Positions 1 to 64,000 of a stretch of DNA of 64,000 nucleotides are shown here, piece after piece (the first letter of the stretch is position 1; each line of letters starts with the position of its first letter). The notes beneath the pieces were generated by a model, which did not search any database, was not told the DNA's origin, and worked only from the letters and a program-made list of their open reading frames with translations. This DNA comes from Lampris incognitus (Eukaryota; Chordata; Actinopteri; Lampriformes; Lampridae): positions 98,914,845 through 98,978,844 of the forward strand of contig NC_079213.1 of assembly GCF_029633865.1 (NCBI RefSeq), read 5' to 3'. The position numbers were made by a program, and so were the translations under genes.

Positions 1-118
1 AGACAGACAGACAGACAGACAGAGACGCAGACAAAAAGAGGCAGACAGAGAGACGGAAACAGAAAGAGAGAGAGAGAGAAAGACAGATAGACAGACAGAC
101 AGAGAGAGACGGAGACAA

Positions 119-186
<68 letters not shown>

Positions 187-272
187 GGAGACAAAAAGAG
201 AGACAGACAGACAGAGACGGAGACAAAACGAGAGGCAGACACAGACAGACAGACTGACAGACAGAGAAATTG

Positions 273-315
<43 letters not shown>

Positions 316-412
316 GACGCAGACAAAAAGAGACAGACAGAGAGACGGAAACAGAAAGAGAGAGAAAGACAGATAGACAGACAGACAGAGAGAGACGGAG
401 ACAAAGAGAGGC

Positions 413-443
<31 letters not shown>

Positions 444-488
444 GAGACGGAGACAAAAAGAGAGACAGACAGACAGAGACGGAGACAA

Positions 489-577
<89 letters not shown>

Positions 578-580
578 ATG
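1..580. repeat. Composite microsatellite/satellite of AGAC and GA units
   Basis: The stretch is built of (AGAC)n and (GA)n runs separated by slightly longer words such as GAGACGGAGACAAAAAGAG. The same order of words occurs twice: the word AGAGACGCAGAC is at 21 and again at 313, a higher-order period of about 292 bp. The last ~90 bases are a pure GA run. The long open frame across it (repeating Arg-Gln-Thr-Asp) is only a product of the 4-base unit and is not a gene. Confidence 0.9.
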
Positions 581-1858
581 AGGGGGTGGATGGGCATGCA
601 GGAAAGAGAGGGCATATTGACCACACAATAGAGGCATGATATTTGCAAACCAATGGGTCTTTCCACACACACACACACTCTCTCTCTCTCGCTCTCTCTC
701 TCTCGCTCTCTCTCTCTCTCGCTCTCGGTACTAACTGCTGTACATCTGTTGGATAGCGGCAGTGTTTGGACTGGCAGGGCCACATAACGGACCCAGCTCC
801 TTATTTCAATAAAGCAACCACACTAGTGTACTTGGAGAGTGAAGCTCTGTGTGTGCGTGCACGTGTGCGTGCGTGCGTGTGTGTTTGCATGCGTGTGTGT
901 GTGTGTGTGTGCATGAAAGTCCCCCCCCCATCCCACTCCGTCTCCACCCCACATCCAGCAGCACTATCCATCCAATTTTACATTTTCAGCACCCGACAGA
1001 CATCGGGGACTGAAGTAGCTCTGCTTAATAAATGTCTTATGTTTGATGAATACCTGAATATGGTTTCAAATTCTGTGTGCAAACCAACACTAGCTTGTCT
1101 GAGACAAATCAGTGGGATGAATACTTTTCTGACGAACATTATACAAACTTTAATAGAGGAAAAAAAGCGTCAGGTTTGAGGAACTGACTGATGATCCACA
1201 TTGTACATTTTGTCAGCTTTAACAGGTCATGTGATCTCGTGCTCATTCTTAAAACATTTTCCCCTTATAACAAGTGGAAAATACTTCGAGTGTGGCGAAA
1301 TCATTTCACTCGTTTCCATGCAAATCCACTTTGGTCATATATTTTCTCGGAATAAGGCTGAATAAGACAGCTCGCTCGAGAGGTATCAAACGGATGACAC
1401 CTTTACTGTAGGAAGACCAAGTCCGACGTTTGTGTCGTCCACACATTCTGTATACTGCCCTTGTCTTAAAGGGTAATTTATGACCCGCCTCCATTAAACC
1501 TCGAAATTAAAGCAACTTGATTTAATTTTAAACCCCCAAATCTATTTTGCACGAAGAAACAACCTGTCATTCATCACAAACTTTGTGACTATCTGGGTTT
1601 TCCCTCTTCACAGTGCAGAAAGACTGCATTTCATCAGTGGACACCACTCGGTTTTATTACAACACACCTGTCATACTTGTTTTCTTTACTGAAGTAGAGG
1701 TTTATTATTATTATTATTGTTATCATTATTGTTATTATTGCTTAAGGTACTGCGTAGGTGTAAAAATTATTTTTAGCAAGAGATAGCGCTTGCACTAGTG
1801 CTATAGCCCAAGAAAGTAGCAGAAATGTGCAGAAAGTAGTTTTTGTCTTTGACCCTAA
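581..1858. other. Non-coding stretch upstream of ddr2 exons, no gene seen
   Basis: I see no conserved coding sequence here. It holds a CA/CT/GCTCT microsatellite around 664-726, a GT-rich run around 850-912 and an (ATT)-rich run around 1705-1740. The missing first coding exon of ddr2 (signal peptide) could lie here or further upstream, but I could not identify it. Confidence 0.5.
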
Positions 1859-2533
1859 TGCCCCTTTTCCACTACATGGTACCGGCTCAACTCGACTCGC
1901 CCTTTTTTCGTTTCCCATTACCGGAAACAGAGCCATCTTAACAGCATTATAGGCCCCCGGGCAAAACAGTGCGCTGGGGCCCCTACCTACACAACCACTC
2001 ACAGGTTGACGCTAGATCCAACGGGGTGTAGGCACGGAAGTAGCCGTGATTGGCTGTTGCGTCGGCCAATAGACAGCGCGGAACCTCGAAGCGCACTGAC
2101 TTGAAACAAACGATGTGCACTGAAACATTTAGCTGGCTAGCTTACAACTGACCTTAACGTTGCCAGATCGTACTGTAACCCTAACCCTAACCCTGCCACT
2201 CTTGCTATCGCTAGCTAACTAACGTTAACTTAATTCGCCCCAACTATTGCTGTCTGTCAGTCTGCCAGTCAGTGCGCTTCAAGGTTCCGCGCTGTCTATT
2301 GGCCGACGCCACAACCAATCACGTCTACTTCCGTGTGTACACCCCGTTGGATCTAACGTCAACCTTTTTTAAATACCAAAGCGGTCGAAGCGGAGTTATT
2401 TTAAAAGTACATTTTGAAATTGAAAAAAAAAATGGAGAGCCGAAAATCCAGCTACACTGAGGGGGTACTGTTACGGTAATGGAAAACGACACAGAAGCCA
2501 GTCGAGTCGGTACCATGTAGTGGAAAAGGGGCA
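1859..2533. mobile_element. Foldback MITE, Harbinger-like, TAA target duplication
   Basis: The ends are inverted copies of TGCCCCTTTTCCACTACATG, followed by GTACCG and an ACTCGACT-like word. The element is flanked on both sides by TAA (1856-1858 and 2534-2536). Inside, a second inverted pair (about 2010-2105 against 2265-2360) carries the words GGCCAATAGACAGCGCGGAA and its complement, so most of the element can fold into one hairpin. The loop region includes three CCCTAA-like units near 2177-2196. A 3-bp TAA duplication and no coding capacity fit a PIF/Harbinger-type non-autonomous element. The family assignment is inference; the TIRs and flanks are directly visible. Confidence 0.75.
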
Positions 2534-2895
2534 TAAGACAATCTTAGCACCCTAGTGGTGTACAGCTTTCATGGAAATATGAACAAAAAGTGTTTCACTT
2601 TTTCTAGGAAAAGTCATCAAATTTCATGTTGAAAAAAGATCATTTAGAGTCTTTTCTCAGCTGTTAAACACTGGTATGGGTCATTTTTTTTACCTGTAGA
2701 CAGCAACAGGGTTGCAAACTGAACGATCGCAGCTCGTTTTTACTTTTTTGTTTTGTTCGATTGAGGAGAAATAAGATTTCAAGATTCAATACTATTCAGG
2801 AACCAGGACGAGAAATATTCATCCCAGGTGTTTTCCACTGATATCCATTTCAGTTTCATCAAACTTTTAAAGTGACCTTTTTTGTTTTGCCTCAG

Positions 2896-12301
<9,406 letters not shown>

Positions 12302-14575
12302 GCCAGGGCAACGTTTAGGACAGTGATTCCCAGTCCTCTCACCTTTTAAAATAAACGGTGCATGAAACAGTTTAGATTACCCTGCTTTTAAATACAATCC
12401 AGGTTTAAGCTATCTTTATCTCTAGAGACAGGCTGGGACCCCACCTGTGGGATTCAAGCTACCACTTGGGAAACACTGTTTTATGGACCTACACACAACC
12501 AAGGTGGACAACCAGAGACACTTGGTGTGTGCCCTTATGAGTTTGGCTAGCATAGTCACAATGGTTAAGATGTTCTTTAGACATACAGGTATGCCAAACA
12601 GATACACCTGCTCTATTCTGCATAAAGAAGTAGAAGAACCCCACCCACAAACCCACACACACACACACACACATCCTCTCTCATGTGCATGTGTACACAT
12701 AGAGGCACACACACGCACACACATTTACATTGACGATCAAGAATAATACCATTGGTTGCGTTCTATTTTGAAAAATCTGAAGTAAAAATGTAGCAATTGA
12801 CGTTTGGCACTTTTTAAAAGTAATTTTTATTTCATTCTTAAAATGAATTAAAAGCTCCCCATTTCTGTGTTTCAAGTATTGATGACCATGGAATGCAATG
12901 TTGATGGATTGAAGAGCTTTCTTGTGTTTTCTTTTGGAAGACTGCTTGAATGTACAGTAGAGGAAATGAAGATCGCAGCAAACCATCACTGTTACATTTA
13001 TTTTAAGTTTTTTTTTTCATGTTTTTCATCTCAGTCTCTTAGGTAATATCGAAGTAATTTTCGAATAGGCAAATTAATTTTGGTTGTCAAGTCACTCATT
13101 GTAGTTTCTATCTCAGCTTCCTAACAATTTTTTTTTGACAGTGACATTTGACCATTGGTGTATATGACTGTTCATTTTCAGTAGATATTTCTAAATCTCA
13201 AATATCAGTATTTTGTATTAATATTTATATGTCAATATTTGTTTGTTTGGGTAATATTTTGTTGGTATATATATATATATATATATATATATGTTTATGT
13301 CAAGATGCACTTCTTCCAAAGTCTGGAGTATCAAATTTCATTCGATGCAGTAGGTTATATTGCCTGATCATATTTTGTGTCTTTACACACCAAACAAACG
13401 GCTTTAGAGGTGTCTTTTCCTTTCACTGCAGACTTGCACTGCCCAGTGCCTACCATCAGACAGAAAGTCATAGCAGCAGCACAAGCACACTCTTTCATAC
13501 TTAAATCAGAGGTGCTTCTCAAGAATCCAAGCTGGTTGTAGTTGTATGCAACGATGGATCGGCTGCATGTGTTCACTGTATGTGCAATAGGAAAGATGCT
13601 ACAGAGAATGTTCTGGATGTTGAATCATGGATAAAACTGACTATAATTTGTCTCTGTCTCGAGAGAGAGAAAGGATCTTTCATATTTGGAAGGTCAACGA
13701 AATGGATATCTGCAACCTAATTCATGTGTTTGATTGGGATAGTGGAGAAGACTGTCAAAGACTGCTTGCGTAGTACTTAAAGGTTATGACATTGCTCCAA
13801 GGCAAGCAATGCTTCTCCTGCAGGTTGTACTTACTGACAGACTGTTTGTGTTGTTTTGGGTTTTTTTGTTTTGTTTTGTTTTTTTTTGTCTGAGTATTTG
13901 TATGCTGGATTCTTTTTGTCTTTGTAACCATTTTCCTAAAACTGACATAATTATGTGCATGTTGTGTCTGTTGCCTAAAGCAGATGTTGTTCTTCCAACA
14001 TTTTCAACATAAGTTCAGCTGGATATGTTGGACCTTCCCATCTTATCAATGATCTTTTCCCCTTTCACCTTATCCTTGAAAGCCAACTGCTCCTGGCAGC
14101 CTGATGAACTGTGTTTTGTGACGTGGAGGTCACTGCCATTTCCTGTTTCGCAATCTGTGGAAAGCATTCCTATCTGAATTTTCCTTATGCTCCCTTGTTT
14201 TTCTTTTTACTCTGTGCAAAATATCTGTACATATAACTTAAATATGGCAATTGGACAGGAAATAAATTTTTGTATTTTAAACTGTCAACAGAAATGAGGC
14301 ATGCAACGGTTTCATACAGACAAATGAACCGGTTTATAGCATTAAGCTCTTGTATGGATGCTTCACAACCAGTTCCACATGATTTGGTGACAGATGTATA
14401 GTTGTAAAAACGTTATTGCGCCCCAACATTTTGATCATTTGTTTATTTTCATTAGATTGTTGTAATCAAATGTTTGTTTTCAATGAGATTGTTCTGGAAG
14501 TGTAAACAAAAGCTGAGCTGTACGCAACTGTAAGTTGTGATGAACCAAATGAAAATAAAATTTTAAAAAAAGTCC
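12302..14575 (+). other. ddr2 3' untranslated region with two poly(A) signals
   Basis: No open frame of interest follows the ddr2 stop at 12301. AATAAA occurs at 14261-14266 and again at 14554-14559, which suggests a ~2-kb 3' UTR. It contains CA (about 12655-12670), TA (13266-13292) and T-rich runs. The extent is inferred from the signals, not from transcript data. Confidence 0.65.
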
Positions 14576-14659
14576 TTTAATTCTGATTGTCTGGCCCCTT
14601 GTTTTAAACCCCGAATGAATGTTTTATACCGTGTGACGGCCGCAAATGAGCCGACCGTA

Positions 14660-14839
14660 TCTGCAAAATGATTGGCTACGTGCTGGTGTGGTATCCAATC
14701 AGGACACGGAGGCGGGGCGAAGAATGTGACGTCAGGACCAAAGAAGTCAGTCGGTGGGACGGAGTAAACCGCAAGGTTCCTGTGAAGTTAGTTAGTTTGC
14801 TCTTTGTACATAGTTCAGTTTTACCTTCAGCCAGGAAAG
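14660..14839 (+). promoter_or_regulatory. Probable hsd17b7 promoter and 5' UTR
   Basis: Directly upstream of the hsd17b7 ATG there is an inverted CCAAT (ATTGG, 14671-14675), a direct CCAAT (14695-14699), a GC box GGCGGGGC (14711-14718) and a full cAMP-response-type TGACGTCA (14727-14734). No TATA box is obvious. Paired CCAAT boxes suit an NF-Y-dependent sterol-pathway promoter, but this link is inference. Confidence 0.55.
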
Positions 14840-15113
14840 ATGAGTAGTGTGGTTTTGGTGACGGGGGCGAATAGGTATTGTATTTTTCTTTTCAATGGAA
14901 AGTTAAAACATGAAACGTCTCTCTCCGTGGTTCCTCCAGAATTAATGACAGCGAATACTTCCTCGGATCGCTGATGAAAGCAGTGCACAGCTCACGCTGT
15001 ACATCTCAGTTCAGTAATGAGGGTAGGATACTGATCAAAATGTCGACAGCGATTTACCAGAAGGTGGCAGCGATTCCTTTTATTATACAGTCCTGTCTGC
15101 AAGTGTTTATGCA

Positions 15114-15172
<59 letters not shown>

Positions 15173-18100
15173 TGCTAAAGTATGTAGGTTTAGAGAGTGG
15201 TATTATGGGGTAAGATGGTCAGTATAGTATAGCATAGTTTGGTATAGTATAATATGGTATAGTATAGCATAGTTTGGTATAGTTTAGTATAGTATGGTAT
15301 AAAAGACTGTGGTGCCTGTCCCTACAGTGGTATAGGTCTGGCACTTTGCAAACGCCTCCTCGCAGAAGAACCTGGTCTACAGCTCTGTCTAGCCTGTAGG
15401 AACCTGGGTAGGGCTCAAGCTGCTCGAGCCGCGCTCCTGACCTCTCACCCCAAAGCCCAGGTGGCCTTACTACAGCTGGACACAAGCAACATTACCTCAG
15501 TCCTCAATGCTGCCCATGAGGTCAAACTCAGGTGGGAGAGACACATGACTGTTGTGGACAACAACATATGATTCACAGTGCTGAAGTCAAACACACACAT
15601 TCAAACAAATGTATAATCAGATATACAGAACATCTTATTTATTGTTAATGCAAGACTTGCATTATCTCAAAGATTCAGCTGGCGCTGCCAAACATAAGTG
15701 CATTCGGGTGCATATACGTTGAATAAAGTATCCCCAGCTGTTGTTACCTACAGGTATAACCGGCTGGGCTACCTCTACCTCAATGCGGGCATCATGCCGA
15801 ATCCAGAGTTTGATGTGAAAGCTTTTTTCAAAGGCCTCTTTTCCAGGTAAAGTTCTGACTTCAAGCAAAGCCTCGAAACATCTTTGAACATTAATCAAGA
15901 AAAATCTAGATATAAATCTGTCTAATAATCTGGACATGTATCTAGTATTCTAGATAAACATCTATCTGGTAATCTAGAAAAATCTAGATATCCATATCTC
16001 TTAAAGCTTAATTTCTACCCTTTTTTCCATCTGGACCATGCTACCTTTTTAGACTTCAGTTTAGGTTTCCATAATAAATTAATAAACAAATAATTTACTA
16101 CAGTAAAGTCATCACCATGTTTGCCACTGGGGATGGGATCCTGACACAGAAGGACAACTCGACAGCAGATGGACTGCAAGAGGTCTTCGCTACCAATCTC
16201 TTCGGTCACTTCCTTCTTGTGAGTGATTTTGACATTTGTGTGCCCTCAAATGTTTATCTATTACATGACTTGATGTAAGGTCATGATTATATCAGGAATG
16301 CTTACAGTTAGAAATAATCAGCGATGAACTGTTAGGTAAGATGTCCACATAAAATCCACCTGCATTCTGTAAGTGTTCGATAAAGACTTTAGGCAGTGTT
16401 ATTACATTTCGCTGATTGCTCTTGTTGGGGGATACTGGATACATCCATCACTTAGCAACAGTGCTCATTAAAAATTAAAGCCTTGATGTCTGTGACCATG
16501 CTTTGTCCTCTGTTAGGCTTAAGGGCATTGCTGACAGCTTACATCAGCCCCATCTTGCATCCTGTTTACCTCTAGCGTTTACAGATGAATAATGACTATA
16601 GCCACATGCACTGACATGTTTTATTACCCAAAGGTTGTATCTGTTTAGATTTTTCCTATATTCGCAGTGTGGATTTTTTTTTGGGGGGGGGCTTGATATA
16701 CTTTATTAATCCCTGTGGGGAAATCCATACTCTGCATTTAACCCATCCTAGATGTGTAGCTAGGCACAGTGGGCAGCTGCTGTGCAGCACCCGGGGACCA
16801 ACTCCAGTTTGTCTTGCCATGCCTTGGTCAGGAGCACAGACAGGAATTAACCCTAACATGCATGTCTTTCTGATGGTGGGGGAAACCGGAGCACCCGGAG
16901 AAAACCCACCGCAGACACAGGGAGAACATGCAAACTTCACACAGAGGACGACCTTGGATGAGCTCCAAGGTTGGACAACCCTGAGGTTCAAACCCAGGAC
17001 TTTTTTGCTGTGATGTGAAGCGACAACGCTAACCACTGGGCCACCGTGCCACACAAAAGCTTACAGCACCTAGCGTTCGTTCCCAACCCCAATCCCAATC
17101 AGGCGGTCTCCCATCCAAGTATTAACCAGACCCGACCCTGCTTAGCTTCCGAGATCGGACGGGATTGGGCGTTATCAGGGTTGTGTGGCTGTAAACCAAA
17201 TTGCAGGATCATCCGTGGCTTTCCTCACCAGCCCACGTCTTGCTCGGACACTTAGTTCTGAGGGACGGCCTGTCCTACAAAGTGTCTGAGTGATGTGATA
17301 CAGATTCCACTTTCTGACAAAAGGAGGGGAAGTTAAGCAGAATTAGTCTTCAAGCTGTCTTAGAGTGAAAAAGCATATTTGCGTCAATTCTTGGATTCCA
17401 CGGGTAGAGGACTGGAACAAAAATCCCACTCATAAATATTTAAATACCTTTTCTTCTAGTACCACAATTTAGAACATTTAGATGCCGACTTGTTGCTTGC
17501 TTAAGAGAATATTTTAGAAATCCACATTTTCACATCCATGAAAAGAGTTGAATTAACATAGCTGCCTGTTTTGATGTTATCCTTATGTTACCCTTTGTTG
17601 TCCCATGTGTACCAGGTCAGGGAGCTGATGCCAGTCCTGTGTCAGGCTGGCCAAACCTCCCAGGTGATCTGGACCTCATCTAGCAATGCTCACCGGTCAG
17701 CATTCGACCTTGAGGACATGCAGCATCGGAAAGGCACCCAACCTTACAGCTCCTCCAAATATGCCTCTGACTTGCTCAGCCTTGCACTCAACACACACTT
17801 CAACAAACAGGTCAGGTTCTTAACACATCTCACTACAGGGCTAATTTTAAATACACAATTCAACACATACTTGATATCGCGCCAACATTAAGCCAGGTTT
17901 CTGACTTAATGTTGGTGACTTCTGGCTTAATGTTGGTGACTCTGCCCCCCTGATAGGACTCCGGCCCCCCTCACCCCCCAATTTCTCCTTTTTCAACCGT
18001 CCCAGGTTATCTGGTAAAGGGTGTGTGTGGTCAGGGGTGGGGGGGACTTTCAGTTGTTTATAATGAAAACTTCAGTTGCTCACTCATTTCATCTTTTGAG

Positions 18101-18207
18101 TCATTGCATTGTGTTTCCCTACTGGAGGGAACTCTACATTTTAATCTACAGACTCCCTAAATCTGTATCTGGCTTTCTTGTTCAATTCTCTGAACTCCTC
18201 TCTATTG

Positions 18208-18266
<59 letters not shown>

Positions 18267-21200
18267 TTGGCTGCTGCCATTAGGGGGCGCCACAGCAAAT
18301 CAACCATTTCCATTACTTCTTGTCCACAGCATCTTCCTCTGTCACGCCAGCCACCTACATGTTCCCCCTCACCACATTCATAAACCTCGTCTTTGACCTT
18401 CTTCTTTTCCTCTTTCCTGGCAGCTCCATATTCAGCATCCTTCTCCCAATATACCCAGCATCTCTCCTCCACATATGTCCAAACCATCTCAATCTTGCCT
18501 CTCTTGCTTTGTCTCCAAACCGTCCAACCTGAGCTGTCCCTCTAATATACTCATTCCTAATCCTGTCCTTCGTCACTCCCAATGAAAATCTTATCATCTT
18601 CAACTCTGCCACCTCCAGCTCTGCCTCCTGTCTTTTCGTCAGTGCCACCATCTCCAAACCATACAACATAGCTGGTCTCACAACCATCTTGTAAACCTTC
18701 CCTTTAGCTCTTGCTGGTACCTTTCTGTCGCAAATCACTCCTGACACTCTTCTCCCCCCACTCCACCCTGCCTGCACTCTCTTCTTCACCTCTCTTCCAC
18801 ACTGCCTGTTACTTTGAACAGTTGATGCCAAGTATTTCAACTCATATGCCTTCGTCACCTCTACTCCTTGCATCCTCACCATTCTGCTGTCCTCCCTCTA
18901 GTTCACGCATAGGTATTCTGTGTTGCTCCAACTGACTTTCATTCCTCTTCTCTCCAGTGCATACCTCCACCTTTCCAGGCTCTCCTCAACCTGCACCCTA
19001 CTCTCGCTACACATCACAATGTCATCCGCAAACATCGTAGTCCATGGAGACTCCTGCCTGATCACATCTGTCAACCTGTCCATCACCACTGCAAACAAGA
19101 AAGGGCTCAGTGCCCACCTCCACCTTGAATCCATCTGTCATTCCAACCGCACACCTCACCACTGTCACACTGCCCTCATACATATCCTGCACCACTCCTA
19201 CATACTTCTCTGCCACTCCCAACTTCCTCATAAATACCACACCTCCTCTCTTGGCACCGTGTCATATGCTTTCTCTAAATCCACAAAGACACAATGCAAC
19301 TCCTTCTGACCTTCTCTACATCAACATTCTCAAAGCAAACATCGTATTTGTTGTGGTCTTTTGTGGCATGAAACCATATTGCTGCTTGCTAATCGTCACC
19401 TCTCCTCTTAACATTGCTTCCACTACTCTTTCCCATGTCTTCATGCTGTGGCTGATCAACTTTATACCTCTGTAGTTGCTACAGTTCTGCACATCGCCCT
19501 TGTTCTTGAAAATCGGTACCAGTATGCTTCTTCTCCACTCCTCGGGCATCCTCTCACTTTCCAATATTGTGTTAAACAATCTAGTTAAAAACTCCACTGC
19601 CGTCTCTCCTTAACACCTCCATGCCTCCACAGGTATGTCATCAGGACCAGTTGCCTTTCTACTCTTCATCCTCTTCATAGCTGACTTCACTTCTTCCTTG
19701 CTAATCCACAACACTTCCTGATTCACTATCCCCACACCATCCAACCTTATCTCTCTCTCATTTTCTTCATTCATTAGCCCCTCAAAGTACTCCTTCCACC
19801 TTCTCAATACACTCTCCTTACTTGTCAGCACATATCTGTCTCTATCCTTGATCACTTTTACCTGACAGCATTCTTCTCCATATTGGGAGAAGGATGCTGA
19901 AGATGGAGCTGCCAGGCAAGAGGAAAAGAGGAAGGCCAAAGAGGAGTCAAAGAAGGTTGAATCAGTTCATCTGGACACAACGTTTATTGACAGAAATGTT
20001 TCATCACTCATCTAAGTGACTTCTTCAGTCTAAACGGACTGCAGGTATCCCCACCCTTATAAACAATAAACACTGTGTCCAGATGAACTGATTTAGCTTT
20101 CTTTGATTTTCGTACCTGGATTATTGATGTTGCATAAAGCCAAAGAGGACGTTTATGAATGTGCTGAGGGAGGACATGCAGGTGGCCGGCATGACAAAGG
20201 AAGATGCAGAGGACAGGAAGAAATGGAAACAGATGATCTGCTGTGGCAAACCCTAACGGGAGCAGCCAAAAGTAGTAGTAGTAGTAATAGAGGTTTTAAT
20301 CAAATTAATACAATCCATGACTGCATGCATGACCTCAAACGCTGGATGGCCCAGAACTTCCCTTAGCTAAATACTGATAAGGCTGCGGTACTTATCACTG
20401 GCGCTGACACAGTTTATCTTAATACTTCAAAACATCTAAGCTCTCTGTCTCAAAATACACTCACTGGCCACTTTATTAGGTACACCTTGCTAGTACCAGG
20501 TTGGACCCCCTTTTGCCTTCAGAACTGCCTTAATCCTTCGTGGCATAGATTCAACAAGGTACTGGAAACATTCCTCAGAGAGTTTGGTCCATATTGACAT
20601 GATAGCATCACGCAGTTGCTGCAGATTTGTCGGCTGCACATCCATGATGCGAATCTCCCGGTCCACCACATCCCAAAGGTGCTCTATTGGATTGAGATCT
20701 GGTGACTGTGGAGGCCATTTGAGTACAGTGAACTCATTGTCATGTTCAAGAAACCAGTCTGAGATGATTCGAGCTTTATGACATGGCGCATTATCCTGCT
20801 GGAAGTAGCCATCAGAAGATGGGAACACTGTGGTCATAAAGGGATGGACATGGTCAGCAACAATACTCAGGTAGGCTGTGGCGTTGACACGATGCTCAAT
20901 TGGTACTAAGGGGCCCAAAGTGTGCCAAGAAAATATCCCCCACACCATTACACCACCACCACCACCAGCCTGAACCGTTGATACAAGGCAGGATGGATCC
21001 ATGCTTTCATGTTGTTGACGCCAAATTCTGACCCTACCATCCGAATGTCGCAGCAGAAATCGAGACTCATCAGACCAGGCAACGTTTTGCCAATCTTCTA
21101 TTGTCCAATTTTGGTGAGCCTGTGCGAATTGTAGCCTCAGTTTCCTGTTCTTAGCTGACAGGAGTGGCACCCGGTGTGGTCTTCTGCTGCTGTAGCCCAT

Positions 21201-24200
21201 CTGCCTCAAGGTTCGACGTGTTGTGCGTTCAGAGATGCTCTTCTGCATACCTCGGTTGTAATGAGTGGTTATTTGAGTTACTGTTGCCTTTCTGTCAGCT
21301 CGAACCAGTCTGGCCATTCTCCTCTGACCTCTGGCATCAACAAGGCATTTTCGCCCACAGAACTGCCGCTCACTGGATATTTTCTCTTTTTCGGACCATT
21401 CTCTGTAAACCCTAGAGATGGTTGTGCGTGAAAATCCCAGTAGATCAGCAGTTTCTGAAATACTCAGACCAGCCCGTCTGGCACCAACAACCATGCCACG
21501 TTCAAAGTCACTTAAATCAGCTTTCTTCCCCATTCTGATGCTCGGTTTGAACTGCAGCAGATCGTCTTGACCATGTCTACATGCCTAAATGCATTGAGTT
21601 GCTGCCATGTGATTGGCTGATTAGAAATTTGCGTTAATGAGCAGTTGGACAGGTGTGCCTAATAAAGTGGCCGGTGAGTGTATATTCCAGTACTGCAAAA
21701 ATGTTGGTGTCATCTTTGATAACCACCTCAGCTTGAACAAGCATGTTAACTCAGTTATCCGGTCGTGTTTTCTGCAGCTCAGGAGACTCTCCAAGATCAG
21801 TTCAATTTTAGTCAGTAGAAATTTAGATTCTCGTACATGCTTTTATTTCCTCTTGTTTGGACTACTGTAACTCCCTCTACACACATCTGAGTCAATAGAG
21901 TCTACATAAATTACAGCTTGTCTAAAATGCAGCAGCCAGACTCCTCACCAAAAAAAAAACCAACCCAAAAAAAAAAGAGCACATTACTCTTATTTTAGCT
22001 TCACTTCATTGGCTCCCAGTAAATTTTAGAATTGAATTTAAGATAGCATTATTCATTTTTAGAGCCTTCTCTGGATTCGCACCCAAGTACTTTTCAGATC
22101 CTCTAACACCATAAGTGCCCAGTCGCAACCTGAGGTCCTCAACCAAGGCTCTGCTAGCTGTTCCACAATCCAGGCTTAGGACCAAGGGTGACCGGGCTTC
22201 TTCTGTTTGGACCCTTACACTCTGGAACAACCTCCCCGAGGAGATCAGACTGGAGAGATCCTTATCCCCTTTTAAATCCCTCTTGGAAACATACTTTTAT
22301 AAGTGTGCTTATTCAGGATTTGTTGTCTGAATTCATCATTTGTTTATCTTGTTTGTATTATTGATTATTCATTCATTCATTATCCAAACCGTTTATCCTT
22401 ACTCAGGGTTGTGGGATGCTGGAGCCTATCCCAGCAGTCATTGGGCAGCAGGCCCAAATTTATTAAATTATTTTATATTATTATTATTATTATTTTATTA
22501 TATTATTTTCGAATTTATTGATTATTGATTTTTTAATTATTTTACATTGTTATATTGTACTTATTTTATTTTTTTCCAAATATGCAGCTCCTCTTGCTTT
22601 TATATTTCCTTCCCAGTGTTGTTTAACTTTTAAACTGGTTTTAAATTGTTTTTTTTATCATTGTTTGTATCCCATATTTTTCTATTTTGTCTTGTAAAGC
22701 ACTTTGTGTCTTTTTTTTTAAAAAGTGCTACCTACAACATGGACATATTTTTACCACACAGTAAGTTGCTGACTGTGATCTGAAGGCCATTGCATTATGG
22801 TTGTGTTTTCAAGGGCATGTACTCATCAGTGATCTGTCCGGGTTTCGTGATGACCAACCTGACATATGGTATCCTGCCCTCCTTGCCAGGCTTCATCTGG
22901 ACCTTGTTTATGCCCATCTTTTGGCTTGTGAGTTCACCTCCAAAAATGTTTTATCCAAGCGAGGTTTTTATCAGTAAGTCAGTGTGCCGTTTCAGTCCAT
23001 TTTGTCTGTGTCATTCACAGAAAGTTGAATCCGTTCATCTGGACACAACATTTATTGACAGATGCATTTCATCACTCATATAAGTGACCTCTTCAGCCTC
23101 AACTGACTGCAGGTATCCCCACCCTTATAAACAATACAGTGGCATAACGAGTGAAACCAACGATCAGTTTCATATGTAAATTTGCTTGACCTTTAACTAG
23201 AGTTACAATGGCCATGTATGCTATTCACAGAAGATTGGGGAATGGTTGCAATCACAGCATTGTAAGATGGCGACAGATGTACTCTTAGCCCCCCCCGGCC
23301 ATGACTTTTACATCGGGGAAACCAAACAGATGCTGGCCAAGAGGATGGCACAACACAGAAGAGCTAGCACATCAGGCCAGGACACTGCAGTCTACACCAT
23401 CTACAGGCCGGTGGCCACTCTTTCAAGGATGAGGATGTGCACATGCTTGATAGGGAGGAATGCTGGTTTGAACGGGGGATCAAAGAGGCCATCTTTGTGA
23501 AGAGAGAACGGCCATCCCTGAACTGAGGGGGGGGGCGTAGCACATGGGAGGATCACGCTATTCCTCCCAGTCGCCCCACCCCGAACAGATTCCCCAACCG
23601 ACCAGAGGAGGCGCTAGTGCAGCGACTACGACACATACACACATCCGGCTTCCCACCCGCAGACACGGCCAATTGTGTCTGTAGGGATGCCTGGCCAGAG
23701 GTAACACGGGGATTTGAACCGCCGATCCCTGTGTTGGTAGGCAACAGAATAGACAGCCACGCCACCCGGACGCCCAAGGTTGGGAATACCTGCACTCAGT
23801 TGAGACTGAAGAGGTCACTTAGATGAGTGATGAAATGTTTCTCTCAATAAACGCTGTGTCCAGATGAACTGATTCAACTTCCTGTGATTTCCTTACCTGG
23901 ATTATTGAGCATGCATAAAGACACGTCTTTGTCATAGTTTGAAATCTCACTGTATACCTATGCGAACTCAGCAATTTACCTGGACCAATTCATCACGCAC
24001 ACTAAAATAACTTACATCCTATATTGGGTGAAACAGGTCTACAACATTTGTTTTTAGCTGAAATTATCTTTTTTCACCATTTCACAGATCAGAATTTGTA
24101 CTAATACTTTTACCCTGACACCTTATAACGGAGCTGAGGCCTTGGTAGGTATAACCACCTTGACAGCTCCCAAAGAATCACTGAGCATCTCAAAATCGGA

Positions 24201-24749
24201 CTTACAGAGTAAATTCCAAAGTCACTCATGAATTCCACTTTCCCATGTAGTTCTGGCTATATAAGCAAAACCCAGAGTCACTGGACTCTCGAGCCAAATA
24301 CCACAGCTTAACATCTGGGCTGGGCAATAACTACACAGAGCCGCGGAAGGTAAGAACCAATATATTCAGGAATTCTGTCCGTCAAAACTCAGAAGCACCA
24401 CTGGTTAATTATCGGATATATTGCCAGTTTAAATTGTCTCATGAAACTAATTATCGTTATTTTTCTAATGATGTTTACAATATTGGTGGACATATGTCAA
24501 GACAACTAGAAATTCCTTGAATAATACGTGGTTATCTCTCCAAACTGGTATCATAGCGTTTGTTCTTTGTCTACATGAAATCCCTTTCAGATATCAGTGC
24601 AACCAACTCTCATGCTCTCCTGCCCGTCTTTCTGTTCTTTTCTGAACTATTTGCAGATGGATATTGATGAGGACATGTCAGAGGCCCTGTACAATGCATT
24701 ACTGGAACTGGAAGATAGTGTAAAAAAGATGCTGAAGGAAAAACCGTAG
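14840..24749 (+). CDS. hsd17b7: 3-keto-steroid reductase / 17-beta-hydroxysteroid dehydrogenase 7 (hsd17b7)
   Basis: NADPH-dependent short-chain dehydrogenase, anchored in the ER. It reduces 3-keto sterol intermediates in cholesterol synthesis and can convert estrone to estradiol. Exons: 14840-14874, 15328-15531, 15754-15846, 16104-16218, 17616-17810, 22814-22927, 24088-24144, 24251-24349, 24657-24749. They join in frame to 1005 nt, 334 residues plus stop (human 341). Visible motifs: nucleotide-binding TGANRSGIG across the exon 1/2 junction, [25 protein letters not shown], the catalytic YSSSK of [16 protein letters not shown], and [19 protein letters not shown] followed by [11 protein letters not shown]. 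The start follows a CAGGAAAG leader and gives the family N-terminus. Introns 5 and 6 are enlarged by transposons. Conserved downstream partner of ddr2. Confidence 0.96.
15112..15302 (+). repeat. TG/AG microsatellite and ATAGT-type minisatellite in hsd17b7 intron 1
   Basis: A TG run followed by a GA run occupies about 15117-15171. From about 15218 to 15302 a 5-base unit (GTATA/GTATG variants) is repeated with TTTGG and GCATA interruptions. Confidence 0.8.
16683..17052 (-). mobile_element. tRNA-headed SINE, family A, variant tail
   Basis: Read on the minus strand it starts GTGGCACGGTGGCCCAGTGG near 17052 and has the TTTGCATGTTCTCCCTGTG body. It ends with the same variant tail as the copy at 10680 (CTAGCTACACATCTAGGATG-like) and an ATCAAG end. 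Its head directly abuts a 5S rRNA-like sequence. Confidence 0.7.
17057..17196 (-). rRNA. 5S rRNA-like sequence, probably a pseudogene
   Basis: The minus strand reads TCTCGGAAGCTAAGCAGGGT, then CGGGTCTGGTTAATACTTGG and ATGGGAGACCGCC. These are the internal promoter boxes and core of vertebrate 5S rRNA. It begins GTTTACAGCCACAC and ends AGGTGCTGTAAGCTTTT, as a 5S gene does. Between GACCGCCTG and the end there is an insertion of roughly 20 bases rich in TTGGG, and several 5' substitutions are present. This points to a non-functional or SINE-borne copy rather than a working gene. Confidence 0.8.
17880..18207. other. Intron sequence with short local repeat
   Basis: Only a short direct repeat, GACTTAATGTTGGTGACTTC / TGGCTTAATGTTGGTGACTC around 17900-17941, stands out. 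No coding sequence is seen. Confidence 0.5.
18208..19880 (-). mobile_element. RTE-clade LINE, 3' two-thirds, with (TAG)n tail
   Basis: Minus-strand frames give the RT core: [36 protein letters not shown] and a QQYGFMP block, then [10 protein letters not shown] (the catalytic F/YADD). They end with [20 protein letters not shown] and the C-terminal [20 protein letters not shown]. The frame is broken in several places. The 3' end is GGGAGCAGCCAAAAG-like followed by (TAG)n, seen on the plus strand as (CTA)n at 18208-18264. There is no endonuclease part, so it is 5'-truncated. Confidence 0.85.
19946..20139 (-). mobile_element. Penelope-like element terminal repeat, short copy
   Basis: The left end is AGTTCATCTGGACACAACG and the right end CACTGTGTCCAGATGAACTG, inverted copies of each other. 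It ends ATTGATGTTGCATAAAG. The target duplication CCAAAGAGGA is at 19936-19945 and 20140-20149. The family identity comes from the longer relative at 23026, which carries a GIY-YIG-type coding piece. Confidence 0.75.
19958..20046 (-). ncRNA. Hammerhead ribozyme-like motif in a Penelope-like terminus
   Basis: On the minus strand: CUGAAGA (fits the CUGANGA core; plus strand 20032-20038), then a 6-bp stem II GUCACU/AGUGAU closed by loop UAGAUG, then GAAA (19999-20002), then a stem III hairpin CAUUU...AAACG with one mismatch. Stem I is weaker. Penelope-like elements are known to carry hammerhead motifs. Self-cleavage is not shown. Confidence 0.6.
20458..21680 (-). mobile_element. Tc1/mariner transposon A, with uninterrupted transposase frame
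   Basis: The ends are inverted repeats of about 30 bases (CACTCACTGGCCACTTTATT at the left; the complement of CACTCACCGGCCACTTTATT at the right), bordered by TA on both sides (20456-20457, 21681-21682). Length is 1223 bp. It is inserted into the Rex1-type LINE in hsd17b7 intron 5. Confidence 0.92.
20490..21533 (-). CDS. Tc1-like transposase (transposon A), 347 aa, intact frame
   Basis: Cut-and-paste transposase that binds the element's inverted ends and inserts at TA. The N-terminal half holds two helix-turn-helix regions ([20 protein letters not shown]). The DDE catalytic half shows [14 protein letters not shown] (first Asp), [11 protein letters not shown] (second Asp) and [11 protein letters not shown] (Glu), spaced as in the DD34E class. 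Length of 347 residues matches full-length Tc1 proteins and no stop interrupts it. The residues [13 protein letters not shown] at the start fit the family start. Nothing suggests host use. Confidence 0.92.
22814..22927 (+). other. hsd17b7: hsd17b7 exon 6, isolated by the 5-kb transposon-filled intron 5
   Basis: This exon encodes [20 protein letters not shown] and the following hydrophobic [17 protein letters not shown], part of the membrane-associating region. It is listed separately because intron 5 (17811-22813) is expanded by RTE, Rex1, Penelope-like and Tc1 insertions and the exon is easily missed. Confidence 0.9.
23029..23108 (-). ncRNA. Hammerhead ribozyme-like motif, left end of Penelope-like copy
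   Basis: Minus-strand CUGAAGA (plus 23090-23096), stem II GGUCACU/AGUGAU with loop UAUAUG, GAAA (23067-23070). The stem III side is degraded (UGCAUCUG). Listed because core and stem II are kept while the flanks vary. Confidence 0.5.
23534..23776 (-). mobile_element. tRNA-headed SINE, family B, 5' half
   Basis: Minus strand: GGGCGTCCGGGTGGCGTGGC head, B-box-like GGTTCAAATCCCC, and the GGCCGTGTCTGCGGGTGGGA body. It is truncated at the 3' end and inserted in the Penelope-like copy. Confidence 0.7.
23791..23876 (+). ncRNA. Hammerhead ribozyme-like motif, right end of Penelope-like copy
   Basis: Plus strand: CUGAAGA (23806-23812), stem II GGUCACU/AGUGAU with loop UAGAUG, GAAA (23832-23835), a stem III hairpin UGUUU/AAACG with loop CUCUCAAU, and distal stem I pairing CUCAGUU/AACUGAU. 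It is the mirror image of the motif at the left end of the same element. Confidence 0.6.
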
Positions 24750-25264
24750 AGTACGTCGATTTGGTCTCGCCCGGCAGTCTTGCAGTGCCTAACCTATCAC
24801 AATGTGTGTTAATCACCCCTAGGACTGAGACTGCTTTATCCGTGCTTCACAGACAATCAGGGTGGAACCAACATTTCTGTGTGACTCCCTAGATAAGACG
24901 TGCCTTTCTCGAACATACCCAAAACCATGTACGCTTGGATTAAAAAAACAAAACAAAACTCAAAACAAGCCGTATATCAATATTTTGGTGTCTCTGTCGT
25001 TGTGTGGAAAGTGTGTGGGTTGGGCCTAACTAAGTGAATGATTTATGCTGAATGATGTATTGTGTGTCACATTGGTGGTCAAGGGGAAAGGAGCAAGAAC
25101 AAAACATCTGAAGGAAATTTGAGAACTACTCGCATCTGTTTCATTTTACTTCCATTTACTGCAGTATAAGAAAGGCATAACTGATTTCCTGCTACCGCTG
25201 GCTTTTCATTATTAAACAGCTTGTTCTTTGAAAAGGAACGTTTTAAAGGTAGCACAGCAACTAT
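24750..25264 (+). other. hsd17b7 3' UTR and short intergenic stretch
   Basis: No coding sequence. An ATTAAA (about 24939-24944) in an A-rich stretch may be the poly(A) signal of hsd17b7; no AATAAA lies closer to the stop. Confidence 0.5.
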
Positions 25265-25462
25265 TGGGCAGCACGGTGGCGCAGTGGTTAGCGCGGTCGC
25301 CTCACAGCAAGAAGGTCCTGGGTTCGAGCCCCGGGTAGTCCAACCTTTGGGGTCATCCCGGATCATCCTCTGTGTGGAGTTTGCATGCTCTCCCCGTGTC
25401 TGCGTGGGTTTCCTCCCACAGTCGAAAGACATGTAGGTCAGGTGAATCATACCAAATTGTCC

Positions 25463-25509
<47 letters not shown>

Positions 25510-25628
25510 TCGGCCGGCCGGCCCTGTGATGATCTGGCGGCCAGTCCACGGTGTCTCCCCGCCTGCTGCCCAATGACTGCTGGGATAGGCCCCAAACCCT
25601 GAGAGCAGGATTAACGGTCTGAATAATG
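25265..25628 (+). mobile_element. tRNA-headed SINE, family A, with internal (GT)n
   Basis: Head GGGCAGCACGGTGGCGCAGT, B-box GGTTCGAGCCCC, body GTGGAGTTTGCATGCTCTCC, and a GT run at 25467-25508 at the usual position after AAATTGTCCCTAGGTG. Confidence 0.8.
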
Positions 25629-25639
25629 GATGGACAGCA

Positions 25640-25640
25640 A

Positions 25641-25687
<47 letters not shown>
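25640..25687. repeat. (TA)n microsatellite
   Basis: About 22 TA units lie between two family A SINE copies. Confidence 0.95.
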
Positions 25688-25689
<2 letters not shown>

Positions 25690-25899
25690 CGGCATGGTGG
25701 CACAGTGGTTAGCACGGTCGCCTCACAGCAAGAAGGTCCTGGGTTCGAGCCCCGGGTAGTCCAACCTTGGTGGGTCATCCCGGGTCATCCTCTGTGTGGA
25801 GTTTGCATGTTCTCCCTGTGTCTGCGTGGGTTTCCTCCCACAGTCCAAAGACATGTAGGTCAGGTGAATTGGCCATACTAAATTGTCCCTAGGTATGAA

Positions 25900-25949
<50 letters not shown>

Positions 25950-26090
25950 TCAGCCCTGTGATGGCCTGGCGGCCTGTCCAGGGTGTCTCCCCGCCTGCCA
26001 CCCAATGACTGCTGGAATAGGCTCCAGCATCCTCGCGACCCTGAGAGCAGGATAAGCGGTTCAGCTAATGGATGGATGGATGGAGATATA
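25688..26090 (+). mobile_element. tRNA-headed SINE, family A, with internal (GT)n
   Basis: Head GGCGGCATGGTGGCACAGTG, B-box GGTTCGAGCCCC, GT run at 25903-25949, and the full tail GATAAGCGGTTCAGCTAATG ending in GGATGGATGGA. This is the most complete copy of the family in the window. Confidence 0.8.
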
Positions 26091-26131
26091 CATACATATA
26101 TATACACACATACACACACACACATATATAT

Positions 26132-26162
<31 letters not shown>

Positions 26163-26225
26163 CTCACACACATATATATATACATACATACATGCATACA
26201 TACATATACTATATGTATGTATGTG
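26091..26225. repeat. TATACA/CACATA microsatellite cluster
   Basis: Alternating TATA and CACA words run from the SINE tail to about 26225, with a terminal ATGTATGTATGTG stretch. Confidence 0.85.
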
Positions 26226-26341
26226 TATTGTAATACTTCAAATATTATTGGAACCATAAACCATATATATCAAAACGATGGTGGGTTAACTAAATGTCAT
26301 TATGTGAATTATATTACTTGCTATATGTAGATAGTAATGCT

Positions 26342-26734
26342 TGTGTAGCCAAGGCCAGCGAGAGGAGGTAAGAAGTCTGGACCAGAGAGACCCTTGAGGC
26401 AGGCACGACACGTCAAAACAATATGAACCCTCCCTACCCAAACGGGGGATAGCTAACAGAGAGGTGAGGTTATGCATACAGAAGGGATAGTGTAGAGAAG
26501 TAAAACAAGTCGGTAAGAAAACTCAAGGCCGTCTGTGACGCATGAACAAGGGAGGTTTAGCATATAAAGAATCTCACACACAAAGAAAGACAGACACATA
26601 GGGAGGATTGGCTGTTTGTGTCTCCAGATATCTGTCAAAATAATAAACTGCGGAATGATCTCCAGAAACGTCTCGACTGTCTTTTCTTCACATTAACGGA
26701 CTCGGATGAGGGGATAGCGAACGAATCCCCGACA
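26342..26734 (+). mobile_element. Candidate solo LTR (fossil)
   Basis: The unit starts TGTGTAGCC and ends CCCCGACA, with a TATA-like GCATATAAAG near 26560 and AATAAA at 26642-26647, about 90 bases before its end. This is the layout of a retroviral or LTR-element long terminal repeat. I do not see internal coding parts or a clear target duplication, so it may be a solo LTR or a chance resemblance. Age cannot be judged from one copy. Confidence 0.35.
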
Positions 26735-26746
26735 GTATATATAATC

Positions 26747-27079
26747 CTATAAGTTGTGCCATAGCGAATGTTCCTCGGTCTTGAGGTCTGCAGCTCCGTG
26801 GTCCAGCAGACTGTCGGCGTCTCCAGAGAAGTTGATGTAGGTGGTGCGAGCGAGGCAGACCCCGGCGCGGTGCGCTGAGCAGCGCTCAGTCTGCGCGCCG
26901 TGATCCGGAGCGCACACCCAGCAGTCGCTGTCGGATGCCGCCGGCTCCTCCTCGTCCCCGCTCAGTTTGGGGTTACAGAAAGCCCACACCATTCCGCAGA
27001 AATAGACGAAAAATGTCCCCATGACCAAGATCATGAGCGCGTACGACTCTATCATCGCCTTGGTTACCGGAGATGTCAT
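26747..27079 (-). CDS. Putative small single-pass membrane protein, 110 aa, unrecognised
   Basis: I do not recognise this protein. The single-exon frame starts MTSPVTKAMIESYALMILVM. It has one hydrophobic segment at residues ~13-34 (ALMILVMGTFFVYFCGMVWAF), preceded by few charges, then an acidic stretch (SGDEEEPAASDSD). A cysteine-containing middle follows (WVCAPDHG...RCSAHRAGVCLA), with a polar C-terminus ending SLWHNL. This outline suits a short type III membrane protein. The coding part is GC-rich compared with the flanking transposons and has a purine at -3 of the ATG. It lies between hsd17b7 and serbp1 in opposite orientation. It could be a real small gene or a chance frame. Confidence 0.5.
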   Translation of the reverse strand: MTSPVTKAMIESYALMILVMGTFFVYFCGMVWAFCNPKLSGDEEEPAASDSDCWVCAPDHGAQTERCSAHRAGVCLARTTYINFSGDADSLLDHGAADLKTEEHSLWHNL

Positions 27080-27604
27080 CTCGGGACGGCCGTAAAACCA
27101 ACCCCCTCGAATATGGGAAAAGTGGTCCGCAGTGGAAAAAGTAGACCATCTAAAAGGAATGGTTAAAAAAAAGTGTGGTTAATTCCTCGGTCGGTCCTTT
27201 TCTATAAACAGCGGTAAATCCCAGTGCTGGCGCAGGGTTAGTCCTCTGCTCCGCAGCAGTGCGCCGTAATGGGACAATATATTATAGTCTGCGTGCCAGC
27301 AGCGCGATCGCGTTAAAGGACCATCCCGGTATTTTCCCCCCCGTTTCAGCCCATTCGCTATAAACCTCGTATAATTAACGTCACTATGGACCATTTTCCA
27401 AAGCATACCACAATGTTTCGATTTGCTTTCTTCTTTTTGAACGCGTTCCGGGCAGTTTCCATCCACTTCTGTTGGCCTTGATATGGGTACTCCATTACAA
27501 TGAACGTTAAGTCCCCTTTATTTTTCTGTTAAAGTTACAGCTGGGATGATAACTTTCGCAAAAAAAGAAAAAGAAGATGACTACATGTTCACTGTAATGG
27601 ACTG
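27080..27604. other. GC-rich stretch upstream of the small membrane ORF
   Basis: No conserved coding sequence. It may hold the promoter and 5' UTR of the minus-strand ORF ending at 27079. CpG-containing words are frequent around 27210-27470. Confidence 0.4.
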
Positions 27605-27684
27605 CTTATTACAAGCAAATTTCAAGTCTGCAAGTTGATTTTCATACCGTATTGAAATAAATGGAAATTTGCTTGTAATAAGTA

Positions 27685-28016
27685 TGGAGACAAAGCAAGA
27701 GAGGCAAGATTGAGGTGGCTTGGACATGTGTGGAGGAGAGATGCTGGGTATATTGGGAGAAGGATGCTGAATATGGAGCTGCCAGGGAAGAGGAAAAGAG
27801 GAAGGCCAAAGAGGAGGTTTATGGATGTTGTGAGGGAGGACATGCAGGTGGCTGGTGTGACAGAGGAAGACGCAGAAGACTGGAAGAAATGGAAACGGAT
27901 GATCCGCTGTGTCGACCCCTAACGGGAGCAGCCAAAAGTAGTAGTGGCAGTAGTAGTCGTAGCAGTGGTAGTCGTAGTAGCAGTAGTAGCAGTAGTAGTA
28001 GTAGTAGTAGAAGAAG
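27685..28016 (+). mobile_element. 5'-truncated RTE LINE with 18-bp target duplication
   Basis: It contains the RTE C-terminus ([20 protein letters not shown], then [20 protein letters not shown]) and the 3' end GACCCCTAACGGGAGCAGCC. The tail is a variable GTAGTCGTAGCAGTGG-type triplet tract to 28016. The 18-base word ATTGAAATAAATGGAAAT is present at 27651-27668 and again, unchanged, at 28017-28034. Between the left copy and the LINE lies a 14-base filler that is the inverse of nearby flanking DNA. Confidence 0.88.
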
Positions 28017-28034
28017 ATTGAAATAAATGGAAAT

Positions 28035-28939
28035 CCGTGGTGCTGAGAAACGCACTGATCCAGAGTAAAGTCAAGAAAAACACCGGTATGGCCCTTTAAA
28101 GCAATAAGCTAACAGATGAGAGCCTGGACAACAGAGGCGTCCATTTATTACTTTTTCAATTACAATAATCCCTTTTCTTTTTTTTCTGGGCATAAATAAC
28201 CGACAGTGGTAGGCTAATATGTCCTTTATGAAATTCCTCAAACGACCCAGACCTTTGCGCCCCATTAGAATGAATCAAGCTTGAGTTATGCGGTAGCTTG
28301 TCTTTGCAAGAATCCCCTAAAGAAAGTCAAACAGGTTATTGTGGGTGATTGTGCATTTCTAAATGCTTTTCTAATGCCTTGACACGCTGCAGGAAAAAAG
28401 AAAGAGACGTGGAGTTTTGTGTGAGTGTTTGGGGGCAGTTTTGCTATATTTTTCTTAATTTAGAAAAATCCTTAAGCATCTTAGCGTAACGAATTTAGAA
28501 AACTGAATCACCGTTATAGTCAGTGCAATGGGCAAATTGTTACTCCGAACACAAATAACAGTCAAATAGCCCATAGCAGTATAATATAGGCTAAGCAAGC
28601 GGAAGTATTTGTCCATTGCCCTCATATTACTGATGTGAGATAATATGACGACAATAATAATCAGAACCTTCACTGCAACGTTAATCTGGTTTCTCTCTGT
28701 TTCCGCTGCATTTGTTATGGTGACCTTTCTTGACCTTTTGTTGTCTACACCTGTCATATTAATAACATTTATGACAAGATGTTTCCTTTTTGGTTAGATA
28801 ACTCCTACTTTGAATTCCACAAAAATCTGAGGAGGTAGAGAAATGATCTGAAAAACTCTCAGTCAAACAACAGAACAAAAACACCAGCAGACAATTATTA
28901 ATGTACAACTCGTGCTGTGCGTCCACTGAGGGTAGAAAA
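28035..28939. other. Intergenic stretch, nothing recognised
   Basis: AT-rich unique sequence without a supported coding frame, RNA gene or repeat family. Confidence 0.5.
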
Positions 28940-29187
28940 AAAAATGACGTCGACAGTGTCACTTTGGGTGACGTAGTTTTTTAGTAGTCCGTCCTCTTTC
29001 ATTTCTTCAACTTGCTCACTATGAAAGAACTACACGACCCACCCCGCGCCATCTCTGAAGTCCCGGATGTCTACAGCGCCGGAAGAGAAGAAGGTCTTTT
29101 TCCCAGCCATCTTGTGGCTTCATATAGCGAAGTGTTCGCACCAAGCCTCGTAGAATCGGTGGAAAATCCTGCTGAAGGGGCGCCATC
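28940..29187 (+). promoter_or_regulatory. Probable serbp1 promoter and 5' UTR
   Basis: It holds TGACGTCG (about 28944) and TGACGTAG (about 28969), half-matches to a CREB/ATF site, and a pyrimidine-rich CCTCTTTCATTTCTTC that could be the transcription start area. An ATG at 29021 opens a 68-codon upstream frame that ends at 29227 and overlaps the serbp1 start in a different frame. Confidence 0.45.
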
Positions 29188-30676
29188 ATGCCCGGACAAA
29201 TGCAAGAAGGTTTTGGCTGCGCCATAACCAATCGGTTCGACCAGCTATTTGACGACGAGTCGGATCCGTTCGAGTTGTTGAAGCTTGCGGAGATAAAGAA
29301 GAAGGAGGCTCCCGTTCCCGGTGCCGCCAAGACAGCAGCCCAGGCTGCCAAGCAACAGAAAAAGGAGTCCCAGAAAGACAGAAAGAACCCCCTCGCCGAT
29401 AAGAAGGAGGAGATTCAGGCACCCGTTCCGCTCAAGAAGGATGGTGAGCTATATTACTTTATATTAAATACTATTCAGCTAGGCAAGACTGCATCGACAA
29501 CATCGTAAGCTAACTAGCTAAGCTGCCTGTGCGCAAGACAGGAGCGACCCCAGAGGGGGTAACATGAGGTCCACGCCGTGCCCTTTGTGTCCGTTCGGGC
29601 AGCCGTCCGTTGGAACAAGGCCACCGTTACTAAACATGTACTGCATGTAGTAGATGGGGGGGCCCCCCATCACTGCAGTGCATGCCGTGACAAGCGAGTG
29701 TGCACGGTTAACTTGTGGCCTGTACACTCCCCTCCGGCCTTGCTCGACAGGCACGACTGGAAAGCCTGACAACCTGTTGAAAGCCGTCCATACACACCAG
29801 TTCACAATGTCAAGCCATGTGAGCTGCAATGAGAACGATCTGTCGGCGTTTTTGGAGTATGGTCGGTTTAGTTCAACTCGGCGTGATCGAAATTATTGGC
29901 CGTCGGTTTGAGAAATGATTATATTGTAGACGCGAATCCCAAGTTAAAGGCAATCAATAAAATGACGTAGCAACGCACGATCGACTTCAGGCAAATATCC
30001 TCACTAGACAACTTTTGTGTTGGATTTGTCTTTTGGCAGCAGGACTTTCAAAACCTGTGCAGTCGCATGGTAGTAAAACCTCGTGGCTGGATTGTAGGGC
30101 GTGCTAAACGAGACTTAACCTGCCATCTTCCATCGGCGCACAATACTGGCTTTTTGGTGGATCGTTTAACATCGGAAACTAATTCTCATTCGGTGATTTT
30201 TAACACATATGCACTGTCAACATTAACGTGAAACCACTCGGAACACCTCTGCCTTCACTGGGTTTCCACTCGTTAATTTAACGGAGCACTTAGTCGAACC
30301 CGCCGGCGTCGGTGTTATTGGGGTACATGTGTGGTTATTGGACATTATAACAATCTGTATGGGATTGCAACGTGTAGTTATATCTGGTTGCCCGAAGATG
30401 TGACAGGTGCGCCTACTAATATGCACTCAGCTGCTGTAGTGTTGGGGATAGTATCTATTTTGGTATCTGATGACTTGGGCAATGGGAGGGACTTATGTGA
30501 CCAGACTATGAGCATGCTGCATGGTAGTTCCTGAAGAATTGATATGCGTTGCCACCAACATCAAGGTGAAACTGGGTTAAACAAAGCTGCAGAACAAAAT
30601 GGTAAAATGACAACCAAGTTGCGTTTTATATAGCGTTTTTCTAGCTGCAACAGCCACTCAAAGCGCTTTACAATTA

Positions 30677-30753
<77 letters not shown>

Positions 30754-33752
30754 AGTATTCATCTTTGAGGGCGTCATTGACGGTGGTCTTGGCCAGGTGT
30801 TGGGAACCCACGTTATGCACATTTTCTACATAATTGTGGGTTTATTTCCACTTTGGCTGGCTATATTTATTGCACCTTAATTGAATGTTGTTAAAAATTA
30901 TTTTAACAAAAACAAAGCCACTCCTTTATCTTGTCTTGACCTCAGCTGTGGGCTCTGGTTTATTGATTCTATTGTTCCTCTAATCTATCTGGGGTTTTTT
31001 TTTTGTTCCCCCCCCCCCAGGCGCTGGTATGAGGAGAATGGCCCGGAGGCCAGAAGGTGATGGCTCCAGGCCTCAGGGTGGCCAGGGAGAGGGCCGGCCC
31101 CCCACAGACAGGCGGCCTGTGGACAGGCGACCCCCACGCCGCTTTGAGAGGCCTGCTGGAGAAGCTGGCGAGAAGACTGAGGGAGGGGAATTCTCTGTAG
31201 AGAAGTGAGTTAAACTAGAGTTCACGGGATTTATATTATTTGGGATCCATATTTCAAGGAGAATGATTCTATATTCCTAAATACTCAAATCAATTGAGAA
31301 ATCTGTCGTCTTAATAATCCAATTGACTTGATGCATTCTTCGATACAACAGTTTTATTGGTGTTCCCTCCGTCATCTTAGGCCTGTTGGTGATAGGCCGA
31401 TGAGGGGACGTGGTGGTGGTAGAGGAGGCCGTGGAGGCAGGGGACGGGGAATGGGCCGCAGTGATGGTTTTGACTCTCGGGGGAAACGCGAATTTGACAG
31501 ACACAGTGGCAGTGACCGATCGTAAGTATTTTTCTGTTCAGTTTTTGGCTTGCATAATGTTAATGCTTATTCTGTAGTAATTTGTGCTACTAGGTAGAAT
31601 GCAGTTGTAATCGTTCAGTTTTTGGTTTGCATGATGTTAATGCTTATTCTGCAGTAGTTGCGCTACTAGGTAGAATGCAGTTTTAGTTTAAATGTGTTGG
31701 CTATCAAAATGTGTTTGTATGCAGCTCTCTTTTCAAGCTCATGGCTAAAGCAAATGTTGTTTCAGCAGCCTTAAAGGTGAGGAAAAGCGCGGTGGAAGTG
31801 GATCTCACAACTGGGGCACCGTCAAGGATGAACTGACGTAAGTGCTTATAGATCATTTACATAATGGGGAAGTTGCATGACGGATGAAAATTGTCAGACC
31901 AGGACATCTGATTTCTCATAAGTTTTTAGGTCAATAGCTAGTATTTTTTTGATTAAGTATTTGGTAGAATTTTCTGCTATTTGCTTGAGATCTGGGTGTA
32001 ATTTATAAACCTTTGGGCAGGTGGGTTTCAGTGGATGGTAATATTAACATGGGCTCTAACTTTTGATTTTATTGCAGTGAGCTTGACCAATCAAACGTCA
32101 CTGAGGAGAACCCTGAGGGAGAGGAGCATCCAGCAGCTGACTCTGAGAACAAGTGTGTTTTTTTTTTTCCCCTTAAACGTATTTTCATTCCACTTGAGTG
32201 TATTCCTATGGATTCCAGTTTGCTGTAACCAAATTAGAGCTGTATTCATGTCGCAAGTTATGGTCTGAAATATCAGGGTTGTCAAAATTATCTCATTTGA
32301 AAAATGTTAAGGCATATTGTGATAGAGGGGTTATTACTGACAATGCTTTATGATGCAGAGAGAATGAGGCAGAGGAAGTCAAGGAAGAAGGACCCAAGGA
32401 AATGACTCTCGATGAATGGAAGGCCATGCAGGACAAGGAGCGGGCCAAAGTGGAGTTCAACATCCGCAAGGCCAACGAGGGAGCTGAGTGGAAGAAAGGA
32501 TATGTGCTGCACAAATCCAAGGCAGAGGATGTGAGGAGACACAATTCTTGGGCTCTTTCTGCAATGTGTCAGAAAAACATGTCAATTATTTTCTTTTTAA
32601 TTTTGATAAAGTTGCTCATCACTGGTGAATCAAGATTCATCAAATGCTAGAAAGGTTTAGCATTGGGAAGTCCCACAACTTCAGAGCTATATTGATAATC
32701 TCTAGTAAGTCTCATGTTTGCAATAAATTGGCAAAGCCCTTGGAAGGGGTATGCCCGCTTAATGTAAATTTAGACCTGTATGTTAAGATTTGTGCCAGTG
32801 TAGTTGGGTGGGTCATGGCAGGGTAACAGGGAGATGAAGGGATTATGGTATATGTTAGATTTTCTTGAAAATGAATTGCCTCTAAGTAAACAGTAGCTAA
32901 AGTTGCGAATGCACAGGTTCCAGTCAAATGTTGCAATCTGTCAGTCTGCTCAGTAATTGTTTCAAAAAAGTTTTTTTTTCCTCTGCTCTAACACAGGAGA
33001 AGAAGGGCACTCTGATAGACCCTGAAATAGATGAGAGCAAGGTATGTATCATTCAATCCTCGTGTGTGTATATCTGAAGATTCTTGTGTTGTTATTCTTA
33101 AGTACACTGATAGAGCCACGAAACCGGAGTCGAATTCCATGTATGTGCAAACCTGCATGGCCAATAAACATGATTCTGATTATATAACCTTGTGGAAATT
33201 AAATGGGGGGGGGGGGACCACACTTGAAATATCTCAAGTATTATTACCCAATCCTTTTAACCCTGTTTAGATTTAGAAATAATGGTTTTCCACTTTCCTA
33301 TCTCAGGTAGAGGATGAACACCACTTCCGCAAACCAGCCAATGACATTACGTCCCAGCTGGAGATCAACTTTGGAGACCTTGGCCGTCCAGGCCGTGGCC
33401 GTGGGGGACCCCGTGGTGGTAGAGGAGGAGGCCGTGGCAGGGGCGAACCCCGTGAGGCTCGTGATGGAGCTGCTACAAGGCCACCCCGTGGAGGAAGGAC
33501 AGACAAGGTGACTAGTAACATTTAATCTATCAGGTCATTTTATACCTAGTTTTGTTGTCATTTGAAATCCTGTGGCTTAGTAAATGAACAAGCTTGACCT
33601 AACTCTTGTTTTAAGTTCTGAGTCAACTGAAGGCTTTTGCGAAAGGGTCATGATGATATCGGTCAGATTTTCTTACTCTTTCTTTCCTCCAGTCAAGTGG
33701 TGTTTCTGTGCCCAACGTGGATGACCCCGAGGCCTTCCCAGCCCTGGCCTAA
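29188..33752 (+). CDS. serbp1: SERPINE1 mRNA-binding protein 1 (serbp1)
   Basis: RNA- and ribosome-binding protein of the HABP4/SERBP1 family. It occupies the mRNA channel of idle 80S ribosomes and binds AU-rich mRNAs in the cytoplasm. Exons: 29188-29443, 31021-31204, 31381-31521, 31766-31837, 32078-32152, 32359-32530, 32997-33041, 33307-33507, 33693-33752, together 1206 nt (401 residues plus stop). N-terminus [20 protein letters not shown]; then RPPRRFERP, the first RGG cluster ([19 protein letters not shown]), [30 protein letters not shown], the conserved [20 protein letters not shown] block, [20 protein letters not shown], a second RGG cluster, and the C-terminus [11 protein letters not shown]. 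All features and order match vertebrate SERBP1. Paralogue (a/b) not assigned. Confidence 0.97.
29444..31020 (+). other. serbp1 intron 1, with LINE tail and (CA)n at 30620-30750
   Basis: Unique sequence except for TATATAGCGTTTTTCTAGC and ACTCAAAGCGCTTTACAATT at ~30631-30677, the typical 3' end of an L2-like repeat. This is followed directly by a pure CA run (30681-30750). Confidence 0.6.
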
Positions 33753-35025
33753 GCCCCGGCTGCTATCCCTCGGGCCCACAGGAGCCCCTAGGCACCTCCA
33801 CTACGAGGCTTGCATGTTCCTGGATCCTTCAGCAAAGTGATGAAGACTGTCATTATCTATGACACTCAAGTTTGAGGACTGAATTTTACCAATTAAAAAT
33901 AAAAAAGAAGACGAAAAAAACAGAAATGAACACAAAAAACGTTGGAAAAAAGAAAAGGACTTCTTGCTACTCTGGAGCAACTTATTGGTAGAGGTTTTGT
34001 ACTTGGAAACAAAGTAGCAGGGATGTTTTCATACAGTATTTTTTTCAGAGGTTATGCATTATTCATTGATACTTTTTTGTAATTGCTGCTTGGAAAAATA
34101 CGCATTTCCAAATAGAGGCGTATCCTTTTGGCTTGCGATGTCTCATAGCTTGCTTGATTTGTTGCTTCCTAACGGGCACTGCAGGGATCCAACTCAAGCT
34201 CATATAAGCTTTACCACACTGGGTATTTTAGAAGAAGTTACTGCTTCACTCATTGAGATTTTAAGGACTTTACTTTAGAACTGGGATTTTTGTTTTATAT
34301 TTTATAAAGTTGGGTCTAATCTAAAATATTAGACCTGTAAATCTAAACTATTTTCATAGGAAATCTCAGATTGTATTTCAGATGATGCTGATACTTTGAT
34401 CCTAGTACCTACATCGGGGACACATGGATTAGATGGAGCCCATTCTGTATTGGGGTTCTTTTGTATCGACGTGTTTCCAAAGGACTAAATGGTCATAAGG
34501 TGATTACTTTCATAACTTAAAATTGATATTTTGACACCAGTCAACTGGAATAATTTACAGCTTGAAAGTTTCTACTTGTGATTTCATTTACTTATATTTG
34601 GGTGCTACTCATTGACAAAGTCCTCCTACCCCTTCTGCTACATAACAAGCTATGTACAAGTTAAAGATGCCTTGGTGTTTCCCTAAGATGAGACGAGGAG
34701 AGGAGGTCCTTGCATTAAGATGCAGCTGTAGTCCTTTGGAAGCCCGCAGACCCTCAGACTACTGTTTACACACTCCAGTCCAGCATACTGGGACAGCTGT
34801 GAACCCAGCCCGGCTCTAATTTGTTTCTGCAGTCTGTTTTCGTGCCGATAATTTTCTCCATTGTTGACCTGCCCTTAAATTTCCACAGTGACACCGCTGC
34901 ATAATCGCTCTGAAAGAAATACAGTTGTTCGTTGTGCGGAACGGCTGAGTGCTCTGCAGATGTGTGAATTCTAGCCCTGCTATTAGAGACCTCTGTCGGT
35001 AAATAAAGATGGTCGATTCATTTTT
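33753..35025 (+). other. serbp1 3' untranslated region
   Basis: No open frame of interest follows the stop. A first AATAAA lies in an A-rich tract near 33897 and a second at 35002-35007, before a T-run. The long 3' UTR would suit this family; its true end is inferred. Confidence 0.55.
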
Positions 35026-36230
35026 TTTTTTGCATTGTCAGTTTTATTCTGTTAGAACATAATCAAATTTTTGGCTGCACCGTCAGGCAAGCCAGTTCTA
35101 CAACCACAAATGCCGCCGCTTAGTGATCATGTTTAGAGTTTGACACGGTTGGGCCGCTAGGAGTTAATATGTCAGCAGATCGATATTGCATGCCAAGAAT
35201 GGAATATTGCTGCTCATTCCCCATCTAGTTATGCACGATAACAGTCCAGCATAGAGCAGAGTTGGAGAGAAAACGACTCGCCATGCAACAAGAGTTGTGA
35301 GGGGGGAGTACAATTAAAGTATCCTAAAGAAAAATGAGACAGCCACAGATGGAAACAGATGAAAGAGGGGCAGTTAACAAGTAGAGTACTTGTACCTAAA
35401 GTTAAATTAAATTCTCTTTTTAAAATCAAACATCCAAAGATATGAGTGGAAAATATTGTTCTTGCAGCTGCATTTATAGCATTTTTTTTTTTACTTGAAT
35501 GTAGCTTAACTGTGTCATGTGATATGCTACTTCAGTACACTTTAACAACAAATATTACTGGAACCAATACCGAAAGTTGCAGATGAACATTTAATATCCA
35601 GGAATTGACATTATAGACCATACTAACTAGCCCTGTCACCATTTGGCCACAATTTCAAACATGGACCATACACGGTCCAGCCATAAACTAAGTTTTGACA
35701 TAGTCCTGTTAGATCTGATGTGACTATCCCTTGTGCTATTCAAGGTGAGCTCGTAGGTAGAAACCAAAGTTGGATGTTGGAGGGGAAAGTTGTACTGGAG
35801 CAAGTGTCTCATGTGCGTTGTTAGCTCGGTGCTTACCTTGGCAGGTAACTCAGAAATGGATTCTGTGACTATTATAGAAAGCCCAAAATTATAAGCTCCT
35901 TCGCAGCAGGCTCACCAGCCCACCGTCTCTTCAATACCGATCAAAACTACATTCCCTTGAACTACCCATTATCTTTTGGTTGCACACCAAGAGTTCTGTT
36001 ATTGTGTTGCCACGAACTGGGTATTTAAATCTATTAACATTTCATTCATGCTTTTTACTAGGATTGAAATCACAATGTATCATTCAGAATCGAAATTTCG
36101 GTGTACACACGTTATAGTCACATTGCAAAGGACGCATTGTATAGGATATTGAGCCCTTTATGTTAAATCGGTTATTGCTCAATAGGAAACAATATAGTAA
36201 AGTCCGTTTTTTTATGACTGCGCTTGAATA
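35026..36230. other. Intergenic stretch, nothing recognised
   Basis: AT-rich unique sequence. Short open frames show no family resemblance. Confidence 0.5.
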
Positions 36231-36562
36231 GGGCTGGGAAATATATCGATATCATGATAAGACTAGATATTGCCTCGGATTTTGGATATGGTAATATCGT
36301 GAAATGGCAAAAGTGTTGTCTTTTCCTGGTTTTATAGGCTGCAGTACAGTAAAGGTAATTTTCTGAACTTACCAGACTTCTAGCTCTTCTATTATTTGCC
36401 TTTACCCACCGAGTTATTATATAGGCATTACTGATGACTATCAAAAATCTTGTGTAAATGTTTTGTGAAAATACTTAGTCACCCCCATAATATGGACAAA
36501 ATATCGATATTTTTTGGTCCAAAAATATCGTGATATTTTATTTTGTCCATATCACCCAGCTC
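36231..36562. mobile_element. MITE-like element, GGGCTGGG ends, TA flanks
   Basis: It begins GGGCTGGGAAATATATCGAT and ends ATATCACCCAGCTC, inverted versions of each other. It is flanked by TA at 36229-36230 and 36563-36564. Inside it is full of ATATCGATAT and ATATCGTGATAT palindromes and TGGACAAAATAT/ATTTTGTCCA inverted words. No coding capacity. Confidence 0.6.
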
Positions 36563-36836
36563 TACTCGTGATAATGGATCTGACAAATATAGTTTAGTCT
36601 GATTCAATGACTTGGGCTAGCTGCCTTACGTCCCTTTTAAAAATCATCCTAATCGTTTCTTCAGTGAGAAATTCTTTGCAAATGGAGCTCTTGACAGTCA
36701 AAAGCTGCACATATCTGGTGAAATTATGCAACCTAATAATCTTGAATAATGCAAAATAAATTACATAAAACAAAAATATTGCAATGATGATTCAGCCCTT
36801 TTTTTTAACCAAATTAGAGTATCTACAATTCAAACT

Positions 36837-37586
36837 AAGGATGCATGTTATTGATTTTTTTTTTTGCCGATAACGGATCATTTCCATGACCGTTTCCGCT
36901 CATGTCGATGTTTTTCATTATAACCAACATGTCTCTTAGTTTCCACCGGTGGAGTTTACCTGTCAATATATACCGTGACTGATGCTTGGTGCGGACGTCA
37001 AAGAAACACCACGCTGTCTCCCACGTCTCTGCACTCACAGACAGTGAATGTCCGCTGTTCCGGTGTGGGTTCCATTTCTGCTCGGGGTTCTTCGACTACA
37101 TATGACGTCACGGATTATATTGCTACCTAGCGTTGCTTTATAGTTATTTAGCTCTGTATTTTTTTTATAATCCACGTTGACATAGAGTTGGTTAGTAAAG
37201 GTGCGAGGGCCGCAGACCCGAGCTGCGTCTAAGGAGCGAGGCCGCAGGCTCAGGAGGGGGTCCTGGACGAGCTGCGTCTAAAGTCAATCTGCTGTTTCCC
37301 GCTGTTCCTAAACCAAACGGCTTTGCCTAAACTGAACTAGCCCCTACCCAATCAGAATGTGTGAAGTAGTGATGTCATATGTAGTCGCAGGGCGTGCCCG
37401 CCTCCTCAACAGATACAGTTCATCAATTACTACGGATTCATGGGTACCAAATACGTCACTTCCGAAATGCCCACCGCCATATTTGTGTCTGAGTGACTTG
37501 ACAGTTTTCTGCTGCGACCGTCATTGCCGTCATGACCGCCAACACCAATGAAAGAGCGATATTTGGGAAAAAAAATCAATTAGTAG
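36837..37586. mobile_element. Candidate hAT-like non-autonomous element
   Basis: The left edge (AAGGATGCATGTTATTGATT followed by a T-run) resembles the inverted right edge (AGGGATCGCTACTAATTGAT followed by a T-run). No exact target duplication was found. A minus-strand frame, WETAWCFFDVRTKHQS, recalls a hAT BED-finger start but is too short to rely on. Confidence 0.35.
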
Positions 37587-37589
37587 CGA

Positions 37590-38465
37590 TCCCTATTTAT
37601 TACCTTCAGCTTTATTTTGTCCCTTAACTTCCGTGAGGCGTCTGCCCCAACTTACTTTTCCTGACATTTATATTTACCTTGTACACAACCCATCCCCCAT
37701 ACACCGGAGATAGCCTGAAGACTTTCAAGAGCGCCGATGCCGATCAATACGCAGATGGGTGAACGACACAAGGATATGGCATCTGGGGAAAAAACATATC
37801 TGATAACAGGACATGATTGATTGAAGATCACTGGTGAATACAAACAGGTACTGTACCAGTGTAGGCTATGCCACAAGTTTCTGATGATAAATCGCAGGAA
37901 TACTGCGTTGTTACTGCCTCCACTTCCATAGCTTTTTAACCTCTGTTTGTACCAGAGATGAAAATGGTTGGTTTCACCCACTCAGCCCTCCACTGGCGCT
38001 GGCTCCTGCACCTTTTAAGTTTGACGCTATTCTGTCCTCGCAATTGCGTCTGAGCGAGGCTGGACAGATAGCTAACAAAATGAATCCTCAATAAACCCGT
38101 CTTCAACAGAGTGTGGCTTTACTGGTTTCAACATTGTAAAACTGAAAATACAAACAAAGATTGATAGATTACTAAACACATACAGCTTACATGAAATTGC
38201 TTTTTAGCATGAAATATAACATGTCACAATTAACAATAACATTAATTTCTTCAGCGTTATCCAGATATAGACAGCCAAACAATAAACTAGCATAAGAACT
38301 TAGCAAACATGAGAACGTGTCAGTTAAGTCAGATGCTAGCTAGGGAGCTGTCCGCTTGAATGAGCTTCGGAGTTAGCTAAAATAGGTTAGCTAGCAACAT
38401 CAAGACAAGAAACGTCTTCTAGTAATATGTAGCTTAACTAAAATTACGTTTCAGATATAACATGC
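37590..38465. other. Intergenic stretch, nothing recognised
   Basis: No supported gene or repeat. An AATAAA occurs near 38089 without an attached reading frame. Confidence 0.45.
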
Positions 38466-38754
38466 TGTTAGAAGACTAGACTAATACTTTATGTCTATCT
38501 CTGCGCAGATGAAGTGGATTATTAAACCGTTATAAAGAATCGTACTGACTACCGAACTTCTGCTGGAGGGGAAAAATGCAGCCTTCGTTTATACGGTCGT
38601 TTTGGGAGAAGAAGAAAATGAACAGCGTCTCAGTGACGTAATCAATCCGCGCATGCAAGCGCAACACCGCCCACTTGTGGACAAACAAAGTCGTAAACAA
38701 AATAGTACACAGTAACACATAGTCATACAAATACACTGGTGTCATATCTCAACA
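38466..38754 (-). repeat. 3' LTR of the copia-type fossil
   Basis: A 289-bp repeat, a near-identical partner of 43005-43289. On the minus strand it starts TGTTGAGATATGACACC and ends CTAGTCTTCTAACA. Confidence 0.9.
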
Positions 38755-39490
38755 CTCCCACTTATGAATCATGTGCTTACTGTATACCTTTTCATATTCA
38801 TTGAACAAAATAAAAAAAAAAACTTGGTATAACCCACACCACTCACATTTCACACACCAAACATTGCCTTAGCAAATGTCTTCAGTTTTACCTTGGATGC
38901 GGGCTTCGTCATTACATCCGCAACCATTTCGTCTGTAGGCCAATACACCAATGACATCCTTTCCTCTCTTATGGTAGACCTTATAAAGTGGTATTTGATA
39001 TCCACATGTTTGCAGCGTTGCCTACACACCGGGTTCTTTGCTAAAACTATTGTCCCCTGGTTGTCCTCATAAACCACTGTTCTCTTGTATTCATATGAAT
39101 CAATACCTCTCAGTAACTGTTCAACATAAATACATTCCTGGATGGCTAAAGCCAGAGCCATATACTCCGCCTCGCACGTAGAAAGTGCCACAGTAGCTTG
39201 TTTCTTGGCTTTCCAAGAGATAAGTGCACTTCCCCTGCTCATGCTCACACAGTAACCTGATGTGCTGCGTCTATCCGCAGTATCTGAAGCCCAGTCGGCA
39301 TCACTATATGCCTGTAAGCCAAGCTTCCTACATCGCTCTTCCTGTAACAGAGCTGTTTGTCTGTGGTGCCCTTAAGGTAACGAAACACATTTTTTACTGT
39401 CACCCATTGCTCTTCAGTAGGCTCTGCAAAATGCTGAGATAGCTTGCTCACAACAAAACATAAATCTGGACGTGTACATGTAGCTAAGTA

Positions 39491-41108
39491 CACTACCGTT
39501 CAAAAGTTTGGGATCACCCAAACAATTTTGTGTTTTCCATGAAAAGTCACACTTATTCACCACCATATGTTGTGAAATGAATAGAAAATAGAGTCAAGAC
39601 ATTGACAAGGTTAGAAATAATGATTTGTATTTGAAATAAGATTTTTTTTACATCAAACTTTGCTTTCGTCAAAGAATCCTCCATTTGCAGCAATTACAGC
39701 ATTGCAGACCTTTGGCATTCTAGCTGTTAATTTGTTGAGGTAATCTGGAGAAATTGCACCCCACGCTTCCAGAAGCAGCTCCCACAAGTTGGATTGGTTG
39801 GATGGGCACTTCTTGCGTACCATACGGTCAAGCTGCTCCCACAACAGCTCAATGGGGTTCAGATCTGGTGACTGCGCTGGCCACTCCATTACCGATAGAA
39901 TACCAGCTGCCTGCTTCTGCTCTAAATAGTTCTTGCACAATTTGGAGGTGTGTTTAGGGTCATTGTCCTGTTGTAGGATGAAATTGGCTCCAATCAAGCG
40001 CTGTCCACTGGGTATAGCATGGCGTTGCAAAACGGAGTGATAGCCTTCCTTATTCAGAATCCCTTTTACCCTGTACAAATCTCCCACCTTACCAGCACCA
40101 AAGCAACCCCAGACCATCACATTACCTCCACCATGCTTAACAGATGGCGTCAGGCATTCTTCCAGCATCTTTTCATTTGTTCTGCGTCTCACAAACGTTC
40201 TTCTTTGTGATCCAAACACCTCAAACTTGGATTCATCCGTCCACAACACTTTTTTCCAGTCTTCCTCTGTCCAATGTCTGTGTTCTTTTGCCCATCTTAA
40301 TCTTTTTCTTTTATTGGTCAGTCTCAGATATGGCTTTTTCTTTGCCACTCTGCCCTGAAGCCCAGAATCCCGCAGCCGCCTCTTCACTGTAGATGTTGAC
40401 ACTGGTGTTTTGCGGGTACTATTTAATGAAGATGCCAGTTGGGGACCTGTGAGGCGTCTGTTTCTCAAACTAGAGATTCTAATGTACTTATCTTCTTGCT
40501 CAGTTGTGCAACGCGGCCTCCCACTTCTTTTTCTACTCTGGTTAGAGCCTGTTTGTGCTGTCCTCTGAAGGGAGTAGTACACACCGGTGTAGGAAATCTT
40601 CAATTTCTTAGCAATTTCTCGCATGGAATAGCCTTCATTTCTAAGAACAAGAATAGACTGTCGAGTTTCAGATGAAAGTTCTCTTTTTCTGGCCATTTTG
40701 AGCGTTTAATTGACCCCACAAATGTGATGCTCCAGAAACTCAATCTGCTCAAAGGAAGGTCAGTTTTGTAGCTTCTGTAACGAGCTAAACTGTTTTCAGA
40801 TGTGTGAACATGATTGCACAAGGGTTTTCTAATCATCAAATAGCCTCCTGAGCCAATGAGCAAACACATTGTACCATTAGAACACTGGAGTGATAGTTGC
40901 TTGAAATGGGCCTCTATACACCTATGTAGATATTGCACCAAAAACCAGACATTTGCAGCTACAATAGTCATTTACCACATTAGCAATGTATAGAGTGTAT
41001 TTCTTTAAAGTTAAGACTAGTTTAAAGTTATCTTCATTGAAAAGTACAGTGCTTTTCCTTCAAAAATATGGACATTTCAATTTGATCCCAAACTTTTGAA
41101 CGGTAGTG
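39491..41108 (-). mobile_element. Tc1/mariner transposon B, with uninterrupted transposase frame
   Basis: The terminal inverted repeats start CACTACCGTTCAAAAGTTTG, and TA is duplicated at 39489-39490 and 41109-41110. Length is 1618 bp. It is inserted in the copia-type fossil. Its sequence is almost identical to the rearranged copy at 60862-62058, indicating recent movement of the family. Confidence 0.95.
39653..40696 (-). CDS. Tc1-like transposase (transposon B), 347 aa, intact frame
   Basis: Cut-and-paste transposase. The N-terminus MARKRELSSETRQSILVLRN leads into a paired-like helix-turn-helix (YSMREIAKKLKISYTGVYYS). A GRPRCTT basic link and second DNA-binding part (LASSLNSTRKTPVSTSTVKR) follow. 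The DDE half has LWTDESKFEVFGS (first Asp), LQQDNDPKHTS (second Asp) and PDLNPIELLWE (Glu), the DD34E arrangement. At 347 residues it is full length and has no stop. It is transcribed on the same strand as the copia-type element that hosts it. Whether it is still active cannot be read from sequence. Confidence 0.94.
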   Translation of the reverse strand: MARKRELSSETRQSILVLRNEGYSMREIAKKLKISYTGVYYSLQRTAQTGSNQSRKRSGRPRCTTEQEDKYIRISSLRNRRLTGPQLASSLNSTRKTPVSTSTVKRRLRDSGLQGRVAKKKPYLRLTNKRKRLRWAKEHRHWTEEDWKKVLWTDESKFEVFGSQRRTFVRRRTNEKMLEECLTPSVKHGGGNVMVWGCFGAGKVGDLYRVKGILNKEGYHSVLQRHAIPSGQRLIGANFILQQDNDPKHTSKLCKNYLEQKQAAGILSVMEWPAQSPDLNPIELLWEQLDRMVRKKCPSNQSNLWELLLEAWGAISPDYLNKLTARMPKVCNAVIAANGGFFDESKV

Positions 41109-42990
41109 TATATTAGACTCCCGACCACCTCTCTGTACTTTTTCCACATCTAACATTTTTGGTGCATCTTCTGAGTAGTCTAATTTCTGCTCACATGGGG
41201 TTTCTCTTACCCCGCACTCCTGCATATCAAAACGCTCCAATATTTTCTCAGAGTACCTTTGTTGTGAAACTGTTACACAGTTGGCGGACTGAGTGAAGTC
41301 CATCCCAAGAAAGCACTTTAACCTGCCCAGATCTTTCATCCTGAATTGTGGACAGCATCTTTTTCACTTTACTCAGCATCTCTGTGCTGCTTGATGCTAT
41401 GATAAGATCATCTACCCAGGTTATAATGATCGTTTTCCCTTCCTTTGACTCCTTGGAGTACACACAATGGTCTGATTGGTTTTGTGTAAAACCATCACCT
41501 GTCAAACACTCGTGTAACAGTAAGTTCCAATTGCGGCCAGACTGCTTGAGGCCGTAGATTGACTTCTCCAGTTTACACACTAGTTTTTCTCCCTTCTCAA
41601 TATAACCCTCAGGTTGTTCCATGTATATGTCATAGTCTATGGGGGCATGAAGATAGGCCGTCTTTACATCCATCTGGTGTAAAATCAAGTCATACTGAGC
41701 CGCCTTCTGTAGAAGCACTCGAACACTTGTTAGGTTGGCTGTCGGCGAAAATGTCTCCCCATAATCCACCCCAGCTCTCTGGCTATATCCCTTTGCGACA
41801 AATCTAGCCTTGTACTTGTCGTGTCCGTCTATATCTGTTTTTATCGCATACACCCACCTTCCTCCCACTGTTTTCTTGCCCTCTGGCAATTTCGTAAGGG
41901 TGAATGTTTTGTTGTCTCTTAGAGACTCCATTTCCTCGTCCATTGCCCTGGACCACTTTTCTGATTCTGGCGATTCCATGGCCTCTTTAAAGGTCAGAGG
42001 GACACCGCACACTGCCCTGTATGCATCTATAGTAGTGAGTGAGCTGTCATCACTGTCGACCTGACTATAGTCAATCAGGTATCTCGGAGGGTTGCGTTCC
42101 CTTTGGGGGTACCTCCCACTGGCTGAGGCTTGTGACGTCACCCTTGGGTGCTCCTCGTCATCATCCTCGGGTGCTGACTGTGTACCGTCAGTCTGTACAT
42201 TTTTCTGTACTCTAGGCTGAGTTGCAGCTGTCTCAACAGACTTTCTCTCTCTTACCCAGTCTTCTGGGTGCAGACCTGGTGTCCGAGTCTAATTTTCACT
42301 AGTTGCCTTGTGTCACCATTAGAGTGAATGGCTTATATCTCTCGGGTAACCCCCTCATCACCATGGCCATCATTAGTCCCTCACTCGGTGGTTCTCCCGC
42401 CCCTTTGAGAGCCGTAATGATTTGTTCAGCTCGGATAATGTATTCGGTTATCGTCTCATTATCAGCTTTCTTTAGCCCAGTCAATGTTACATACAGAGTG
42501 ACAATCCGGGGTCTGCCCTTACCAATGTAATGTTCCCGCAACACCCGTAGACTCTCTCTACCGTTGTTCTTCGTTTCTCTGAAGATCAGTCCCAAGCTTG
42601 TGTTGTCCAATAAAGGCGCCAATGCGCAGTAGGCGTCCGCGTTCCGCTCCTCGTCTAGGGCCTGCTCTTCCGCTGTCAAAGGTCCCACGGGCTCGGTAAG
42701 AATGGTGGTTTTCAGCCCCACACCATGCATGCAACAGAGCATTCGCTCTTCCCACAGTTCATACTCATCGGCCTGTCCGTTGAATGTGGGCCACCTGCTC
42801 TTCTTCCGCTCCATCTCCCTAGGTAGCGTTAGCTTAAGGTTCCGTTAGCTTCCCGATAGCCTCTCTCGATGCTAACTAGCTTCACACTTGCTAACTTGCT
42901 ACTCCGTGCTAACCTGCGCGCATCCCGCCATCCGAGGTTATCACACTTCGTGTACTTCTTTTATCAAACTACTAAATAATCCAACGTTAT

Positions 42991-43004
42991 CTGGGCCCAT
43001 AACC
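42991..43004 (-). other. Primer-binding site matching the initiator tRNA-Met anticodon arm
   Basis: The plus strand here is CTGGGCCCATAACC, identical to the anticodon stem-loop of vertebrate initiator tRNA-Met (CAU anticodon inside). The minus strand, which the element transcribes, is its complement and directly follows the 5' LTR. Drosophila copia primes from the same internal tRNA position. Confidence 0.8.
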
Positions 43005-43289
43005 TGTTAGAAGACTAGATTAATACTTTATGTCTATCTCTGCGCAGATGAAGTGGATTATTAAACCGTTATAAAGAATCGTACTGACTACCGAACTTCT
43101 GCTGGAGGGAAAAATGCAGCCTTCGTTTATACGGTCGTTTTGGGAGAAGAAAATGAACAGCGTCTCAGTGACGTAATCAATCCGCGCATGCAAGCGCAAC
43201 ACCGCCCACTTGTGGACAAACAAAGTCGTAAACAAAATAGTACACAGTAACACATAGTCATACAAATACACTGGTGTCATATCTCAACA
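43005..43289 (-). repeat. 5' LTR of the copia-type fossil
   Basis: A 285-bp repeat, a near-identical partner of 38466-38754, followed on its outer side by CATGT. Confidence 0.9.
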
Positions 43290-43354
43290 CATGTAAGTGC
43301 TGATACTCACAGACATGTCTACTCCAAGGTTCAAACGAAGAAAAACAGAACACA

Positions 43355-43391
<37 letters not shown>

Positions 43392-43823
43392 TTGCTGCTT
43401 CACAATGAGCCAAACGGAAGATAAACAAAACGAACTCTCAGCCGGTGAAACTAACAGTACCTAAAACAACCAATAGAGGGGAGCACTGGAACACCTAACG
43501 TCATAACAAAGCATGTGCAGTTCTGTCGTCTTCAGTTCTCATGCAGTTATAGAGAGCAGGAAGGAATCTTGTTCTCAGTTGAGTTTTTTGTGTGCATCTC
43601 TCACCTGGAAGAGAATCCAGTTAATATACAAAAGAGCATGTATTCAGTACAGTAATGTAACACCTAGCTGGGGTCAGAACAGACGCTGTAATTGGAATAA
43701 ATGTTATGAGGCCCCTGATCTACTGTTGCTGTTTTTTCTTTTGTCTTTATGGTCTATACACATTCATCTGACATCACTTGAACACATGCAAATACCGTAG
43801 ATTGTGCAGAAAGTAATCCTATA
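43290..43823. other. Intergenic stretch with (CA)n, nothing else recognised
   Basis: A CA run occupies about 43356-43388. No supported coding frame. Confidence 0.5.
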
Positions 43824-45456
43824 CAGTGCATCCGCTAAGTATTCACAGCCCTTTACTTTCCCCACATTTTGTTATGTTACATCCTTATTCCAAAATGGAT
43901 TAAATTCCTTTTTTTCTCATCAATCTACATACAATACCCCATAATGACAAAGTGAAAAAGGTTTTGTAGAAATTTTTGCAAATTTATCAAAAATAAAAAA
44001 CTGAAATATTGCATGTACATAAGTATTCACACCCTTTACTCAGTACTTGGTTGAGGCACCCTTGGCAGTGATTACAGCCTCAAGTCTTCTTGGGTATGAA
44101 GCTACAAGCTTGGCACACCTATATTTGGGGTATTTCTCCCATTCTTCTCTGTAGATCCTCTCGAGCTCTGTAAGGTTAGATGGGGAGCGTCGCTGCACAG
44201 CTATTTTTCAGGTCTTTCCAGAGATGTTCAATGGGGTTCAAGTCTGGGCTCTGGCTGGGCCACTCAAGGACATTCACAGACTTGTTCCAAAGCCACTCCT
44301 TCGTTGTCTTGGCTGTGTGCTTAGTGTTGTTGTCGTGTTGAAAGGTAAACCTTCGCCCCAGTCTGAGGTCCTGAGCGCTTTGGAGCAGGTTTCCATCAAG
44401 GATCTCTCTGTACTTTGCTCCATTCATTTTTCCCTCAATCCTGACTAGTCTCCCAGTTCCTGTCGATGAAAAACATCCCCACAGCATGATGCTGCCACCA
44501 CCGTGCTGTAGGGATGGTATTAGCAAGGTGATGAGAGGTGCCTGGTTTCCTCCTGACGTGATGTTTGGCAATCAGGCCAAAGAGTTCAATCTTGGTTTCA
44601 TCAGACCAGAGAATCTTGTTTCTCATGGTCTGAGAGTCCTTTAGTTGCTTTCTGGCAAACTCCAAGTGGGATGTCATGTGCCTTTTACTGAGCAGAGACT
44701 TCCGTCTGGCCACTCTGCCATAAAGGCCTGATTGGTGGTGCTGCAGAGATGGTTGTCCTTCTGGAAGGTTCTCCCATCTCCACAGAGGAACGCTGGAGCT
44801 CTGTTGGAATGACCATCGGGTTCTTGGTCACCTCCCTGACCAAGGCCCTTCTCCCCTGATTGCTCAGTTTGGCTGGGTGGCGAGCTCTAGGAAGAGTCCT
44901 GGTGGATCCAAACTTCTTCCATTTACAAATGATGGAGACCACTGTGCTCTTTGGGACCTTCAAAGCTGTAGACATTTTTTTGTACCCTTCCCCAGATCTG
45001 TGCCTCGATACAATCCTGTCTCGGCGGTCCACAGACAATTCCTTTGACTTCATGGCTTGGTTTCTGCTCTGACATGCACTGTCAACAGTGGGACCTTATA
45101 TAGACAGGTGTGTGCCTTTCCAAATCATGTCCAATCAATTGAATTTACTACAGGTGGACTCCAATCAAGATGTAGAAACATCTCAAGGATGATCGGTGGA
45201 AACAGGATGAACCTGAGCTCAATTTTGAGTGTCATAGCAAAGGGTGTGAATACTTAGTATGTACATGCAATATTTCAGTTTTTTATTTTTAATAAATTTG
45301 CAAAAATTTCTACAAAACCCTTTTCACATTGTCATTATGGGGTATTGTGTGTAGATTGATGAGAAAAAAAATGAATTTAATCCATTTTGGGATAAGGCTG
45401 TAACATAACAAAATGTGGGGAAAGTGAAGGGGAGTGAATACTTCCCGGATGCACTG
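43824..45456 (-). mobile_element. Tc1/mariner transposon C with ~215-bp inverted ends
   Basis: The left arm 43824-44035 and right arm 45241-45456 are inverted copies (CAGTGCATCCG start, AAGTATTCACACCC inner end), about 90-95% alike. TA flanks at 43822-43823 and 45457-45458. Length is 1633 bp. Confidence 0.9.
44176..45053 (-). pseudogene. Tc1-like transposase of transposon C, frameshifted
   Basis: The start is MKSKELSVDRRDRIVSRHRS with a helix-turn-helix (GYKKMSTALKVPKSTVVSII). The middle piece (SDETKIELFG) and the end piece ([34 protein letters not shown]) are in other frames, with switches near 44700-44790 and 44450-44570. The first and second Asp and the Glu of the DDE triad are still readable. 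The copy is inactive as it stands. Confidence 0.88.
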
Positions 45457-45722
45457 TATATAAAACATAGCATACGTATATGTTAGATGGCAGACCACTT
45501 GTGATCTCTAACCCCTACATAGTTACTCTTTTAAATGGCAGGAGACATTATGAAATGAATGATGTACTACTGGAGACGTTAAGGTTGCTTTTGTATTAAA
45601 AGTGAACTTTATTACAGCTGGTTTATTTAAAGCCAAATACAATAAGTCCACAGGTTACAGTAAAGGTCACATTTATTACCTTGATGTACAAGTTTTACAT
45701 TTTACATGCAACTACTGCCTGT

Positions 45723-47748
45723 CTATTCTGTGGGGACCACAGATGGGCAAATATTACAAAGAGCACAGCAAACTGTTACCATCTTGTCAAGGGAGGTAGG
45801 TTGTCCTTGAGTGGCTGATTGGCAGAGAGACCGTGGGATGGTGGTCTGAAGGATGGTGTACTTGTTCCTGACCAGGCCAATGACTCTTTCCACATGGATC
45901 CTGATGGCCCCTTGTTGCATCTAGTTCCAGTGGATGCAGTTGCTGCTTGCCTTTGGTGAATGCTGGTATTTTCAACTGTGCACAATACAGGCCAACTGCA
46001 TCTCTGACATTGAAGCCTCTATCTGCAAGAATGAAATCTCCTGGTGACAATTTCACAAGATATCCAGTTTTCTGTGATGTGCTTGTCGCTTGTGCGTCCA
46101 CCTCAGCCATTTGACACAAAGGATAGAACACCCTGTGGTGTTATTGATATCAGGTATTTTATAGTGTTGTGACGCTTGTACTTAGAGTATGTCTGTGCAC
46201 GAGCTCTCAAGTTCTTGGCTTCTCTATAAACATTTCAAAACAGTCAATGATAGAAGTGCAGTTGCTATAGTCATCCCTGAAGCAGATGGGCAGACTGACC
46301 TGAATTTGTTCTTTTGATGGCCAAACTATAAGTGGTGACAGTCTAACATACATGACATCTAATGTGCTATTAAATATTCTGGCAACACTTGTCTTAATAC
46401 AAAATAAATAAACAAAAAAATATAGAGGTAAACAGAGCGTCATTCTCATCATTGTTAACAGAAAGCTATGAAAGGGAGTCAGTCCTGGACTAGCTTTAAG
46501 AAATCCTGACAGAAAGGTAAAGACAACCATTATTTTAGCATAGCTTGGAAGACTTCCTGTACCATTTCATCATTTCCTTTAAATGCCTCTTCGTTAAAAG
46601 AAAGCAGATCAACTTTGTCCTTTAGACTATGAACCTCTGCTCTAAGTCGAGCACACTCATTTGTTAATGCTTTGACTGTAGCTTTGCAGGCTGCATTTGA
46701 GCATGGTTCCACGATGCCTGGGCTGTGAGTGGGCTGAGAGTAACTGTGCTCACAGTCTGCCTGTACTCACATGGTGTTGTCGGTGTCATCGCTGGTGCTG
46801 AAAGGGGCCACAATCTCATGGTCAGTGTCACTGCAAGGGGCCAAAGTCTCAGTTTTTTTCCATTTCATCTGCTGGGTATGCTCAAACATACTGTTGGCAT
46901 AGATGTTTTTCTGCCGCTGTCCAGCTGAAGTGTGTGCAAACAGGCTGGGTACATAATCAGGGCTCATGGGGTTGTCATTTTTTCTTCCTGAGCAGACAGA
47001 GAGGCAAGAATGGTAGAATATTACATGTGTGCATACCATCAAGATATTGAACAACCTGAGCAAGTCCAAAGGAATTGAATCGAGTGCCACTGGTGCAGTC
47101 GACTAAATTCCTTTGGATAACCATGACCTGGATGAATGAGAACATTCACAGACAACCTGAGCAAGGTCATTTACCTTTCATCTTTTTCGCTCAGATATTT
47201 TTCTCTCTTATTCGCCTTTATGCTGCAGTTAAGTACTGTAATGTATATTTAATAAGGGTGATCTCAGCGCGCATCTGCTGATCGGCAATCCGGTGCTTCT
47301 CGGTGAGGACAAGCATTAAGATAGAGAAGAACACTGGAGCAACCCTGGCAGTTGAAACCTCTTTATTAAGGTGCAAGTGAAAGAAGGTGCTATAAGGGAG
47401 CTTAAAGATATAAATAATAATTAGCTAAGTTAAAGGCAAACGTAACTTACCGGTAAAGTGTTGACAGCACAATATGGAGTTAGAAGTCGGCTGCCAGCGG
47501 TCCCTTCTGATTGAAGCCAGCCATTTATTCCGCCGATCTAGCTCCTTTGGGACTGAATGAAATTGTAGTCTGGGGTTTCTCTGACGACTGTTGTTACAGC
47601 CAACAGCACAACATATCCCGGGCATATTGTATGAACTTTCTTTTGTGTCTAGAGACTCTAGAATCACAACTAGTCTACTCTGGCAGTAGTGGTTGTGCAG
47701 CTGTGTCCCGGACACAAAAATGGCGGCGCTAAAACATAGTGACGTCAC
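45723..47748 (-). pseudogene. THAP-domain / DDE_Tnp_4 transposase relic (ISL2EU/Harbinger-like)
   Basis: Reading on the minus strand, a THAP zinc finger comes first (about 47450-47650: MPGICCAVGCNNSRQRNPRL, FHSVPKELDRRNKWLASIRR, CCQHFTG), ending at a good donor near 47449. A middle block (NDNPMSPDYVPSLFAH) follows with its own splice borders (46993 to 46770), then a coiled segment (46530-46712). The DDE_Tnp_4 catalytic region is last: [71 protein letters not shown]. This order is typical of THAP-bearing ISL2EU-type transposases. Several frames are shifted and at least one stop splits the catalytic part, so it is probably dead. Element ends were not found. Confidence 0.75.
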
Positions 47749-47749
47749 A

Positions 47750-48426
47750 GGGTATCAATGAATGGCTCGTCTGCAGACATGTGATTCTGATGACGCACGA
47801 GGTTCAGCTGGGGGGCAGGAAGTGAAACGCAGAACGGACGAGATGGAGCTAGTTTAGCCCGAACTGTGCTAGTTTAGACGATATTATGAGAGAAAGGTAT
47901 AAACAGACATTAAGATATGTTGGACATGATCCTTATGTTATGAAGAGTGATTTTTTTGACGAAGTGGTCACCGCACACACGCGCGTTATCCGACTCCGCT
48001 CCTCCCGACCGCACACGTTCGAAAGCCATTTTTCCGGCGTTTTCGGTCAGTTTCTTGCATCCCCTCCCTCATGAACAACAACTTATGGTACTCAATAAAA
48101 ACTCCTTGTGGTTTGACGCCAAACATAGGCATTTCGAAAGTCTGATAGTGCGTCCTATGTAGAAAACCAATCCTGCCTCCATCTGTAGTTCGTGACGTCA
48201 TATGCAAACAACCTTGCGGCAAGCAGGGCGGTTGAAAAACAGCGGCGACACTCTCATAGGCCCCCCATTGTAAAAAATGGCGGAGACTTTTCCGGCCCCT
48301 TCCGGATTATGGGGACCATGAATAGTTCCAAACGTTGATATTCACAACATCGCTTTCCACTGCGTATCAAGCCATTTCAGCGGTAAGTTGACAAGTTAGG
48401 AGGTAAGATTTTAGATAATTCACTTA
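47750..48426. other. Intergenic stretch, nothing recognised
   Basis: It contains several GTGACGTCA-type words (47740, 48193) and AAAATGGCGG (48279), which recall promoter elements, but no linked host gene is visible. The left end may still belong to the THAP element. Confidence 0.4.
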
Positions 48427-48666
48427 GTAGAGCCGAAGGAACGGAGAAGACCGTAGGTTCACACTTAAGCCGTGTAGGCAACTTTCTTTAATCAACGGTA
48501 AATCAGAGAGACAACAAAACCACAGCTCGACTGAGCGGAGGCGGCAAGAATAACCAGAAAACTGGCTGAACAACCATAACTTAACCCTGCGTTAACCTGC
48601 CAGGGCAACCCTGACTTAACTCTTAGTTCCTGAGGTGAATTCTATCCCCAATACGTGTCCACCACA
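48427..48666 (-). repeat. 3' LTR of the gypsy-type fossil
   Basis: A 240-bp repeat, matching 52598-52837 except at about six positions by eye. Confidence 0.92.
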
Positions 48667-51600
48667 TGAGCCCCCCCAGAATTCGCCCTAGTAATCGAAG
48701 TCAGGCAGGCGCGGGGGGACGACAGGCCGTCCGCGGCGGCTCCGGGTAACAGGGGCCGGAGTGTCTCTGGGAGGCATTGACGCGAGCCTGTGGAGGTCGG
48801 CCTGAGGAGCAGAAGAGGCAGCGCGGGCCTCCACGGGGGGAGGAGGCGGAGCCGGGGGACGACCGCGACGAGGGGGTTGGGCTAACTCCAACGGCTGCGT
48901 CAAGTCCAGGTGTGCGGGTTTAACTCGGTCCACTGAAACATGCTCGGCCGTGCCCCCAAAATCCACCACCAGGTGCTTAGTTCCCCGTTCCAGGACGCGG
49001 AAGGGGCCGTCATAAGGGGGTTGCAGAGGGGGGCGGTGTGCGTCGTGACGGATGAACACGTAGTCCGCTGACTGCAGACCTGGGGGCACCTGGGACACCG
49101 GAGCGCCGTGTTGGGCGGTAGGGACGGGTGTGAAAGCTCTGACCCCGTCCAGCAAGGAGGCTCGTTGGTCCACAGCTGACCAGGGACGCGTTGCGTTGGG
49201 CATGAAATCGCCTGGGACTCGCAGCGGCGTGCCGTACACCAGCTCCGCAGAGGAGGCTTGTAGGTCTTCCTTCGGGGCGGTCCGCAGGCCCAGTATGACC
49301 CATGGGAGCTTGTCGACCCAGTTGCGGTCCTTGAGAGTAGCCCGAAGCGCAGCCTTCATGGACCGGTGGAAGCGCTCACATAGGCCGTTCGCCTGAGGGT
49401 GGTAGGCGGTAGTGCGGTGAAGCTTGACGCCCAGAGCCTCACCCACAGCATTCCATAGCTCTGAGGTAAACTGTGGCCCGCGGTCAGATGAAAGGTCGGA
49501 AGGCGTACCGAAACGTGAGACCCACGACCCAATAAAAGCCCGGGCCACATCAGTAGACGTCGTGGATGCCAGGGGAAAAGCTTCAGGCCAGCGCGTAGTC
49601 CTGTCCACCACAGTGAAGAGGTAGGTGAATCCATGGGGGGGGGGGGGGTAGGGGACCAACCAGGTCGACGTGGACATGGTCAAATCGTCTCTCCGGCACT
49701 GCAAAGCGTTCCAGGGGCGCCTTAATGTGGCGGTGTATCTTAGCCCGCTGACAGGCAACACACGAGTCGGCCCACGCTTTCACGTCTCTCTTAAGTCCCT
49801 CCCACACAAACTTAGCAGAGGTCAGGCGCACAGATGGCTTACCGCCTGGATGAGAGAGGCCGTGCACAGCTTCAAACACGGGGCGTCTCCAGCTGTCCGG
49901 GACGATGGGCCTGGGCTGTCCTGTGGAGACGTCACACAGGAGGGTGACACCTGTGTCGCTGAAAGGAACGTCCTGCAGGCGGAGCCCCGTGTCGGAGGTC
50001 CGGAGACGGAGGATGCTCGGGTCCATGGCCTGGTCAGCGACCATCTGTGCATAGTCCAGGCCTAGGTGGACCACTCCAATCACTGCCCTAGAGAGGCAGT
50101 CAGCTACCTGGTTAGACTTACCAGCGACGTGCTGGATGTCGGTAGTGAATTCCGAAATGTAGGAGAGTTGTCGCTGCTGGCGAGCGGACCATGGCTCGGC
50201 CGTCTTGGACATGGCAAACGTGAGGGGCTTGTGGTCCACGTACGCAGTAAACTCGCGGCCCTCTAGCAGGAACCGGAAATGCCGGACGGCGAGCCAGAGA
50301 CCGAGGAGTTCCCTGTCAAAAGTACTATACTTGCGCTCTCGGGGTGTAAGCTGGCGACTGAAAAAGGCCAAAGGCTGCCAACCCCCCCCCCCCGACCACT
50401 GCTCGTGAACCGCACCAACAGCATAGTCCGATGGTTATAGAAATAGGCGCTGTAGGTGAAGGATGCGCTAGCAGGGTAGCCTGGGAAAGCGCAGCTTTAG
50501 TCTCGGTGAACGCACGGTCCCGCTCTGCTGTCCAGTCGACCGCCTGGTTGGGGGACTTGCCTTTCAGCGCCTCGTACAGTGGCCGGATGATAAAGGCGGC
50601 GCGGGGAATGAAGTGGTGGTAGAATGTCACCATCCCGATGAACTCCCTGAGCGCACGAGCTGTTTGGGGGCACGGAAAAGCCGCCACCGCTTCCACCTGT
50701 GAGGGCAGGGGGACCGCCCCGTCCCCAGTGATGCGGTGCCCGAGGAAATCAATGGCCGTCAGCCCGAACCGGCACTTCGCCGGGTTGACGATCAGCCCAT
50801 GCTGGCTGAGGCGTGTGAAGAGTGCGTGAAGATGGGACAGGTGTTCTTCCTCGGAGGCGCTGGCGATGAGTATGTCGTCCAAATAGACGAAGATGAAAGG
50901 AAGGCCACGGAGCACTGAATCCATCAGCCGCTGAAAGGACTGGGCCGCGTTTTTGAGTCCAAATGGCATTCGTGGGAATTCAAATAGGCCGAATGGGGTA
51001 GTCACCGCTGTCTTGGGGATGTCCGACGGGTGCACGGGAACTTGATGATAACCACGGACCAGGTCGACTTTTGAGAAGACGCGTTTGCCAGACAGGTTTG
51101 CAGAAAAGTCCTGGATATGTGGGACAGGATAGCGGTCGGGCGTGGTGGCGTCATTTAGTCGGCGGTAGTCCCCGCATGGGCGCCAACCCCCATCAGGCTT
51201 AGCGACGATGTGGAGTGGGGACGCCCACGGGCTGTCAGAGCGGCGGATGATCCCCATGCGTTCCAGGTGCTCGAACTCAGACTTGGCAATGGCGAGTTTG
51301 GCGGGGTCGAGACGCCTGGCTCTGGCGTAGACCGGGGGCCCCTTCGTAGCAATGTGACGCGCCACACCATGCTTAGCGGTGGGTGCAGAGAAGGTAGGCT
51401 GGGTGAGGTCAGGGAACTCAGTGAGGAGGCGGTTGAACTTGTCTGCCTCTGAGAGAGAGTTGGCTAGACCTGCATAGGCCGCTTCCCTCCGCGTACATGC
51501 GAAGGAGGAGAAGGTGAAGGCGTCGACCAGACGGCTGTTCTGAATGTCCACTAGCAAACCGTAAGCGCACAAAAAAATCAGCTCCGAGGAGGGGAAGCGT

Positions 51601-52580
51601 TACATTGGCCATGACGAACTCCCACGTGAAACGTTGTCCACCAAAACACAGTTCTACAGACCGCACGCCGTAGGTGTGGATAGGGCTGCCGTTAGCCGTC
51701 GCCAACTGGGGGCCCCGCTCCCCGCCCATGATGTCGACGTCAGTAGCAGGGAGCAGCTTCTCTGTGCGCCCGTGTCACAGAGAAATCGCCGACCGGAGAT
51801 GGTGTCGAGGATGAAGAGTAGCCTGCTCGTATCGCCAACACTCATGGCCACTACCGAGTGTTGGCCCTCTCGTTTCCCGTCGGCCTGTAGTTGCAGGGGG
51901 AACGGCACCGTTTAGCTTTCGCACCAAATCGAGCGTGGTACATACAGAGTCCAGAGGGCTTGTAGCGGTCTGACGCTGTGGCGCCACCGTCGGGCCACGC
52001 CCGCGATGTCGGCGGGGGGCCAGTGAAGGTAGGAGCCAGCACCCCGGCATGGGAGGAACGTTGCGTAGCGACGAAGAATCGGTCAGCCTCCTTTGCCAGC
52101 TCACGGGGATCAGTGATGGTGGAGTTAGCGAGCGCAGTCTGGACGTGGGGCGGCATGTTGCGCAGAAACAGCTCCATAAACAGGAAACATGGCTTTTCTT
52201 GACCCAGTAGATTTAACATCCTGCTCATTAGCTCCGATGGTTTGCCATCTCCCAAGCCCTGAATTGCGAAGAGGCGACGTGCTCTCTCCGTTGTTGACAG
52301 TTCAAAAGTTTCAAGGAGGAGATTTTTTAAGTGCGGCGTATTTACCATCGGCCGGTGGGTTGGTTATGAAACCGCTTATCCTGGAAGCCGTAGCGCCACC
52401 CAGCGCTGCCACTACGTAGTAGCACCTGGTCTCGTCCGCTGTTATGTCTCTGAGCGCGAACTGTGCCTCAGCCTGCGCGAACCCTGTAGCCGCGGAAGAC
52501 TCCCAAAACTCCGGCAGTTTAATTGCAACGGCGTTCGTAGCCATAATGTGTGTGGTTTCAGAAAACTTATCCGAAAACCG

Positions 52581-52595
52581 ACGTCGGGGTCACCA
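52581..52595 (-). other. Primer-binding site for tRNA-Trp
   Basis: The plus strand ACGTCGGGGTCACCA equals the 3' end (with CCA) of vertebrate tRNA-Trp over 15 bases. The transcribed strand is its complement and lies two bases from the 5' LTR. Confidence 0.75.
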
Positions 52596-52597
52596 GT

Positions 52598-52837
52598 GTA
52601 GAGCCGAAGGAACGGAGAAGACCGTAGGTTCACACTTTAGCCGTGTAGGCAACTTTTTTTAATCAACGGTAAACCAGAGAGACAACAAAACCACAGCTCG
52701 ACTGAGCGGAGGCGGCAAGAATAACCAGAAAACTGGCTGAACAACCATAACTTAACCCTGCGTTAACCTGCCAGGGCAACCCTGACTTAACCCTTAGTTC
52801 CTGGGGTGAATTCTATCCCCAATACGTGTCCACCACA
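52598..52837 (-). repeat. 5' LTR of the gypsy-type fossil
   Basis: A 240-bp repeat. On the minus strand it starts TGTGGTGGACACG and ends GGCTCTAC. Confidence 0.92.
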
Positions 52838-54589
52838 ACTTCATTTACTGCATTACCTGTCATTTGTATAGTAAATACTGTTATTTCTATATGTGCTCAA
52901 CATTAGCTGTTCAATATTTTAACTTAATTATTAATGTAATGACCGAACTAGGTCAGATACTGGGCTAGCATGTGTAGCCCTTGGAATTAGATACCACACA
53001 GGACACAATTACTTCCGGGGTTCTTGTAGCTTTAATTTTATTGTTTGAGCCTTCGAATGCAGATCGTTTTACTGAGTGCATAAACTCCTGTGTCTTTCGA
53101 GCAAACAGCTAATAAATGTTCACAGATGTGGCAAGTTTAACAGAAAAGATTTTAAAAGGAAAATAATAAATACAAAATACAACATACGGTGCAAAATACG
53201 GCAGAGGACTATGTATGTTAAACAGGGTTTAACAAAGACATGTGGAACTTCCTGAAGATCGCGCAACTTCTCACTCTGTCAGTTACCTTTAAACAGAATT
53301 AAAATGCATATAAAACCTTTACATTTCCCTTACTACCCAAATACAATGGCATGGTGTGGCTTTATGCACGCCAACATTACCTTGTCATGCCTGCAATGGC
53401 GAACAGTGGTCGACGGCTCGCGCCCCAGATCACCGAACATCAACTCCAGTAGCGTCTAAATCAAACCATCTTGTCAAATTATCGACATACAATATTGTTT
53501 GGGATAATGTTACAGGTATATTTCACAAGATATTTACCCCTACTTACTACGGAGTCAGAGCACCGTCACACCGCAATCTTCAGGTGGTTCACACAAGAAA
53601 AAAGAAAGAATACCCAAGATGCACTTGGATAACTTGCAGAAAGAGTATCCAAGATGCACTTGGATAACTTGCACGGAGTTACAATAAAAGTCCGCAACAC
53701 TGCCACTTACTGGTCAAAACATGCAATGACAACCAAAACTATAAAAATACACTCACAATCTGCTTCACAATTTAAATACATCAAATGACATTTTACATGG
53801 CTTGACAGTGTAAAAATTACATATATTAACAGTTAAACTATACTCAATTTAAGTCGAAAATCATTTAACATATTTAACAGATTTACCACCCCGCTACACG
53901 TTTGACGAATTTCTGTCAAATCAGTTTTTAATACACCAAGGAAGGAAGGATGAACATGATTTATACCACATGTCTTCACTATAGTGGATTTTTTTCCCAC
54001 ATAAATCACAATTTTATCTGTAAAAATTAATGGCTCTTTCAATGTTAAATGTGACCTAGCAGAGGTAAATGGCAAACATTAACCATACGTTTGGAATTGA
54101 GATAAATACAATATACGTTGAGTATTTTGCAATAATTTTTATTTCTGTACTGCTTTGAAATCCCAGTGAGTCATTCTGATCCGGTGAACACAAACAAAGG
54201 GTCCAAAAAGTGAACGCCACACAAGGGCTAAAGCAAATACAAGCTGAGCGATATAGCGTGCATCACCAATTCAAAAAGTAACAGATTCTACTCCGGTCAG
54301 GATGGAACATAGAGTCTCCTCCTTGTAAAGATAAGACAGATCGAGGTAGCATAAATTCCAGCATACAGGTTTTACCGATGACACTGATACAACATGCAAA
54401 TGATGTAAATAGAAATGCAAAGCCACAAGTGCCTCATTCAGGACATGAGCAGGTATCTGAGGGTAAGGCTAGTGTGCTAAGGCAATTGGCATCAGCAGAG
54501 TGTCTTGGGATGTACATTGCGGGCAATGTTCGGTGTACAAAATCTGACTTGCGCACTTTCAGCCTGTATTGTCATTTACATTTATTTTG
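52838..54589. other. Intergenic stretch with one short tandem duplication
   Basis: No supported gene. A 35-base unit beginning AAAGAATACCCAAGATGCAC is present twice in tandem (53605-53639, 53640-53674) with two or three differences. The rest looks unique and AT-rich. Confidence 0.5.
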
Positions 54590-56490
54590 ATTGTAGTACA
54601 GCAAGTAGTACAGCAAAGTATACAGAGGTAGTACAGCAAAGTATACAGAGGAATAGGTTGGCAATGAAGAAGTGGGATAGTCAGATAGATGAAGAAAGTA
54701 GACAGGAGTACAAGGAGATGCAGTGTAAAGTGAAAAGAGAGGTGGCAAAGGCAAAGGAAAAGGTATATGGTGAGTTGTATGACAGGTTAGACACTAAGGA
54801 AGGGAAAAGGACTTGTACCAATCGGCTAGACAGAGGGACCGGGCTGCAAAGGAAGTGCAGCAAGTTAGGGCGATCAAGGCTAGAGATGGAAATATGCCGA
54901 CAAGCGAGGAGAGTGTACTGAGAAGGTGGAGAGTGTACTGAGAAGGTGGAAGGAGTACTTTGAGGGGCTGATGAATGAAGAAAAAGAGAGAGAGAAAAGG
55001 TTGGATGATGTAGGGATAGTGAATCAGGAGGTTCAGTGGATTAGCAAGGAGGATGTGAGGGCAGCTATGAAGAGGATGAAGAGTGGAAAGGCAGTTGGTC
55101 CTGATGATATACCTATGGAGGCATGGAGATGTTTAGGAGAGATGGCAGTGGGGTTTTTAACTAGATTAACACAATCTTGGAAAGTGAGAGGATGCCTGAG
55201 GAGTAGCGAAGCATACTGGTACCGATTTTCAAGAACAACGGCGATGTGCAGAACTGTAGCAACTACAGAGGTATAAAGTTGATCAGCCACAGCATGAAGA
55301 TTTGGGAAAGAGTAATAGAAGCTAGGTTAAGAGGAGAGGTGACGATTAGCAAGCAGCAGTATGGTTTCATGCCACGAAAGAGCACCACAGATGCGATGTT
55401 TACTTTGAGAATGTTGATTGAGAAGTATAGAGAAGGCCAGAAAGAGTTGCATTGTGTCTTTGTAGATTTAGAGAAAGCATATGACAGGGTGACAGGCCGA
55501 GAGAGGAGGTATGGTATTGTATTGTAAGTCGGGAGTTGCAGAGGAGTGGTGCAGAATATGTATGTGGGAAGTGAGACAATGGTGAAGTGTGCGGTTGGAA
55601 TGACAGATGGGTTCAAGGTGGAGGTGGGATTACATCAAGGATCGGCTCTGAGCCCTTGTTTGCAATGGTGATGGACAGATTGACGGACAAGATCAGGCAG
55701 GAGTCTCCATGGACGATGATATTCGCGGATGACATCGTGATCTGTAGCAAGAGTAGGGTGCAGGTTGAGGAGAGCCTAGAAGGGTGGAGGTATGCACTGG
55801 GGAGAAGAGGAATGAAAGTCAGTATGAGCAAGACAGAATACCTATGCATGAATGAGAGGGAGGACAGTGGAATGGTCAGGATGCAAGGAGTGGAGGTGAC
55901 GAAGGCATAGGAGTTTATATAATTGGGGTCAACTGTCCAAAGTAACGGGGAGTGCAGTAGAGAGGTGAAGAAGAGAGTGCATGCAGGGTGGAGTGGGTGG
56001 AGAAGAGCGTCAGAAGTGATTTGCAATGGAAGAGTACCAGCAAGAGTTAAAGGGAAGTTTTACAAGATGGTTGTGAGACCAGCTATGTTAAATGGGTTGG
56101 AGACAGTGGCACTGACGAAAAGACAGGAGGCGGAGCTGGAGGGGGCAGAGTTGAAGATCCTAAGATTTTCACTGGGAGTAACGAAGAAGGACCGGATTTG
56201 GAATGATTATATCAGAGGGACTGCTCAAGTTGGACCGTTTGGAGACAAAGCAAGAGAGGCAAGATTGAGATGGCTTGGACATGTGTGGAGGAGAGATGCT
56301 GGGTATATTGGGAGAAGGATACTGAATATAGAGCTGCCAGGAAAGAAGAAGGCCAAAGAGGAGGTTTATGGATGTGGTGAGGGAAAACATGCTGGTGGCT
56401 GGTGTGACGCAGAATACAGGAGGAAATGGAAACGGATGATCCGCTGTGGCGACCCCTAACGGGAGCAGCCGAAAGTAGTAGTAGATTTAT
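54590..56490 (+). mobile_element. RTE-clade LINE, long copy with most of the RT domain
   Basis: In order: NRLAMKKWDSQIDEESRQEY linker, [74 protein letters not shown], then [20 protein letters not shown] (catalytic ADD), [20 protein letters not shown] and [20 protein letters not shown]. The 3' end is GACCCCTAACGGGAGCAGCC with a (TAG)n tail to about 56484. Several frameshifts separate these blocks, a 21-base direct repeat (GAGAGTGTACTGAGAAGGTG) occurs near 54910-54950, and no endonuclease is seen. Orientation is opposite to the copy at 18208. Confidence 0.88.
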
Positions 56491-57109
56491 TTTTATTGTA
56501 ATACTAGTTTATCCAAAAAAAAGATAATTTACAGGTAATGCATGTCACTGAGTAGGTTTTAGTTGAATCAAGTATAGAGATGGAAAAATTATTGCCGTCT
56601 GCAGCTAGATGACATTAATCCTTGCTCTCCAGGACGTGTGTTGTTCATATACAATCCTGCAAAGATGTGTTGCGACGTGGACAGCGGAGGTAGTTGATGC
56701 ACATAAAAAAAAAAAACAACAACAACACAAAAACAAACTAGATGCTTGATCCAAAAGACAGGAAAATTAAATGAAAAATAAACAAAAAAACAAATACCCC
56801 CCCGCCTCCCCACAAAAAAGAGACCTGCCCATGGATAATTGCCATCTTCATGATATAGCAGTTATCCAATGGGCTGCTCGAGAATATTTTGACCTCATGT
56901 TCTTTGAAAATGGGTGATTTGTCATGAGTAAATTACTGATGCAGCGTTAATCGTGTGCGCTGTCACCTTTTTCAGTTCTTCAATCCAAAACAGTAGTTTT
57001 AAGTTGCTGGCAACCCAGACTGCAAAAAAAGGGAAATAATATTCCAGTCATGTTTATGTGCAGCTTATTTGTCTAATAAAACAGATTCTAATTTTTTTTG
57101 TATCCCCCC
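56491..57109. other. Intergenic stretch, nothing recognised
   Basis: A/T-rich with simple A-runs (56706-56790). No coding support. Confidence 0.5.
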
Positions 57110-57532
57110 CCTTTTTTTTTCTCCCCAATTGTATCCGGCCAATTACTCCACTCTTCCAAGCCATCCCGGTTGCTGCTCCACCCCCTCTGCCAGTCTTGGG
57201 AGGACTGCAGACTACCACATGCCTCCTCCGATACATGGAGTCACCAGCCGCTTCTTTTCACCCAACAGTGAGGAGTTTCGCCAGGGGGACGTAGCAAGCG
57301 GGAGGATCATGCTATTCCCCCCAGTTCCCCCTCCCCTCGGAACAGGTGCACTGACCGACCAGAGGAGGCGCTAGTGCAGCGACCAGGACACATCCATATC
57401 TGGCTTCCCACCTGCAAACATGGCCAATTGTGTCTGTGGGGACGCCCGATCAAGCTGTAATACGGGGATTTGAACCGGCGAACCCCATGTTGGTAGGCAA
57501 CAGAATTAGACTGCTACACTACCCGGATGCCC
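57110..57532 (-). mobile_element. tRNA-headed SINE, family B, full-length copy
   Basis: Minus strand: head GGGCATCCGGGTAGTGTAGC, B-box GGTTCAAATCCCC, body GGCCATGTTTGCAGGTGGGA and GAGGAGGCATGTGGTAGTC, then GGCCGGATACAATTGGGGAG followed by A-rich sequence. Confidence 0.75.
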
Positions 57533-57608
57533 CTTGATTTTTCTTTTAAATCCAGTTGGCCAAGTCCCTCCTCTATTAAATCCCAAATGATTTCATTTTA
57601 GGGTTCCA

Positions 57609-58258
57609 CTAAGTGTTTTCCAACAAGTTACTGCAGTCAATTTTGACAACATCCAGGGTCAAGTTGCCCAAAAACACTTGAGGGTCCATGAAGGCACTGT
57701 GACTCGGGAAGAAATCCTGGACATCCATAAATTCTTCATCCTCCTCCTCTATTTCATTTGCTAGCCCATGAGATGAGATGTAGTCGACAGTTGTGCTGGT
57801 TTCCTGGGAGCTGTGTGTGTTGTCGGAGCTGTCTGAATCATGTGAGAAGCTCTTGATGTAGGATGTCAGAGGGTAAAGCAGTGTGGCCGGCTTCACGCCG
57901 GGGCTAAGGCTGGGCTGGAGGAGGTCTGAGGAGACATCTTGGGTGGTCACTCCAGGGGAGGAGCTGCTACTGCTTTCCCTGCTCAATTCCTCTATATCCA
58001 CGATAATGGGCTCTTCCTCCTCTCTAGAGCTGCTGAGCTGAGGTTGGAGAGTAATCTTACCCCGTTTACCCTGTTTGGAAAGAGATGTGGCGCAAAGCAA
58101 AGATCACTCAGACTGGTAAACGAGCCTGACTACACATCCATCCATTCATTCTCCAAACCGCTTATCCTTACTCAAGGTTGAGGGGATGCTGGAGCCTATC
58201 CCAGCAGTCATTGGGCGGCAGGCGGGGAGACACCCTGGTCAGGCCATTAGAGGGCTGA

Positions 58259-58294
<36 letters not shown>

Positions 58295-60817
58295 TCACAC
58301 CAAGGGACAATTTGTTTTAGTAAGGCCAATTCACCTGACCTACATGTCTTTGGACTATGGGAGGAAACCCGAGCACCCGCAGGGAACCCACGCAGACACG
58401 GGGAGAACATGCAAACTCCACACAGAGGACGACCCGGGACGACCCCCAAGGTTGGACTACCCCAGGGCTCAAAGCCAGGACGTTCTTGTTGTGAGGCAAC
58501 CGTGCTAACCACTGCTTCACCGTGCCGCCTGACTACGAAAAAAAAAAAAGTATAGTCATGCGTGCACACACACAGTTTACTGTCAATAAATACCTTCTCT
58601 GCGATACATTCCTTTGCCCATTTGCTGTTGGCAGGATCTGGTACAACATCTGGCATGAGGCGATGAAAACACACACAGAACCTAGAGGAAGAGAAGTGGA
58701 CTTAAAAAAAAAAAGCCAACATTGGAGCTTTCTCTGACAGTATACTTTGTCCTTATGAAAATACTATATGGGCCTCTTGCTGATTTCAATTGTTTCAAAC
58801 TGGTCCCTTGAATTCCCATGTATTTCCTGATCCTGAGGGACTGTTTGTGATCCTCCCTTTTAATGCTCTTTCAATACCGTGTGGTGTGAGACTGCTGCCA
58901 TTATCCCATTACCTTTGCTGCATAGCTGACATCTGCGACAGACAGCACAGAACCATCAAGAATGGCAATACTATACACAGGATTAGGACTGTATGGCTCT
59001 GTGCTGTAAAGAAAAATAAAAGAGAGAGACAGTGAATTAGGAAAAAAACATGAATAGAAATGGCACTTTTTTATTCTGTAAAAAACAAAAGTAAATTTAT
59101 CAAACGCTGAAGTAAAATTGAAAGCGTTTACCTTGAATGACGAACCTGACTATTTCACTATCCGGGCCTTCTCCTTGTGAGGTCCAAGCAGTCATAGAAA
59201 GGCTGTATGCAGCTGGAGGCAGGCTCTTGATGGTGTGCATCCTCTTAGATGCAGGTATTGGGTCTGAAACACAAACTTCATTGACAGATGAAATAGCCAT
59301 GTTACATAACGCAATGGTTTGTGAAATTAACGGTGTGTATGATTTCCCCCCCCAGTTCCTCCTCCCCTCTGAACAGGCGCCCCGACCGCCCAGAGGAGGC
59401 GATAGTGCAGCAACCAGGACACACACCCACATCCAGCTTCCCACCCGCAGACACGGCCAATTGTGTCTGTAGGGATGCCCGACCAAGCCGGAGGTAACGT
59501 GAGGATTTGAACCAGCGATCCCTGTGTTGGTAGGCAATGGAATAGACCGCTACGCCACCCAGATGCTAGCATACAATCTTTTCAATGGGATGAAAGCTTT
59601 GGTAGAGGGATGGAATGGTAATGTTTTTATTTCCATTTTGGTTTGATTGCGTTTTGTCCTGTTATTCAACCTCATTATTGTTTCTGGGTTGCAACATAAT
59701 CCATTATCCAAACCGACAGGCTACCACAGGGCCGATTCACCTGACCTACAAGTCTTTGGACTGTGGGACGAAACCGGAGCATCTGGAGGAAATGGTTTTT
59801 TCTTATTTCGCTAAATCCCGTTGCACCCCTTATGAAAGTTCGGCCTCAACCAACTCTCCAACAAATGGATGGGTATTACAAAATATGGTAGCACAACGGC
59901 CAGCCCGAGTACAGAGACACCACATAACTACAGGATCAAGAGTAGCTACAGCATTCAGGGAAGTTAGTAAGACTATGTATGTCTGCTTCCTGTCATTCTG
60001 TTATATTTCTGTTAACAAAAAAAACAACCCGTTAGGACTCATGTGATGTACACTGCTGCCAATTTATAGCCGCTCGGTAACAGCTGGACACGGGCTGCCA
60101 CTATGCTACATTGCCTGCTGCCTGTTGATAAGCCAGGGTAGTCTATCTGCTCTGCTATACCTCCTCCTTACTTGACACAGGCACTGTGTCACTGCAAACA
60201 GCAGTAATTTGCTTACCGCGTTAGGGTTATGTCACACAAAGTGATATTGCGTGCCCATGTGATGAGAGAGCGGGTATGCAGCGCTGTTTAAAAAGGGGGT
60301 GGAGGCAAATTCTATTTTTGGTCTGATAGAAATTTGTTGTTTGCTGGTGCCCTACTGTGTAGGCAGGCCTGCATTTTGTGAGTGCACATTATAATCACGT
60401 CATAATTTCCAAGATGTTCCAGTAAATTCTCGCGGGGATGCTGGAGCCCATCCCAGCCGTCATTGGGCGGTAGGTGGGGAAATACCCTGGACAGGCCGCC
60501 AGTCCATCACAGGGCTGACACATTCACACCTAGGAACAATTTAGCATGGCCGATTCACCTGACTTGCATGTCTCTGGACTGTGGGAGGAAACCGGAGCAC
60601 CCAGCGGAAACCCATGCAGACATGGGGAGAACATGCAAACTCTACACAGAGGACAACCTGGGATGACCCCCCAAGGTTGGACTAGCCCGGGGCTCGAACA
60701 CAGGACCTTCTTGCTGTGAGGCAACCCCACTAACCACTGTGCCCCACACACAAACATATATATATGTATATAGCGTTTTTTTCTGAAACCGTCAATGGTG
60801 TTGTGAGTGCGCAACTA

Positions 60818-60864
<47 letters not shown>

Positions 60865-63800
60865 TACCGTTCAAAAGTTTGGGATCACCCAAACAATTTT
60901 GTGTTTTCCATGAAAAGTCACACTTATTCACCACCATATGTTGTGAAATGAATAGAAAATAGAGTCAAGACATTGACAAGGTTAGAAATAATGATTTGTA
61001 TTTGAAATAAGATTTTTTTTACATCAAACTTTGCTTTCGTCAAAGAATCCTCCATTTGCAGCAATTACAGCATTGCAGACCTTTGGCATTCTAGCTGTTA
61101 ATTTGTTGAGGTAATCTGGAGAAATTGCACCCCACGCTTCCAGAAGCAGCTCCCACAAGTTGGATTGGTTGGATGGGCACTTCTTTGAGCAGATTGAGTT
61201 TCTGGAGCATCACATTTGTGGGGTCAATTAAACGCTCAAAATGGCCAGAAAAAGAGAACTTTCATCTGAAACTCGACAGTCTATTCTTGTTCTTAGAAAT
61301 GAAGGCTATTCCATGCGAGAAATTGCTAAGAAATTGAAGATTTCCTACACCGGTGTGTACTACTCCCTTCAGAGGACAGCACAAACAGGCTCTAACCAGA
61401 GTAGAAAAAGAAGTGGGAGGCCGCGTTGCACAACTGAGCAAGAAGATAAGTACATTAGAGTCTCTAGTTTGAGAAACAGACGCCTCACAGGTCCCCAACT
61501 GGCATCTTCATTAAATAGTACCTGTTAGAGCCTGTTTGTGCTGTCCTCTGAAGGGAGTAGTACACACCGGTGTAGGAAATCTTCAATTTCTTAGCAATTT
61601 CTCGCATGGAATAGCCTTCATTTCTAAGAACAAGAATAGACTGTCGAGTTTCAGATGAAAGTTCTCTTTTTCTGGCCATTTTGAGCATTTAATTGACCCC
61701 ACAAATGTGATGCTCCAGAAACTCAATCTGCTCAAAGAAGTGCCCATCCAACCAATCCAACTTGTGGGAGCTGCTTCTGGAAGCGTGGGGTGCAATTTCT
61801 CCAGATTACCTCAACAAATTAACAGCTAGAATGCCAAAGGTCTGCAATGCTGTAATTGCTGCAAATGGAGGATTCTTTGACGAAAGCAAAGTTTGATGTA
61901 AAAAAAATCTTATTTCAAATACAAATCATTATTTCTAACCTTGTCAATGTCTTGACTCTATTTTCTATTCATTTCACAACATATGGTGGTGAATAAGTGT
62001 GACTTTTCATGGAAAACACGAAATTGTTTGGGTGATCCCAAACTTTTGAACGGTAGTGTATATATATATATATAAACGTGTTACTGTGTAATACGAAACT
62101 ACTTACCAGAGTAGCGGACTTTGGAGTCTTTGGTGTCTTTTATTTTGATGGTATAATTGCTGATACATCCCCCGCGTTGTCCATTTGGAATCTCCGTCCA
62201 GGTCACTGTCAGCACATTTCCCTCTACCATTTCTTGGACAGATGGACCACTCACTGGAGCTGCGAACCACAAGCAGAACCAAGGAATAACAGTCAAATCG
62301 GGTGAATGTTAAAAAGAACCATGTTCAAACAATGTCACGGGAACTCCATCACTACTTTTTATTTTTACCTTTTGCTTTGCTAAATTTTCAATGCCTTGGT
62401 CTGTTACTATTAAATCAAAATACACTCAAATAAATCAATATCAAATTAATTCCCCCATCAAAGTCATTTACCTGACTCCAAAGTGCTGACACTGCTGAAT
62501 CTGGCCCTGCCGATTGAGTTCTTATAGAGGGCATATACTGCTCCCTCATAGCAGTGAAACGGCTTCACGTCTGTGGAGGAGATATGAAGAAGAGGCATAA
62601 GATGAGGGTGATATACATCAAAAAGGTGTTTTTAGAGAATGTAGTGTAAAGAGTCACAGAAAGCTGAATAAGTTTATCTGCACACAACGTTTATTGAGAG
62701 AGAAACATTTCATCATTCATCTGTGACTTCTTCAGTCTCAACTGACTGCAGGTATCCCCCACTCTTATAAACAGCACAGTGGCATAATGACTGAAAATGA
62801 GCCCTCTTCACATAGAGGGAACGAACCATCCCTGAATCGGGGGCTAAGAGTACATCTGTCGTCATCTTACAATGCTGTGATTGCAACCATTCCCAAATCT
62901 TCTGTGAATAGTACACATGGCCATTCTAACTGTAGTTAATACTCATGGCAATTTGCATATCAATAAAAGTGTCCAGATGAACTGATTCACCTGTGATTTT
63001 CTTACCTGGATTATTGAGCATGCATAAAGATATAGTGTAGAGCAATTACAGATGGGAAAATCGCAAAAGAATGTGGCTATGGGGGCGCCTGGGTAGCGCA
63101 GCGGGCTATTCCGTTCGAATCCCCGTGTTGCCTCTGGCTTGGTCGGGCGTTCCTACGGACACAATTGGCCGTGTCTGTGGGTGGGAAGCCGGATATGGGT
63201 TTGTGTCCTGGTTACTGCTCTAGCACCTCCTCTGCTCGGTCGGGGCACCTGTTCAGGGGGAACAGCGTGATCCTCCCACGCGCTACATCCCCTTGGTGAA
63301 AGTCCTCACTGTCAGGTGAAGAGAAGCAACTGGTGGCTCCACGTGTATTAGAGGAGGCATGTGGTAGTCTGCAGCCCTCCCCAGATCAGCAGAGGAGGTG
63401 GAGCAGCAACCGGAACAGCTCAGAAGAGTGGGGTAATTGGCCGGATACAATTGGCAAGAAACGGGGATAACCCCCCCCCCCCAAAAAAAGAGAAGAATGT
63501 GGCTATTATTGACGAGTCTTGATTGTGTTCATGCGCTGTGCCATGGATGCATGCAAGTCATTCTGATACTCATGACAAACATTACTTTTGATGCTACAAA
63601 CTCATTCTTTATGTTTTTTGGCATTACAAATTATTAACTGTTAAGCCAGCAGAGACAGACAGTCATATAAATCTTCATGATTTACATAACAGGATCTTAC
63701 TAAGAACATAAAACTGCCATTTACATTTGGTTCACTGGCAACCTAAAAGTACCTGAATCAAATATGAATCTCTCAGCAGGGTATGGCTGTGACTCACCTA

Positions 63801-64000
63801 CTTACCCCGCTGACTTATCTTTACTTGTTTTTTCCACTTAGTCCTACATCAGCTATGACGTACCTGTGATGACTGCGTGATGGCTGTTCTGGCTCAGTTT
63901 CAGCCACTGGAGGTCTCTTAGCTGCTGGCCCTCTGGATACCACTCCACCAGATAGCCATCGGGTCGCAGTGTAGTTTCAGGCTTCGTCCAGGAGATGGAG
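57609..64000 (-). CDS. il12rb2: Interleukin-12 receptor beta-2 subunit (il12rb2), 3' part
   Basis: Type I cytokine receptor of the gp130 family. The IL-12 signalling chain works through JAK2/STAT4 in T and NK cells. Exons from 5' to 3': 64000-63864 (runs off the window), 62570-62472, 62259-62107, 59263-59132, 59003-58913, 58681-58594, 58070-57609, all in phase. The first four encode fibronectin III repeats (ISWTKPETTLRPDGYLVEWY; LTVTWTEIPNGQRGGCISNY; PPAAYSLSMTAWTSQGEGPD). Next come a transmembrane helix (TVLILCIVLPFLMVLCCL), a box 1-type VVPDPANSKWAKECIAEK, and a 153-residue tail. The tail has VDYISSHGLANE, placed like the human STAT4-docking tyrosine (GYLPSNID), and ends LTLDVVKIDCSNLL, which closely matches the human end LTLDQLKMRCDSLML. 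Neighbouring serbp1 supports the call. The tail is short compared with mammals. The 5' half and WSXWS region are outside the window. Confidence 0.9.
58138..58530 (-). mobile_element. tRNA-headed SINE, family A, in an il12rb2 intron
   Basis: Minus strand: GGCGGCACGGTGAAGCAGTG head, body GTGGAGTTTGCATGTTCTCC, a (TG)n run (58259-58292 on the plus strand as CA), tail GGGATAGGCTCCAGCATCCC and a GAATGAATGGATGG end. Confidence 0.8.
59343..59566 (-). mobile_element. tRNA-headed SINE, family B, 5' half
   Basis: Minus strand: CATCTGGGTGGCGTAGCGG head, B-box-like GGTTCAAATCC, and the GGCCGTGTCTGCGGGTGGGA body. The 3' half is missing. Confidence 0.7.
59702..59792 (-). mobile_element. Family A SINE, small internal fragment
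   Basis: The plus strand has CCATTATCCAAACCG directly joined to GCCGATTCACCTGACCTACA and CTTTGGACTGTGGGACG, so two separate SINE parts are fused by an internal deletion. Confidence 0.55.
59793..60430. other. il12rb2 intron sequence, nothing recognised
   Basis: No coding support; no repeat family recognised. Confidence 0.45.
60431..60750 (-). mobile_element. tRNA-headed SINE, family A
   Basis: Minus strand: GTGGGGCACAGTGGTTAGTG head, GTGTTCGAGCCCCGG B-box, GTAGAGTTTGCATGTTCTCC body and a GGGATGGGCTCCAGCATCCC tail. This copy lacks the internal TG run. A (TA)n tract (60820-60861) follows shortly after. Confidence 0.75.
60862..62058. mobile_element. Palindromic Tc1 (family B) derivative, 535-bp arms
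   Basis: Left arm 60862-61396 and right arm 61524-62058 are inverted copies with only one or two differences by eye, around a 127-base loop. Each arm joins an outer 324 bases (inverted repeat plus the transposase 3' end of transposon B) to an inner segment carrying the transposase 5' end in the reverse sense, joined at CACTTCTT/TGAGCAG. Both outer ends are CACTACCGTTCAAAAG and sit between TA bases within a (TA)n tract. Two MARKRELSSETRQ frames point toward each other. It lies in the il12rb2 intron between 59264 and 62106 and cannot encode a transposase. Confidence 0.93.
62652..63030 (-). mobile_element. Penelope-like terminal-repeat copy in an il12rb2 intron
   Basis: The left end (GTTTATCTGCACACAACGTT) and right end (GTGTCCAGATGAACTGATTC, closing GAGCATGCATAAAG) match the copies at 19946 and 23026. 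The middle (AAGAGTACATCTGTCGTCAT) is inverted relative to the copy at 23026. A near-repeat TAGTGTAAAG / TAGTGTAGAG flanks it and may be the target duplication. The minus-strand hammerhead core is kept (CUGAAGA at plus 62729-62735, GAAA at 62708-62711) but stem II is reduced to about four pairs. Confidence 0.7.
63082..63490 (+). mobile_element. tRNA-headed SINE, family B
   Basis: Head GGGCGCCTGGGTAGCGCAGC, a small deletion before TTCGAATCCCC, body GGCCGTGTCTGTGGGTGGGA, AGAGGAGGCATGTGGTAGTC, and a GGCCGGATACAATTGGC end followed by C- and A-runs. Confidence 0.75.
63491..63863. other. il12rb2 intron sequence, nothing recognised
   Basis: Unique AT-rich intron between the Penelope-like/SINE cluster and the exon ending at 63864. 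Confidence 0.5.

Follow-up and report, generated by a model that had tools for sequence, protein, structure and literature searches.

Four copies of a short motif resembling the hammerhead catalytic core lie in the stretch of DNA analysed here (the window, 64,000 nucleotides), which raises the question of whether they are, or once were, ribozymes, and what brought them there. The preliminary description interpreted them as hammerheads of Penelope-like elements (PLEs), a view which our analysis supports in part. We consider it very likely that the motifs derive from a minimal type I hammerhead ribozyme located in the pseudo-LTR (pLTR) of a PLE, present here as a decayed fossil. Ribozymes of this kind, i.e. 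minimal PLE hammerheads devoid of stem III, are already known.

Motifs and Penelope-like copies in the window

All four motifs composed of CUGAAGA, stem II and GAAA were found where they had been reported. CTGAAGA starts at 20028 (-), 23096 (-), 23806 (+) and 62735 (-), followed in each case by stem II and then GAAA. A rule-based scan of both strands of the whole window (CTGANGA, a stem of at least 4 bp, GAAA) yielded no matches beyond these four, while the same scan of ten dinucleotide-simulated windows gave 2,0,0,0,0,0,0,0,0,0 matches. The motifs are listed below, with scores from the covariance model R1 described in the next section.

19989..20034 (-): hammerhead-type motif, copy 1; R1 match, 35.4 bits, E 4.1e-8 (sequence-only model, 16.8 bits)
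20034-20029 (-): copy 1, stem I 5' side
20028-20022 (-): copy 1, CUGAAGA, followed by the extra A at 20021
20020-20015/20008-20003 (-): copy 1, stem II
20002-19999 (-): copy 1, GAAA
19994-19989 (-): copy 1, stem I 3' side
between 19995 and 19994 (-): copy 1, predicted cut
23057..23102 (-): decayed hammerhead-type motif, copy 2; core legible; 8.8 bits, partial match with filters off
23800..23845 (+): hammerhead-type motif, copy 3; R1 match, 31.9 bits, E 4.6e-7
23806-23812 (+): copy 3, CUGAAGA, followed by the extra G at 23813
23814-23819/23826-23831 (+): copy 3, stem II
23832-23835 (+): copy 3, GAAA
between 23839 and 23840 (+): copy 3, predicted cut
62698..62741 (-): degraded hammerhead-type motif, copy 4; R1 match, 21.1 bits, E 9.4e-4

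Copy 2 (originally delimited as 23029-23108) has lost U16.1, mutated to C, and the motif described as more degraded (62665-62745, copy 4) indeed has a broken stem II.

The motifs are the ends of old, decayed PLE copies, and a 24-nt piece of such an end has 4,281 exact matches genome-wide. Three copies, spanning 19947-20127 (A), 23015-23912 (B) and 62646-63021 (C), were delimited by blastn, and in each the two ends are mutually inverted.

19947..20048 (-): copy A, inverted tail-less pLTR end (probe 23786-23912)
20064..20127 (+): copy A, truncated direct pLTR end with tail (blastn); starts near the predicted cut
23015..23116 (-): copy B, inverted tail-less 5' pLTR (probe 23786-23912)
23297..23497 (+): copy B, remnant of the GIY-YIG coding region (PF01541, E 0.013, below the Pfam cut-off)
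23786..23912 (+): copy B, direct 3' pLTR with tail (blastn)
62646..62755 (-): copy C, inverted pLTR (probe 23786-23912)
62960..63021 (+): copy C, truncated direct pLTR end (probe 23786-23912)

The GIY-YIG remains support the Penelope-like identity proposed earlier. The window itself holds only this remnant of the RT and GIY-YIG coding region; longer GIY-YIG frames are present in relatives of families F1 and F2 outside the window, and in family F6 (L196) GIY-YIG was matched at 1.9e-5, above the Pfam cut-off, and RVT_1 at 7e-4, below it. The window copies have the appearance of fossils, for which cleavage is a prediction drawn from sequence: all that is left of their coding region is a disrupted GIY-YIG frame, a core position is mutated in one motif, and stem II is interrupted in another.

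The mirror-image ends pointed out in the preliminary description for 23026-23912 are confirmed, and copies A and C have inverted ends as well; the arrangement, by which a transcript of either strand of copy B would begin or end in a ribozyme fold, is ordinary PLE anatomy. Using the 23786-23912 probe, we found an inverted second pLTR copy at 17 of 30 loci, in addition to all three window copies, and 13 of 18 inverted copies stop at probe positions 102-106, i.e. they lack the tail. The same organization, with a head-to-head inverted pLTR shorter by an optional tail, is given for rotifer PLEs in the relevant passages of PMC3846280, which extend this typical structure to flies and fish. The mirror-image layout is therefore very unlikely to be a purposeful design that equips each strand with a ribozyme, as opposed to a side effect of PLE insertion. 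Such a design could be read into copy B, which has a motif on each strand, and into copy A, whose flanking arms are predicted to form a long hairpin in the minus-strand RNA, with the motif of copy 1 inside its loop. However, copies A and C retain a motif at a single end, and a transcript carrying both orientations would hold the ribozyme together with its own antisense.

A common design with covarying stems

Six families of the motif were distinguished in the genome, F1 being that of the window; the other five share its design but differ in their stems. The design (41–46 nt) comprises stem I, CUGANGA, one extra nucleotide, stem II, GAAACGU, H17 and the other side of stem I, with about 3-6 bp in stem I and 4-6 bp in stem II. 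The additional nucleotide that separates A9 from stem II, absent from the preliminary description, occurs in all six families. Conversely, the stem III hairpin CGUUU/AAACG proposed there is absent from the other families and was rejected as a conserved helix; what is kept is ACGU and H17 with stem I directly after, a register that fits all families. Position N7 of the core (CUGANGA ... GAAA) is free and differs among families (A, G, U, C); this is a position where hammerheads tolerate variation. The prevailing H17 is U, A or C, depending on the family, the restriction to H having been imposed by the pattern in two of the searches; in F1, 3 of 80 copies have G.

As the core letters of F2-F6 were imposed by the search patterns, their conservation is not independent evidence, in contrast to the stems. 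Covariation was analysed in a hand-chosen alignment (A1) of 40 of the 57 real rows, representing four families, from which 17 rows, some of them with stem I indels, were omitted, a choice that favours structure. It scored 0.620, compared with 0.239 (sd 0.018) for shuffles and at most 0.205 for slid controls, and contained 121 cells with two-sided changes. With all 57 rows the score was 0.55 (shuffle maximum 0.29, slides at most 0.186), and with all 135 distinct rows 0.399 (shuffle maximum 0.216, slides at most 0.156). Among the five measures comprised in the A1 test, the number of further standard pair types showed no excess over shuffles (27 vs 26.1; 209/500), and that of pairs with a change on both sides a mild one (11 vs 9.0; 7/500). 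In stem II of A1, 90% of cells are paired and five of the six pairs show two-sided changes. Stem I, which adjoins the core on one side and follows H17 on the other (type I closure), pairs in 67.5% of cells: its inner three pairs are formed in 39, 39 and 37 of the 40 rows, with two-sided changes, while the outer three hold up only in F3 and are mostly unpaired in F1, F2 and F4. In F3, stem I CAUGCU/AGCAUG has a compensated counterpart, CCUGCU/AGCAGG, in copy L174. A core-pattern search that left stem II free, except that two of its positions were barred from the letters of families 1 and 2, returned 51 distinct strings; 30 of these pair over at least 4 bp in the register with one extra nucleotide and none in registers one shorter or longer, with an average of 1.1 for shuffled inserts. 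Compensatory changes, on which the hammerhead reading had been made to depend, are therefore present in both stems across families.

This reading is also supported by R1, a covariance model built from 18 rows of F2-F6 with the window family excluded. Its top three hits were three of the four window copies (E 4e-8, 5e-7 and 9e-4), copy 2 having decayed too far, and the score of copy 1 was roughly halved when structure was disregarded. The public type I model, suggested both as a check and as grounds for refutation, made no such call: up to an E value of 10, Rfam recognised no hammerhead in the window, in the piece 19940-20140, in 12 related loci or in any of four tested families, and the gathering cut-off of RF00163 (Hammerhead_1) was not reached, although its core letters and type I topology are the same as those of our motifs. 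This silence is probably due to the minimal form of PLE hammerheads, which lack helix III. The fixed extra nucleotide after A9, ACGU-H17 and the lack of stem III thus provide a rule for recognising PLE hammerheads where Rfam is silent, as here, and the one genome holds six families of them, with strong stem covariation in the four tested.

The expectation that the core varies less than its surroundings was borne out by mutation rates in 72 distinct F1 copies selected without the core pattern (L031-L072 were excluded, having been selected by it). Mutated positions amounted to 3.8% in the 11 core columns, 2.4% in stem II, 10.4% in stem I, 8.5% in other non-CpG columns, a flank rate raised somewhat by flank-truncated copies, and 30% in CpG columns; label permutation gave 0.0055 for the core and 5e-5 for the core plus stem II. 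Taken alone, F1 core conservation carries little weight, as neutral decay is expected of dead copies. Within F1, pair 5-46 shifts from G-C to U-G (50 and 11 of 78 distinct copies, respectively; 1 has G-U and 16 are unpaired). A different F1 register, which would give a stem I of 6 bp (UUGAGA/UCUCAA), was rejected because the G46/U5 subfamily does not preserve pairs 7-46 and 5-48. Nor do copies with a TC deletion make up a covarying subfamily of their own; the 20 retrieved are single copies of one subfamily or the other that underwent slippage.

Catalysis and rival readings

Cleavage is predicted after H17, following CGU. The design leaves no space for stem III within a single molecule, and the ACGU palindrome could supply this helix solely by pairing of one copy with another. 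Judging from what has been published for other PLEs, activity probably requires a dimer or the protein of the element. In living elements, the H17 site is where transcripts of tandem or head-to-head copies would be cleaved into single units. Although two window copies begin near the cut, a cleavage footprint in insertion ends was rejected, as 5' break points are near-flat genome-wide among 56 truncated copies (counted from 100 of 193 matches, after dropping 44 with indels). At positions 10-20 they number 6,6,7,5,3,6,9,3,1,5,5, the predicted product starting at 15, with 15 at 15-16 against about 10 expected if flat. A loose cluster (9 at 15-21) was noted among 81 anchors in 80 regions, drawn from 100 of the 4,281 matches.

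The lack of a clear footprint, the absent stem III and the silence of Rfam would equally suit a conserved PLE RNA stem-loop (for protein binding, packaging or RT priming) that merely resembles a hammerhead and was never catalytic, and in Anolis PAc, according to the experiments given in PMC11167929, catalytic mutants of the hammerhead left RNA insertion in vitro unchanged. We nevertheless regard this as unlikely, because two covarying stems are joined exactly by CUGANGA and GAAA, N7 and the prevailing H17 vary among families as specified above, and the PAc hammerhead does cleave in the presence of protein (same source). Still less credible, to the point of being negligible, is a chance CUGAAGA/GAAA in a repeat, seemingly conserved through the homology of its copies. 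Being members of a single family, the four window copies count as one observation, and a short-pattern search gave, after removal of 633 exact F5/F6 copies, 166 matches vs 120 in the reversed control, so that most of the remaining matches are due to chance. However, other reversed-pattern controls were lower (0 vs 132 and 26 vs 73), and families with different stems stay complementary in the same register; this cross-family covariation already refutes a chance origin.

Contig-end arrays and known systems

Related to the window copies, with the same fold but far younger, are two hammerhead-bearing tandem repeats near the ends of large contigs. Among the matches listed, 167 of 172 large-contig places lie within 100 kb of a contig end, all in one polarity. 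One repeat (F6, L196) is a PLE with a 5.9-kb unit, an open RT and GIY-YIG frame, a GDSL-like ORF1 (a weak match, below the Pfam cut-off) and a CCCUAA stretch in its 3' UTR; the other, of 1.15 kb, is non-coding. Both form same-polarity tandem arrays close to the ends of many chromosome-scale contigs. Telomerase is also present in the genome.

We tentatively propose, as quite possible but short of probable, that the hammerhead-bearing PLE and its 1.15-kb companion extend chromosome ends beside telomerase. The CCCUAA stretch could anneal to the TTAGGG overhang, the RT of the element would extend the end and the hammerhead would cut tandem transcripts down to units; the ribozyme relics of the window would then be dispersed, dead relatives of this system. 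If the arrays are element-built, this would be a vertebrate in which a ribozyme-bearing, telomerase-related retroelement grows at telomeres alongside a telomerase gene, and the link between PLEs, hammerheads and telomeres would become testable in a fish. Among the titles and abstract openings listed by a search of openly accessible literature, with terms of our own choice, no description of such PLE arrays at the chromosome ends of a vertebrate was met with.

That PLEs carry hammerheads is confirmed by the pertinent passages of PMC6155905 and PMC7761336, where these are minimal and lack helix III. As far as these sources and PMC6466107 relate, the PLE hammerheads of Cervera and De la Pena (2014) and of Lunse, Weinberg and Breaker (2017) share with ours the pLTR location, stems I and II, the lack of a real stem III and a palindrome suited to dimers; the fixed extra nucleotide after A9 is found here in every family, the published ribozymes being compared by description only. 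Poseidon PAc of Anolis carolinensis, as presented in the parts of PMC11167929 concerned, is likewise a GIY-YIG PLE with a hammerhead of stems I and II near the pLTR-ORF junction. Its ribozyme was tested experimentally: cleavage in vitro depends on the PLE protein and is abolished by C3G or G8C, and no RNA-seq reads beginning or ending at the predicted cut were found. The window copies, by contrast, are fossils that lack open frames. With the terminons of bdelloid rotifers, in the portion of PMC6431247 that describes them, the contig-end family has in common a PLE RT, a hammerhead, a GDSL-like ORF, tandem arrays at ends and reverse-complement telomeric repeats. It differs from terminons, which are endonuclease-deficient, reach up to 40 kb and carry the repeats directly after the hammerhead, in that its unit is 5956 bp long, GIY-YIG is present in the RT frame, CCCTAA lies about 590 bp upstream of the motif of the next unit rather than adjoining it, and the host is a vertebrate.

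Hammerhead motifs and element ends in the window

The motifs found in the window are fossil hammerheads of Penelope-like elements (PLEs), real and of a known kind, while the claim made here for a mechanism in these particular copies is a modest one. A rule-based scan of both strands bore out all four CUGAAGA-stem II-GAAA motifs of the preliminary description and found no fifth in the 64-kb window; the same scan of ten dinucleotide-simulated windows gave 2 chance motifs in total. Blast with a 127-bp probe, the end of the copy at 23 kb (23786-23912), identified three end pairs, the members of each inverted to each other:

PLE copy A: 19947-20048/20064-20127; motif copy 1 at 19989-20034 (-)
PLE copy B: 23015-23116/23786-23912; motif copies 2 at 23057-23102 (-) and 3 at 23800-23845 (+)
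PLE copy C: 62646-62755/62960-63021; motif copy 4 at 62698-62741 (-)

A broken GIY-YIG frame sits within PLE copy B (23015-23912), between both ends, and in the predicted fold of PLE copy A (19946-20130 (-)) the inverted ends pair into a long hairpin whose loop contains the ribozyme motif. The family (F1) is abundant: exact matches to a 24-nt piece of its end number 4,281 across the 1.48-Gb genome, against 0 for the reversed control.

Other repeats were also observed in the window. A 5S rRNA-like match (17058-17196 (-); 62 bits, insert longer than that of the model) is perhaps a 5S-derived SINE. By eye, inverted TCACTGGCCACTTTATTAGG-type ends bound sequence adjoining PLE copy A (~20455-21681), which looks like a DNA transposon remnant, and a stretch within PLE copy B (~23597-23778) with a tRNA-like box, GGGGATTTGAACC, is perhaps a SINE insertion.

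The two-stem core is conserved across PLE families

Other families were sought in the same genome by patterns with the core fixed and stem II free; one such search gave 73 matches (51 distinct) versus 26 in the reversed control. Stem II of at least 4 bp was present in 30 of the 51 in the register with one extra nucleotide (shuffled mean 1.1), and in none of the 51 in registers one shorter or one longer. A further pattern search gave 799 matches (reversed control, 120); since 633 of these can be exact copies of F5 or F6, the remaining 166 are mostly chance. The motif-bearing families, of which all except F1 came from pattern searches, are:

F1 (window family): stem II GUCACU/AGUGAU
F2: CUGA(G/U)GA-A-GCCUCU-UGGAUG-AGAGGC-GAAACGUC
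F3: CUGAUGA-A-GGCCUG-UAGCAG-UAGGCC-GAAACGUU; stem I CAUGCU/AGCAUG
F4: GCYAUC family
F5, F6: contig-end families with GGUA/UACC and GCAAC/GUUGC

In all six, A9 is followed by a single extra nucleotide, and ACGU leads into H17 (the nucleotide before the predicted cut) and then stem I. A viroid hammerhead with an additional core nucleotide, reportedly at the same position, has been published.

The preliminary description had proposed a covariance-model search for type I hammerheads; Rfam returned no hammerhead anywhere in the window, either at gathering score or at E up to 10, nor in the 19940-20140 piece or in 12 loci from four families. A covariance model built without F1 (18 rows, F2-F6 only) had as its top matches in the window, with rough E-values, copy 1 (35.4 bits, E 4.1e-8), copy 3 (31.9 bits, E 4.6e-7) and copy 4 (21.1 bits, E 9.4e-4), all later matches having E of 0.05 and above. 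Copy 2 was not found in the window with default filters; turning the filters off gave it 8.8 bits. When structure was left out of the same alignment, copy 1 scored 16.8 and copy 3 12.9 bits, and copies 2 and 4 were not listed in the window.

Covariation was measured in 40 real, ungapped 46-nt copies (16 F1, 11 F2, 6 F3, 7 F4). In the two-stem structure 78.8% of cells were paired, two-sided changes were present in 121 and the covariation score was 0.620; none of these values was matched in 500 shuffles, although the shuffle counts are not probabilities because the copies are related; slid partners, a control that retains relatedness, scored at most 0.205. By a weaker measure, 11 pairs had two-sided change versus 9.0 shuffled (reached in 7/500 shuffles), while further pair types did not exceed shuffles (27 versus 26.1; reached in 209/500). 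Stem II was 90% paired, with two-sided changes in five of six pairs; stem I was 67.5% paired, its three inner pairs strong and its outer pairs weak except in F3. Over the full set of 57 selected rows, and over the 135 distinct ones, the score likewise lay well above its controls.

That the core varies less than its surroundings, as previously proposed, holds for 72 distinct F1 copies chosen without the core pattern: 3.8% of core positions were mutated versus 8.5% in other non-CpG columns (stem II 2.4%, stem I 10.4%, CpG columns 30%). A minor letter reached 10% or more in 14 columns, all of them stem I, extra nucleotide, H17, CpG or flank; none was among the 11 core columns or in stem II.

Outside the window, F3 (L174-L184, L197) holds the best-preserved hammerhead, with a 6-bp stem I and a 6-bp stem II. 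Its copies lie head to head in some loci (L183, L184), and its tandem 2.67-kb units contain what by eye is an RT-like frame and match GIY-YIG weakly (E 0.035, below cut-off). An F1 subfamily (L073, L074, L076, L079-L081, L097, L098) carries a direct repeat of ~36 bp (CACTGTATTGTTTATAAGGGTGGGG...CTGCAGT) in the pseudo-LTR (pLTR), upstream of the motif.

Predicted cleavage and the mirror-image ends

Cleavage would occur after H17, the cleaving form probably being a dimer held by the ACGU palindrome or one helped by the element's protein. Three reports describe PLE hammerheads without helix III that may work as dimers (PMC6155905, PMC7761336, PMC6466107), and a fourth states that the Anolis PAc ribozyme requires protein for cleavage, that insertion persists in its catalytic mutants and that no reads end at its cut (PMC11167929). 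The mutants, the reads and our own 5' break points, nearly flat around the predicted cut, count against a simple role of cleavage in integration.

Among 30 loci, one of them (L001) the window copy itself, 17 had a second copy in the 3.1 kb fetched, and in every case it was inverted and lay on the 5' side of the tail-bearing copy; the latter is centred in each locus because loci were chosen by full-length match. Thirteen of 18 second copies end at positions 102-106 of the 127-bp probe. In the typical Penelope insert the inverted pLTR is the shorter one and the tail is optional (PMC3846280). The mirror-image motif ends noted earlier at the 23-kb copy are confirmed as inverted ends, and their form is that of the typical insert. 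Direct tandems also occur: five anchors ~2.4 kb apart (C1:9635973-9645737) and a pair of F3 motifs separated by 2,665 bp.

Families at contig ends

The part worth pursuing is the two contig-end families, outside the window. The F6 motif has 255 exact copies in the genome (reversed control, 0). Among the 100 matches listed, 72 are on chromosome-scale contigs, 67 of these within 100 kb of a contig end (20 ends) and all 67 reading inward from it; the listed exceptions are three at C2:245-261 kb with opposite polarity, C2:7,988,309, and a C3 match that is 101.8 kb away from the end. Four small contigs carry the other 28, every one on the minus strand. For F5 there are 378 exact copies; the 100 listed matches all have the same polarity and lie no more than 100 kb from one of five contig ends, in these arrays:

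C1 start (C1:1-57400, L194)
C5 start
C6 start
C3 end
C6 end

The places on C13, C21 and C22 are at most 35 kb from the left end. TTAGGG tracts end three of ten inspected contig ends (right ends of C3, C6 and C9); the final bases of the other seven are not such tracts, so several arrays may merely be cut off by assembly.

At the C3 start (C3:1-7000, L196) the F6 unit is tandem and 5,956 bp long, neighbouring units being identical where comparable (799/799 and 246/246). It contains the hammerhead motif, an 851-codon open stretch (ORF1) whose GDSL-like match is weak (E 0.0036, below cut-off), a 908-codon stretch (ORF2; first ATG at codon 193) matching RVT_1 (7e-4, below cut-off) and GIY-YIG (1.9e-5, above cut-off), and a 3' UTR carrying AACCCTAACCCAACCCTAATCC, a CCCTAA stretch. 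The tandem F5 unit (1.15 kb) has a hammerhead motif in every copy and no open stretch of 120 codons; two adjacent units are identical across 1,149 bp. Telomerase is encoded in the same genome (Telomerase_RBD match), which a RAG1 match of 1,254 bits shows to be that of a jawed vertebrate; it is probably a fish, judging by its repeat content and by the two separate frames in which the RAG1 match lies.

The arrays may have been built by end addition or by unequal exchange. Their nearest described kind is the rotifer terminons, which are endonuclease-deficient (PMC6431247), unlike the F6 unit with its GIY-YIG domain.
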